Assembly: GCA_903907925.1 (NCBI GenBank)
Contig: CAIVQB010000099.1
Location: forward strand, 1 to 47,415
Length of the DNA: 47,415 nt
Origin: an uncultured Verrucomicrobiota bacterium
GTDB taxonomy: Bacteria; Verrucomicrobiota; Verrucomicrobiia; Limisphaerales; UBA9464
Direction of reading: 5' to 3'
Shown here: piece by piece, positions 1-47,415 of the stretch
Numbering within the stretch: the first letter of the stretch is position 1
Layout of the letters: every line of letters begins with the position of its first letter
Notes under the pieces: model-generated
What the model was told of the DNA's origin: nothing
The model's database searches: none
The model's input: only the letters and a program-made list of their open reading frames with translations
Translations under genes and position numbers: made by a program

Positions 1-1106
1 CGATCACCCGCGCAGTCCCGGATGTGGGTTATCTGCATCGCGGCGATGAAAAGATCGCCGAGAACATGACCTACACCCAGTTCATCCCGTACACGGATCG
101 ACTGGATTACCTCGCGCCCCTCGCCAACAACGTCGCTTACGCCCTCGCCGTGGAGAAGTTGATGGGCATCGACACCCAACTCCCGCCGCGTTGCCAGTAC
201 ATCCGGGTCATTTGCTCCGAACTGGCCCGCATTTCCGCGCATCTGCTCGGTCTCGGTGCCTTTGCGATGGACGTCGGTGCGCTGACCGTCTTTCTTCACA
301 CCTTCACCGAGCGCGAAAAGATCTACAATCTGTGCGAGTCGCTGACTGGTGCGCGGTTCACGACCAGCTACACCCGGATTGGTGGGCTTGCGCGGGATCT
401 GCCCCCCGGCTGGGTCGCCCAATGCCGCAAGTTCCTCGACGAGGTAGTGCTCAACATCGCCGAATCGGAAACGCTGCTGACCCGGAATCGCATCTGGGTG
501 GACCGGACCCGCGACGTGGGAGTGATTTCCCGCGAACTGGCGATCGACTACGGCCTGACCGGACCGAATCTGCGCGGCAGCGGCGTCGAATACGACGTCC
601 GCAAGGCCACACCGTATCTCGTCTACAAGGATCTCGAATTCGACATCCCGGTGGGTTCGATCGGCGATTGCTACGACCGTTACCTGGTGCGGATGGAAGA
701 GATGCGGCAAAGCGTGCGGATCCTGCGTCAATGCCTCGACCGGCTGCCCGGCGGTGCCGACAACGCCTCCCACGAGCCGATCAATATTCCGGATGGCAAG
801 ACCGTGTTGCCGGCGAAGAGCAAGGTGCTCTCCAGCATGGAAGAGTTGATCCACCAGTTCATGCTGGTCACCCAGGGCGTCAACGCGCCTCCCGGAGAAG
901 TCTATTTCGGTGCCGAGAATCCCAAGGGCGAATTGGGATTCTACATCAACAGCCGCGGGGGCGGGACGCCGCACCGGCTCAAGATTCGCGCCCCGTCGTT
1001 CGTCAATCTCAGCATCCTGCCGGCGCTGCTGCCCGGGCACATGATGAGCGATGTGGTTTCCATTCTGGGATCCATCGATTTCGTGATGGGCGAATGCGAC
1101 CGATAG
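1..1106 (+). CDS. nuoD: NADH-quinone oxidoreductase subunit D (5' partial)
   Basis: This is the 49-kDa subunit of respiratory complex I. It sits in the peripheral arm and helps form the quinone pocket with NuoB and NuoH. The frame is open to the left window edge (first complete codon at position 3), so the true start lies outside. About 367 residues are visible. They begin just before the conserved GYLHRGDEKIAE block, which carries the His of the quinone site, and run through the PPRCQYIRVI and ARISAHLLGLGAF regions to the typical C-terminus DFVMGECDR. A GTG at position 24 lies inside the conserved block and is not a credible start. nuoE follows after 13 nt. nuoA-C are presumably upstream of the window. 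The identification is secure. Confidence 0.96.
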   Translation, partial: ITRAVPDVGYLHRGDEKIAENMTYTQFIPYTDRLDYLAPLANNVAYALAVEKLMGIDTQLPPRCQYIRVICSELARISAHLLGLGAFAMDVGALTVFLHTFTEREKIYNLCESLTGARFTTSYTRIGGLARDLPPGWVAQCRKFLDEVVLNIAESETLLTRNRIWVDRTRDVGVISRELAIDYGLTGPNLRGSGVEYDVRKATPYLVYKDLEFDIPVGSIGDCYDRYLVRMEEMRQSVRILRQCLDRLPGGADNASHEPINIPDGKTVLPAKSKVLSSMEELIHQFMLVTQGVNAPPGEVYFGAENPKGELGFYINSRGGGTPHRLKIRAPSFVNLSILPALLPGHMMSDVVSILGSIDFVMGECDR

Positions 1107-1119
1107 CCGTTTTTTCGCG

Positions 1120-1665
1120 ATGAGTTTTTCCATACCAGCCCCCTTGGAAGCCCGGCTCGACGAGTTGGTCACGCATTATCCGGTCAAGCGGAGTGCGTCG
1201 CTGATGTTCCTGCACGCCCTTCAGGAACATTTCGGTTACCTCTCGAATGAAGCCGTGGAATGGACCGCGACCAAGCTCGGCCTGCAGCCGGTCAACGTGT
1301 ACGAGTTGGTGACGTTTTATCCGATGTTCCGCCAGGAACCGCTCGGGACCACCCATGTGAAGGTCTGCCGGACCTTGAGCTGCGCGCTGGCTGGCAGCGG
1401 TGAGCTCCGTGATCTGTTCTGCAAAAAGCTCGGGCTGGATTCGCACGCCCACGCGCCGCAGACGACTCCCGACGGCAAGTTCACCGTGGAATTTGTGGAA
1501 TGTCTCGCCGCCTGTGGAAGCGCGCCGGTCATCTTGGTGAACGAAGACCTGCACGAGCGGGTTTCGACGTCGGAGGCGGAAAAGATTCTTGTTGAAGGTG
1601 GACGCCGTTCCGGAAGCGTGGGTGGAAGTGCCGCAAAAGGTTCGGCAAACCCTGCTGGAAAATGA
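1120..1665 (+). CDS. nuoE: NADH-quinone oxidoreductase subunit E (24 kDa)
   Basis: This is the thioredoxin-fold subunit of the NADH-input module of complex I and binds cluster N1a [2Fe-2S]. The four expected cysteines are C83, C88, C128 and C132, in the motifs CRTLSC and CLAAC. The length (181 aa) is slightly above the usual ~160-170 because of a Gly/Ser/Lys-rich tail of about 25 residues (GSVGGSAAKGSANPAGK) with no obvious function. The ATG at 1120 lies 13 nt after the nuoD stop. The stop codon (1663-1665) is only 2 nt from the 3' end of the tRNA-Gln gene encoded on the other strand, so read-through of the nuo transcript copies the antisense of that tRNA. Confidence 0.95.
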   Translation: MSFSIPAPLEARLDELVTHYPVKRSASLMFLHALQEHFGYLSNEAVEWTATKLGLQPVNVYELVTFYPMFRQEPLGTTHVKVCRTLSCALAGSGELRDLFCKKLGLDSHAHAPQTTPDGKFTVEFVECLAACGSAPVILVNEDLHERVSTSEAEKILVEGGRRSGSVGGSAAKGSANPAGK

Positions 1666-1667
1666 AT

Positions 1668-1741
1668 TGGCTGCCCGACATGGATTTGAACCATGACAAG
1701 CAGATCCAGAATCTGCTGTGCTACCGTTACACCATCGGGCA
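1668..1741 (-). tRNA. tRNA-Gln (anticodon CUG)
   Basis: The reverse complement folds into a complete cloverleaf. The 7-bp acceptor stem is TGCCCGA/TCGGGCA and the D arm is GTG-loop-CAC. The anticodon stem GCAGA/TCTGC encloses the loop TTCTGGA, so positions 34-36 read CTG. The variable region is 4 nt and the T arm is CATGG-TTCAAAT-CCATG. The discriminator is G and the CCA end is encoded (1668-1670). U1-A72 and G73 are expected for glutamine tRNA. The gene is antisense in the 129-nt gap between nuoE and nuoF, 2 nt from the nuoE stop. A candidate promoter lies at 1759-1786 on the same strand. Confidence 0.95.
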
Positions 1742-1758
1742 GGCCGGAAGCGGGCGGA

Positions 1759-1786
1759 AACCTAGTCGTGTGAACCGTTGAGTCAA
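1759..1786 (-). promoter_or_regulatory. candidate sigma-70 promoter for tRNA-Gln
   Basis: On the minus strand TTGACT (1781-1786) matches the -35 consensus at 5 of 6 positions. It is followed after 16 nt by TAGGTT (1759-1764), a weak -10. Transcription would start about 10 nt before the tRNA 5' end. The -35 box lies only about 9 nt upstream of the nuoF start codon on the other strand. Confidence 0.4.
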
Positions 1787-1794
1787 GCATTGCC

Positions 1795-3222
1795 ATGCCG
1801 GAACAGTTCAAATTAATCCTCCAGCACCTCGATGAGCCGGGCTACACCCCGGATCTGGCGTGCTATCTCCGTCACGGGGGATATGAGGCATTGAAGAAGG
1901 CCCTGGCGACCGCTCCGCGCGATCTGCCCGATGGGAAGAAACTGTCGCCGCGCGAGGTGGTTCGTGAGGATGTCAAAGCGTCGGGCCTGCGTGGCCGCGG
2001 CGGTGCCGGCTTCAGCGCCGGCCTCAAATGGAGCTTCGTTGATCGCCGCAGCGGCAAGCCGATTTACCTCATCTGCAACGCCGACGAATCCGAGCCGGGC
2101 ACCTTCAAGGATCGCCAGATTCTGCACAAGGATCCGCACCAGTTGATCGAGGGGATGGTCATCTCCTGCTGGGCCAACGACGTGAAGCTGGCCTACATCT
2201 ACATCCGTGGCGAAATGCCCAAGGCGGCCCGTTTGCTGGAGGAGGCGCTGGCCGAGGCGCGTTCGAACGGATTCCTCGGGAAGAACATTCTCGGATCCGG
2301 CTACGATCTGGAGATCCACGTCCACCGCGGCGCGGGCGCGTACATCTGCGGTGAGGAAACCGGACTGATCGAATCGCTCGAAGGCAAGCGGGCCTATCCG
2401 CGGATCAAGCCGCCTTATTTTCCGGCGGTGCTCGGGCTCTACATGTGCCCGACCATCGTCAACAACGTCGAGACGCTCTGCCACGTCAAACACATCGTCA
2501 CGATGGGCGCGGCTGAATACGCCAAGCTCGGCACGCCGAACAATACCGGCACCCGCATCGTGAGCCTCAGCGGCGATGTGAAACGCCCGGGATACTACGA
2601 GATTCAGGTCGGCCGCGTGACGCTGGGCGAATTGATCTTTCACGAAAACTTCGGCGGCGGTCTCCGTTCGGGGCGTTCGTTGAAGGCGGTGATTCCTGGA
2701 GGCTCGTCCTCCAAGGTTTTGAAGGCCGGCGAGGTCTTCAAACTCAACCGCAAGGGTGCGGACGGCCAGATGACCAAGGTCGACGTCCCGATGCTCGATC
2801 TGCCCTACGATTTCGATTCATTGCAGGGCGCCGGCACGATGTCCGGTTCCAGCGCCATCATCGTGCTCGATGATTCGCGCAGCATGGTGGAAACGCTGGC
2901 CAACCTGTCCGAGTTCTACTCCCACGAGAGCTGCGGCCAGTGCACCCCGTGCCGGGAAGGCGCGTTGTGGCTGGCCAAGGGAACCCACCGCCTCGCGCAT
3001 GGCGACGGACGGAAACAGGATGCCGCCTACCTCTCGCACATCGCCCAGAACATTCAGGGCCGGACGATCTGCGCCTTCGGTGAAGCGGCGGCCTGGCCGG
3101 TGTTGAGTTTTGTGAAGAAGTTCAAGGACGAGTTCGAGGCCAAGGGCGCCGCCGATGAGGCCGCCCGCGCCGCGGCTCCGGCCCGTGACCCGAAGCGTCC
3201 GGCGGCGTCCCAACCTCATTGA
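1795..3222 (+). CDS. nuoF: NADH-quinone oxidoreductase subunit F (51 kDa, NADH/FMN binding)
   Basis: This is the catalytic NADH dehydrogenase subunit of complex I. It oxidises NADH, passes electrons to FMN and then to cluster N3. The glycine-rich NADH/FMN region GLRGRGGAGF is at about residues 64-73 and NADESEPGTFKDR at about 95-107. GAYICGEETGLIESLEG follows. The N3 ligands are C380, C383 and C386 in SCGQCTPC, plus C426. The length (475 aa) is somewhat above the usual ~430 because of a C-terminal Ala/Pro-rich tail. The ATG at 1795 is the first in-frame start after the tRNA gene, and the upstream space is taken by the tRNA and its promoter. nuoG follows after 7 nt. Confidence 0.96.
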   Translation: MPEQFKLILQHLDEPGYTPDLACYLRHGGYEALKKALATAPRDLPDGKKLSPREVVREDVKASGLRGRGGAGFSAGLKWSFVDRRSGKPIYLICNADESEPGTFKDRQILHKDPHQLIEGMVISCWANDVKLAYIYIRGEMPKAARLLEEALAEARSNGFLGKNILGSGYDLEIHVHRGAGAYICGEETGLIESLEGKRAYPRIKPPYFPAVLGLYMCPTIVNNVETLCHVKHIVTMGAAEYAKLGTPNNTGTRIVSLSGDVKRPGYYEIQVGRVTLGELIFHENFGGGLRSGRSLKAVIPGGSSSKVLKAGEVFKLNRKGADGQMTKVDVPMLDLPYDFDSLQGAGTMSGSSAIIVLDDSRSMVETLANLSEFYSHESCGQCTPCREGALWLAKGTHRLAHGDGRKQDAAYLSHIAQNIQGRTICAFGEAAAWPVLSFVKKFKDEFEAKGAADEAARAAAPARDPKRPAASQPH

Positions 3223-3229
3223 TCGAGCA

Positions 3230-4945
3230 ATGTCCGCCACCGCCACACTCCCAGCGCCCGCCGCGGTTCCACCGCCGCCGCCCGAGACCGTGACCGTCAA
3301 GGTCAACGGCAAGACCGTTCAGGTGCCCAAGACGATGCCGAACTGGCAGGGCAAGCCGGAGCCGACCACGATGCTCCAGGCGGCTCGCGTCGCCGGCGTG
3401 GAAATCCCGCACTATTGCTATCACGACAAGCTGCCGGTCGCCGGCAACTGCCGCATGTGTCTGGTGGAGTGCGGCACGCCCATGATGGGTCCGGACCGCA
3501 AGCCGGTTCTCAACGAGGATGGCACGCCCAAGATCGCCCGCTCGGTGCTGCCCTACGAACCCGGAACGCCCCGTGGTGTCATCGCCTGCGCGACCCCGAT
3601 TTCGCCGGGGATGGAGATTTACGCCGATTCACCGGCCACGCACCAGATGCGCGAGGCGGTGTTGGAATCGCTACTGATCAATCATCCGCTCGATTGCCCG
3701 ATCTGCGATCAGGCCGGCGAATGCAAGCTTCAGGAGTATTCGGTTGAGCACGGCCAGGCGGAAAGCCGGTTCGTCGAGGCCAAGGTTCACAAGCCGAAGG
3801 CGGTGGATCTCGGACCCCGCATCATTCTCGACGACGAACGCTGCATCCTCTGCACGCGGTGCATCCGGTTCACCAAGGACATTGTCAACGACGACGCCCT
3901 CGGCATCGTGAACCGAGGTTCGTACAACACCATCTCGGCGTTCCCGGGGAAGGCGTTCGACAACAATTACACGCTGAACACGGTCGATCTCTGCCCGGTC
4001 GGCGCGCTGACCTCGAAGGATTTCCGGTTCAAGATGCGGGTGTGGTTCCTCAAGGAAACCTCCAGTGTCTGCACCAGCTGCGGCACCGGCTGCAATATCA
4101 CCGTCGGCGCCCGCGAGGGAGTCATTCATCGCTTTGAGCCCCGCTCGAACGATGCGGTCAACGGTCCGTGGATGTGTGATTCGGGACGCCTGAATTACAA
4201 GTGGATTGGCCGGGCTGACCGTTTGCGCGAGGTTCGGATCGGCGGTCGCCGTTCGAACTGGTCGACGGCCCTGCGCGAAATCTCCGGCAAACTTTCAACC
4301 GCTCCCGCCGGCAGCGTCGCGATCGTCGCCAGCGCGCGTCAGACCAACGAGGAGTTGTATCTTCTCAAGCGTCTCGCCACCCGGTTGGGCGCGATCACCG
4401 ATTCCATCGTTCGCGAAGGTGAGGCCGATGGACTTCTCGTTTCCGCCGACCGCAATCCGAACAGCAACGGAGTCCGTCTCACCGGCATGGCCTATACCGA
4501 GGCCGGGATTCAATTGCCCAAGATCGCGGCGGGCATCGCGGCCGGCACGATCCGGTCGTTGATCGTTTTCGGCGAAGACGTGACCGCTCACGGCCTGGAT
4601 GCCGGTCTGCTCGCCAAACTCGATCTGCTGGTGGTCAGCGATGTCCTTCCCAATCCAACGACCGAGGCTGCCACTCATTTGCTGCCCGGCGCGGCACCCG
4701 TCGAAAAACGCGGGACCCTGGTGAACACCAAAGGCCGGCTGCAGAAGTTCAACAAAGCCGTCGAGGCTCCCGGCGATGCACGGCCCGAAGTCGAATTCCT
4801 CCAGGAACTGGTGGAGGCCGTCGCGGGTCCGATCGGTACGGCCACCATCGAAGGCCTGTTCAACCGCATGACCGCCGAGATCGCCGGCTTTGGCGGGGTT
4901 CAATGGGCTGCCGTGGGGGACACCGGAATCACCCTTTCCCTCTGA
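3230..4945 (+). CDS. nuoG: NADH-quinone oxidoreductase subunit G (75 kDa, short form)
   Basis: This is the iron-sulfur electron-wire subunit of complex I. Start chosen: ATG at 3230, 7 nt after the nuoF stop; the frame is open further upstream only as overlap with nuoF. Ligand sets can be read directly. N1b uses C63, C74, C77 and C120. N5 uses H152, C156, C159 and C165. N4 uses C205, C208, C211 and C255. A further set, C281, C284, C288 and C316 (Cx2Cx3Cx27C), matches the off-path cluster N7 known from some bacteria. The protein is 571 aa, against roughly 690-900 in well-studied homologues, because the C-terminal molybdopterin-oxidoreductase-like domain is strongly shortened. The N-terminus has a Pro/Ala-rich extension of about 20 residues. 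Confidence 0.94.
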   Translation: MSATATLPAPAAVPPPPPETVTVKVNGKTVQVPKTMPNWQGKPEPTTMLQAARVAGVEIPHYCYHDKLPVAGNCRMCLVECGTPMMGPDRKPVLNEDGTPKIARSVLPYEPGTPRGVIACATPISPGMEIYADSPATHQMREAVLESLLINHPLDCPICDQAGECKLQEYSVEHGQAESRFVEAKVHKPKAVDLGPRIILDDERCILCTRCIRFTKDIVNDDALGIVNRGSYNTISAFPGKAFDNNYTLNTVDLCPVGALTSKDFRFKMRVWFLKETSSVCTSCGTGCNITVGAREGVIHRFEPRSNDAVNGPWMCDSGRLNYKWIGRADRLREVRIGGRRSNWSTALREISGKLSTAPAGSVAIVASARQTNEELYLLKRLATRLGAITDSIVREGEADGLLVSADRNPNSNGVRLTGMAYTEAGIQLPKIAAGIAAGTIRSLIVFGEDVTAHGLDAGLLAKLDLLVVSDVLPNPTTEAATHLLPGAAPVEKRGTLVNTKGRLQKFNKAVEAPGDARPEVEFLQELVEAVAGPIGTATIEGLFNRMTAEIAGFGGVQWAAVGDTGITLSL

Positions 4946-4957
4946 TTTTCAGACGCA

Positions 4958-6046
4958 ATGGACTTCCTTCAAAATCTCGACCCCACGGTCCAGTTCATCC
5001 TGTTCAGCGTGGTGAAGATCGGCGTGGTCTTCGGCGTGACGATGTCCTTCGTCGCCTACTCGGTGCTCGTGGAACGCAAGGTCTCGGCCTGGATTCAGGA
5101 CCGCGTCGGCCCGAACCGGACGGCACCGCCGATGGCGCAGTTCGTTCCCATTCTCGGACCGTTCCTGACCCGTCTCGGCATTTTCCAACCGATGGCGGAC
5201 GGATTGAAATTCCTGCTGAAGGAAGATTTCACCCCGAGCTATGTCCGGAAGGTCTACTTCTGGATCGCCCCGGCCATCGCGGTCATTCCGGCGTTTCTGA
5301 CTCTGGCGGTGATTCCGTTCGGCTCCACCTTGGGAAATCCGGGCAACAAGATGGTGATCGCCGATCTCGACGTCGGCATCCTCTACACCTTCGGCATCGT
5401 GTCGCTCGGTGTGTACGGCATCGTGCTGGCCGGCTACGCGGCCAATTCGAAGTACCCGTTTCTCGGTGGCATCCGCTCGAGTGCGCAGATGATTTCCTAC
5501 GAGATCGCGATGGGCATGAGCGTGGTGTCGGTGTTCCTGCTGGTCGGTGACCTCAACCTGTCCAAGGTGATCGAGTATCAGGCTCACGGTGGCTGGCTGG
5601 TGTTCAAGCAACCGCTCGCCTTCTTTATTTTCCTGGTGGCGGCGTTCGCCGAGACCAACCGGCTGCCGTTCGATCTTCCGGAATCGGAGTCCGAACTCGT
5701 CGGCGGGTACCACACTGAATACAGCTCGATGAAGTTCGCCCTCTTCTTCCTCGGGGAGTACGCCAACATGATCGCCAGTTCGGCGATGATGGTGACCCTG
5801 TTCTTCGGCGGATGGACGCTGCCCTTCATCGGCGACCCGGCCTCCGGGCTGCTGGGCGGACTGCTTCACATCGGCATCTTCGTGGCGAAGATGTGCGCCT
5901 TCATGGTCTTGTTTATCTGGGTCCGCTGGATGTTCCCGCGGTTCCGGTATGACCAGTTGATGGACCTCGGATGGCGCCGGTTCATTCCGCTGGCGCTGGC
6001 CAACATTCTCGTGACCGCCCTCGTGGTCGCCTTCGTTAACCGATAA
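4958..6046 (+). CDS. nuoH: NADH-quinone oxidoreductase subunit H
   Basis: This is a membrane subunit of complex I at the joint between the peripheral and membrane arms. It forms the entrance of the quinone tunnel. It has 362 aa with about eight hydrophobic segments. The conserved LVERKVSAWIQDRVGPNR block follows the first helix, and the acidic loop AETNRLPFDLPESESELVGG precedes the later helices; both are hallmarks of the family. The ATG at 4958 lies 12 nt after the nuoG stop, and nuoI follows after 6 nt. Length is normal and nothing is unusual. Confidence 0.96.
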   Translation: MDFLQNLDPTVQFILFSVVKIGVVFGVTMSFVAYSVLVERKVSAWIQDRVGPNRTAPPMAQFVPILGPFLTRLGIFQPMADGLKFLLKEDFTPSYVRKVYFWIAPAIAVIPAFLTLAVIPFGSTLGNPGNKMVIADLDVGILYTFGIVSLGVYGIVLAGYAANSKYPFLGGIRSSAQMISYEIAMGMSVVSVFLLVGDLNLSKVIEYQAHGGWLVFKQPLAFFIFLVAAFAETNRLPFDLPESESELVGGYHTEYSSMKFALFFLGEYANMIASSAMMVTLFFGGWTLPFIGDPASGLLGGLLHIGIFVAKMCAFMVLFIWVRWMFPRFRYDQLMDLGWRRFIPLALANILVTALVVAFVNR

Positions 6047-6052
6047 GGACGC

Positions 6053-6649
6053 ATGAGCACCAAGGTTGTTGAACGCAAACCGCTGACCGCCTGGGAGCGA
6101 TCGTACGTGCCCTCGATCCTCGGTGGGCTCGGCGTCACGTGGAAACATTTCAAGCGGACCGCTCCGTTCCTCGGCAACAAGCCGATCACGATGGAGTATC
6201 CGGAGCAGAAATGGGTGGTCCCCGAGGGCTATCGCGGCGCGCCGTACCTGGTGAAGGATCAGGATGGGGCGACCAAGTGCGTGAGCTGCCAGCTTTGTGA
6301 ATTCGTCTGTCCGCCCAAGGCGATCCGGATCACGCCGCCGGGTGCGGAAGGCCAGCCTGCCGACCGGGCCAACGCGGAAAAGATGCCGCTCGAGTTCGAG
6401 ATCAACATGCTCCGCTGCATCTTTTGCGGGCTGTGCCAGGAGGTCTGTCCCGAGGAGGCCATTTTCCTTCAAAAGGACTATTCGCTGACCGGCGTTTCTC
6501 GCGAGGAAATGGTCTACGACAAGGAAAAGCTCCTGAAGCTCGGCGGCACTCACGCGGGTGTCCAGAAGTGGAAGCACAAGCTGGAGGAGGCCGCGGAACA
6601 GGAGACGTTCCCGGTTGAAACCGCCGCGGCGACCGAGGCGACGAAATAG
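6053..6649 (+). CDS. nuoI: NADH-quinone oxidoreductase subunit I (2x[4Fe-4S] ferredoxin)
   Basis: This is the ferredoxin-like subunit carrying clusters N6a and N6b, which pass electrons to the terminal cluster N2 in NuoB. The two CxxCxxCxxxC(P) motifs are C76/C79/C82/C86 and C122/C125/C128/C132. The protein has 198 aa, at the longer end of the family, with an N-terminal amphipathic stretch of about 60 residues and a Glu/Ala-rich tail. The ATG at 6053 follows nuoH after 6 nt, and nuoJ starts 15 nt after the stop. Confidence 0.95.
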   Translation: MSTKVVERKPLTAWERSYVPSILGGLGVTWKHFKRTAPFLGNKPITMEYPEQKWVVPEGYRGAPYLVKDQDGATKCVSCQLCEFVCPPKAIRITPPGAEGQPADRANAEKMPLEFEINMLRCIFCGLCQEVCPEEAIFLQKDYSLTGVSREEMVYDKEKLLKLGGTHAGVQKWKHKLEEAAEQETFPVETAAATEATK

Positions 6650-6664
6650 GAACCAGGTCCCACC

Positions 6665-7171
6665 ATGCCCGAGTTTACCGACCTTCTTTTTTACGCCTTC
6701 GCCGGGTTGACGCTGCTCTGCGGCTTCCTCTGCGTGGCCAATCCGCTCAGCCGCAATCCGGTTACCAGCGCGATGTTCCTGGTGCTCACCATCATTTCGA
6801 TGGCCGGCCTCTTCGTTCTGCTGCACGCCTTCTTCCTCGCCGCCGTCCAGGTGCTGGTCTACGCCGGCGCGGTGATGGTTCTCTTCCTGTTCGTGATCAT
6901 GTTGCTGAACATCAAGGAGGAGGAACGGCGCAAGATGAACATCGCCGCGGTGGGCGTTGGTGCGGTTGCGGTCGCGACGCTGGCCGGAATCCTGGTCCGC
7001 GCCCTCTGGCATGCGACGCCGCTGGCGACGACGGCGACGGTGGAGGGATCCACCCGGACGCTCGGGCGCATCCTGTTCACCCGCTATCTGCTGCCGTTTG
7101 AAGTGCTGTCCGTCCTCCTGCTGGTGGCCATGGTGGGAGTGATCCTGCTCAGCCGGAAGGAACTGAAATGA
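6665..7171 (+). CDS. nuoJ: NADH-quinone oxidoreductase subunit J
   Basis: This is a small membrane subunit of complex I (168 aa, five predicted transmembrane segments). It contacts NuoK and NuoA and carries the pi-bulge helix implicated in coupling. The family signature QVLVYAGAVMVLFLFVIMLL is in helix 3. Its Tyr and the following glycine-alanine run are conserved. The C-terminus LLLVAMVGVILLSRKE is typical. The ATG at 6665 sits 15 nt after the nuoI stop. A 40-nt spacer precedes nuoK. Confidence 0.94.
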   Translation: MPEFTDLLFYAFAGLTLLCGFLCVANPLSRNPVTSAMFLVLTIISMAGLFVLLHAFFLAAVQVLVYAGAVMVLFLFVIMLLNIKEEERRKMNIAAVGVGAVAVATLAGILVRALWHATPLATTATVEGSTRTLGRILFTRYLLPFEVLSVLLLVAMVGVILLSRKELK

Positions 7172-7211
7172 ACTCCGGCATCGCGCCCGTCCCAATGTTT
7201 TCCCGGTTCCC

Positions 7212-7517
7212 ATGACTCCCGGCCTTCATCATTACCTGATCGTCAGCGCGCTGCTGTTCAGCCTCGGGGTGTTCGGCGTCGTCTCCCGACGCAGCCTGCT
7301 GGTCATCTACATGAGCCTCGAATTGATGCTCAACGCCGCGAACCTCGCGCTGGTCGCGTTTTCCCAGTTCAACAACAATCTCGATGGCCAGGTGATGGTG
7401 TTTTTCATCATCACCGTGGCCGCGGCCGAGGTCGCCGTCGGACTCGCCCTCATCGTCGCGCTCTATCGCAAACGCCGTTCCGCCCACGTCGAGGACCTGA
7501 CCAGCCTCAAATATTGA
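7212..7517 (+). CDS. nuoK: NADH-quinone oxidoreductase subunit K
   Basis: This is a three-helix membrane subunit of complex I, homologous to MrpC of antiporters (101 aa, the normal size). The intramembrane glutamates expected for proton transfer are present: one in YMSLELMLNAANL (helix 2) and one in VAAAEVAVGLALIVALYR (helix 3). The stop codon at 7515-7517 overlaps by one base the ATG of a 39-codon frame that fills the gap to nuoL, giving ATGA-type spacing that could allow re-initiation. Confidence 0.95.
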   Translation: MTPGLHHYLIVSALLFSLGVFGVVSRRSLLVIYMSLELMLNAANLALVAFSQFNNNLDGQVMVFFIITVAAAEVAVGLALIVALYRKRRSAHVEDLTSLKY

Positions 7518-7636
7518 TGAACAACAACGACGCAACGGTGCCGTCCAGGATGGCCGATGAAGCGCTGATCCGCTCCATCGCCCCATGGATTCCCTCTTCG
7601 CGCCTTCCCGTCTTCGTTGTTCCCTTCTTTTTCTGA
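7517..7636 (+). CDS. candidate small ORF bridging nuoK and nuoL (39 aa)
   Basis: An ATG overlapping the nuoK stop opens 39 codons that end in TGA at 7634-7636, one base before the nuoL ATG (7638). The peptide starts MNNNDATVPSRMADEALIRS and ends in the hydrophobic run LPVFVVPFFF. I recognise no family. Its exact fit to the gap suggests either a real coupled small gene or a translated linker that carries ribosomes into nuoL. The same DNA can form a long-range stem: GAACAACAACGACG near 7519 pairs with CGTCTTCGTTGTTC near 7610-7623, with 2 mismatches. The coding call is therefore weak. Confidence 0.3.
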   Translation: MNNNDATVPSRMADEALIRSIAPWIPSSRLPVFVVPFFF

Positions 7637-7637
7637 A

Positions 7638-9599
7638 ATGGACGCCCACGCCGCCCAACACGCCCTTGCCGCCACGCCGGCCTTCAGTTCCCGGCCCGAG
7701 GATCTGGCCTGGTTTATCCTGCTGCTGCCGCTGATCGCCTCCGCCTCGATCGCCGCGGGGGTCCGTCGCAGCACGTTCCTCTCCGCCACCCTGTCCATCG
7801 GCGCGGTGGTCGCGGCCTTCGTGTTGTCGATCGCGCTCTTCCTGCCGTTCGGTCTGGGTGGTTACGTCGCCGTGCCATCCACGTTCTCGTGGATTCACGC
7901 CGGCGACCTGAATGTCGATCTCGGCGTCGCGGTCGATCGTCTCTCGGTGCTCATGCTGTTGATCGTGACCGGCGTTTCCTCGTTGGTGCAGATTTACAGC
8001 ACTGCCTATCTCAAGGGCGATTCAGGATACGGCCGTTATTTCGGCAGCATCAGTCTCTTCACCTTCGCCATGCTCGGCATCGTTCTCGCCGACAATCTGG
8101 TGATGATGTTTGTCTTCTGGGAACTGGTCGGTGTGTCCAGTTACCTGTTGATCGGTTTCTGGTTTGAAAAACCGTCCGCGGCCGATGCTGCGAAAAAAGC
8201 GTTCCTGACCAACCGCCTCGGTGACTTCGGGTTCCTGCTTGGCATTCTGATGGTCTGGAGCGCCACGGGTAGCGTCCAGTTCGCGGGGATTGCCAACGCC
8301 TTGGCCCTTCATCCGGCGGCTCTGGGGTCATTGGCATCGATCGCCGGCCTGCTGATTTTCTGCGGTGCGATGGGCAAGAGCGCCCAGTTCCCGCTGCATG
8401 TCTGGCTCCCGGACGCGATGGAAGGTCCGACACCGGTTTCCGCCCTGATCCATGCCGCCACGATGGTCGCGGCCGGCGTGTACATGTTGTGCCGGGCGTA
8501 TGTGATCTTCCAAATACCCGGTGCCTGGCCGGCGCCGTTGGGCTTCCTGAGTGGCATTTCCGCACTCGATATCATCGCCGCAATCGGTGGATTCACCGCG
8601 CTTTTGGCGGCCCTGATGGCGGTTCAGCAGGATGACATCAAGCGGATCCTGGCCTACTCCACGTTGTCGCAGTTGGGCTACATGGTGATGGCGGTGGGCT
8701 GCGGCGGCCCAGCGGCCGCCATGTATCACCTGACCACCCACGCGGGATTCAAGGCGCTCTTGTTCCTCGGGGCCGGCGCGGTCATCCACGCCTGTCATCA
8801 CGAGCAAAACATTTGGCGGATGGGCGGACTCTGGCGCCGCCTGCCGGTCACTTTCCGAACCTTCGCCATCGGAACCGCGGCGCTGGCCGGGTTGCCGATT
8901 CTCACCAGCGGTTTCTACTCCAAGGACGCCATTCTGGTTTCCGCGCTGGATGGCGGCCATCCGGTGTTGTTCGGGCTCGGCGTTCTCGTCGCAGCCTTCA
9001 CTCCCTTCTACATGCTGCGCCTGGTGATCGTCGCCTTCTTCGGCCCGGCCCGCAGCGATGCCGCCTCGCACGCCCACGAAGCGCCGGCGGCCATGACCTG
9101 GCCGCTCATCGCACTGGCCGTTCCGAGTGTGGCGGTGGCCTGGCTCGGGTTGGGTGATTTCCTTTCCGCCCATTTCGATCCGCATTTCCACGCGCACGAG
9201 GGCGGCGGAATCTTTGGCCCGTTCAACCACGCCCCGCTGGCGGCGATGTTCGGCACCGGTGCGTTGCTGTTCGGTGCGACAGCGGCGTTCGGTGTCTATT
9301 GGGGTGTCGCGAAAGATCCGCTGCCGGCGCAACTCGGTTGCCTGAGCCGCGCGATGCGCGATCGATTCTATTTTGATGAACTGTACGAGGCCGTCTTTGT
9401 GCCGCTGCACGACATGATCGGGCGTCTCTGTGGCGCGATCGACCGCTGGGTGTTCTCTGGCTTGATCATCCGCGGCGTCCACGGTTCCGTCGAATTGTTC
9501 GGACGAGGCCTTCGGCTGGTGCAGACCGGCAATCTTCAGACCTACACCTTCCTGTTCGCCGCGGGCGTTGCCGTGGTGGTGTTACTCGCCACGATCTAA
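7638..9599 (+). CDS. nuoL: NADH-quinone oxidoreductase subunit L
   Basis: This is the distal antiporter-like proton-pumping subunit of complex I (653 aa), with the long lateral C-terminal helix. The conserved antiporter core is visible: the glutamate of FWELVGVSSYLLIGFW, the lysine region of KSAQFPLHVWLPDAMEGPTPVSALIHAATMV split by its hinge, and the histidine-rich loop FLGAGAVIHACHHEQNIWRMGG. The last ~110 residues include FYFDELYEAVFVPLH and match the traverse-helix region. The start is the ATG at 7638; a TTG at 7617 lies within the small bridging frame and is less likely. nuoM follows after 14 nt. Confidence 0.95.
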   Translation: MDAHAAQHALAATPAFSSRPEDLAWFILLLPLIASASIAAGVRRSTFLSATLSIGAVVAAFVLSIALFLPFGLGGYVAVPSTFSWIHAGDLNVDLGVAVDRLSVLMLLIVTGVSSLVQIYSTAYLKGDSGYGRYFGSISLFTFAMLGIVLADNLVMMFVFWELVGVSSYLLIGFWFEKPSAADAAKKAFLTNRLGDFGFLLGILMVWSATGSVQFAGIANALALHPAALGSLASIAGLLIFCGAMGKSAQFPLHVWLPDAMEGPTPVSALIHAATMVAAGVYMLCRAYVIFQIPGAWPAPLGFLSGISALDIIAAIGGFTALLAALMAVQQDDIKRILAYSTLSQLGYMVMAVGCGGPAAAMYHLTTHAGFKALLFLGAGAVIHACHHEQNIWRMGGLWRRLPVTFRTFAIGTAALAGLPILTSGFYSKDAILVSALDGGHPVLFGLGVLVAAFTPFYMLRLVIVAFFGPARSDAASHAHEAPAAMTWPLIALAVPSVAVAWLGLGDFLSAHFDPHFHAHEGGGIFGPFNHAPLAAMFGTGALLFGATAAFGVYWGVAKDPLPAQLGCLSRAMRDRFYFDELYEAVFVPLHDMIGRLCGAIDRWVFSGLIIRGVHGSVELFGRGLRLVQTGNLQTYTFLFAAGVAVVVLLATI

Positions 9600-9613
9600 A
9601 CGCCACTCCGACC

Positions 9614-11152
9614 ATGTCACTCTCCACCCTCCTGCTGACCCCATTCGTTGGGGCGCTCCTGCTCCTGCTGGTCCCGGGCAATTACCGCGTGATCCACCGC
9701 TTCATCGCGCTGGTCACCACGGCCGTCACCGCTCTGGAAGCGTTGCGGTTGTTTGCCGCGTTTCAGCCCGGAATCGCCGGAATTCAATTCGAGCAATCGT
9801 CCGCCTGGGTTCCCGCCGCGGGATTCAGTTTTCACCTCGGTGTCGATGGCTTGAACATCGGACTCGTCCTGATGGCGAGCTTGGTGGCCTTCGCCGCCAC
9901 CTGTGTCTCCTGGGACATCGAACGTCAGCCCAAGCTGTTCTACTTTCTGCTGCTGTTGATGACCGGCGGTGCGATCGGGGCGTTCGTCTCCCTCGACCTG
10001 TTCTTCCTCTATTTCTTCAACGAACTCGCACTGGTGCCGACCTTTCTGATGATGGGCATCTGGGGCCGGGGCGAGAACCGGAACTACGCCACCTTCCAGA
10101 TCACGCTGTATCTCACGCTAGGCGCATTAATCGGGCTTTCGGGTTTGGCGCTGCTCTATTCCCAGTCCGGTGCCAACACTCTCGATTGGGTCGTGCTCAA
10201 GGCGTGGCTGGCGGAGAATCCCCTCTCGGCTCATTCGCAACGGCTCATTCTTCCGCTGCTCCTCATTGGATTTGGCACCCTGGTGGGTCTCTTCCCTTTT
10301 CATTCCTGGGCGGCGCCAGGATACGCCGCTGCGCCGACTGCCACTGCGATGATGCACGCCGGCGTGCTCAAAAAGGTCGGACTCTACATCCTGTTGCGGG
10401 TGGCGGTGCCCTTCCTTCCGGAGGCGCTCCACCATTGGATGTATCCCCTGGCGATCCTGGCGCTCGGCAACATTCTGTTTTGTGGATGGGTCGCGCTTCG
10501 CCAGCGTGACGTCCTGCTGCTGCTCGGGAATTCCAGCCTCGCCCACATGGGATTCTGCTTCCTCGGTCTGGCCGCGTCCGGCGTCATCGGAGTGACCGGT
10601 GTGGTGTTGATCATGGTCGCCCATGGGCTTCTCGCGGCCCTCAGTTTCGGACTGGCCGGGCATCTCGTCCGGGCGACCGGAACGGCGGACATCGATCGGA
10701 TGGGCGGGTTGCTCAAGACAATGCCCTTCGTGGGAACGGCCCTGATCATGGCGCTGTTGGCGGGCTGCGGTCTTCCGGGATTCGCCAATTTCCCGGGTGA
10801 ATTGACCGTCATGTTCGGCGCGTGGAAGACGTTGCCGGTGTTCGTCATTGCAGCGGCCTGGGGCGGTTTGTTGATCGGTGGCGTGTACATGTTGCGGGCG
10901 ATTCGCGACCTGCTGCACGGCCCGGTCCGCGCCGAGTTGCCCCAGGGAGACGATGCCGGCTGTTGGCGTCGCGTGCCGTTCCTGACGTTGTTGGCGGCGC
11001 TGATTTTCTTCGGAGTCAACCCGGCTTCCCTGGTGGACCGGATCACCCCGGCGGCAGCGGCAGTCGCAGGGGTGCCGCCTGTTTCCGCCCCGACCGCCGG
11101 TTCCGAACCGGCCGGCCACGTCGCCGTAACGTCGTCGCCCAACCACCGCTGA
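9614..11152 (+). CDS. nuoM: NADH-quinone oxidoreductase subunit M
   Basis: This is the second antiporter-like proton-pumping subunit of complex I (512 aa, about 14 transmembrane segments). Family markers include FHLGVDGLNIGLVLM near the N-terminus, FFNELALVPTFLMMGIWG with the key glutamate, LFPFHSWAAPGYAAAPTATA and the HMGFCFLGLAA region. An unusual Pro/Ala/Ser-rich hydrophilic tail of about 30 residues follows the last helix. The ATG at 9614 is 14 nt after nuoL, and nuoN starts 19 nt after the stop. Confidence 0.95.
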   Translation: MSLSTLLLTPFVGALLLLLVPGNYRVIHRFIALVTTAVTALEALRLFAAFQPGIAGIQFEQSSAWVPAAGFSFHLGVDGLNIGLVLMASLVAFAATCVSWDIERQPKLFYFLLLLMTGGAIGAFVSLDLFFLYFFNELALVPTFLMMGIWGRGENRNYATFQITLYLTLGALIGLSGLALLYSQSGANTLDWVVLKAWLAENPLSAHSQRLILPLLLIGFGTLVGLFPFHSWAAPGYAAAPTATAMMHAGVLKKVGLYILLRVAVPFLPEALHHWMYPLAILALGNILFCGWVALRQRDVLLLLGNSSLAHMGFCFLGLAASGVIGVTGVVLIMVAHGLLAALSFGLAGHLVRATGTADIDRMGGLLKTMPFVGTALIMALLAGCGLPGFANFPGELTVMFGAWKTLPVFVIAAAWGGLLIGGVYMLRAIRDLLHGPVRAELPQGDDAGCWRRVPFLTLLAALIFFGVNPASLVDRITPAAAAVAGVPPVSAPTAGSEPAGHVAVTSSPNHR

Positions 11153-11171
11153 ATCCCTTTTCCGTCCCGCG

Positions 11172-12656
11172 ATGAACTACTCGCTGTTGAGCCTCGAAAT
11201 CCTGGTGACCCTGCTGGGGGTGGCCGTCCTGTTGGGCGACCTCTGGATCCCGTCATCCGCGCGACGCCTGCTGGGATACGTGGCCGCCACCGGTATCGGC
11301 ATCCTGCTCACCTACGCGGTGGGCACCGCTGCGCCTCCCGACGGAACGGCGTTCGGCGGAATGTTCGTCGTCGATGCGCTGTCGAATTACTTCAAGGGAT
11401 TCTTCCTGTTGTCGGCGCTGGTGGTGGTGCTGTTGACGATCGGCTCCTCGGAATCGATCAGCGGCTATGCGGAATACTGCGCGCTGATCCTGTTCGCGAC
11501 GGTGGGCATGCTGTTCGCCGCTTCCGCCAATGATTTTGTCCTGATGTTCGTGGCGCTGGAGTTGATCACGGTCACGTTCTTCATCCTGGTCAGCTATTCA
11601 CGCAACCGCAGTGGATCCCTGGAGGCGGGCGTCAAATACCTGATCATGGGCGCGCTCGCCTCGGGCTTCATGGTGTTCGGCATCGCGCTGATTTTTGGAT
11701 CTGCGGGGACCACCCAGTTTTATGAAATCGCCGCACGGCAGACGGAATTGGGCCGGTCGCCGGTCTTCTTGATCGGCCTGCTGCTGACCTTGGTGGGACT
11801 TGGTTTCAAGATCGCCGCGGTTCCGTTCCAGATGTGGGCACCCGACGTTTACCAGGGTGCGCCCGCGACCACGACGGCGTTTCTGGCGACCGGTTCGAAG
11901 GCGGCGGGTTTCGCTCTGCTGCTGCGGGTCGCCTTCAGTGCGGTTCCCGACATCACGGCGCACTGGAGCCGGTTGATCCTTGGATTGGGCGTGGTAACGC
12001 TGCTTTACGGCAGCCTCTGCGCCATTCCGCAACGCAGCGTCAAGCGGTTGATGGGCTACAGCTCGATCGCCAATGCCGGCTATTTGCTGCTCGGTGTGGC
12101 GGCCGTCAGCCTGAACGGATCCACGGCGGTGCTCACCTATCTCGGTGGCTACATCTTCACCGTGCTGGCGGGATTCGCGGTGATCGCCGTGGTGACCGCG
12201 CAATCGAATTCCGACGATGTCAGCGCGTTTGCCGGGCTGGGACAACGGTCCCCGCTGCTGGCCACCGGACTGACCGTTTCGCTGGTCAGCCTGGCCGGCA
12301 TTCCGCCGCTGGCCGGTTTCTTTGGAAAATTTCTTTTGCTGAAATCGATCGCCGCCCATGCCGGATCGGAACGCCTGTATCTTGTCGCGCTGCTGGCCGC
12401 CTGTGTCGGTGTGGTGATTTCGCTCTACTATTATTTCGGTGTTGTCCGGGCCATGTTCTGGCCGCGAACAGTGGCGGATTTGACCCCGATTCCCGTGGAT
12501 GGCCCGACCCGGCTGGCGTTGGGAATCTGCCTCATCGGGGTGTTGTATCTCGGCGTTTTCCCGAATGCCCTCGTCCAGGGTGCCAAGCAGGCTGCAGCGG
12601 GACTCGTTCCCCAGACGGCGATTGCGGCGCAGCCGGTTCACGCCGTTCATCACTGA
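11172..12656 (+). CDS. nuoN: NADH-quinone oxidoreductase subunit N
   Basis: This is the third antiporter-like proton-pumping subunit of complex I (494 aa). It shows the typical NuoN run: MLFAASANDFVLMFVALELI with the conserved glutamate, VGLGFKIAAVPFQMWAPDVYQGAP, the lysine helix and RSVKRLMGYSSIANAGYLL. The later block LVSLAGIPPLAGFFGKFLLL is also standard. It is the last gene of the nuo cluster in this window. The next gene (GreA-like) starts 56 nt downstream and could be on the same transcript; no strong terminator is visible between them. Confidence 0.95.
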   Translation: MNYSLLSLEILVTLLGVAVLLGDLWIPSSARRLLGYVAATGIGILLTYAVGTAAPPDGTAFGGMFVVDALSNYFKGFFLLSALVVVLLTIGSSESISGYAEYCALILFATVGMLFAASANDFVLMFVALELITVTFFILVSYSRNRSGSLEAGVKYLIMGALASGFMVFGIALIFGSAGTTQFYEIAARQTELGRSPVFLIGLLLTLVGLGFKIAAVPFQMWAPDVYQGAPATTTAFLATGSKAAGFALLLRVAFSAVPDITAHWSRLILGLGVVTLLYGSLCAIPQRSVKRLMGYSSIANAGYLLLGVAAVSLNGSTAVLTYLGGYIFTVLAGFAVIAVVTAQSNSDDVSAFAGLGQRSPLLATGLTVSLVSLAGIPPLAGFFGKFLLLKSIAAHAGSERLYLVALLAACVGVVISLYYYFGVVRAMFWPRTVADLTPIPVDGPTRLALGICLIGVLYLGVFPNALVQGAKQAAAGLVPQTAIAAQPVHAVHH

Positions 12657-12712
12657 ACGGAATCGATGCCTCCGTATCGACCGCCCCTCGGGTGGTTTCA
12701 ATTCGTTCTGCC

Positions 12713-13192
12713 GTGAAAAAACAGGCCCTCGTTCGACGCATCATCGCGGCACTGGAGGCGGAGCTCGAAGTTCACGCCCGATCCGCCCGCGCGGCCCGCG
12801 CGGAGGCGACCGATGAACAGAGCAAGGCGGAGAACAAGTACGACACCCGCGGACTGGAGGCCTCGTATCTCGCCCGCGGCCAGTCGCGTCAGGTGGCCGA
12901 CATCGCGGCGGCCATCCGGCAGTTCGACGCCTTCGCCGTGCGGGATTTTCCGGCGGGCAGCCCGGCCGAAGTGGGCGCAGTAGTGGTTGTTTCCGGACCC
13001 GACGGTGAGGCGACCTATTTTCTGGGACCCGCGGCGGGTGGGACCGAAGTGGTCCACGAGAAGCAGGAGATCATGGTACTCACTTCGCAATCGCCGTTGG
13101 GCCAACAAGTGATCGGGAAATGCGCGGGCGACAAAATCGAACTGCCCGGCGGGCCCCGCAAGATCATGGGCCGGATCGTCCGGATTTCCTGA
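12713..13192 (+). CDS. GreA/GreB-family transcription elongation factor
   Basis: A 159-residue protein whose C-terminal half matches the GreA/GreB FKBP-like domain: VVVSGPDGEATYFLGPAAGG, then the family signature SQSPLGQQVIGKCAGDKIEL. The N-terminal half is Ala/Glu/Arg-rich and probably helical. It contains KYDTRGLEASYLARGQ, as seen in a short Gre-like subgroup, rather than the standard acidic-tip coiled coil. It may bind the RNA polymerase secondary channel, but transcript-cleavage activity is not assured. Start chosen: GTG 12713 (VKKQALVRRI), where similarity begins; GTG 12692 is an alternative. The gene follows nuoN at 56 nt and faces lpxA tail to tail. Confidence 0.75.
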   Translation: MKKQALVRRIIAALEAELEVHARSARAARAEATDEQSKAENKYDTRGLEASYLARGQSRQVADIAAAIRQFDAFAVRDFPAGSPAEVGAVVVVSGPDGEATYFLGPAAGGTEVVHEKQEIMVLTSQSPLGQQVIGKCAGDKIELPGGPRKIMGRIVRIS

Positions 13193-13213
13193 CGGCAGGC
13201 CACCTCCGTGGCG

Positions 13214-14026
13214 TCAGGCTTCTTCGTCGGCCGGCGTTTCACCCCGGGCAGGCCCGCGGGTGTCGGCACAGATGCCCCGCCGACTGTTGACGATGAACTC
13301 GATCAACTCCTGCACCAGCGGGTCGCCGGCGAATTCACTCTGCGCCCGGGCCAGCGCCGTCTCCCGGCGATGACCCGATCTGAAGAGGATGGCATAGGCC
13401 CGCTTGAGCCGGAGGCGTTGTTCCGCGTCGATACCGGAGCGCCGGAGCCCCACGCCATTCAACCCGCAAATCCCGTTGTCACCCCGCGCGATGCAGAACG
13501 GGGGCAGATCCTTGGAGATCGCCGATCCTCCCTGCATCAGGGCCAGACGACCGACACGGCAGAACTGATGCACCAGGCAGTTGCCGGAGATGAAGGCGCG
13601 ATCGGCCAGAATGACATGGCCGGCGAGCAGGGCGCCGTTGGCCAGGATGTTGTTGTTTCCGAGCCGGCAATTGTGTCCGGCGTGGCTTCCGGCCATGAAG
13701 AAGTTCCCGTCCCCAATTACCGTATCCTCGTCCAGGCGGTTCGAGCGGTTGACGGTGACGTGTTCGCGGAACGTGTTTCCATTGCCGATGAGAAGCCGGG
13801 TGGGTCCGCCGGCGTATTTGAAATCCTGTGGCGCATCTCCGATGACGCATCCGGAATGAAACCGGTTGTCATCCCCGATCGTCGTGTGGCCGGTGAGGTG
13901 GACATGGGGGCCGACCCGGCACCGGGCACCGAGCGCGACGTTTTCGTCGATCACGGCGTAAGGACCCACGGTGGTCTCGGGACCGAGTTGGGCGCCGGGA
14001 TGGATGAGGGCGGTCGGGTGAATCAT
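13214..14026 (-). CDS. lpxA: acyl-ACP--UDP-N-acetylglucosamine O-acyltransferase
   Basis: This is the first enzyme of lipid A synthesis. It transfers a 3-hydroxyacyl chain from ACP to UDP-GlcNAc in the cytosol. The 270 residues start with hexapeptide repeats of a left-handed beta-helix (MIHPTALIHPGAQLGPETTV). The catalytic histidine corresponds to H118 in GSHAGHNC. The block AFISGNCLVHQFCRVG follows. The C-terminal helical domain contains GVGLRRSGIDAEQRLRLKRAY. Start chosen: ATG 14026, the normal LpxA N-terminus; the frame is open another 93 codons upstream, but that stretch is the dispersed repeat at 14170-14360. The gene stands alone, not in an lpxD-fabZ-lpxB cluster. Confidence 0.93.
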   Translation of the reverse strand: MIHPTALIHPGAQLGPETTVGPYAVIDENVALGARCRVGPHVHLTGHTTIGDDNRFHSGCVIGDAPQDFKYAGGPTRLLIGNGNTFREHVTVNRSNRLDEDTVIGDGNFFMAGSHAGHNCRLGNNNILANGALLAGHVILADRAFISGNCLVHQFCRVGRLALMQGGSAISKDLPPFCIARGDNGICGLNGVGLRRSGIDAEQRLRLKRAYAILFRSGHRRETALARAQSEFAGDPLVQELIEFIVNSRRGICADTRGPARGETPADEEA

Positions 14027-14404
14027 GAATCCGGAAACGGCCGATTCGAGTCGGGCGTCCGGGACAACATGCCCGCCCGGATCCCGCGGGTCGAGCGAAT
14101 GACGGACCCCCGGCTGGATGCAAATCAGGCGACTTCTGGACGGAATGATTCGGAACCAGACACAGCGGGGATTGAGACGGAATGGACGGAATGAACAGAA
14201 TTGGGTCTGCGTTTTGGGAGGCCAGGAAATCGGTCGAATGAAGGTCGATTTGCGATCCGGATTGTACGAAGTATCCGAATTTGGGAACACCGGCCACAGA
14301 CTCACCCCGATTCAAGAAGGCTCGATCCCATCCTGTTCATTCTGTCCATTCTGTCTAAACCCGTGAATTCCCCCTCTCTGTAGCTTCTTTGGAGGTGTTC
14401 GAGG
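14027..14404. other. intergenic region between lpxA and radC
   Basis: A 378-nt gap upstream of lpxA (minus strand) and downstream of radC (minus strand). It is mostly occupied by the 191-bp inverted-repeat element at 14170-14360. The remaining ~140 nt next to lpxA must contain its promoter, but I see no convincing -35/-10 pair. There is no protein-coding signal. Confidence 0.6.
14170..14360. repeat. dispersed inverted-repeat element, copy A (191 bp)
   Basis: The left end GATTGAGACGGAATGGAC followed by GGAATGAACAG is matched in inverse orientation by the right end at 14333-14360 (CTGTTCATTCTGTCC then ATTCTGTCTAAAC). The ends form imperfect terminal inverted repeats of about 28 bp, each built of two GAATG-NAC subunits. 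The same ends recur at 29578-29774 and 35577-35766, and a solo right end at 17418-17448. There is no transposase, so this is a MITE-like or REP-like element. Confidence 0.8.
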
Positions 14405-15115
14405 TCAGACGTAGAACTGCCCGAGTTCGCGGAGGGAACAGTAGTCCCTGGGGCGATCGGTTCCCGATCTGCCGATGATGACGTGGTCGAGGACCTCGAT
14501 TTTTAGGAGGTGACCGGCGCGGATCAGGTCGCGGGTGACGCGGATGTCGGCCTCGCTGGGTTGGGGGTCGCCGCCGGGATGATTGTGGGCGAGGATCACG
14601 GCATGGGCGTTGGCGAGGATGGCCGGGCGGAAGACTTCGCGGGCGTGGACCACCACGGTGTCGAGGAGGCCGCGCGATATTTCCTCCACGCGGATGAGGC
14701 GGCGTCGGGTGGTGAGCAAAAGGACGACGAACCGTTCGGTGTCGAGAACGGACAATTCGCTGCGCAACAGGCCGGCGATGGCGATCGGGCAATCGAGGAC
14801 CGGTGACTCGCGGCGTTTCTCCTCGGCGAGACGGGTGGCGAGTTCGAAGGCCGCCTTGAGAGTGACCGCCTTGTCGCTGCCGACTCCACGCACCTCGATC
14901 AACTGTTCCAACGGGGCGCGCGCGAGGCTTTCGAGGCTGGCGAAACGCTCGATTAACCGGTGACCTACCTCGACAGCGGAGGATCCTTTCAATCCGGTCC
15001 GGAGCAGGATCGCGAGCAACTCCCCAATGTTCAACGCGCTCGCACCCCGTTCGATCAATCGTTCACGGGGTCGATCCGCAACGGCCATGTCATGAATCCG
15101 GAGGGGCTGGCTCAT
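14405..15115 (-). CDS. radC: RadC family JAB-domain protein
   Basis: A member of the DUF2466/RadC family of bacterial MPN (JAMM) domain proteins (236 aa, full length). The N-terminal part has the conserved RERLIERGASALNIGELLAILLRTG and a helix-hairpin-helix-like LIEVRGVGSDKA near residue 72-82. The C-terminal metal-binding JAMM motif is H177, H179 and D190 in HNHPGGDPQPSEAD. Its role is unsettled: the historical link to DNA repair in E. coli was withdrawn, and a predicted metalloprotease or DNA-associated function remains inference. The ATG at 15115 gives the standard start MSQPLRIHD. The gene is divergent from rsmI, with 128 nt between. Confidence 0.92.
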   Translation of the reverse strand: MSQPLRIHDMAVADRPRERLIERGASALNIGELLAILLRTGLKGSSAVEVGHRLIERFASLESLARAPLEQLIEVRGVGSDKAVTLKAAFELATRLAEEKRRESPVLDCPIAIAGLLRSELSVLDTERFVVLLLTTRRRLIRVEEISRGLLDTVVVHAREVFRPAILANAHAVILAHNHPGGDPQPSEADIRVTRDLIRAGHLLKIEVLDHVIIGRSGTDRPRDYCSLRELGQFYV

Positions 15116-15243
15116 GAGGATCGAAGACGTGAAGGGGCGACACGATCAATACCATGGGAACTGGTCACCCGATCCGACAAGATGGGCGTTTGATGCACAT
15201 TTTGAACGCGTGAAGTTTTACCGGATGCGGTTAAACTCCGGTC

Positions 15244-16020
15244 GTGGATGCGCCTGTTGTTCCTCCTTCACCACCGCCGCTCGTGCCCGGGACTTTGTAT
15301 CTCGTGGCCACGCCGATTGGCAATTTGGAGGACATCACGCTGCGGGCGCTGCGGGTGTTGCGGTCCTGTGATGTGGTGGCCGCCGAGGACACCCGGCATT
15401 CGGGTCAGTTGCTCAAACATTTCGGAATCCACAAACCGCTTCTGAGCTACTTTCGGTTCAATGAGGCGCGGCGAAGCGCGGAGATCATCGAGCGATTGAA
15501 GGCCGGTGGCATCGTCGCCTTGGTGACCGATGCGGGATCGCCGGGGATCAGTGATCCTGGGGAGCGGGTGGTTGCCGCTGCCATTGCCGCGGGATGCCGG
15601 GTCGAGCCGATTCCCGGGGCCTGCGCGTTGGTGGCTGGTTTGACGGCCAGTGGACTGCCGACCGAGGAATTCCATTTCGCCGGATTCCTTCCGCACAAAT
15701 CCGGTCAGCGCGCGCGGCGTCTTGCGGAGCTGGCCTTGGTCCCAGGAACGTTGGTGCTCTACGAATCGCCGTTCCGAATCGAACGGTTGGTGGGTGAATT
15801 GGAAGCCGCCTTTTCCGGACGACGCGTGGTGCTGGCCCGCGAACTCACCAAACGATTCGAGGAATGGATTCGCGGAACACCCGCAGCGCTCGCGGCGGTA
15901 CTCAAAGCCCGGCCTCGCAAAGGAGAGTTCGTGGTGCTGGTCGCGCCCGCTGATGAATCGGTCGCGGAGTCCGATCGTGGGGAGAATATCGATCTAACCG
16001 GGCCGGAAGGCGTCGAGTGA
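15244..16020 (+). CDS. rsmI: 16S rRNA (cytidine(1402)-2'-O)-methyltransferase
   Basis: A SAM-dependent tetrapyrrole-methylase-fold enzyme that methylates the 2'-O of C1402 in 16S rRNA. It has 258 aa. GTLYLVATPIGNLEDITLRAL starts near residue 16 and is the family hallmark. VAAEDTRHSGQLLKHF, VTDAGSPGISDPGE and IPGACALVAGLTASGLPTEEF follow in the normal order. The start is the GTG at 15244; the first in-frame residues are Pro-rich and not conserved. The C-terminal 20 residues are variable. The divergent neighbour is radC. The UVR-motif gene begins 64 nt downstream. Confidence 0.94.
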   Translation: MDAPVVPPSPPPLVPGTLYLVATPIGNLEDITLRALRVLRSCDVVAAEDTRHSGQLLKHFGIHKPLLSYFRFNEARRSAEIIERLKAGGIVALVTDAGSPGISDPGERVVAAAIAAGCRVEPIPGACALVAGLTASGLPTEEFHFAGFLPHKSGQRARRLAELALVPGTLVLYESPFRIERLVGELEAAFSGRRVVLARELTKRFEEWIRGTPAALAAVLKARPRKGEFVVLVAPADESVAESDRGENIDLTGPEGVE

Positions 16021-16084
16021 TCCGGTATTTCGTCCGCCTCCGCTCATTGACGGGACCCTTTTGGCCTCGCATCTTGCGAGCGGC

Positions 16085-16846
16085 ATGAGCTTCGACATCT
16101 CCGGACTGCTGGGCGACTGGGACTACCAGCCGGGCCAGGTGGTGGCCCGACGATTCAAGGGCAAGGACGGCACCGAAAAGGTGCAGTTGCGCGTCGATCT
16201 GGGCGTGTTGCAGATGAATGTCGAGGGGCGGCCCGACGGCAAGCGGCCCATGGGCCATGAGTCGTGGTTCGAGTTTCATCGTCTGCGGTTGGAGACCCAT
16301 CGTGACGGTCACGGGGGCGAACCCGCCGGATTCGAGCTCGACGCCGAGGCCTGCGGAAAGCTGCAGCAGGAATCGATTCAGTATCACCACCGCTACATCT
16401 GCTTCTTCCAGTTGGAGGACTACTCGCTCGTCGAGCGCGACTGCGAACGGAATCTTGAAGTGTTCGAGTTCGTGGCCGAATTCGCTGCCAATGAGGAGCT
16501 CGCCTGGTCGTTGCTCCAGTTTGCGCCGCAGCTCCTGATGATGCGGACCCGTGCGCGCGGCACCAAGGCGGTGCGCCGCCGGCGACATCGCGAGGCCATC
16601 GGTGCGATCGAGGAGGGGATTGAGGAACTGGAAACGTTCTATCGCGAAAACGGCCGTGAGGATCTTCTCGAGAACAGCGGTGAGATCGGTTCGCTGCGTC
16701 ACTGGCTGGATGAAGTCCGGACCAAGAAACCGCTGACTGAATTGGAAAAGCTTCAACGGGCGCTGGACGAGGCGATCCGGTTGGAAGACTACGAACGGGC
16801 CGCGAAGGTTCGCGATCAGATGAAGAAATTGCAGACCTCCGACTGA
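16085..16846 (+). CDS. UvrB/UvrC (UVR) motif protein of unknown function
   Basis: A 253-aa protein with a conserved N-terminal region (MSFDISGLLGDWDYQPGQVV, then VQLRVDLGVLQMNVEGRPDG). The middle is helical and rich in Glu and Arg. The C-terminal UVR motif is LQRALDEAIRLEDYERAAKV followed by RDQMKKLQ. The UVR motif mediates protein-protein contact in UvrB, UvrC, McsA and the ClpC middle domain. The function here is unknown; a DNA-repair accessory role or a Clp adaptor role are both possible. Start chosen: ATG 16085. An upstream in-frame ATG at 16061 would add eight residues unlike the conserved start. It is co-directional with yqeY, separated by 1 nt. Confidence 0.75.
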   Translation: MSFDISGLLGDWDYQPGQVVARRFKGKDGTEKVQLRVDLGVLQMNVEGRPDGKRPMGHESWFEFHRLRLETHRDGHGGEPAGFELDAEACGKLQQESIQYHHRYICFFQLEDYSLVERDCERNLEVFEFVAEFAANEELAWSLLQFAPQLLMMRTRARGTKAVRRRRHREAIGAIEEGIEELETFYRENGREDLLENSGEIGSLRHWLDEVRTKKPLTELEKLQRALDEAIRLEDYERAAKVRDQMKKLQTSD

Positions 16847-16847
16847 C

Positions 16848-17294
16848 ATGACGCTGCTCGAAAAAATCTCCGCCGAACTCAAGGCCTCCATGCTGGCCCG
16901 GGATGCTGAACGCACCGGGGCGCTCCGAATGCTGAAATCGGCGGTCGGCTACACCCAGATCGAGAAGAAGACCGAGAGTCTTTCCGATGCGGACGTGTTG
17001 GTGGTGGTTCAGAAGGAGGCCAAGCGCCGCCGGGATTCCATCGAGGAGTTTGACAAAGGGGGCCGTCCCGAGCTGGCCGCGAAGGAACGGGCGGAGCTGA
17101 AGGTGTTGGAGGCGTTTCTCCCTACCCCACTCACTCCTGACGAATTGGAGGCGTTGGTCCGGGCCGCGATTGCCGAGACGGGTGCCACCAGCAAGAAGGA
17201 AATGGGCGTCGTGATGAAGGCCGCCCAGACCCGGGCGGCCGGCAGGGCTGACGGCAAAGCCCTGAGTCAGTGCGTAGGACGGCTGCTGCCCTGA
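16848..17294 (+). CDS. GatB/YqeY domain-containing protein
   Basis: A 148-residue YqeY-family protein, normal in size. The helical family pattern is complete: LLEKISAELKASMLARDAER at the start, MLKSAVGYTQIEKK, KEAKRRRDSIEEFDKGGRPE, AELKVLEAFLPTPLTPDELE and the terminal KEMGVVMKAAQTRAAGRADG. The domain resembles the tRNA-binding tail of GatB, and a role in tRNA-dependent amidation or Gln-tRNA metabolism has been proposed but not shown. The ATG at 16848 is 1 nt after the upstream stop (TGACATG), so translational coupling is likely. Confidence 0.9.
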   Translation: MTLLEKISAELKASMLARDAERTGALRMLKSAVGYTQIEKKTESLSDADVLVVVQKEAKRRRDSIEEFDKGGRPELAAKERAELKVLEAFLPTPLTPDELEALVRAAIAETGATSKKEMGVVMKAAQTRAAGRADGKALSQCVGRLLP

Positions 17295-17448
17295 GAGCGG
17301 AGTTCCGCGTTCACGCGGCTCCCAAAACCTCAGTCAGCGCGTCGGAGCGGTTCAATAAACCCGCAGAGGACACCGATTTCGCGGATTCACACGGATTTCT
17401 GAGGAGCCGATCGAATTCGGTTCATTCCGTCCATCCTGTCTCAATCCT
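17290..17448. repeat. palindromic fragment and solo right end of the dispersed element (copy B)
   Basis: Two unrelated repeat pieces lie in the 240-nt gap before pgsA. At 17290-17318 GCGGAGTTCCGCGTTCACGC resembles the arms of the inverted repeat at 19866-19929. At 17418-17448 GTTCATTCCGTCCATCC plus TGTCTCAATCC matches the right terminus of the 190-197 bp dispersed elements without a left partner. A CGCGGATTCACACGGATTT segment lies between. Nothing else is visible in the gap. Confidence 0.6.
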
Positions 17449-17536
17449 TGCTTGTCGGTGCCATCGTTTCGGCGGCTTCCACTTTGCGTTCGCTCCGCAC
17501 GACGGTTGCGGCTATTCCAAGCCGGTTCCGTCCGTC

Positions 17537-18127
17537 GTGAATCTCCCCAACAAACTCACCGTTTCGCGTTTTGCCCTCACCGGGGTCTTTCTCGCGGTCA
17601 TGTTTGCCCGGTTTCCCGGCCATGAATCCGTCGCCCTGGCGTTGTTCAGCCTGGCCGGTATCACCGATTTTCTCGACGGTCGCATCGCGCGGCAGCGCGG
17701 CCTGATCACCAACTTCGGCATCCTCATGGATCCCTTGGCGGACAAGATCCTGACCTGCTCGGCGTTCATCGCCTTCGTCGGCCGGGGTCTGATGCCGGCC
17801 TGGATGGTGGTCATCATCGTTGGCCGTGAACTGGCGATCACCGGTCTGCGGCTGTTGGCGGCTTCCCAGCAGGTGGTGCTGGGCGCCGAACGGTTTGGGA
17901 AGCACAAGACGATCTCGCAAATCGTGGCCATCGTCGCGGTGCTCACCGTGTTGAGTTATCCGCAATGGGGGATCGTTGGGGAGTGGATCTTCGGCTGGCG
18001 GATTCTCGGAGTCGCCTGGACGGTTCGCTTCGCCGAAATCACCAAGTGGGCATCTGTTCTCCTCACGTTGTTCAGTGGCGGCGTCTACCTGTGGCGGAAC
18101 CGGGCGCTCTACCTCCGCGACATGTGA
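17537..18127 (+). CDS. pgsA: CDP-diacylglycerol--glycerol-3-phosphate 3-phosphatidyltransferase
   Basis: An integral membrane enzyme that makes phosphatidylglycerol phosphate from CDP-diacylglycerol and glycerol-3-phosphate. The CDP-alcohol phosphatidyltransferase motif Dx2DGx2ARx8Gx3Dx3D is intact: DFLDGRIAR is followed by G and by DPLAD. The protein has 196 aa with several transmembrane segments. Start chosen: GTG 17537 (VNLPNKLTVSRF), where the PgsA family always begins; the frame is open further upstream through repeat DNA. The terminal ATGTGA overlaps the GTG start of pgpA, so the two steps of phosphatidylglycerol synthesis are translationally coupled. Confidence 0.93.
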   Translation: MNLPNKLTVSRFALTGVFLAVMFARFPGHESVALALFSLAGITDFLDGRIARQRGLITNFGILMDPLADKILTCSAFIAFVGRGLMPAWMVVIIVGRELAITGLRLLAASQQVVLGAERFGKHKTISQIVAIVAVLTVLSYPQWGIVGEWIFGWRILGVAWTVRFAEITKWASVLLTLFSGGVYLWRNRALYLRDM

Positions 18128-18641
18128 GGGGTGCCGGTTCCAGTTGGCTGCTGTGGATCGCCCAGGGTTTTGGCGTGGGACGAATTCCCTTCGCTCCCGG
18201 AACCTGGGGTTCGCTGCTGGGAATTCTCTGGGCCTGGGTGGTGCTCCTTCCGGGTGGACCGGGCGCGGCGTGGACCCTGACAGTGGTGGGAATCTTCGTT
18301 GCGGTTCCGATCTGCGCCGCGGGTGAGCGCATTCTGGGGCGGCGGGATCCTGGCTCGGTGATTCTCGACGAGATCGTCGTCATGCCGCTGGTATGGCTTC
18401 CGGCCTTCACCTTGACGACTTCGACGAATGATTGGAGCCGGCTTTCATCGATGTTGCTCCATTCGCCCCCGTGGATTTCGCTGGCTGCTGGCTTCGTTGC
18501 CTTCCGGGTGTTCGACATTTGGAAACCGGGCCCGATCCGGATCAGTCAGCGGCTCATAGGCGGATGGGGCGGGTGGCCGATGACGTGCTCGCGGCGTTGG
18601 TCGCGAGTGCGGTGCCGTTCCTGCTGACGTGGATTCGATAG
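18124..18641 (+). CDS. pgpA: phosphatidylglycerophosphatase A, frameshifted near the C-terminus
   Basis: A membrane phosphatase that dephosphorylates PgsA's product to phosphatidylglycerol. The GTG at 18124 overlaps the pgsA stop. IAQGFGVGRIPFAPGTWGSL, DPGSVILDEIVVMP and FRVFDIWKPGPIR are good PgpA motifs. After SQRLIGGWG (about 18568) the frame runs on as unrelated GWPMTCSRRWSR to a stop at 18627. The neighbouring frame supplies the expected VADDVLAALVASAVPFLL, ending at 18641. A single missing base in 18565-18575 (a G-rich run, GGGGCGGG) would restore an ordinary PgpA ending. This is either a real mutation, a sequence error or, less likely, a programmed -1 shift. Confidence 0.8.
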
Positions 18642-18682
18642 ACGCTCGCGAATCGAGGCGGGGCGTTGGGGCCGTTTCCCGT

Positions 18683-19147
18683 TCAACTCAACGGGAAAAA
18701 CTCAGCGGTGATGTCTTCGCCGTCCAGATTCAACACCGCGACACTGCGCTCCAGCTTGAATCGGGGTTTCCCCGAGTAACCGGGATTGAAGAACAGCGTC
18801 GGGCCGATGGTTTCGCAGAACGCCTTGTGCGTGTGACCGAAGACCACGATGTCCGGCTGGATCCGTGCCAGTCGGGCACCCAGCGTGTCGCCGAGTGAGC
18901 GGGGATTGACGATGTGGTGAAGAAAAATCTTTCGCCCACCAAGCTCCACGATCTCGCTCTCTTGAAAATCCAAGCCGGCATCGTTGTTGCCCAGAACAGC
19001 AGTGACCGGGGCAACGCCTTCCAGGTCGAGGATCAGGCTTGGATAGCCGATGTCGCCGGCGTGGAGAATGTGGTCGACCCCTTCAAACAACCGGAATACC
19101 CGCGGATCTAGATGGCCGTGGGTGTCGGAAATGACGCCGATCTTCAC
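18683..19147 (-). CDS. YfcE/MJ0936-type metallophosphoesterase
   Basis: A small calcineurin-like phosphodiesterase (154 aa) of the YfcE/MJ0936 family, which hydrolyses phosphodiesters using two metal ions. Motifs in order: DTHG (metal Asp and His), HAGDIG, LGNND, LHHI and GHTHKAF with the last histidine pair, then FNPGYSGKPR. The physiological substrate is unknown. Start chosen: GTG 19147 (VKIGVISDTHG), directly before the first strand; the frame continues upstream for 22 basic residues that overlap the neighbouring gene. The gene sits 4 nt downstream of the DUF6580-like gene, so both are likely on one transcript. Confidence 0.88.
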   Translation of the reverse strand: MKIGVISDTHGHLDPRVFRLFEGVDHILHAGDIGYPSLILDLEGVAPVTAVLGNNDAGLDFQESEIVELGGRKIFLHHIVNPRSLGDTLGARLARIQPDIVVFGHTHKAFCETIGPTLFFNPGYSGKPRFKLERSVAVLNLDGEDITAEFFPLS

Positions 19148-19151
19148 GGCC

Positions 19152-19793
19152 TCACGCCTGGACTTCCTCGGGCTTCGCCTCTTCGGCCGGCGGGCTGACT
19201 TCGCCCTTTTCAACCGGCGATTCGGCGGGAGTGGTCAACCGCCACGCGGCGCCGAATAGGGCGGTGAACAATCCGCCGCTGAAGAGTGTGTTTCGGAAGA
19301 ATTCCCAGGTTTCAGGATAGCCGCCGGTGCCGCGGGTGAGGGCGATGACCCAGCCCGCCAGCGTGCGGGCGTACTCCGGATTGCGGAACGGATTCAACCA
19401 CCAGGCGGCCGTATTGGTGACGAGATAGAACACCAGAGCCCCGAGAATGCCGCCGCCGAGCAGACCGATGACATTTCGGGTCCCTCGAAACCGTCGACCG
19501 AGCCACCACAGTGTCGCGTAGCCGAGGTAATTGCAGGTGAGGTAGAGCATGCCCGCGGCGTTGAGCACCGAATAGCCCTTCACCCACTGGTAATATCCAT
19601 TGAGGACCAGATCCGACACCAGGAGGAGTCCGAGTGGTGCCCGCCAGGAAATCGTTCCGGGAAAGAATGCCCCGGCGCAGAACACTAGAGCGTAGACCGC
19701 GCTGAAATTGGGCGGCATGAAGCCCGGCCACCGCGACGCGGCGACCAGCGCCACGAACAAATACGGTAGCACCCGGCGGAAACGATCCTTCAC
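19152..19793 (-). CDS. DUF6580-like integral membrane protein
   Basis: A 213-residue membrane protein with about six hydrophobic segments. SRWPGFMPPNFSAVYALVFC followed by AGAFF is the recognisable N-terminal signature of DUF6580, proposed to be related to ECF-type substrate-binding membrane components. The block LLLVSDLVLNGYYQW and the later NTAAWW plus NPFRNPEYARTLAGW are consistent with this. The substrate is unknown and no ATPase partner is adjacent. The tail of about 35 residues is Glu/Pro-rich and hydrophilic. The minus-strand ATG at 19793 faces the repeat at 19866-19929. The metallophosphoesterase follows 4 nt downstream. Confidence 0.72.
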   Translation of the reverse strand: MKDRFRRVLPYLFVALVAASRWPGFMPPNFSAVYALVFCAGAFFPGTISWRAPLGLLLVSDLVLNGYYQWVKGYSVLNAAGMLYLTCNYLGYATLWWLGRRFRGTRNVIGLLGGGILGALVFYLVTNTAAWWLNPFRNPEYARTLAGWVIALTRGTGGYPETWEFFRNTLFSGGLFTALFGAAWRLTTPAESPVEKGEVSPPAEEAKPEEVQA

Positions 19794-19865
19794 CCGGCGG
19801 GTAGGTTACGGGGCAGCCGCCCCGTGGCAAGCCGTGGAAAACGGTTCAGCCGAATCGATTCGCTC

Positions 19866-19929
19866 CCGGAGTTCCGCCTTCAGGCGGTTCGGGGAGTGGG
19901 CCGCGGGCCGCCTGAAGGCGGAACTCCGG
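19866..19929. repeat. perfect 22-bp inverted repeat with nested palindromes
   Basis: The arms 19866-19887 and 19908-19929 are exact reverse complements (core GAGTTCCGCCTTCAGGC) around a 20-nt spacer. Each arm contains its own small palindrome GCCTTCAGGC, so the site can form either one long hairpin or two short ones. Related single arms occur at about 17292 and, degenerate, at about 20770. The element lies in the divergent gap between the DUF6580-like gene and the pseudouridine synthase. No T-run follows, so it is not a simple terminator. Confidence 0.8.
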
Positions 19930-19995
19930 AGGGCGACAACGTCCTGTATTGACGAATCGCCAGCAGCCTCGCCTCGGCTCAGATTTCTCCTGCCG

Positions 19996-20763
19996 ATGTT
20001 GTTTCCCGTTCTCCATGAAGACGCTGATCTCCTGGTGCTGCACAAGCCCGCGGGTCTGGTCTGTCATCCGACCAAGGGTGATGCCTACTCCAGCCTCATC
20101 AGCCGGGTCAGGATCCATCTCGGGGCGGAGCAGGAACCCCAGATGGTGCATCGGCTCGACCGCGAAACCAGCGGGGTGATGGTTTTCGGCAAGACCGCCG
20201 CGGCGTCCGCCGAACTCCGGCGTCTGTGGATAACCGGGTTGGTGACCAAGGAGTATCTGGCGTTGGTTCACGGCGCGGTTTCGGCAGTATCTGGGGTCAT
20301 TGATGCCCCGCTGGGAAAGGACGAGGCGAGCTCCGTGGCGATCAAGGATTGTGTCCGACCGGATGGAGCATCGGCGGTCACTCGTTGGTGGCGGGTCCGC
20401 ACAATTCAACGCGAGGAAGGTGCCTTTACGCTGTTGCGGGTTCGTCTCGATACCGGGCGGAAGCATCAGATCCGGATTCATCTCGCGGCCGCGGGCCACC
20501 CGCTGGTGGGCGATAAGCTTTATGGCCCGTCGGAGGATCTGTATTTGAAGTTTGTCGAACGTCGGCTCGAACCGGCGGATCGGGACCGGTTGCTTTTGGC
20601 GAACCAGGCGTTGCATGCGGCGCGACTGTGGCTGCCATGGGAGGGTGAGGAACGGGAGTTCAGGTCGGAACCGGAGGCGGATTTCACGGCATTCGTCGAG
20701 GGGCGAACGGTGGCGTGGTTGGCCGATCCTCATGATCCACTTCGGCCGTGGACGGAGGGTTGA
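19996..20763 (+). CDS. RluA-family RNA pseudouridine synthase
   Basis: A 255-aa pseudouridine synthase of the RluA/RluD type, without an S4 domain at the N-terminus. The catalytic aspartate is D55 in HRLDRETSG. VLHKPAGLVCHPTKGD lies upstream. GLVTKEYLALVHGAV, LDTGRKHQIRIHLAAAGHPLVGDKLYG and HAARLWLP complete the family pattern. The exact target uridine cannot be told from sequence. Start chosen: ATG 19996 (MLFPVLHEDADLLVLHKP), which places the first strand at the N-terminus; the open frame upstream runs through the inverted repeat and is not protein-like. Confidence 0.9.
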   Translation: MLFPVLHEDADLLVLHKPAGLVCHPTKGDAYSSLISRVRIHLGAEQEPQMVHRLDRETSGVMVFGKTAAASAELRRLWITGLVTKEYLALVHGAVSAVSGVIDAPLGKDEASSVAIKDCVRPDGASAVTRWWRVRTIQREEGAFTLLRVRLDTGRKHQIRIHLAAAGHPLVGDKLYGPSEDLYLKFVERRLEPADRDRLLLANQALHAARLWLPWEGEEREFRSEPEADFTAFVEGRTVAWLADPHDPLRPWTEG

Positions 20764-20841
20764 CCCAAAGCCACCCGAAGGCGGGACTCCGGCGTGGCGG
20801 TGGGATTGACCCCGGGCGGCGTCCACCGCCATCTTTGTGCG

Positions 20842-22035
20842 ATGCGCGTTCTGTTGCTCGGTGAAACGGCCCGCTGCCACAACGGGGGTGCCAACCGGGT
20901 GGTGGTGGAGTCGTGCAACTGGCTTCAGCGGCTCGGACATGAGCCGGCGCTGGTCTATGAATACGGCGACCAGGTCGAGGTGAGCTGTCCTGTTTTTCCT
21001 CTGCGGGTTGGGGCACCTGCGGACCAATTGGGATCCATTCTGGAATCCTTCCGGCCGGATGTGGTCCAGGTTCACCACGTCACTGATCTGGATCGGCTGG
21101 AGTTTTTGTCCCAACGAATCCCAACCAGTGTCTTCCTTCACGATCAATCGTGGTTTTGCCTCTGTGGTGACCGGGTGGACCGGAATTTCACCGCCTGCCA
21201 TCGACCTCATGGACTGGCCTGTCTGTATTGGAACTACGCCCAGGGATGTGGAGCGAAGCGGCCGTCCAACAATCTGATTCGCTGGCAGCGAACGAATCAG
21301 TTGATGCGCCTGCGGGGACTGGGAACGGTGCGCATTCAGGTGGCGTCGCGGTTCATGTCCCGCGGCTTGCGTGAGAACGGCTACGATTTGAACCGGGTGG
21401 ACGTGGTTCCGTTGTTCGCGGATCCAGAGGTACCTGCGGGGGTGATGGAACCGGGGTTGATCCTGCTGCCGTCACGCCTGGTTCCGGCGAAGGGCGTGCA
21501 GGTGGCGATTGAAGCGGTCGCCCGGCTTGCGGACTTGCCGTGGCGACTGGTGATTGCCGGGGACGGCTGGCACCGGCCCGCGTTGGAACGGCTCGCCAAA
21601 CGGCTCGGGATTTCGGAACGGGTTGAATTCCTCGGCGAAGTGACACCGGCGCATCTGGGGCAGTGGTACCAGAGGGCGCAGATGGTTTTGTTCCCCGTGC
21701 TGCGCGAAGAGCCGTTCGGACTGGTGGGCGTGGAAGCGCTGGCGCACGGCCGGCCGATCGTGGCGTTTGGCGGTGGTGGAGTTGAGGAATGGCTTTGGAA
21801 TGGCGAAACCGGTTTGCAGGTGGACGAGAAGACCGCGACGGCGTTCGGCAATGCCATCCGGGAGCTGCTGACGGACCCGTCCCGAAGTGCGGCCATGGGG
21901 GCGGCGGCCGCTGTCCGGGCCGCGAAATTCCATCCGGCCGCCTACATTGGTCGCTTGATGGAATCGTTGGAACGCACGCGATCCGGCACCGTAATTACAA
22001 CGGCTTCGCCATCTGGGCCGCCAGCCGCGCACTGA
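20842..22035 (+). CDS. GT4-type glycosyltransferase
   Basis: A 397-aa GT-B fold glycosyltransferase, probably of family GT4. The N-terminal Rossmann domain starts with MRVLLLGETARCHNGGANRV and contains DVVQVHHVTDLDRLEFL. The C-terminal donor-binding domain has ILLPSRLVPAKGVQVAIEAV, RLVIAGDGWHRPALERLA and the E-x7-E type motif EEPFGLVGVEALAHGRPIV followed by FGGGG. The sugar donor and acceptor are unknown; cell-envelope polysaccharide or LPS core are plausible. A Cys/His-rich insert (CLCGDRVDRNFTACHRPHG) may bind a metal or form disulfides. Start ATG 20842. The last 41 nt overlap the 3' end of hprK convergently (21995-22035). Confidence 0.85.
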   Translation: MRVLLLGETARCHNGGANRVVVESCNWLQRLGHEPALVYEYGDQVEVSCPVFPLRVGAPADQLGSILESFRPDVVQVHHVTDLDRLEFLSQRIPTSVFLHDQSWFCLCGDRVDRNFTACHRPHGLACLYWNYAQGCGAKRPSNNLIRWQRTNQLMRLRGLGTVRIQVASRFMSRGLRENGYDLNRVDVVPLFADPEVPAGVMEPGLILLPSRLVPAKGVQVAIEAVARLADLPWRLVIAGDGWHRPALERLAKRLGISERVEFLGEVTPAHLGQWYQRAQMVLFPVLREEPFGLVGVEALAHGRPIVAFGGGGVEEWLWNGETGLQVDEKTATAFGNAIRELLTDPSRSAAMGAAAAVRAAKFHPAAYIGRLMESLERTRSGTVITTASPSGPPAAH

Positions 22036-22936
22036 AGATTTCGGCGGCATTGTAGCCGGAGAGTTTCAGCTTGGTCTGCAACGCCGCGATCTCGATCAAG
22101 TTCGCCAGATCACGGCCGGGCCGCACCGGAATGGTCATGCACGGGATTTGCTGATCCAACAGCGTGGTGGTCACCTGTTCCAGGCCGATCCGGTCCACTT
22201 CCTCCACCTTTTCCCAGGGGCGAAGGTTCACCAGAAGATCGACCCGCTTCTCGCGGCGGATGGCACCGACGCCGAACATGGCGGCCACGTCGATCAGGCC
22301 GATGCCGCGGACCTCGATGAGGTTTCTTCCGATCTCCTTGGCCGTGCCCACCACGTCGGTGCCGTCTTCCAACCGGAGGAGAACCACATCATCGGCCACC
22401 AGGCTGTGGCCGCGTTCCAGAAGTCCGAGGACGGCTTCGCTCTTTCCGATGCCGCTTTCGCCCTGGATCACCACGCCGATGCCCTGGATGTCGACCATGC
22501 ATCCGTGAAGCTGTCCGCGCGGCGCGAAGAGATTCTCCAGCGCGAAGGTGGCGCGGCTGATGAACTGCATGGTGATCAGCGACGTGGTGAACAGCGGCAC
22601 GTCGTGGTGCTCGGCGGCTTCGATGAACAGCCGGCCGGGGTTGATGTCGCGGCAGACCACCACGCAGGGAATGCGGATGGAGAACAGGCTGGCGATCCGT
22701 TCCACTCGCAACGGCTGTTCCAGCGACCGCAGGTACGCGGTTTCCACATTGCCGATCACCTGCACCCGTTTCGGGGCGAAGTATTTGCTGAATCCGGCGA
22801 GGGCGAGGCCGGGCCGGTTGACGGTCGGCTCGCGGATCGGACGTTTCAAGCCCTCAGCACCAGCGATGAGGCGGAGGCCCAGATCGGTGGCGTGCCCGTT
22901 GTAGAACTTTTCGACCGATGTGATCGTGTCCTTCAT
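21995..22936 (-). CDS. hprK: HPr kinase/phosphorylase
   Basis: A bifunctional enzyme that phosphorylates HPr or a related protein on serine with ATP and also reverses it by phosphorolysis (313 aa, full length). The Walker A motif GESGIGKSE is at residues 159-167. LVADDVVLLR follows, and the family signature region is LIEVRGIGLIDVAAMFGVGA. The N-terminal domain contains NRPGLALAGFSKYF. It is the last gene of the rho-kdsC-lptCAB series, 9 nt after lptB. A similar neighbourhood of HprK or PTS-Ntr genes with lptAB is known in Proteobacteria. No HPr or EI gene is in the window. It overlaps the 3' end of the glycosyltransferase on the other strand. Confidence 0.93.
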   Translation of the reverse strand: MKDTITSVEKFYNGHATDLGLRLIAGAEGLKRPIREPTVNRPGLALAGFSKYFAPKRVQVIGNVETAYLRSLEQPLRVERIASLFSIRIPCVVVCRDINPGRLFIEAAEHHDVPLFTTSLITMQFISRATFALENLFAPRGQLHGCMVDIQGIGVVIQGESGIGKSEAVLGLLERGHSLVADDVVLLRLEDGTDVVGTAKEIGRNLIEVRGIGLIDVAAMFGVGAIRREKRVDLLVNLRPWEKVEEVDRIGLEQVTTTLLDQQIPCMTIPVRPGRDLANLIEIAALQTKLKLSGYNAAEIFSARLAAQMAKPL

Positions 22937-22945
22937 GGTCCCTCG

Positions 22946-23686
22946 CTACAGGTTGAACTCAGGTCCGAGGTAGATCTCGCGCGCGGCGGGATCCTGCGCG
23001 AGGAACTCGGCCGTGCCCTCGATCAACACCTCGCCCTTGACGATGATGTAGCCGCGGTCGATCAGCTTGAGCATTTCCCGTGCGCTGTGGTCGGTGATGA
23101 GAATGCCGAGGCCGCGGTCCCGCAGGCGCCGGATGATCTTCTGCACCTCATGAACGGCGATGGGGTCGATGCCGGCGAAGGGTTCATCCAACAGCAGCAG
23201 GCGTGGATTTGTAATCAGCGCACGGGTGATTTCCAGGCGGCGTTTTTCTCCGCCACTGAGCTGGTAGGCAAGGCTTTTGGCGAGTGCGGTGAGATCCAAT
23301 TCCTCCAGAAGATACCGGAGCCGGGTGTCCCGTTCGGCGGCGTTGCCTTCGCAGGTCTCCAGGATCGCGAGGAGGTTTTCCTCGACGGTCAGTTTACGAA
23401 AAACCGAGGGCTCCTGGGTCAGGTAGCCAATGCCCAATCGCGCCCGACGGTGCATGGGAAGGCCGGTGATGGCCTGGTCCTTGAAACGAACCTCGCCAGC
23501 ATCGGGCCGGACGAGTCCCACCACCATGTTGAAGGTGGTCGTTTTTCCGGCACCGTTGGGGCCGAGGAGGCCGACGATTTCGCCGGCATTGACGTGGATC
23601 GAGACGCCGTTGACCACCCGCCGGGTCTTGTACGCCTTGGCCAGGGAATCGACGGTGAGCAAACGTTCGTGGGTCGGCTTCGTCAT
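22946..23686 (-). CDS. lptB: LPS export ABC transporter ATP-binding protein
   Basis: The ATPase of the LptB2FGC machine that extracts LPS from the inner membrane (246 aa). Walker A is GPNGAGKTT at about residues 42-50. The Q-loop is YLTQEPSVFRKLTVEENL. The signature is LSGGEKRRLEITRAL, Walker B is LLLLDEPFAGIDP and the switch histidine lies in ITDHSARE. The SVFRKLTV block and the tail AREIYLGPEF distinguish LptB from amino-acid transporters. Its ATG overlaps the end of lptA by 4 nt. lptF and lptG are not in the window. Confidence 0.95.
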   Translation of the reverse strand: MTKPTHERLLTVDSLAKAYKTRRVVNGVSIHVNAGEIVGLLGPNGAGKTTTFNMVVGLVRPDAGEVRFKDQAITGLPMHRRARLGIGYLTQEPSVFRKLTVEENLLAILETCEGNAAERDTRLRYLLEELDLTALAKSLAYQLSGGEKRRLEITRALITNPRLLLLDEPFAGIDPIAVHEVQKIIRRLRDRGLGILITDHSAREMLKLIDRGYIIVKGEVLIEGTAEFLAQDPAAREIYLGPEFNL

Positions 23687-24288
23687 GGGGGCGGCGCGGA
23701 CGACTTTCGCGCCGGGGCGGCCGGGGAGTTGGTGGAATTGAAGATATCTTTGATCGCGCCCGATTTGAAGATCAGCAGGTAGTTTCCGAAACCCGAAAAG
23801 CTGCCACGGGCCCGGTCGAAGATGAGGCGATCGGCCCGCATCGAGGCATCCGGACCCTCCACCTGCGGCTGGCCGGTGGCATCGCTGCCGGTGAGTTCGA
23901 CGGTGCCTTTCACCGCATCGAACACCGCCTGAAACGCCGTCGCCCGGTTGGTTTCACCGGGCTTCATCACGATCGACTTGGAATCACCCGAAGCCGGACT
24001 GACCATGAGGATGACCACATTGGTCTGGGCGACAATGCGGTCGGTGGTCCGCTTGCCCTTGGCATCGGTGGATTGATTCACCACCAGATCTTCGCACCAC
24101 AGTTCCAGCGTGCCGGGGATATTGAGGTGCACCTTCTCCCAGAAGTGCCAATGCCCCGTCTTGCGGTCGATGATGCCCTGCCCGGAGTCGAGGGATCCTT
24201 GGTCGGATGGGGGAACTTCGGCGGCCCGCAGCGCGGCCCCTCCGAGCAGGAAGAAAAGAAGCCAGTGGTGGATGGGACGAAGGATCAT
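23683..24288 (-). CDS. lptA: LptA/OstA-like LPS transport protein
   Basis: A periplasmic bridge protein that is predicted to carry LPS between the inner-membrane LptBFGC and outer-membrane LptDE. The 201 residues begin with a Sec signal (HHWLLFFLLGGAALRA, then AEVPPSD). The body is beta-rich with the OstA-type pattern LELWCEDLVVNQSTDAKGK, then GTVELTGSD and the ADRLIFDRARGSFSGFGNYL end. Sequence conservation in this family is low, so the call leans on position: it is directly between an LptC candidate (6 nt) and lptB (4-nt overlap). The Ala/Ser/Pro-rich C-terminus is not part of the fold. Confidence 0.82.
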   Translation of the reverse strand: MILRPIHHWLLFFLLGGAALRAAEVPPSDQGSLDSGQGIIDRKTGHWHFWEKVHLNIPGTLELWCEDLVVNQSTDAKGKRTTDRIVAQTNVVILMVSPASGDSKSIVMKPGETNRATAFQAVFDAVKGTVELTGSDATGQPQVEGPDASMRADRLIFDRARGSFSGFGNYLLIFKSGAIKDIFNSTNSPAAPARKSSAPPP

Positions 24289-24294
24289 GGCGGA

Positions 24295-24780
24295 TCAGGG
24301 CGGAGGAGCGGCCGATGTGACCGGTGAGAAGAGGGTGGCGTGGAAGGTGGCGTGAACCCGGTTGGAAAGGACGAGACGATCGGTCGCGTGGCTCCAGTGA
24401 AATCCCTCCGCGGCGACCGAGAATTGGCCGTCCGCCTGGCGCAGCAGCAGGCTTCCGGAGGAATGGATTTCCTTCGCGCCGGTGCTGACCACGCATTGCG
24501 GTGCGGTGCCCACCCACTCGGCGAGGCCGGTGTTGGTGTTGTAGGTTTCCAGCGTGAACTGTTGGACGGCGAGTTCGGTCAGGCTGAGCGGGGAATAACG
24601 GCTGCCGGAAAACCGGAACACCACGCGGCCGCCTTCTTGAAAGGGAAAGCTGAACCCGGGTGAAGCGGGGGTGGCTCCGGCAGGTGCCTGTCCGTGGCCG
24701 CGCCCTTGCAGCAGGACCGTCAGGAATCCGCCGATCAGGGCGCACCGGACGATGGAAATGGCAGCCGGGATCCGTTTCAC
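24295..24780 (-). CDS. candidate LptC-like LPS export protein
   Basis: A 161-residue protein with one N-terminal hydrophobic segment (AISIVRCALIGGFLTVLLQG) followed by a mostly beta-strand periplasmic part. FTLETYNTNTGLAEWVGTAP and VLSNRVHATFHATLF are visible in it. I do not recognise a firm sequence signature. The size, the topology and the place between kdsC and lptA are those of LptC, so the assignment is positional inference. Start chosen: GTG 24780 (VKRIPAAISIV), 32 nt after the kdsC stop; the frame is open back to 24846, which would overlap kdsC. The gap to lptA is 6 nt. Confidence 0.6.
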   Translation of the reverse strand: MKRIPAAISIVRCALIGGFLTVLLQGRGHGQAPAGATPASPGFSFPFQEGGRVVFRFSGSRYSPLSLTELAVQQFTLETYNTNTGLAEWVGTAPQCVVSTGAKEIHSSGSLLLRQADGQFSVAAEGFHWSHATDRLVLSNRVHATFHATLFSPVTSAAPPP

Positions 24781-24812
24781 GTCGTGAACAGTCTGGGTGC
24801 GGGTGACTGCGG

Positions 24813-25343
24813 TTAGGAAGCGAATTTCGTCAACACGCCCTCCCAATGACCCTGCGCACGTAGGACGAGATCCACCACTTCGCGGACCGCCCCGTGCCCC
24901 CCATTGGCGACCGTCACGTAGTGGGCGATGGCGCGGGCTTCAGGAATGGCATCGGCGGGAACCGCGGCGAATCCAGCACGTTTCAAGGCGCCCAGATCCA
25001 CCACGTCGTCACCCATGTAGACCGCTTCGTTCCAATCCACTCCGGCCCGTTCCAGAATGGCCGCGATGGCCTGGACCTTGGGTTCCGAAGATTGGTGAAG
25101 GAAATCGACCTTGAGATCGGCGGCCCGTTCGGTGGTGGCGGGAGACGGACGGGCGGAGACCCAGCCGACCCGGATGCCGGCCGATTGCAACAGTCGCAGG
25201 CCGAGACCGTCGCGGATGTTGAAACGTTTGAACTCTGATCCACCACCCATGAACACCGAGGCATCGGTCAGGACGCCGTCCACGTCGCAGAGGAACAGGC
25301 GGATCGACCGCAACTGCGGCAGCAGGGATTCGGGGACCGTCAT
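24813..25343 (-). CDS. kdsC: 3-deoxy-D-manno-octulosonate 8-phosphate phosphatase
   Basis: A HAD-superfamily phosphatase that releases Kdo from Kdo-8-phosphate for the LPS inner core (176 aa, typical). The nucleophile motif is D20-V-D22 in FLCDVDGVLTD. GGGSEFKRFNIRDGLGLRLL, GWVSARPSPATTERA and YMGDDVVDLGALKRAGFA give the later HAD motifs and match the tetrameric KdsC group. The stop is 32 nt before the LptC-like start, and rho lies 20 nt upstream. The LPS role fits the following lptCAB genes. Confidence 0.93.
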   Translation of the reverse strand: MTVPESLLPQLRSIRLFLCDVDGVLTDASVFMGGGSEFKRFNIRDGLGLRLLQSAGIRVGWVSARPSPATTERAADLKVDFLHQSSEPKVQAIAAILERAGVDWNEAVYMGDDVVDLGALKRAGFAAVPADAIPEARAIAHYVTVANGGHGAVREVVDLVLRAQGHWEGVLTKFAS

Positions 25344-25363
25344 GGCATCGGCGGACCGGACGT

Positions 25364-26923
25364 TTAGCGGACGTTCGGTCCCATCGACAGCAGGAACATG
25401 ATGTTGTTCGGCGTCTTCTTGAGTTTGCCGAGGAGCAGATCCATTGCCTCCACCGGCGGCACCCCGGTGAGGGCGCGTCGCAACACGGTGATCCGGTTGT
25501 ATTCGTCCGGATGGTAGAGGAGCTCCTCTTTCCGCGTTCCGGAGTGCTCGATATTGATGGAGGGGAAGATGCGGCGATCGACCAGTGCGCGGTCGAGGCA
25601 GACCTCCATGTTTCCGGTGCCCTTGAATTCCTCGAAAATGACTTCATCCATCCGGCTGCCGGTGTCCACGAGCGCGGTGGCCATGATGGTGAGCGATCCG
25701 CCCTCCTCGATGTTGCGGGCCGCGCCGAAGAAGCGCTTGGGTTTGTGCAGCGCGTTGGCGTCGACGCCGCCGGAAAGAATCTTGCCGGAGTGGGGCTGGA
25801 CGGTGTTGTAGGCGCGCGCGAGGCGGGTGATGGAGTCGAGGAGGATGACCACATCCTTCTTGTGCTCGACCATGCGGCGGGCCTTTTCGATGACCATTTC
25901 CGCGACCTGGACGTGGCGCTCGGGCGGTTCGTCGAAGGTGGAGCTCACGACCTCGGCGCCGCGGCAGTTGCGCTCCATGTCGGTGACTTCTTCAGGCCGC
26001 TCGTCGATCAGCAGAATGATGAGGTAGCACTCCGGATTGTTCTTCAGCATGGCGTTGGCCAGCTTCTGCATGAGCACCGTCTTGCCGGTGCGGGGCGGCG
26101 CGACGATCAGTCCGCGCGTTCCCTTGCCGATCGGGCAGACGATGTCGACCACGCGGGTGGACAACTCACTGGCGTCAGTCTCCAGCAGGAAGCGCTTGTT
26201 GGGGAACAGCGGCGTCAGGTTGTCGAAGTGGGTCTTTTCCTTGGCCAGATCCGGATCAATCCCGGCGACCCGCTCGACCTTGAGCAGAGCGTAGAATTTT
26301 TCCTTTTCCTTGGGCGGGCGCACCTGGCCCTCGACCTCGTCGCCGGTCTGCAAATCGAAACGGCGGATCTGCGACGGCGAGACGTAGATGTCCTCGGGGC
26401 AGGGAAGATAGTTGAACGCGGGCGAGCGCAGGAATCCGAAGCCTTCGGGCATCACCTCCAGGATTCCGCGGGTGTTGATGGTGCCTCCGGCGTGGAGGTT
26501 GCGCTGGACGATCTGGAAGAGGATTTCCTGGCGCTTGAGCGTGCCGTAGTTGTCGATGCCGAATTCCTTCGCCACCTCGCTGAGAGGGTTGATCGACATC
26601 GGCTGAAGATCGTGAAGGTTGAGGTTCCGCGGATTGACCACGAATTCCGGCTTGGACGGAATGTATTCGGTCACCGGGGTGTCCTCGTTCGGATTCTCCA
26701 TTCGTTCCCGGGGCGGGAGGACGGATTTCACCACCAGAGGGGCGTCCTCCTCGCGATACGAATCGGTTGTGGGCGGAATCGTCGTCTCGACGGGTGCATC
26801 CACCTCGGATGCGATTTCAACAGGTGCGGAGTCAGGCGCCGGTTCGGGCGCTTCCGGGGCGGCCTTCTTTTTGGTCACCCGCGTCTTTTTCGGAGCGGCG
26901 GGATCTTTTGGCGGACGTGGCAT
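25364..26923 (-). CDS. rho: transcription termination factor Rho
   Basis: A hexameric RNA/DNA translocase that ends transcription at C-rich, untranslated RNA (519 aa). An N-terminal Pro/Ala/Lys-rich extension of about 100 residues precedes the family domains. The RNA-binding cold-shock fold includes [20 protein letters not shown]. The ATPase domain has the P-loop [23 protein letters not shown] with the catalytic Glu, and [13 protein letters not shown]. The secondary RNA site region [20 protein letters not shown] follows. The extension is common in high-GC bacteria and may add RNA affinity. The start ATG is at 26923. kdsC follows after 20 nt. Confidence 0.96.
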
Positions 26924-27297
26924 AGCGGCAAAGAGTGTGATGATTTCTGCACTCTGGGATTTCGACTCACCGTGCTCTCAGGCCGAAGTTGGGACGCGGG
27001 TAGCGCCCATCAGTTTCCGACCAGGGGGAGAGCGGGGGGGATGACCTCAAACGAGGACCCAAACGTGCTGCAGTTGCAAAATGACCTGCGAAATCGCTGG
27101 CGCAAGGGCTTTTTTTGACCGTGCGATCATTGCATCGGCACGGAACGACAGCCCGAACGGCCCGCGCCAAGGGCTGTCGAGTGTTGTTGCTCACCGGCAG
27201 CAGTTCCCCGCCCGGAAGGCCCGTCCACCGCGTTTTGAGCCCTGACGTCGGTCTGATGTTTCCGAAAACACCCGACTTCCGAAAATTCGGACCGCCT
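26924..27297. other. intergenic region between rho and the phosphatase-rpiB-glyA gene
   Basis: This 374-nt gap carries the upstream region of rho and the downstream region of the fused gene, both on the minus strand. It contains no convincing frame, no tRNA and no repeat of the families seen elsewhere. A TTTTTTT run at about 27110 on + follows only a weak stem. The short hairpin CCGAAAATTCGG at about 27282 lacks a T-run. The rho promoter is not evident by eye. Confidence 0.5.
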
Positions 27298-29445
27298 TTA
27301 TTGCGCGAGTGGAAACCGGCTGGTGAGGGCGTGGACCCGGGCGCGGACGGATTCAGCGACGGCGACGTCGCCCGGTTTGGCGAGCACTTCGCCGATGAAA
27401 TCGGCGATCTGGGCCATCTCGGCCTCGCGCATGCCGCGGGTGGTTACTGCCGGGGTACCGAGACGGATGCCCGATGCTTCAAAGGGCGAACGGGTTTCGA
27501 ACGGGATCGTATTCTTGTTGGTGGTAATGCCGGCTTCGTCGAGGGCGAGCTGGCATTGCTTGCCGGTCAGGCCGCGGATACCGACATCGACGAGCATGAG
27601 ATGATTCTCCGTTCCGCCTGAGACAATGCGGAAACCGTTGCGCAGGACTCCGGCCGCGAGGGCTTGGGCGTTGCGGACGATCTGCTCCTGATATTCGCGG
27701 AAGCCGGGCTGCAGCGCCTCGTGAAAACAAACGGCCTTCGCTGCGATCACGTGCATCAACGGGCCGCCCTGGATTCCGGGGAACACCTGCGAATCGATCA
27801 CCTTGGCGTATTTCTCCGGGCAAAGGATCAAGCCACCGCGCGGACCCCGCAGGGTCTTGTGGGTGGTGGTGGTGACGAAATCAGCGTACGGAACAGGGCT
27901 CGGATGGACGCCGGCGGCGACCAGTCCGGCGATGTGGGCGATGTCGGCAAGGAGCAGTGCGCCGACTTCGCGGGCGATCTCGCTCATCCGCTTGAAATCG
28001 ATCACGCGCGAATACGCCGAGGCACCGACGGTGATCATTTTCGGGCGATGTTCCCGGGCGGCGGCCGCCAATTGATCGTAGTCGATCCGTTCGTCGTCCT
28101 TGCGCACCCCGTAGTGGACGATCTCAAAAAACTTGCCGGAAAAATTCGCCTTGTTGCCGTGAGTCAAATGGCCGCCATGGGAAAGATCCATGGTCAGCAA
28201 TTTGTCGCCCGGCTTCAGCAGGGCGAAGTAGACCGCCATGTTGGCGCCGGAACCTGAATGCGGCTGCACATTGGCGTGCTCGGCACCGAAGAGTTGCTTG
28301 GCGCGATCGATCGCCAGTTGCTCGGCCACGTCGACAAACTCACACCCGCCATACCAGCGGCGGCGCGGATAGCCCTCGGCGTATTTGTTGGTGAGCAGGC
28401 TGCCCTGCGCTTCCATCACCGCCGGGCTGGTGAAATTCTCCGAGGCGATCAGTTCGATGTTGTCCTGCTGCCGCTGGCGTTCGCGGGCGATGACATCGGC
28501 AATGGCGGGATCGACGGAGGCGAGTTTCGAGGACATGTCGGATTCAATTTTCAGAAGGCGCCGCTCATGACGCCCTCCAGCAAATGCAGTATGCACGAAG
28601 GCATCCACGATGCCCGCGGCCAGTCCGGGTGAAACGAATTTTGCACCCAGACAGAGGATATTGGCGTCGTTGTGTTCCCGGCACAAGATTCCTCCCTCGA
28701 CGGTGTGAACCACGGCGGCGCGGATCCCTGGAACCTTGTTGGCGGCGATGCTGATGCCGACTCCGGTCGAGCAGCACAGGATCCCGAAATCCGCCTCGTC
28801 GGACGTTATCTGGTGGGCCACCGCGTGGGCGTAGTCCGGATAATCGGTGGATTCGGTCGAGTGCGTGCCGCAATCCAGGATGTCGACACCCAACTCCTGA
28901 AGAACCGGTTTCAACGATTCCTTCAGCGCATAGCCGGCATGATCGGCCCCGAGTGCCACCCGCGGTGTTCGCGATTCCGCGCCGGCCGGGCTGCCCTCGA
29001 TGAACCGGAGCAATCCTCCCAGACTCGCCGCGATTTGATCCCGGCAATCCATGTAGCCTTCGAGGGGGCCGCCGATCGGGTCGGCAATGTCCCGATCCAA
29101 TGGATCGGCGGCGTCATCGAAATCCCGCAGGACGAAGGTCTTTCCCGCGGCCTCCGGATACAAATAGACGAGTCCCTCCACGTGTCCCCGCGTCAGGCCG
29201 AAGACAAAGTCCGCCTCCCGGACCAGGCGTCCGGTGGCCATTTGGGAGCGGTGGCCGGAAATATCGATTCCGACGTCCTTCATCACTCGGACCGAATGGG
29301 CGCTGGGGGGCTGACCGTTGATGGCCCCGATGCCGGCGGACATTACCCGCCAGTCCGGACGGTCCTTCAATGCACGACGCACCAGCGCCTCGGCCATCGG
29401 GGACCGGCAGGTGTTGCCCGTGCAGACAAAGAGGAGGGTCTTCAT
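27298..29445 (-). CDS. fusion: YwlE-type phosphatase + ribose-5-phosphate isomerase B + serine hydroxymethyltransferase
   Basis: One uninterrupted frame of 715 codons carries three complete enzymes. Residues 1-150 are a low-molecular-weight phosphatase: CTGNTCRSP (C8, T12, R14) and general-acid region DIADPIGG. The threonine at the YwlE T11 position is the marker of protein-arginine phosphatases. Residues about 160-302 are Rpi[18 protein letters not shown] with the catalytic Cys, [12 protein letters not shown]. Residues 304-715 are SHMT (GlyA): [13 protein letters not shown] and the PLP lysine in [14 protein letters not shown]. Start chosen: ATG 29445; the frame extends 33 codons further without similarity. 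A GlyA-only start at ATG 28536 is possible but lacks a Shine-Dalgarno sequence. In Bacillus these domains are separate genes of one cluster (ywlE, ywlF, glyA). Confidence 0.9.
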
Positions 29446-29577
29446 TCCAGTTCGCGTGGCGGGGAAAGTGGTAGTCAACAGGGCCAGGGTCAACCGCGGA
29501 GTGTTTGGGGTGGACGGGATCCGTTTTGAAGCTGGCCGAATCAAGGTCGGCCGGCCCCGCGATCGACCGAAAGCGGG

Positions 29578-29774
29578 GATTCAGACGGGATGAACGGAAT
29601 GAACAGGATCCGATCGGTTTGGCAAAAACTTTGCGTTGGTTCTGCCGGTGCCTGTCCTCCGTTGACCCGCCTGGAATCGGGAAATGCGATACGGACCGTG
29701 CGAAGTATAACTCACTGCCGAAGATCTGATCCTATCCAACTCATTCCGTTCATTCTGTCCATTCCGTCTCAATC
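29578..29774. repeat. dispersed inverted-repeat element, copy C (197 bp)
   Basis: The left end GATTCAGACGGGATGAAC and then GGAATGAACAG is mirrored by the right end at about 29744-29774 (GTTCATTCTGTCCATTCC then GTCTCAATC). The internal sequence shares blocks with copy D, such as CGGGAAATGCGATAC versus TGGGAAAGGCGATAC. Similarity to D continues about 40 bp past the right end (TGAATCCGC and following). The element lies upstream of the fused phosphatase gene and upstream of the candidate RNA. Confidence 0.8.
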
Positions 29775-29866
29775 AATGAATCCGCATCCCTCGGTGGTCT
29801 TGCCGAATCGTGTCTGCGAGAAGCACCCCAAATCCCTCCGGACAGCGTCACGACCGAAACCCGATT

Positions 29867-29898
29867 CGGTGAATAACTCGGTGTATAACCGGTGCATA
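29867..29898. promoter_or_regulatory. three tandem CGGTGNATA repeats
   Basis: CGGTGAATA (29867), CGGTGTATA (29879) and CGGTGCATA (29890) are spaced 12 and 11 nt apart, about one helical turn, so they face the same side of the DNA. They lie just upstream of the candidate promoter of the structured RNA and could be an operator. They are too few to suggest a replication origin. Confidence 0.45.
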
Positions 29899-29906
29899 TC
29901 ATTCTC

Positions 29907-29934
29907 TTTCACTCTGCGGATTTCATGATATTAA
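29907..29934 (+). promoter_or_regulatory. candidate promoter of the structured RNA
   Basis: TTTCAC (29907-29912) and TATTAA (29929-29934) are separated by 16 nt in a locally AT-rich stretch that contrasts with the GC-rich surroundings. The -35 is weak and the -10 moderate. Transcription would begin near 29941, just before the first stems of the RNA. Confidence 0.3.
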
Positions 29935-29940
29935 GGTAAC

Positions 29941-30797
29941 AGTTCATTGAAAGAACCGAGTCGGACGACGGCGGACGAAAGAAGGCCGTGCGAGACTCAG
30001 GGATAATCCCAGGCGACTGGGGAAAGGTTGGGCGAGGCTGGTTCGCCCGACTCCTCTGAAGAGCACCGCGAGGTGCGAACTGGAGGCAGTATTCACCAGT
30101 TCCTCTGGCGGAGGTCGCGCTCCGTCAGTCACGCGATTCGGGAACTGAGCGGCGAGGAACGATGAGAAACCGTTCCGAGTCGGGTCAAGTATCCGGGCGA
30201 CGTTTCGACGTCCGGTGAATCACGGTTACCCAGAGGGTAGATGGCTGCTACCGCGTACCAGCACGAGCACGGATGTTTAGCAGGTTGTCCTAATCGATGA
30301 CCCCAAACCATGCCCAACGGCATGACAAAGCGAGCATCCGGGCCGGGGAGGCCCCGCCGGGCAAGGCGAGGAAACCTTCCGAAACGCAGGCGATGCGAAA
30401 AACCGCACCGCCGGCCAGTCAACTGAACGCAGCCTGAGAGTTAAGAGGTCAGACCCGTCACCCCGGGCCAACGCACCGCCAAAAGTGGTGGCCGTCCTGG
30501 GGAGAAGCGGTCAAGACGCGAACCAAAGTGGCAAACGTGTCTTGACCTTGTCCGCAACCCGGCGCCGCAAACGCCGGACTCAAGCGGGCACAGAGGCCTC
30601 ACTCAATAATCCGCAAGCCGCAAGGCTGCGGACGGCCCTGCTGCGAGGCCGACAACTCCGCTTGCCGTGGAGAACAGCGTCGGGAAGCCGGCAGCCCATT
30701 GGGCGCCAAATGTCGGCGTTGGGAAAGAGAGTGTGGCGAGCTCCCACCCCCACTTTGGTCCCGGTTGGTCGAAAGACTGGCCGGGACCTTTGATTTT
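29941..30797 (+). ncRNA. unassigned large structured RNA (about 850 nt)
   Basis: There is no plausible protein frame, but a dense series of short perfect stems ends in a textbook intrinsic terminator on +. Examples: GGGCGAGGCTGGTTCGCCC (about 30030), CACCGCGAGGTG, GAACTGG with CCAGTTC, GGAACG-loop-CGTTCC (30156), CCGGGCGACG with CGACGTCCGG, CATGCCCAACGGCATG, GTCAAGAC with GTCTTGAC (30509-30546), CCGCAAGCC with GGCTGCGG, and GCCCATTGGGC. I looked for and did not find the conserved cores of RNase P RNA, tmRNA, SRP RNA or group I introns, or domain V of group II introns. Boundaries are inferred from the -10-like box and the terminator; two shorter RNAs are possible. It may be a new large ncRNA family. 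Confidence 0.5.
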
Positions 30798-30798
30798 T
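30757..30798 (+). terminator. strong intrinsic terminator of the structured RNA
   Basis: GGTCCCGGTTGGTC and GACTGGCCGGGACC pair as a 14-bp stem, including three G-T pairs, around a GAAA tetraloop. TTTGATTTTTT follows on +. No + strand protein gene precedes it within several kilobases, which supports a + strand non-coding transcript. Confidence 0.85.
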
Positions 30799-30964
30799 TC
30801 ACCGGCCGACTTCCCTCGGCACCCTACTTACTTTTGCTCTTTTCCGTTTTCCTTTTGCCTCCTTTTGCCTTGAGCCCCGCCCTCGGCGTGCCGCGGTGCG
30901 TGACCAAATCCAAGTCGAAGCTGGATCGCCGCTCCACCGGGCCATCCACGCTGTCGCCAAACCA

Positions 30965-31006
30965 AAAGACCCAGCGACGCTGCGCTGGGTCTTTCGTCTT
31001 TTTTAA
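30965..31006. terminator. bidirectional intrinsic terminator downstream of clpC
   Basis: AGACCCAGCG and CGCTGGGTCT form a 10-bp stem with a short loop. The + side continues TTCGTCTTTTTT and the minus side TTTTGG. On the minus strand it lies about 35 nt after the clpC stop and should end the mcsA-mcsB-clpC message. On + it would back up the terminator at 30757-30798. Confidence 0.75.
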
Positions 31007-31039
31007 CCGACTTCGAGGACTCAGAGCGCCTGCCCGAAG

Positions 31040-33565
31040 TCAGGGTGCCAGGGCTGTTTCGTCGCGGACACCCGGCGTCCGCTGGACGAAGACCAGTTTT
31101 TCCTTTTCCGCGGTCACGTCGACCGGGGTTCCCTCGGTGAGGGTTCCCTTGAGGATTTCCTCGGCCAACGGGTCTTCGAGATAACGTTCCACCGCGCGGC
31201 GCATCGGGCGTGCGCCGTATTGCGGATCGAATCCCTTCTCGATCAGGAAATCCATCGCCTTGGTATCGAGCACCATCTGGACGTTCTTCCGGGCGATGCG
31301 TTCGGTGACCTTCTTGATTTCGAGGCCGAGGATGGTTTCCAGCTCCGGCTTGCCGAGCATGCGGAACACCACGATGTCGTCCAGGCGGTTGAGGAACTCC
31401 GGCCGGAAGAATTTCTTCGCCTCGTCGAGCGTCTTCGACCGCATCGCCTCGTAGTCTGCGCCGTCGCTCTGCTTGGCGAAGCCGATGGTGTTGTTCTTCC
31501 GCAGGATGTCCGAACCCACATTGGAAGTGAGCAGGATGATGGTGTTGCGGAAATCCACGGCGCGTCCGAGTGAATCGGTGAGTTTGCCCTCCTCAAGAAT
31601 CTGGAGGAGCATGTTCATCACGTCCGGATGGGCCTTTTCGATCTCGTCGAACAAGACCACCGAATAGGGCTGGCGCCGGACCTTCTCGGTCAACTGGCCG
31701 CCTTCTTCATAGCCGACGTAACCCGGCGGTGAACCGACCAGGCGGCTGACGGTGAACTTCTCCATGTACTCGCTCATGTCGAGTTGGATGAGGTTCTGGT
31801 TCGAACCGAACATCTGTTCCGCGAGCGTGCGGGCGAGCAGCGTCTTGCCGACGCCGGTCGGTCCGAGCAGCGCGAAGCAACCGATCGGGCGCTTGGGATC
31901 CTTGAGATCGGCCCGGGCCCGCCGCAGGGATTTGGCCAGCGCGAGGACGGCGTCTTTCTGACCAATGACCACCTTGGCCAGTTCCACTTCGACGTTGAGC
32001 AACTTCTGCGTTTCCGACTGACCCATCCGTTGAAGCGGGATGCCGGTCCATTTGGAGACGACCTGAAGGATGTCATCCTCGGTCACCCGAACCCGTCGCT
32101 CATCCTTGCTCGTCTTCCATTCGGCAAGTGTCTTGTCGAGGCGCTCCTTGGAGGCCTTCTCGCGGTCGCGCAACCGGGCGGCACCCTCGAAGTCCTGATC
32201 CTTGATCGCCTGTTCCTTCTGCTGTTTCAGCGATTCGATCTCGGTCTCGATGTCCTTGACGTCGGGCGGCCTCTGCATCGCGGCGATGCGGGCGCGCGAA
32301 CCGGCCTCGTCCATCACGTCGATGGCCTTGTCCGGCAGATAACGGGCGGTGATGTAACGGTCACTGAGCTTCACGCAGCTCTGGATGGCCTCGAGGGTGA
32401 ACTCCGCCTTGTGGTGTTCCTCGTACTTGGGCTTGAGGCCGGTGAGGATGACAATGGCGTCGTCGACGCTGGGCGGCTCGACCTTGACCGTCTGGAAGCG
32501 GCGTTCGAGCGCCGAATCCTTTTCGATGTACTTGCGGTACTCGTTGAGGGTGGTGGCACCGATGATCTGCATTTCACCGCGGCTGAGGGCCGGCTTGAAG
32601 ATGTTGGAGGCATCCATCGTTCCCTCGGCCGAACCAGCGCCGACAATGGTGTGAAGCTCGTCGATGAACAGGATGACGTTGCGGGCCTTCTTGATCTCAT
32701 CCATCACCGCCTTGATGCGCTCCTCGAACTGGCCGCGGTACTTGGTGCCGGCGACCATGAGGGCGAGGTCCAGGGTGACGACACGCTTCGCGGCGAGCAG
32801 TTCGGGAACATTTCCCCGGGCGATTTCCTGGGCGAGTCCCTCGACAATGGCCGTCTTGCCCACACCGGCTTCACCGAGCAGAACCGGATTGTTCTTGGTG
32901 CGGCGGCAGAGAATCTGAATGACGCGCTCGATTTCTGGTGCGCGTCCGATCACCGGATCCATCTCACCCTTCTTGGCGAGTTCGGTCAGATCCCGGCCAT
33001 AGGCCTTGAGCGCCGGCGTCTTGAGCTCCTTCTTGCCGGCCTCGGTTTTCTGTCCGGCCTTGACCGCTTCAGACGGTGCTTCGGCGGGAGGTTCCTCGCC
33101 TTCGTTCTGTTGAAAGCCCGGATCGAGTTCTTTGAGGATCTCCTGGCGGCATTGCTCGATGTCGATGTCGAGATTCTTGAGCACCTTGGCGGCGACGCCG
33201 TCGCCCTCGCGCAGCAGTCCGAGAAGGATGTGTTCCGTGCCGACGTAGGTGTGGTTCAGCGCCTTGGCTTCCTTGGCTGCGAGCGAGAGCACCTTCTTGA
33301 CGCGCGGGGTGTAGGGGATGTTGCCGCTGACCTTGCCCTCTCCGCCGCCGCGGACTTCTTTTTCGACTTCCTGCCGGACGTTTTCGAGGTCGAGTCCCAT
33401 CCGCTGGAGGACGTTCACCGCGACGCCCTGGCCGAGCTTGATCAGGCCGAGCAACAAATGCTCGGTGCCGACGAAATTGTGGTTGAAACGATCCGCCTCC
33501 TTCCGCGCCAGGGCAAGAACCTGCTGCGCGCGGGGCGTGAAGTTGTTCATGTTGTCGTCACTCAT
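31040..33565 (-). CDS. clpC: ATP-dependent Clp protease ATP-binding subunit ClpC
   Basis: A Hsp100 unfoldase that feeds proteins to ClpP (841 aa). The N-terminal double Clp-N repeat carries [12 protein letters not shown] and [11 protein letters not shown]. The two glutamates (E35, E111) correspond to the phosphoarginine-contacting pair described for Bacillus ClpC. D1 Walker A is GEAGVGKT (231-238). The middle domain contains a UVR motif ([15 protein letters not shown]), as in true ClpC. D2 Walker A is GPTGVGKT, and the IGF loop for ClpP docking lies in NNTIGFAKQ. Start chosen: ATG 33565 (MSDDNMNNF); ATG 33550 ([10 protein letters not shown]) and TTG 33574 are alternatives. It is the last gene of mcsA-mcsB-clpC, with 223 nt between it and mcsB. 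Confidence 0.95.
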
Positions 33566-33630
33566 GGCGTCCAAGGATGGAGTGTGGCCTGGGTCGATTC
33601 CCGCAGGGTTGAAGCGGGGCTTTCGGAGGC

Positions 33631-33659
33631 AATGTGGGCGTCGCGGGTTTGATCGTCAA
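33631..33659 (-). promoter_or_regulatory. candidate clpC promoter
   Basis: On the minus strand TTGACG (33654-33659; 5 of 6) is followed after exactly 17 nt by CACATT (33631-33636; 3 of 6). It lies about 65 nt upstream of the clpC ATG, in the long mcsB-clpC gap. clpC may therefore be transcribed both from here and by read-through. No CtsR or CIRCE-type operator is visible. Confidence 0.35.
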
Positions 33660-33788
33660 AAGTTCTTGCGGAACCCGTCGGCGAACAGCGGGCTTTTTGG
33701 AAAAGGGATTGAATCTGGAAAGCACGAAAGCAGGACAGGGTAGCCGGGCGGGGTTCGGTTCCGGTGCGGCTCATGGAATGGTTCCGGT

Positions 33789-34883
33789 TCAGGTGGGTTT
33801 CTCCCCGGTTGGCACCGGCTCCGGAGACGGCAACGGCTTCATCCGTTCGCGGAGCAGATCGGCGCGCAGGGCGTCCCGTCCCTCGGCGTCGAGTTTTTGC
33901 GGGCGTCCCGCCTGGAGATGCGCCGGCTGCGAAACCAGGAACAATTCGTCCACCACTGCCTTGGGGGTTGTCCCAAACAATCCCAGATCAATGCCCAGCC
34001 GGAGATGGCTGAGGAGGTTCATCGTTTCCTTGGAGGTGATGGTGTGGGAATGAGAAAGAACACCGTAGGCGCGTCCGATGTGATTGAAGAGGACCTTGGG
34101 CTTCTTCTCCAATTGGAAGAGGCGGGCGTTCTCCTCGTGCTCGATGATCTGCAACAGCACCTTGTTGATCCGCTCGACGATTTCGGCCTCGGATTCCCCG
34201 AGGGTCATCTGATTGGAGACCTGAAAGATGTTGCCGAGGGCCTCGGTGCCTTCGCCGTAAAGGCCGCGCACTGCGAGGCCCAGCTTGTTCACCGCCTGGA
34301 TGATCTGATTGATCTGTTCGGCGAGGACCAGGCCGGGCAAATGGAGCATGGCGCTGACCCGGATGCCGGTGCCGAGGTTGGTCGGGCAGGCGGTGAGATA
34401 GCCGTAGTGACGATCAAAGGCAAAGCCGACTTTTTCCTGAAGCGAAGTATCCACCGCATCGATGGCGAGCCACGCCTGCTTGAGTTGGAGGCCAGGGCGC
34501 AAAGCCTGCATCCGGAGATGATCCTCCTCGTTGACCATCACGCAGACAGTCTCTTCCTTGTTGAGGACGAGCCCGCTTCCAGCGCTTTTCTGGGCGTGTT
34601 CGCGGCTGATGAGATGCCGTTCCACAAGGAGTTGTTTGTCCTGGGTGTTGAGCTTGTCCATGCCCTCGGAAAACGGTTCGTTGCCCATTTGTGGGAGCGC
34701 GGACACCGCCTCCATCAGGGATTCGAAGGCCTTGATCCGGTCCGGTTTCTTGGCGTGGCCGGGAAAGGGGACGCCGCTGAGATTGCGGGCCAGGCGGACG
34801 CGTGAGGAGAAAACGATTTTGTCGTTCGGACCGTTCCGGCGGCAGGCTTCTGCCGGGGTGCTCAGGAATTCGAGGACGTTCAT
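33789..34883 (-). CDS. mcsB: protein-arginine kinase McsB
   Basis: A phosphagen-kinase-fold enzyme that phosphorylates arginine side chains of proteins and so marks them for ClpCP (364 aa, full length). Visible motifs: FSSRVRLARN (26-35) for ATP phosphates, NEEDHLR (118-124) with the catalytic acid, CPTNLGTGIR (166-175), YGEGTEALGN, and the C-terminal allosteric phosphoarginine-binding RDxxRA motif as R336-D337-A-L-R340-A. All key residues are kept, so activity is expected. The ATG at 34883 lies 9 nt after the mcsA stop. The Pro-rich last ~15 residues are not conserved. The window also encodes the likely phosphatase partner (27298-29445). Confidence 0.95.
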   Translation of the reverse strand: MNVLEFLSTPAEACRRNGPNDKIVFSSRVRLARNLSGVPFPGHAKKPDRIKAFESLMEAVSALPQMGNEPFSEGMDKLNTQDKQLLVERHLISREHAQKSAGSGLVLNKEETVCVMVNEEDHLRMQALRPGLQLKQAWLAIDAVDTSLQEKVGFAFDRHYGYLTACPTNLGTGIRVSAMLHLPGLVLAEQINQIIQAVNKLGLAVRGLYGEGTEALGNIFQVSNQMTLGESEAEIVERINKVLLQIIEHEENARLFQLEKKPKVLFNHIGRAYGVLSHSHTITSKETMNLLSHLRLGIDLGLFGTTPKAVVDELFLVSQPAHLQAGRPQKLDAEGRDALRADLLRERMKPLPSPEPVPTGEKPT

Positions 34884-34892
34884 GGCGCAGTT

Positions 34893-35399
34893 TTAGGCAG
34901 TCTGCGATTCCGTGCGGGCGTTCTTGATCGCGTCGCGCAGCGCGGCGGCTTTTTCGAAATCCTCCCGGGCTATGGCGGCCTTGAGGTCCGCCTCGAGTTT
35001 GTCGATCTGGGATCGGCCGGCGGCGGCCCGTTTGACCCCGGCTGGCACTTTGCCCTTATGCTGTGTTCCTTTGTGCATGCCTTTCAACAGGGCTTCGAGG
35101 CCCTCAGCGAACACCTGATAGCATTCGGAACAGCCGAGACGGCCGGTTTTCTTGAAATCAGCCTGGGTGAATCCGCAGGCGGGACAGGTGGATTCGGTTC
35201 CGGAAGCCGTTGTGGCCTCCTCCATCTTTTGCGAGGCACCCAGTCCGAGGAGAAGATCCGCCAGGGAAAAGCCGGTCGGGTCGTTGACACCCTTCTCCTT
35301 CGCGCAGGCCTCACAGAGATCCACCTTCTTCACCTGATTCTCGACGATCTGGGTGAGATGAACGGTGGCTTCGGCCTTTTTACAGACATGGCATTGCAT
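34893..35399 (-). CDS. mcsA: McsA-type zinc/UVR adaptor protein
   Basis: An activator of McsB and adaptor for ClpC (168 aa). Two zinc-binding modules are visible: C3/C6 with C29/C32 and C72/C75 with C90/C93. The C-terminal UVR helix pair is KLEADLKAAIAREDFEKAAA, then LRDAIKN. The layout is that of Bacillus McsA. The ATG at 35399 heads the mcsA-mcsB-clpC series; the ctsR repressor gene that precedes it in Firmicutes is absent, replaced upstream by repeat element D. Some annotations would call it only a UvrB/UvrC motif protein; the neighbours make McsA the better call. Confidence 0.93.
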   Translation of the reverse strand: MQCHVCKKAEATVHLTQIVENQVKKVDLCEACAKEKGVNDPTGFSLADLLLGLGASQKMEEATTASGTESTCPACGFTQADFKKTGRLGCSECYQVFAEGLEALLKGMHKGTQHKGKVPAGVKRAAAGRSQIDKLEADLKAAIAREDFEKAAALRDAIKNARTESQTA

Positions 35400-35863
35400 A
35401 ACTGGTCGCGCTCAAAGTCAGGGGTGAGGGTGGGCAAGTCAAGGGACGCGGCAGTCGGGCGTGGCTCCGGGGCACCCGAAATCGCGGCCGGCTCTCACTC
35501 TTCATCGGCTGGCGTGGCAGGAGCATTGAGAGACCGTCTGAAAATGGGAGGGACCCGTCGCCATTTTCAGGCGCGCTCTTAAGACGGAATGAACTAAATG
35601 AACCGCATTCGATCCGTTCATCGAACCGCTGCGTGAGTCCTGCCGATGCGTTTCGTTCCATCGCCGGCCCGAAACTGGGAAAGGCGATACCCACGGCACC
35701 CGTTGTCGCAGACTTCGGCGGTGCCGAGCTTCCATTGGGTTCATTCTGTCCATTTTGTCTCCGTCAGTGAATCCGCGTCCTTCTGCGGCCTTTTCCGCAT
35801 TCTGGCCGAGTCGGATTCACATTCGGCTTGTGATTCGAGGGCTGGAGGGCGTAATCGCGGGCC
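35400..35863. other. intergenic region between mcsA and the amidase gene
   Basis: A divergent 464-nt gap. It holds an inverted repeat CTGAAAATGG (35538-35547) and CCATTTTCAG (35561-35570), then the dispersed element copy D at 35577-35766. Promoters for mcsA (minus) and the amidase (plus) must lie here, but neither is clear by eye. The ~35 nt between the right end of D and about 35810 resemble the flank of copy C. Confidence 0.6.
35577..35766. repeat. dispersed inverted-repeat element, copy D (190 bp)
   Basis: The left end TTAAGACGGAATGAAC and then TAAATGAAC is mirrored by the right end GGTTCATTCTGTCC then ATTTTGTCTCC at about 35738-35763. Internal blocks match copy C. The size agrees with copies A and C. 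It is the most diverged of the three complete copies at its left end. Confidence 0.75.
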
Positions 35864-36979
35864 ATGTTCCGCCGCGGCGGTTTTCGCCTTCTTCTCTGGC
35901 TGGGTCTCGTGCTTGCGGGTTGTGAAACCGGGGCTCCGGTGGCGCACTCGCCCCGGACCGCGCCGGGCGGCCGGGTCGACACACTTCCCATCCCCGAGGC
36001 GCCGGTGTTGATTCCGGCCCGTGATGCTGCTGCGGTGCATCCGTCGTCGACGATCGTCGCACCACCGGCGATCACCGCCCCGGTTGGGAGTCCTTCCGCT
36101 GCGGTTGCGGCTTCTGAACCGGTCCCGTACTGGGTCGACTGGCAAACATGGCTGGCCGAACACGGCAATCCACGCGCGGAGGTCATTCCGGGCAGCCGTC
36201 GGGCGCTGTGGAACGGGGTGCCGCTGTATCTCGGCTTCGAACCGCGATTGATGGATCACCGGATCGAAGTCCTGCGACGGGATGTGGAAAAGAACTTCGT
36301 TCCGCTTTTGGGCAGGGAACCCGCGGTGCCGCTGGAGCGTCGGATCGTCATTGATCCCGGACACGGCGGGACCAATTCCGGAACGCGGATGTACACCGGT
36401 TCGCTGTTTGAAAAGCAGCTCACGCTTGACTGGGCTCTGCGGTTGGCGGCGCTGCTCGAAGCACGGGGATGGACGGTGGCCCTTACCCGGACCAATGACG
36501 CCACTCTGGATTTGCCAGCCCGGGTGGATTGCGCGGACCGGGCGGGCGCGGCGCTGTTCGTGAGTCTGCATTTCAACGGAGCGTTTCCCAATGCCGAGGT
36601 GCACGGCCTGGAGACCTATTGCCTGACGCCCAAGGGACTGCCATCCACCGTCACCCGCGATTTTGCGGATGACGCGTCACAGAATTGGCCGAACAACGCC
36701 TTCGACGCGGCCAACCTGCGGCTGGCGATGAGGATTCATCGTGCCTTGATCCAGAAGACGGGAGCGGTCGATCGCGGCGTGCGACGTGCGCGCTTCATGG
36801 GTGTGCTGCGAGGACAACGCCGGCCGGCCATTCTGATTGAAGGCGGGTTCCTCTCCAATCCGACTGAAGCCTCGAGAATCGCCACGGCGGAGTATCGGCA
36901 GCAATTGGCGGAAGCAGTGGCGGCGGCGTTGGACGACAAGGCTTCGGCGGCTCGGGGCATTCCGGCCGCGGCATTTTGA
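35864..36979 (+). CDS. N-acetylmuramoyl-L-alanine amidase, lipoprotein
   Basis: A zinc-dependent Amidase_3 enzyme that cuts the amide between MurNAc and the stem peptide during cell separation (371 aa). The N-terminus is a lipoprotein signal with lipobox LAGC, so C20 should be lipidated and the enzyme membrane-anchored. A Pro/Ala-rich linker leads to the catalytic domain at about 158-360. Zinc ligands and catalytic residues are visible: H167 in DPGHGG, E183, H236 in SLHFN and E326 in LIEGGFLSN. A conserved-looking region WVDWQTWLAEHG and YLGFEP precedes the domain. The start ATG at 35864 gives the basic MFRRGGFR n-region. The epimerase gene follows after 39 nt. Confidence 0.92.
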   Translation: MFRRGGFRLLLWLGLVLAGCETGAPVAHSPRTAPGGRVDTLPIPEAPVLIPARDAAAVHPSSTIVAPPAITAPVGSPSAAVAASEPVPYWVDWQTWLAEHGNPRAEVIPGSRRALWNGVPLYLGFEPRLMDHRIEVLRRDVEKNFVPLLGREPAVPLERRIVIDPGHGGTNSGTRMYTGSLFEKQLTLDWALRLAALLEARGWTVALTRTNDATLDLPARVDCADRAGAALFVSLHFNGAFPNAEVHGLETYCLTPKGLPSTVTRDFADDASQNWPNNAFDAANLRLAMRIHRALIQKTGAVDRGVRRARFMGVLRGQRRPAILIEGGFLSNPTEASRIATAEYRQQLAEAVAAALDDKASAARGIPAAAF

Positions 36980-37018
36980 GTCTTTTGCCCGGCCGACCCG
37001 CCCGGCACTGTCTCCGGC

Positions 37019-37975
37019 ATGCACAAACCCGTTCTGGTCACCGGTGGAGCCGGCTTTATCGGGTCGCACCTGGTCGAGCGGTTGCTGGCCGCGGGTGACC
37101 CGGTCTGGGTGGTCGACGATTTTTCCACCGGCAGTCGCGAAAACCTCGCGGCAGTGGCCGGTCATCCGGGATTGCGGGTGATCGAATCCACCGTGTCGGG
37201 CCTGGTGGGCCTGCCGGCGCTGGTTGCGGAATGCGGATTCGTTTTCCACCTCGCCGCGGCGGTGGGCGTTGAACTGGTGGTGCGATCCCCGATTCGGACC
37301 ATCGAGACCAACCTGCGAGAGACCGAGGCCGTATTGTCGGCCGCCGCACCTTCCGGAGTTCCCGTGCTCCTCGCCTCGACGTCCGAAGTCTACGGGAAGA
37401 GCGGCAAACAGGCCTTTTCCGAAGAGGACGACCTCTTGATCGGTCCCCCAACTTTGGGCCGATGGAGTTACGCCTGCTCCAAATTGATGGATGAATTTCT
37501 GGCGCTCGCCTACATGCGGGAACGAAACCTGCCGGTGACGATCGTCCGGCTGTTCAACACCGTGGGTCCGCGACAGACCGGACGGTACGGCATGGTTTTA
37601 CCCCGGTTCATCGCGGCGGCCCGGGCGGGTCAGCCGCTGCGGGTGTACGGAGATGGCGGCCAGACTCGCTGTTTTTGCCACGTCGCCGATGTGGTGGAAG
37701 CGCTCACGCGGCTGCGCGTGTGTCCGACCGCGCGCGGGGAGGTGGTCAACATCGGGCAAGACCAGCCAATCACCATCCTCGAACTGGCCCGGGAAGTGAT
37801 TCGCAAGACGCAGTCGGTCTCTACGGTGGAACTGGTTCCGTATGACGTGGCCTACGAAGCGGGGTTTGAGGACATGCGGAACCGTCGACCGGCGGTGGCC
37901 AAGCTCGAACGTTTGATCGGGTTCCGGCCGCGGCGAACGTTGGATGAAATTGTCACCGAGATGGTTGGGCCGTAG
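37019..37975 (+). CDS. NAD-dependent nucleotide-sugar epimerase/dehydratase
   Basis: An extended short-chain dehydrogenase (318 aa) acting on a nucleotide sugar. The NAD-binding GGAGFIG is at residues 9-15. The catalytic pair is Y151-x3-K155 in YACSK, with serine/threonine upstream in LLASTSEVYG. RLFNTVGPRQTGRYGMVLPR and VYGDGGQTRCFCHVADVVEA define the substrate half. It is nearest in feel to UDP-glucuronate decarboxylase or UDP-glucose 4-epimerase relatives; the exact sugar cannot be told. It is co-directional with the amidase and 39 nt downstream, so envelope polysaccharide synthesis is a fair inference. No terminator is seen between the two genes. Confidence 0.88.
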   Translation: MHKPVLVTGGAGFIGSHLVERLLAAGDPVWVVDDFSTGSRENLAAVAGHPGLRVIESTVSGLVGLPALVAECGFVFHLAAAVGVELVVRSPIRTIETNLRETEAVLSAAAPSGVPVLLASTSEVYGKSGKQAFSEEDDLLIGPPTLGRWSYACSKLMDEFLALAYMRERNLPVTIVRLFNTVGPRQTGRYGMVLPRFIAAARAGQPLRVYGDGGQTRCFCHVADVVEALTRLRVCPTARGEVVNIGQDQPITILELAREVIRKTQSVSTVELVPYDVAYEAGFEDMRNRRPAVAKLERLIGFRPRRTLDEIVTEMVGP

Positions 37976-38283
37976 GTGAGTGGATGATGGATCCCGCCCC
38001 CTTGGCTTGCCGGACGACCTGAGAGAACGCTTGTCGTCGTGGACTGCGGTGGCTCGACACCGCTTTGGAGCGGAGCGTGGTCGCGAACCACGGTTCCTTT
38101 CCGGATCATCACTCGTCCTGCAGATGACACCCGTCCGGCAAAGCGGCGGCTCCCGCCGCACGCGGTCCAAGACGCTGTCGCGCCACGGAAACGGGTGCGA
38201 CTATCTGCGGGGCCGGCCCGCAAAACAAAAAAGGCAGCCCGAAGGCTGCCTTTGAAGGGGTTGAATCCGAACGGATTCCAGAA
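37976..38283. repeat. intergenic repeat region with imperfect inverted repeats
   Basis: A gap of 308 nt between convergent genes. GTGGACTGCGGTGGC followed by ACACCGCTTTGG (38039-38067) is the imperfect inverse of AAAGCGGCGGC followed by CGCACGCGGTCCAAG (38140-38171). This is a palindromic type I know in general from Verrucomicrobial intergenic DNA. The right end holds the pseudopilin terminator (38222-38253). There is no gene. Confidence 0.6.
38222..38253 (-). terminator. intrinsic terminator of the pseudopilin gene
   Basis: On the minus strand AAGGCAGCC, a TTCG tetraloop and GGCTGCC are followed by TTTTTTGTTTTG. It lies about 30 nt after the pseudopilin stop. The stem is perfect and the T-run long. 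Confidence 0.9.
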
Positions 38284-39069
38284 TTACTTCTTGGGGAAGA
38301 GGAATTCCTGGTCGCTGCCGATCGAGGTGGCGGCATCGCGAATCTGGTCGCGGATACGGCCGGAAGTGGTCTGCTGGACCGAGCCGTCACCAAGGAGGGT
38401 GTTGCCGGCTTGCTGATGGATCTTGCTGTCGTAGCCGATCGCCGACTTCGGATCAACGGCTTGGGCCTGGGTGATTTTGATATAGGCGGTCTGGGTGCCC
38501 GTAGCGACCGCGCCGTACATGGCAGGCGTGGTGTTGGTGATGTTACGATCGCCACCGAGGATGGTCTGGGGATTCTCTTCCGAAGCGGTGAGGCCGAGGA
38601 AGTAGCTCACGCCCTTGTTGGCAGCGTAGGCATTGGTCCGGACGACGGCCGACCAGTTCGGGGCGATGACGGTGTCGGAATCCGAGGGGCAGGCGACGAT
38701 TTTGGGCGTGCTCAACTCGTTGGAAATCGCAGCGAGGTGCACCCAGACGGAGCCGAGGGTCTGGCTGGCCTGTGCCGCCGCTCCTGCGCCACCGTTCACG
38801 GCAGCGCCGGCGGTGGTGTTGAACTCAGCAGTACCGCCCTGGTTAGTTGAAATGAGCCAGGGGAACTGGCCACCGTTGTCGGTGGAGAAGATACGGAAGC
38901 CGAGGCCGACGTTCTTCAGGTTGTTCACGCAGGAGATGCGGTTGGCCTTGGCTTTGGCTTTCGCGAGAGCCGGGAGGAGCATGCCGGCGAGAATCGCGAT
39001 GATCGCGATCACGACGAGGAGTTCGATCAGCGTGAAAGCGCTGAAACGCTGTTTACGGAGACGATTCAT
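38284..39069 (-). CDS. type II secretion-like pseudopilin (prepilin-type N-terminus, H-x9-DG tail)
   Basis: A 261-aa protein with a class III prepilin signal. Cleavage is expected between A11 and F12, with the essential Glu at +5 (FTLIE), followed by the hydrophobic [20 protein letters not shown]. The globular part contains two cysteines ([16 protein letters not shown]). It ends with the H-x9-DG pattern (H, then LLGDGSV) typical of Planctomycete and Verrucomicrobial major-pseudopilin-like proteins. The location is inner membrane or periplasmic pseudopilus; the secreted partner is unknown. Start chosen: ATG 39069; the frame is open another 34 codons without a signal. It is a single gene with its own candidate promoter and a strong terminator, suggesting high expression. 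Confidence 0.88.
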
Positions 39070-39105
39070 AGGTTTTTGAGTGAGTGAACGGAGTTGTGTG
39101 GGCAG

Positions 39106-39135
39106 ACTATCTAGTGACCCCACTTCGACAGTCAA
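39106..39135 (-). promoter_or_regulatory. candidate pseudopilin promoter
   Basis: On the minus strand TTGACT (39130-39135; 5 of 6) and GATAGT (39106-39111; 4 of 6) are separated by 18 nt. The start of transcription would be about 30 nt before the ATG. A small hairpin GGCACT-CGC-AGTGC lies just upstream (about 39154-39173). Confidence 0.4.
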
Positions 39136-39549
39136 CGCCTTTCTCCTTCGCCATAGCACTGCGAGTGCCATGTTGGGAGTTCGTTTGCCCGGAGCTGCAA
39201 ATCGGGTGATGTGACTGCTGGAGAGGCAACTGCACCTTGGAATTCACGGGATTGGCGAATCCTCCCCGCGGACCTTCGCTCCCGTTCCCGTCAAATTCGA
39301 ATCGCCCGAAGCGACATCAAAATCAGATTCCGTGCGGTCGATCCGCCGGATCATCTGGTGCGCACCAGTAAGATTCCCTGATGCGACCCGGTTCATTCCC
39401 CTCGAAGCACCTGCGGTAAATCGCGATGGCTGCTCAAAAAGAGCCAGACTCCGATGTGGGATTCCCGACGTTAACAACCTTTTTTTGAGGTATAACCACC
39501 ATGTTATCAAATGATTGTGATGTTGATGACTGTGAGCGCCGGATTGGCG

Positions 39550-39565
39550 TGGCATCCCCGCTGCT
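39550..39565 (+). promoter_or_regulatory. candidate sigma-54 promoter of glnK1-amt1
   Basis: TGGCATCCCCGCTGCT has the GG and GC doublets separated by exactly 10 nt and matches TGGCAY-N5-TTGCW except for one base in the -12 box. The predicted start is about 80 nt before the glnK1 ATG. Sigma-54 control is usual for glnK-amt in other phyla; here it is inference from this site. Confidence 0.45.
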
Positions 39566-39614
39566 TGGGATTCTTGCCCTCGGTTTGCGGTCGTGTTGGA
39601 CGCGGGCCGAAGGC

Positions 39615-39640
39615 GCCCTCCGGAGAAGGTTCGGAGGGGC
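39615..39640 (+). promoter_or_regulatory. hairpin in the glnK1 leader
   Basis: GCCCTCCG (39615-39622) pairs with CGGAGGGGC (39632-39640), allowing one bulged G, around a 9-nt loop. It ends 20 nt before the ATG. There is no T-run, so it is more likely to affect translation or RNA stability than to terminate. Confidence 0.4.
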
Positions 39641-39651
39641 AACAACTCTGA

Positions 39652-39999
<348 letters not shown>

Positions 40000-40038
40000 C
40001 CGGACGGAGGACAACAAAACCAACCCAATAAGAATACC

Positions 40039-41835
40039 ATGAATCGAACTGCAAAACTGTTCTCTCTCCTGGCCCTCGCTGCGGGCCTGGCGTTCTCGGC
40101 CTTCGGGCAGGGAATGACGAATGCCCCTGCTGCGGCCGCCTCGACCAATGCGCCGGCTCCGGCACAGGTCGCGGACGCACTCGCTTACCCTCCCGGTGCT
40201 AACGCCGGCAATGAGCAGGATCTCCAATGGCCCGTCCCGGCAAAGACCTTTGAAAACTTGGGGATGACCAACGCTCCGACGCCGCTCTACGCGAAGCCGA
40301 CGATGGATGAACTTGTCCAAAACGTCGCTCACAACAAGGTCTCGATCAATGTGATGTGGACCTTGGTGACCGGCTTCCTGGTCATGTTCATGCAGGCCGG
40401 TTTCGCGCTGGTTGAAACCGGATTGTGCCGCGCAAAACACGCGGCTCATGTCATGGCGACCAACTTCATGATCTATGCCCTCGGCATGCTCGGATTCTGG
40501 GCGCTGGGCTTCGGCATCATGTTCGGTGGCTATTTCAACGGTCCCGTTCCGATCGGCTGGCAGCCAACACTCGGTCAGGGGCTTGCGCTGTTGAACGTGG
40601 AGAAGGGCATTACCATCGGCGGAAACCTCTGGGGTCTGATGGGTGGAACCGGCTTCTTCCTGACCAACTCGGTCCTGGATACTGCGGTGTTCACGCTCTT
40701 CCTCTTCCAGATGGTGTTCATGGACACCACGGCGACGATCCCAACCGGTTCGATGGCTGAGCGCTGGAACTTCAGCAACTTCATCATCTACGGCCTTTGG
40801 GTCGGTGCCCTGCCTTATGCCTTCTTCGGCAACTGGGTCTGGGGTGGCGGCTGGCTGGCTCAGCTCGGTTTCAATGCCGGACTCGGACACGGGCATGTCG
40901 ACTTTGCTGGATCCTCGGTGGTGCACATGTGCGGTGGTATGATTGCCTTGGCGGGTGCCATTGTGATCGGACCGCGCCTGGGCAAGTATGGTCCGGACGG
41001 CAAGCCCCGCCCGATCCCCGGCCACAACATTCCCTTCGTCATGTTGGGAACCTTCATTCTGGCGTTCGGCTGGTTCGGCTTCAACCCGGGTTCGACCCTG
41101 GCGGGCACCGACAACCACATCTCGATCGTGGCCGTGAACACCATGCTGGCCTCCGCTGCCGGAGCCATGGCGACCTACCTCACCATGAAGGCGGTCACCG
41201 GTAAGCCGGACCCGTCCATGATGTGCAATGGTTTCCTGGCGGGCTTGGTCGCCATCACGGCTCCCTGCGCGTTCGTCAATTCACTGGGCGCGGTAATCAT
41301 CGGTGCGGTCTCCGGTGTCGTCGTTGTGTTCTCGGTGTTCTTCTGGGACAAGCGCGGCGTTGATGATCCTGTCGGTGCCATCTCGGTCCACGGCGTCAAC
41401 GGCGCCTGGGGCGTGCTGAGCCTTGGTCTCTTCGCCAACGGCAGCTACGGTGCCGGATGGGGTGGGGTGCACAAGTTGCTCTCCAAGACCGGTGAAATCT
41501 CGATCATCCTGAACGACGGCGCGGCCTCGATCGCGAAGTACAACAAGATGACCGCGGATGGCTGGACGGATCAGGGCGTCACCGGCTTGTTTGGTACCTT
41601 CTTCGGTGCCGGCTACAACGACGGCAAACAGTTCGCCGCACAATGCGTCGGCACGCTGACCTGCGCGGTCTTCGTGTTCACCTTCGCCTACATCTGGTTC
41701 AAGGTCTCCAATCTCATCATTCCTCTGCGTTCGAAGGCCGAGGACGAAATTGCCGGTCTGGATATGCCCGAAATGGGTGTCGAGGCCTACCCCGATTATC
41801 AACTGACCGATCGCTCGTCGCCGCCGGTCAAGTAA
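40039..41835 (+). CDS. amt: ammonium transporter, copy 1 (long form)
   Basis: An inner-membrane Amt/Rh channel for ammonium (598 aa with its leader). A Sec signal (SLLALAAGLAFSAFGQG) is followed by an unusual periplasmic Ala/Pro/Asn-rich stretch of about 60 residues containing TNAPAP-like repeats. The 11-helix core follows. The pore twin histidines are visible in DFAGSSVVHMCGG and ISVHGVNGAWG. The aromatic gate and FWALGFGIMFGG are typical. A loop insertion near residues 470-520 (HKLLSKTGEISIILNDG to KMTADGWTDQG) makes it larger than AmtB. The C-terminal GLDMPEMGVEAYPDY is the region that contacts PII. It follows glnK1 by 39 nt. Confidence 0.93.
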   Translation: MNRTAKLFSLLALAAGLAFSAFGQGMTNAPAAAASTNAPAPAQVADALAYPPGANAGNEQDLQWPVPAKTFENLGMTNAPTPLYAKPTMDELVQNVAHNKVSINVMWTLVTGFLVMFMQAGFALVETGLCRAKHAAHVMATNFMIYALGMLGFWALGFGIMFGGYFNGPVPIGWQPTLGQGLALLNVEKGITIGGNLWGLMGGTGFFLTNSVLDTAVFTLFLFQMVFMDTTATIPTGSMAERWNFSNFIIYGLWVGALPYAFFGNWVWGGGWLAQLGFNAGLGHGHVDFAGSSVVHMCGGMIALAGAIVIGPRLGKYGPDGKPRPIPGHNIPFVMLGTFILAFGWFGFNPGSTLAGTDNHISIVAVNTMLASAAGAMATYLTMKAVTGKPDPSMMCNGFLAGLVAITAPCAFVNSLGAVIIGAVSGVVVVFSVFFWDKRGVDDPVGAISVHGVNGAWGVLSLGLFANGSYGAGWGGVHKLLSKTGEISIILNDGAASIAKYNKMTADGWTDQGVTGLFGTFFGAGYNDGKQFAAQCVGTLTCAVFVFTFAYIWFKVSNLIIPLRSKAEDEIAGLDMPEMGVEAYPDYQLTDRSSPPVK

Positions 41836-41849
41836 TCGGTTTCCTTCAC

Positions 41850-41883
41850 GGGGGCCGGGGCGAAAAACCCCGGCCCCCTTTAC
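41850..41883 (+). terminator. GC-rich hairpin after amt1 (terminator or attenuator)
   Basis: GGGGGCCGGGG and CCCCGGCCCCC form an 11-bp perfect stem with the loop CGAAAAA, followed only by TTTA. It starts 15 nt after the amt1 stop. The short T-run suggests partial termination or 3'-end protection, separating the first PII-Amt module from the second. Confidence 0.65.
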
Positions 41884-41926
41884 AACCGGTCGTTCCACAC
41901 ACCAACGTCCGTCACTTTTCAGCCGT

Positions 41927-42641
<715 letters not shown>

Positions 42642-42686
42642 GTCTTCGTGACCCCATCCAACAACAATCCACGATTACTCAATTCC

Positions 42687-44195
42687 ATGAAAAAACTCTT
42701 CCTTATTCTGACGTTCCTGTGGGCTTCGGCCTCGGTTCTGAGTCCGGTTCGGGCCGAGGACGCCCCCAAAAAGGCGGATCCCTCCCTCGAACAGCGCATC
42801 TCGGATCTTGAATCCTATGTCAATAACGGCGCCCGCGGCGCCGATGCGGCCGACGCCAAGATCTCCAGCAAGGTCGCCGGATCCGGTCCCGGTCACAACG
42901 GGTTCCAGATGGTCTGCGCGGCACTGGTGCTGTTCATGACCCTGCCCGGCCTGTTCCTGTTTTACGGCGGCCTGGTCCGCAAAAAGAACATCCTCTCGGT
43001 GGTGGCCCAGTGCTTCGGCATCGCCGGCCTGGTGACAATCCTCTGGTGGGCCTTCGGCTACAGTTTCGTCTTCGGCGACGGATCCGGGCCGTGGTTCGGC
43101 AGCTTCAGCAAGTTCGCCTTCCTCAACGGCGTGGATTCAACGCCCAACGGCAACTACAGCTATTGGGTCTCCCAGAACGTGTACTCCATGTACCAGTTGA
43201 TGTTCGCGATCATCACCCCGGCCCTCATCGTCGGCGCCATCGCCGAACGCATGAAGTTCTCCGCGGTCCTGTTGTTCGTTGGGATTTGGATGGTGGTCGT
43301 TTACTTCCCGCTCGCCCACATGGTCTGGGGTATTGACGGTGCCATGAACGGCGTGTGGAACCCCGCTGCCAAGATCAAGGCGATCGACTTCGCCGGTGGT
43401 ACGGTGGTGCATATGAGCTCGGGTTGGAGCGCGTTGATCCTCTGCCTCATCCTTGGACCCCGCGTCGGGTTCGGAAAACAGAACATGGCTCCCCACAGCA
43501 TGACCCTCTGCGCCATCGGCACCGGAATGCTCTGGGTCGGCTGGTACGGATTCAACGCCGGATCCGCGGTGGCCGCGGACGGCGTCGCCGCCAACGCCTT
43601 CACCACCACGACCATTGCCGCCGCGGTGGCCTCGTTTGTCTGGGCTATGCTGGAGTACATCATCCGCGGCAAGCCGAGCATCCTCGGCTTCTGCTCGGGT
43701 GCGGTCGCCGGCCTGGTGGTCATCACCCCCGCCTGCGGTTTCGTGAACACGACCGGCTCGGTCATCATCGGCGTCCTCGCCGGTGTGGTGCCGTTCCTGG
43801 CCTGTGCCTATTTGAAGCCGTTCTTCAAGTATGACGATGCCCTCGACACCTTCGGCGTCCACGCCATCGGTGGAACCCTCGGAGCCCTGGTGACCGGCAT
43901 CCTCGCCACCGCCAGCAGCGGCAATGGAAACCTGGTCAGCAACCTCGCTGATGTCGGCGGCAAGATGGACCTCGCCAACCCCGCGACCCGCAACGGTCTC
44001 GCCAAGCTGGTGGCTGAAGGCGGCCTTTGGATGGAACAGCTCAAGGCCATGGGTGTCACCATCGTCTTGTCAGTCGTCGCCACGGTCATCATCGCCTACA
44101 TCGTCAAGGCGGTCGTCGGTCTCCGTCCGACCGAGGAAGACGAAACCCAGGGTCTCGATCTCGCCGACCACGGCGAAGAAGGTTACCACGGCTGA
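42687..44195 (+). CDS. amt: ammonium transporter, copy 2
   Basis: A second Amt-family ammonium channel (502 aa) preceded by a Sec signal (MKKLFLILTFLWASASVLSP). A short coiled-coil-like segment (DPSLEQRISDLESYVNN) comes before the channel core. The twin histidines lie in DFAGGTVVHMSSGW and FGVHAIGGTLGAL. LWVGWYGFNAGSAVAADGVA and FCSGAVAGLVVITPACGFV are classical Amt blocks. The end GLDLADHGEEGYHG is the PII-interacting tail and is closer to E. coli AmtB than that of copy 1. The two transporters differ enough to be distinct paralogues. Start ATG 42687; the upstream GTG 42648 only extends the signal. A terminator follows at 44302-44358. Confidence 0.94.
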   Translation: MKKLFLILTFLWASASVLSPVRAEDAPKKADPSLEQRISDLESYVNNGARGADAADAKISSKVAGSGPGHNGFQMVCAALVLFMTLPGLFLFYGGLVRKKNILSVVAQCFGIAGLVTILWWAFGYSFVFGDGSGPWFGSFSKFAFLNGVDSTPNGNYSYWVSQNVYSMYQLMFAIITPALIVGAIAERMKFSAVLLFVGIWMVVVYFPLAHMVWGIDGAMNGVWNPAAKIKAIDFAGGTVVHMSSGWSALILCLILGPRVGFGKQNMAPHSMTLCAIGTGMLWVGWYGFNAGSAVAADGVAANAFTTTTIAAAVASFVWAMLEYIIRGKPSILGFCSGAVAGLVVITPACGFVNTTGSVIIGVLAGVVPFLACAYLKPFFKYDDALDTFGVHAIGGTLGALVTGILATASSGNGNLVSNLADVGGKMDLANPATRNGLAKLVAEGGLWMEQLKAMGVTIVLSVVATVIIAYIVKAVVGLRPTEEDETQGLDLADHGEEGYHG

Positions 44196-44301
44196 TCCGT
44201 CGAATTCCGGTTTCGCTTGGCGTCAATAAATACGGCCTGAGAGCCGCCCTTGACGCGAAGCACCGGTCCGACGTTCGTCCGAGTTCCGAGAACACCTCTT
44301 C

Positions 44302-44358
44302 AACCGCTGGTTCCCGGTGTCGCCGCAAAGGCGACGCGTGTGGAGCCGGCGGTTTTTT
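44302..44358 (+). terminator. intrinsic terminator of the glnK-amt region
   Basis: AACCGCTGGTTCC pairs with GGAGCCGGCGGTT (with G-T pairs). The inner stem GTCGCC-GCAAA-GGCGAC is enclosed, and the structure ends in TTTTTTG. It lies about 100 nt after the amt2 stop. Confidence 0.8.
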
Positions 44359-44438
44359 GTTGTCGCCGGGTGCAACCTCCACTGGATGACTGCTTTGACG
44401 TTGGCGCTTGGAACCGATCGGAGCAGGCTGGGAAATCA

Positions 44439-45719
44439 ATGGTATCGAACCCCGACCTTCGTTTCGGATTCCGCCCCGTGCTGCGCCGGTGTTTCGAGCG
44501 CGTGCTGAGAGGATTTCTTGGCGCAATGACCTCGATGGGGGCCGGGGCGTTTCTCCAGGCTGCACCGGAATTGGGCGTACCACGTTTTGTTCAAGACCGC
44601 TTCGCGATCGGCTTCTGGGTTGCACCGCAAACGGATCAGGAGGTTGAAGCCCGCTTTGCCGAGATCGCCGCGGCAAACTTCACATTTGTCATCGGTCTCT
44701 GCAGCGGGAAATCCCCGGAACCGGTTGGCCGTCAGTTGGACTGGTGCGAAAAATACGGACTGAAGGCGTTGGTGCCGGTGGGGGATCGCTCACCGGAGGC
44801 GCTGCCGGACGGCCCCGCGGTCTGGGGATACTCGATTGTGGACGAGCCCAATGCCGCACTTTTCCCCGAGTTGCGGAAGACGGTGGATGCCCTCCGCACG
44901 GCGCGTCCGGGGAAGCTGGCCTATATCAATCTGTTCCCAAATTACGCCACCGCGGCACAATTGGGCTCCACCAATTATGACGAGCACGTTTCACGGTTCG
45001 TGGGAAGGGTGCACCCGGATGTGTTGAGCATGGATCATTATCCGCTGTTCCGACCGGACCGGGATGGCCGGGAGAACTACTGTCGCAACTTGGAGGTGAT
45101 GCGGCGGGAATCGTTGGCGGCGGGTGTTCCGTTCTGGAATTTTTTCAACGCCATGCCGTACGGACCTCATACCGATCCGACCGAGGCGCAGTTGCGATGG
45201 CAGATCTTCACCTCACTGGCTTATGGAGCGAAGGGTGTAATGTATTTCTGCTACTGGACTCCGCGCGGCGACGAGTTTCCCAAGGGGGGTGCGATCCTGA
45301 CCGCGGACGGACGTCGAACACGGCACTACGAGGAAGCGCGACGGATCAACGCAGGTTTGAAGAACCTTGGACCCACCCTGATGTCATTGACCAGCGCGGG
45401 CGTTCGTCGGGTCAAACCGGGAGCTGTGACACCGGAGGCGCTCAAAGGGAGTTTTGTGACGGCGATCAGTGAAGGGGACTATCTGATTGGTTCGTTCCGG
45501 CTTCCGGACGGTCGACGCGCCGTGCTTTTGAACAACTATGACTTCGCCTACAGCGCCTGGCCGACGGTGAGCTTCGACGCGCCCGCGGGAACCGTTCAGG
45601 AAGTGAGCCCGAAATCCGGTCGCATCGCGGAAGTGATGGATGACAGTCCGGACATGCCGGGACTGCAGGTTTCGCTCGATGCCGGTGACGGGCGGCTCTT
45701 CGTGTTACCCGCAGAATGA
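44439..45719 (+). CDS. secreted glycoside-hydrolase-like protein
   Basis: A 426-aa protein with a long basic n-region and a hydrophobic segment (FLGAMTSMGAGAFLQA) that looks like a signal peptide. The mature part resembles a (beta/alpha)8 glycosidase of the GH42/GH5 clan: FAIGFWVAPQTDQEVEARFA, the acidic VWGYSIVDEPNAALF (a DEP at 135-137, candidate acid/base), LSMDHYPLFRPDRDG and YGAKGVMYFCYWTP. A small beta domain with RRAVLLNNYDF follows. The substrate is unknown. Start chosen: ATG 44439; the frame is open upstream through the terminator and is not coding there. It is a single gene facing PP2C convergently, with 55 nt between. Confidence 0.68.
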   Translation: MVSNPDLRFGFRPVLRRCFERVLRGFLGAMTSMGAGAFLQAAPELGVPRFVQDRFAIGFWVAPQTDQEVEARFAEIAAANFTFVIGLCSGKSPEPVGRQLDWCEKYGLKALVPVGDRSPEALPDGPAVWGYSIVDEPNAALFPELRKTVDALRTARPGKLAYINLFPNYATAAQLGSTNYDEHVSRFVGRVHPDVLSMDHYPLFRPDRDGRENYCRNLEVMRRESLAAGVPFWNFFNAMPYGPHTDPTEAQLRWQIFTSLAYGAKGVMYFCYWTPRGDEFPKGGAILTADGRRTRHYEEARRINAGLKNLGPTLMSLTSAGVRRVKPGAVTPEALKGSFVTAISEGDYLIGSFRLPDGRRAVLLNNYDFAYSAWPTVSFDAPAGTVQEVSPKSGRIAEVMDDSPDMPGLQVSLDAGDGRLFVLPAE

Positions 45720-45774
45720 GTGAGAGGGGTTGAAGAGTGAAGAGTTGAAGAGGGGCCTGGGTGCGCCCGTGGAT

Positions 45775-46650
45775 TTAAAGGACGGTGACGATCAGCGCGG
45801 TGGTGTTGTCGCGGCCGTCCTCGGCGACGGAGGTTTCCACCAGGCCGCGTGCTGGATTGAATTCCAAGGATTCCGCGCCCGCGGCTCGGGAGGGGACTGC
45901 CGCGGCAATGAGTTCCACCAGTCGCTCATCGGTCAGGCCTTGGAACAATCCATCGGTGCAGAGCAGGAACCGATCGCCGGAATGGCAGGGAATCCGACCG
46001 ACCTGCGGCTGAACGAATTGGTTTCCGCCGCCGAGCGCCTTTTGGAGAACGTGACGCCGGGGATGGATGCGGGCCTCGTACGCTTTGATCTGACCGGTCC
46101 GGAGCAGCCAGCCGACGTGGGTGTCGTCCTCGGTCAATTGAACGAGCGAGTTGGATCCGGCGGGAAGATGGTAGATCCGACTGTCGCCGACGTGGGCGAA
46201 CCGCATCCAACCGGGAGTAAACCAGGCGAGACTGAGCGTGGTTTCCATGCCCCGGCATTCTTCATAGCTGCCACCGACGTACGCGAGAGCGCGATGGATT
46301 TCCACGAACAGGTTGTTGAGAACGGTGGTCAATCCTTCCCGCGTTTCGAGGGCCGGCTTTTGGAAGGAAGGCGGCAACAGTGTGGTGATGCGTTCCACCG
46401 CAATCCGGCTGGCAAATTCACCGGCCATTGCCCCGCCCATGCCGTCGCTGACTGCAAACACCAGGTCGCTGGTGGCGAGGGCCGAATCGCCCGTTTTGCC
46501 GAGGCGCTCCACCCCTTGCGCATTGAAACGCAACCCGAGAAACGAATCCTCGTTCAACGTTCGGACCCGGCCGCGATCGGTCCAGCCCGACCACTGAAGT
46601 TGCGCGGCAACGCGGGGTGAGGTTTGGGTCAGTGGGGAATCGGGGGGCAT
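45775..46650 (-). CDS. PP2C-family serine/threonine protein phosphatase
   Basis: A metal-dependent phosphatase (291 aa) with all PP2C motifs in order: RGRVRTLNEDSF near residues 27-38, VFAVSDGMGGAMAGEFAS, ETTLSLAWF-like METTLSLAWF, FAHVGDSRIYHL, LTEDDTHV, FLLCTDGLFQGLTDERL and EDGRDNTTALIV. The metal aspartates (DGMGG, CTDGL, GRDN) are kept, so it should be active. No membrane segment is visible. Its ATG (46650) lies inside the end of the upstream kinase-like gene (22-nt overlap), which implies coupled synthesis. The likely substrate is a protein phosphorylated by that kinase or a similar one. Confidence 0.92.
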   Translation of the reverse strand: MPPDSPLTQTSPRVAAQLQWSGWTDRGRVRTLNEDSFLGLRFNAQGVERLGKTGDSALATSDLVFAVSDGMGGAMAGEFASRIAVERITTLLPPSFQKPALETREGLTTVLNNLFVEIHRALAYVGGSYEECRGMETTLSLAWFTPGWMRFAHVGDSRIYHLPAGSNSLVQLTEDDTHVGWLLRTGQIKAYEARIHPRRHVLQKALGGGNQFVQPQVGRIPCHSGDRFLLCTDGLFQGLTDERLVELIAAAVPSRAAGAESLEFNPARGLVETSVAEDGRDNTTALIVTVL

Positions 46651-47030
46651 TCGGATTCCGGAAGGAGGGTGGCCAGTTCGAAGTCGATGAGGCAGAAGCG
46701 CCCGTCGGCCTGTCGATAGGTGACGTTGCGCAGGTCCGGATCGTCATGCCGGACGCCGAACGGCTCAAGCTCGGCGAACAGCGAGCGGGTTCGGTCCGCG
46801 TCCAGGTGTTCCACCCGGCTGCCGCAATTGGTGGTGACGATCCGCAGACGCTCCGGATCCGCCTCCAACAACCGGGGAACAAACGGACATCCCCGACTTT
46901 CCAAGTGCTTCAAGATGCGAACCTCATTTGTGAAACGCGCGGGTGCGTCGGGGCCGTGAAACGACTTCACCACCCGTCCATCGAAACTCAGATGAACGGT
47001 CGAACGAAGCGTGTCCTTGACCTTGAGCAT
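46629..47030 (-). CDS. minimal serine/threonine-kinase-like protein (133 aa)
   Basis: A very short protein-kinase-like polypeptide. It keeps the ATP lysine (K22 in VVKSF), the C-helix glutamate (E36 in NEVRIL), the catalytic HxDxxxxN as H95-D97-N102 in RHDDPDLRN, and the DFG-like D116 in LIDFELA. It then ends about 17 residues later. The rest of the kinase C-lobe (activation segment, APE, lower helices) is absent, as in Bud32/RIO-type or APH-like small kinases. Start ATG 47030 (MLKVKDTLRSTVHL). It overlaps the PP2C gene by 22 nt. It is a kinase by motif; true activity is uncertain. Confidence 0.75.
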   Translation of the reverse strand: MLKVKDTLRSTVHLSFDGRVVKSFHGPDAPARFTNEVRILKHLESRGCPFVPRLLEADPERLRIVTTNCGSRVEHLDADRTRSLFAELEPFGVRHDDPDLRNVTYRQADGRFCLIDFELATLLPESECPPIPH

Positions 47031-47357
47031 GTGATCGAGCGGGTTGAAGTATGGTCTCGGAATCGGGGGAGCGCGAGGGAGTTCCCGGGATGTTTCGTTT
47101 GAACCACCGGCCGTCGTCGGAATCGATGCTTTACCTGGCTAAAAACGCTCATTCCGCTCATTCGCGGCCAGCCCTGATCGCGAGTTTTCATGGGCTTTTC
47201 TAAAAAGAACAATGAAGCCGGCTCATCCATCGGGGCATTTCCAACGCTTTTCTTGATTCTTCAATCCTCCACGGCAAAGTCGCCCCCGTTCGGCATCCAT
47301 TCTGCTCCGGGAGCGGCTCTGGATCTGCAACACGAATAGCAACAACACTTCTAATCC
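47031..47357. other. divergent upstream region of the kinase-like gene and glnA
   Basis: A 327-nt gap. It carries the sigma-54-like site at 47233-47248 for the rightward glnA and must hold the promoter of the leftward kinase-PP2C pair, which I cannot point to. There is no coding frame with protein character. A CTCATTCCGCTCATTCGCGG stretch near 47150 faintly resembles the ends of the dispersed element but is too short to call. Confidence 0.5.
47233..47248 (+). promoter_or_regulatory. candidate sigma-54 promoter of glnA
   Basis: GGGCATTTCCAACGCT has GG and GC doublets exactly 10 nt apart and keeps GGCA of the -24 box. The -12 box has two mismatches (ACGCT for TTGCW). It lies about 110 nt before the glnA ATG. 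It is weaker than the site at 39550. Confidence 0.25.
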
Positions 47358-47415
47358 ATGGCCAAATACAAACTCGAATACATCTGGCTCGACGGCTACG
47401 AACCCGTTGCCAACC
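47358..47415 (+). CDS. glnA: glutamine synthetase, GSII type (3' partial)
   Basis: Only 19 codons are inside the window (MAKYKLEYIWLDGYEPVAN). The EYIWLDG stretch is the start of the beta-grasp domain of eukaryote-like type II glutamine synthetase, which condenses ammonia and glutamate with ATP. Bacterial GSII proteins of this phylum start in this way as far as I recall. It continues past the right edge. The neighbouring PII and Amt genes and the sigma-54-like site agree with a nitrogen-assimilation role. The identity rests on a short piece and on context. Confidence 0.7.
   Translation, partial: MAKYKLEYIWLDGYEPVAN

Follow-up and report, generated by a model that had tools for sequence, protein, structure and literature searches.

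A MISL RNA gene of an uncultured Verrucomicrobiota bacterium with paired DnaA-box-like sites before its putative promoter and a boxA-like element at its predicted 5' end

The + strand of positions 29941-30797 of the window (that is, the whole stretch of 47,415 nucleotides of DNA analysed, from an uncultured Verrucomicrobiota bacterium) almost certainly contains a MISL RNA gene. We consider it reasonably probable from the sequence that, taken as a whole, this gene produces a DnaA-controlled, boxA-antiterminated MISL RNA that acts in trans. The RNA family is already catalogued, and the paired DnaA-type sites at the MISL promoter look new. The features are as follows.

29868-29876, - strand: DnaA-box-like 9-mer 1, TTATTCACC, with a 3 bp gap to box 2
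29880-29888, - strand: DnaA-box-like 9-mer 2, TTATACACC, with a 2 bp gap to box 3
29891-29899, - strand: DnaA-box-like 9-mer 3, ATATGCACC; at least one such box occurs in 120 of 126 homologous upstream regions
29907-29934, + strand: putative sigma-70-like promoter, TTTCAC at 29907-29912, a 16-nt spacer and TATTAA at 29929-29934, with position-specific conservation
29942-29956, + strand: boxA-like element GTTCATTGAAAGAAC at the RNA 5' end, resembling rRNA leaders
29956-30000, + strand: P0 domain, outside the Rfam model; outer stem 29956-29962 with 29994-30000
29968-29972 with 29985-29989, + strand: inner stem of P0, seen in the single-sequence fold only
30001-30744, + strand: MISL RNA core, RF03079, model positions 1-751 of 751
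30757-30797, + strand: intrinsic terminator, a 14-bp hairpin with a GAAA loop and a U-rich tail; the hairpin covaries

The MISL family reportedly originates from Weinberg et al. 2017. When the whole window was scanned with Rfam 15, two matches were obtained, one tRNA and MISL. The MISL match (RF03079) is located at 30001-30744 on the + strand and scores 545.1 bits, against a gathering threshold of 274.6. In a permissive scan of 29600-31040, the match covered positions 1-751 of the 751 positions of the model with an E value of 2.4e-166, and the alignment showed a complete consensus structure with few non-standard pairs. GOLLD, ROOL and OLE gave no match in this region at E values up to 10, and MISL was the sole family found. 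An earlier note on this DNA had proposed a possible new RNA class. Since the match to RF03079 extends over the full model and lies far above the threshold, the feature is a member of a catalogued family, and the proposal of a new class is ruled out. The same note had described the stretch as gene-free, and we also see no credible gene in it. That is, the longer ORFs within 29941-30797 (30129-30422 on the - strand and 30485-30793 on the + strand) overlap both the covarying RNA and the full-length Rfam match, and 32 homologues keep the base pairs; on these grounds we reject a protein-coding stretch as well. Our literature search found no published function for MISL, and in the accessible part of the Ribonanza preprint the RNA serves merely as an example.

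The folding analysis agrees with the claim of the earlier note that the stretch specifies a large structured RNA. Folding of the 857-nt + strand was better than that of its shuffled versions (z of -6.05), and none of 20 shuffles equalled it. RNAalifold was applied to an alignment of 32 full-length homologues, taken from 35 candidates. It predicted 204 pairs, and 108 of them had at least one change on both sides; thus, compensatory changes occur in the stems. The strong + strand terminator that had been noticed was also found by a terminator scan, as a hairpin at 30757-30788 followed by TTTGATTTTT, in a stretch where 1.8 terminator-like sites are expected by chance. A hairpin with a T-run is present in 110 of the 116 homologous loci with enough sequence, and the hairpin covaries (alignment columns 903-936).

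The P0 domain is located between the boxA-like element and the core. Its outer stem covaries and is absent from the Rfam model, and both P0 stems appear in the single-sequence fold. We examined P0 in 21 sequences, which remained from 44 sequences of the same length after dereplication. In this sample, 82.3% of the cells pair, as compared with 59.1% after shuffling, and sliding the partner by 1-3 columns lowered the pairing to between 26 and 36%. The cells with changes on both sides numbered 26, against 7.9 in the shuffles. The number of P0 pairs with a both-side change in these 21 sequences was 5, which does not stand out from the shuffles, since 173 of 500 gave as many. A wider set of 98 loci yielded 51 distinct arm pairs, in which the pairing was 74.5%, as against a shuffled mean of 47.3% and a shuffled maximum of 58.5%. 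The homologous sequences are related and not independent, so that the shuffle statistics of this analysis, including those of the boxes given below, overstate the significance. Because a covarying P0 and a covarying terminator lie outside the Rfam model, the limits 29941-30797 of the earlier note appear to fit the predicted transcript better than the Rfam limits 30001-30744, and would be the better limits of the gene. The corrected ends, which include the boxA-like element, P0 and the terminator, should be useful for making MISL RNA for structure work.

Conservation in relatives was also found. Among 39 near genomes, 13 (host included) contain MISL over the Rfam cut-off, and BLAST and the covariance model match the same 14. 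Because these two methods give one set of genomes, the patchy occurrence of MISL is not an effect of the filters, although assembly gaps may still play a part. MISL is present in 5 of the 8 genomes of the host's genus and in other families, and in many genomes of the host's own family, f1 (G002, G004, G007-G010 and G012-G023), it was found neither by the covariance model nor by BLAST. In a sample of the phylum, at least 28 of 387 genomes were over the cut-off and 31 had a match; these counts are lower bounds, since the phylum search used stricter filters and scored two candidates per genome. Two genomes, G193 and G368, have two MISL copies each. Homologues with a taxon name were obtained by a search with a signature of 17 fixed bases. 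Among the matches listed (80 of 117), they belong mostly to Opitutaceae, Pedosphaera, Limisphaerales and other Verrucomicrobiota, from which the host too was assigned to Verrucomicrobiota, and four records among the matches listed (L072, L088, L096 and L112) have other taxon labels.

The sequence at the 5' end of the RNA resembles the boxA of rRNA leaders. In the 127 upstream regions, GTTCNTTGANAGAAC is found exactly in 99, with one mismatch in 25, with two mismatches in two, and with four mismatches in one. We compared the element with rRNA leaders in five genomes only (G000, G003, G005, G033 and G357); 16S was found in 2 of 13 genomes by family search and in 3 of 12 by DNA search, and the comparison contains no Opitutaceae leaders. 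GTTCATTGAAA is common to the host MISL and the rRNA leaders of G003 and G005, which belong to the same genus (11 of 11 letters). The host's own rRNA leader, before a 16S fragment, has GCTCATTGAAA, of which 10 of 11 letters equal those of the MISL element. In G357, the MISL copy of which scores 267.6 bits and is just under the Rfam cut-off, the rRNA leader has GATCTTTCACAG and MISL has GATCTTTGACAG, with 11 of 12 letters equal. In G033, the rRNA leader has GCTCTTTGAAAG and the MISL element is GTTCCTTGAAAG; 10 of 12 letters agree and two positions differ. Thus, the spelling of the element tends to co-vary at the unlinked rRNA and MISL places, and this suggests that one factor is involved at both.

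In rRNA leaders, boxA is bound by NusB/S10, according to the accessible part of PMC5725501, which notes that its list was made with non-coding RNAs left aside. The E. coli consensus given there, GYTCTTTAANA, is not matched by GTTCATTGAAA of MISL, and the rRNA leaders of the same genus deviate from it likewise. We think it likely, judging from the likeness to these leaders, that the 5' element of MISL is a boxA. The other reading, that the element is merely a hairpin or an initiation sequence, seems doubtful to us. The single-sequence fold does allow the element to form a 4-bp GTTC/GAAC hairpin; however, the arms are nearly invariant and show no covariation, as is expected for a protein-binding sequence, and a mere hairpin does not agree with the resemblance to rRNA leaders of the same or related genomes.

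The region upstream of the RNA had drawn attention in the earlier note because of three tandem CGGTGNATA repeats. The repeats are real, at 29868-29899, and when read on the - strand they are DnaA-box-like 9-mers. The array in the window consists of two strict 8-base TTATNCAC cores and one ATATGCAC, and the ninth base is C, not A. We then used the MISL loci as a sample: 182 were collected, 168 of these had a profile hit, 155 had the 5' end, and 145 had upstream sequence. The upstream set contained 127 unique regions, of which 126 entered the box count and 125 remained after dereplication.

The upstream regions of 126 MISL copies contain 345 sites of a relaxed box (TTRTNCAC or WTATNCAC, on either strand), as compared with 9 on average and at most 18 in shuffled sequences; six of the 126 regions had no relaxed box. 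The density of the relaxed box was 10.5 per kb upstream of MISL and 0.14 per kb elsewhere in the same loci, and the corresponding values of a reversed-motif control were 0.31 and 0.10 per kb. In a count free of any motif, the top 8-mer was TTATTCAC, present in 96 of 125 regions against an expectation of 0.17. Same-strand boxes up to 40 bp apart were at a distance of 11 bp 49 times, 12 bp 9 times and other distances 17 times (58 of 75 are 11 or 12). A strict pair at 11 or 12 bp exists in only 50 of 127 regions, or in 71 if the partner is allowed one mismatch. At the ninth base, where A is canonical, the 345 sites have 190 C and 120 A, and the fifth base is T in 275 of them. The boxes occur in both orientations, and their place relative to the RNA start is constant.

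In vivo, E. coli DnaA binds mainly to pairs of boxes separated by 2 or 3 bp, as stated in the accessible part of Stringer et al. 2024 (PMC11317965). A gap of 2-3 bp between 9-mers corresponds to a start-to-start distance of 11 or 12 bp, so that the spacing at MISL is the one preferred by E. coli DnaA. On the other side, the host DnaA has the motif DHGTV, as compared with DHTTV in the solved DnaA 8btg, and this difference, like the frequent C at the ninth base, counts against control by DnaA. Taken comprehensively, the core, the spacing and the position of these boxes make it very probable that the MISL promoter is under the control of DnaA. As for the promoter itself, the assignment of the promoter-like start described in the earlier note comes from the alignment only. 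The alignment shows conservation at particular positions (T at -8 in 100 of 125 homologues and A at -12 in 77 of 125), and a simple promoter scan found no promoter there.

The distribution of the boxes in whole genomes was also analysed. The host genome has 58 TTATNCAC sites against 153 sites of the reversed pattern, and the sole TTATNCAC pair within 100 bp is the pair at MISL. Among 100 listed of the 114 sites of G129, the only cluster within 100 bp consists of four sites in 56 bp just upstream of MISL. Among 50 listed of the 101 sites of G056, there is one pair, 58 bp apart at 565 kb and away from MISL, and MISL lies beyond the listed part. In the host genome (G000) and in the complete relatives G129, G056, G160, G312 and G137, the reversed pattern is 1.9 to 3.5 times as frequent as TTATNCAC, as if the latter were avoided.

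We considered the MISL locus as a replication origin, and this candidate is ruled out by the GC skew of two complete genomes, G129 and G160, in which the skew test was made; the host assembly consists of 148 contigs. The cumulative GC skew of G160 reaches its minimum at 1.67-1.72 Mb, far from MISL at 3.57 Mb, and in G129, with the skew sampled at 20 places, the sign flips at 3.7-4.3 Mb and MISL is at 1.67 Mb. In eight genomes MISL is at least 155 kb from dnaA. In G160, dnaA also is far from the skew minimum, at 3.14 Mb. Around this minimum (C1:1560000-2000000, 440 kb; L226, L227, L241-L260), no two relaxed boxes lie within 150 bp of each other, which speaks against the view that these boxes make up the whole DnaA code of the phylum.

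These findings also bear on the possibility that the DNA of the array matters and not the RNA. That is, the array might be a DnaA-titrating or DnaA-inactivating site like datA, and MISL might be just a neighbour or a transcript that holds the site open. The accessible part of PMC12371093 describes datA as a DnaA-inactivating, titrating locus. In favour of this possibility, no other tight TTATNCAC cluster exists in the host genome or among the sites listed in G129, and in the two complete genomes sampled the array is far from the skew minimum. However, about 850 nt of RNA are under strong structural constraint, which is unexpected for a bystander, and the position of the boxes is fixed with respect to the start of the MISL RNA. 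We therefore regard a titration site as unlikely.

A stricter tandem pattern was found at 17 places in 13 of the 39 related genomes. The reversed tandem control was found at 7 places in 3 genomes (5 in G034, 1 in G018 and 1 in G038). G034 holds 3 of the 17 tandem places and 5 of the 7 control places, and individual tandem places, those of G034 above all, may be chance matches. The neighbours were inspected for all 17 places except L275, L277 and L280, with the following result.

L270, L278 and L279: at MISL
L266 and L267: about 300 bp from dnaA
L274: by dnaB
L273: by mreB
L271 and L272: between mraZ and queA
L269: by queA
L265: by a PAS protein
L276: near a DUF7133 protein
L264 and L268: by proteins without family

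Single boxes are present 48 and 333 bp upstream of the host dnaA, and 5 of 8 other genomes (L184, L187-L190) have single boxes close to the dnaA 5' end. Tandem pairs at replication genes and cell-shape genes are what is expected of a DnaA regulon, and the double boxes at L266, L267, L271, L272, L273 and L274 possibly represent, as far as sequence goes, a DnaA regulon of the phylum. As a separate observation, the G034 places L264, L277 and L280 have common GTGAATAAnnnTGTGAATAA pairs in a similar setting, and the protein downstream of L264 has no Pfam family.

MraZ is a regulator that acts on tandem repeats. It is an example of another regulator that might bind the array, and it would be suited by the tandem pair of L271 and L272 (G003 and G005), some 80 to 200 bp away from the start of mraZ, and by the arrangement of the repeats, which are direct and one helical turn apart. 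On the other hand, the core agrees with TTATNCAC and is found in either orientation, the same pairs exist by dnaA, dnaB and mreB, and the spacing is that of DnaA pairs. We consider binding by such a regulator improbable, and less likely than binding by DnaA.

The genes around MISL were compared between lineages, with the limit that many MISL loci are too short to contain both flanks. In the window, MISL is flanked by an LMWPc/RpiB/SHMT gene (27298-29544, - strand) and by clpC with mcsB- and mcsA-like genes (31040-35399, - strand). There is no + strand gene after MISL in the window, clpC on the opposite strand being the next gene. The gene at 27298-29544 is an unusual one-frame fusion of low-molecular-weight phosphatase, ribose-5-phosphate isomerase B and serine hydroxymethyltransferase domains. 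Four loci of the host's genus have this gene upstream of MISL, and its relatives occupy the corresponding position in three other genomes of that genus. Elsewhere in the window, two ammonium transporter genes are close together on the same strand (40039-44195, + strand).

In other families of the order, a same-strand cysK follows MISL in 16 of 127 unique loci, and behind cysK come a Rho-like gene (12 loci) and a WYL-domain gene (7). Upstream, on the opposite strand, are SecD-like (19) and M23 peptidase (16) genes. In an Opitutaceae-like group of 83 loci, an hrpB-like helicase gene is upstream in 44 (one representative checked), and typA/bipA is downstream on the same strand in a cluster of 32 of the 83 (two representatives checked). 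Thus, loci of one lineage have neighbours of MISL in common, and these are different between lineages. As for rho, the second gene after MISL is a short Rho-like gene in up to 12 loci (L018, L019, L020, L022 and others), and the rho gene of the host (25364-26923) is about 3 kb upstream of MISL. A link of the Rho-like neighbours with boxA antitermination is possible.

Since a terminator lies in between and no neighbour is common to all lineages, cis-control of one gene is no general explanation of MISL. It is quite unlikely that MISL is a large cis-regulatory leader of the gene behind it, for although the same-strand cysK and typA/bipA loci described above would agree with such a leader, the gene that follows varies between lineages, the window has no + strand gene there at all, and in 110 of 116 loci the RNA ends in a terminator-like hairpin. 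Structure and promoter have been kept although the neighbouring genes differ between lineages, and a trans-acting RNA or RNP therefore seems most likely. That its trans-acting role concerns replication or growth is a tentative suggestion.

We imagine the working of this DnaA-controlled, trans-acting RNA as follows. The + strand transcript of MISL, made from the putative -35/-10 at 29907-29934, would run from about position 29941 to about 30797. DnaA dimers would bind to the paired boxes upstream of the promoter and tune the transcription of MISL, in whichever direction, to the state of replication or growth. The boxA of the nascent RNA would recruit NusB/S10, like that of rRNA, which would allow this long transcript, although it is not translated, to be completed and to fold properly, and transcription would end at the intrinsic terminator near 30797. 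The product might then act in trans, as a stable structured RNA or RNP, in the control of replication or growth.

Bacteria contain large structured RNAs for which no function is known, and these have long been puzzling. MISL would be tied to replication control and to the machinery of rRNA synthesis by its paired DnaA boxes and its boxA-like leader, and the DnaA-type sites give this orphan RNA its first testable role. We speculate, with less than even confidence, that MISL belongs to a DnaA regulon of Verrucomicrobiota, is made with the rRNA antitermination machinery, and is an RNA machine coupled to replication or growth. In our literature search, such a role was not found described for any large bacterial RNA. 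The open literature likewise contained none of the promoter and leader findings on MISL, which is a weak negative because the founding paper and most subscription papers were outside the search.

Finally, MISL can be compared with known systems. MISL resembles GOLLD, ROOL and OLE in its size class, its ornate structure and its unknown or partly known function. As compared with the gene proposed here, the Rfam model of MISL ends short of the boxA-like element and P0 on the 5' side and of the terminator on the 3' side, and the promoter features are no part of RF03079. The array has the same core and the same 2-3 bp gap as the double boxes of the E. coli DnaA regulon in the accessible part of PMC11317965, whereas here the putative target is a large non-coding RNA and the ninth base is often C. 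Similarly, like the boxA-led transcripts of rRNA and suhB in the accessible part of PMC5725501, MISL would carry its element near the RNA 5' end, in a form similar to that of rRNA leaders; in contrast to them, the transcript of MISL would be a non-coding RNA other than rRNA.
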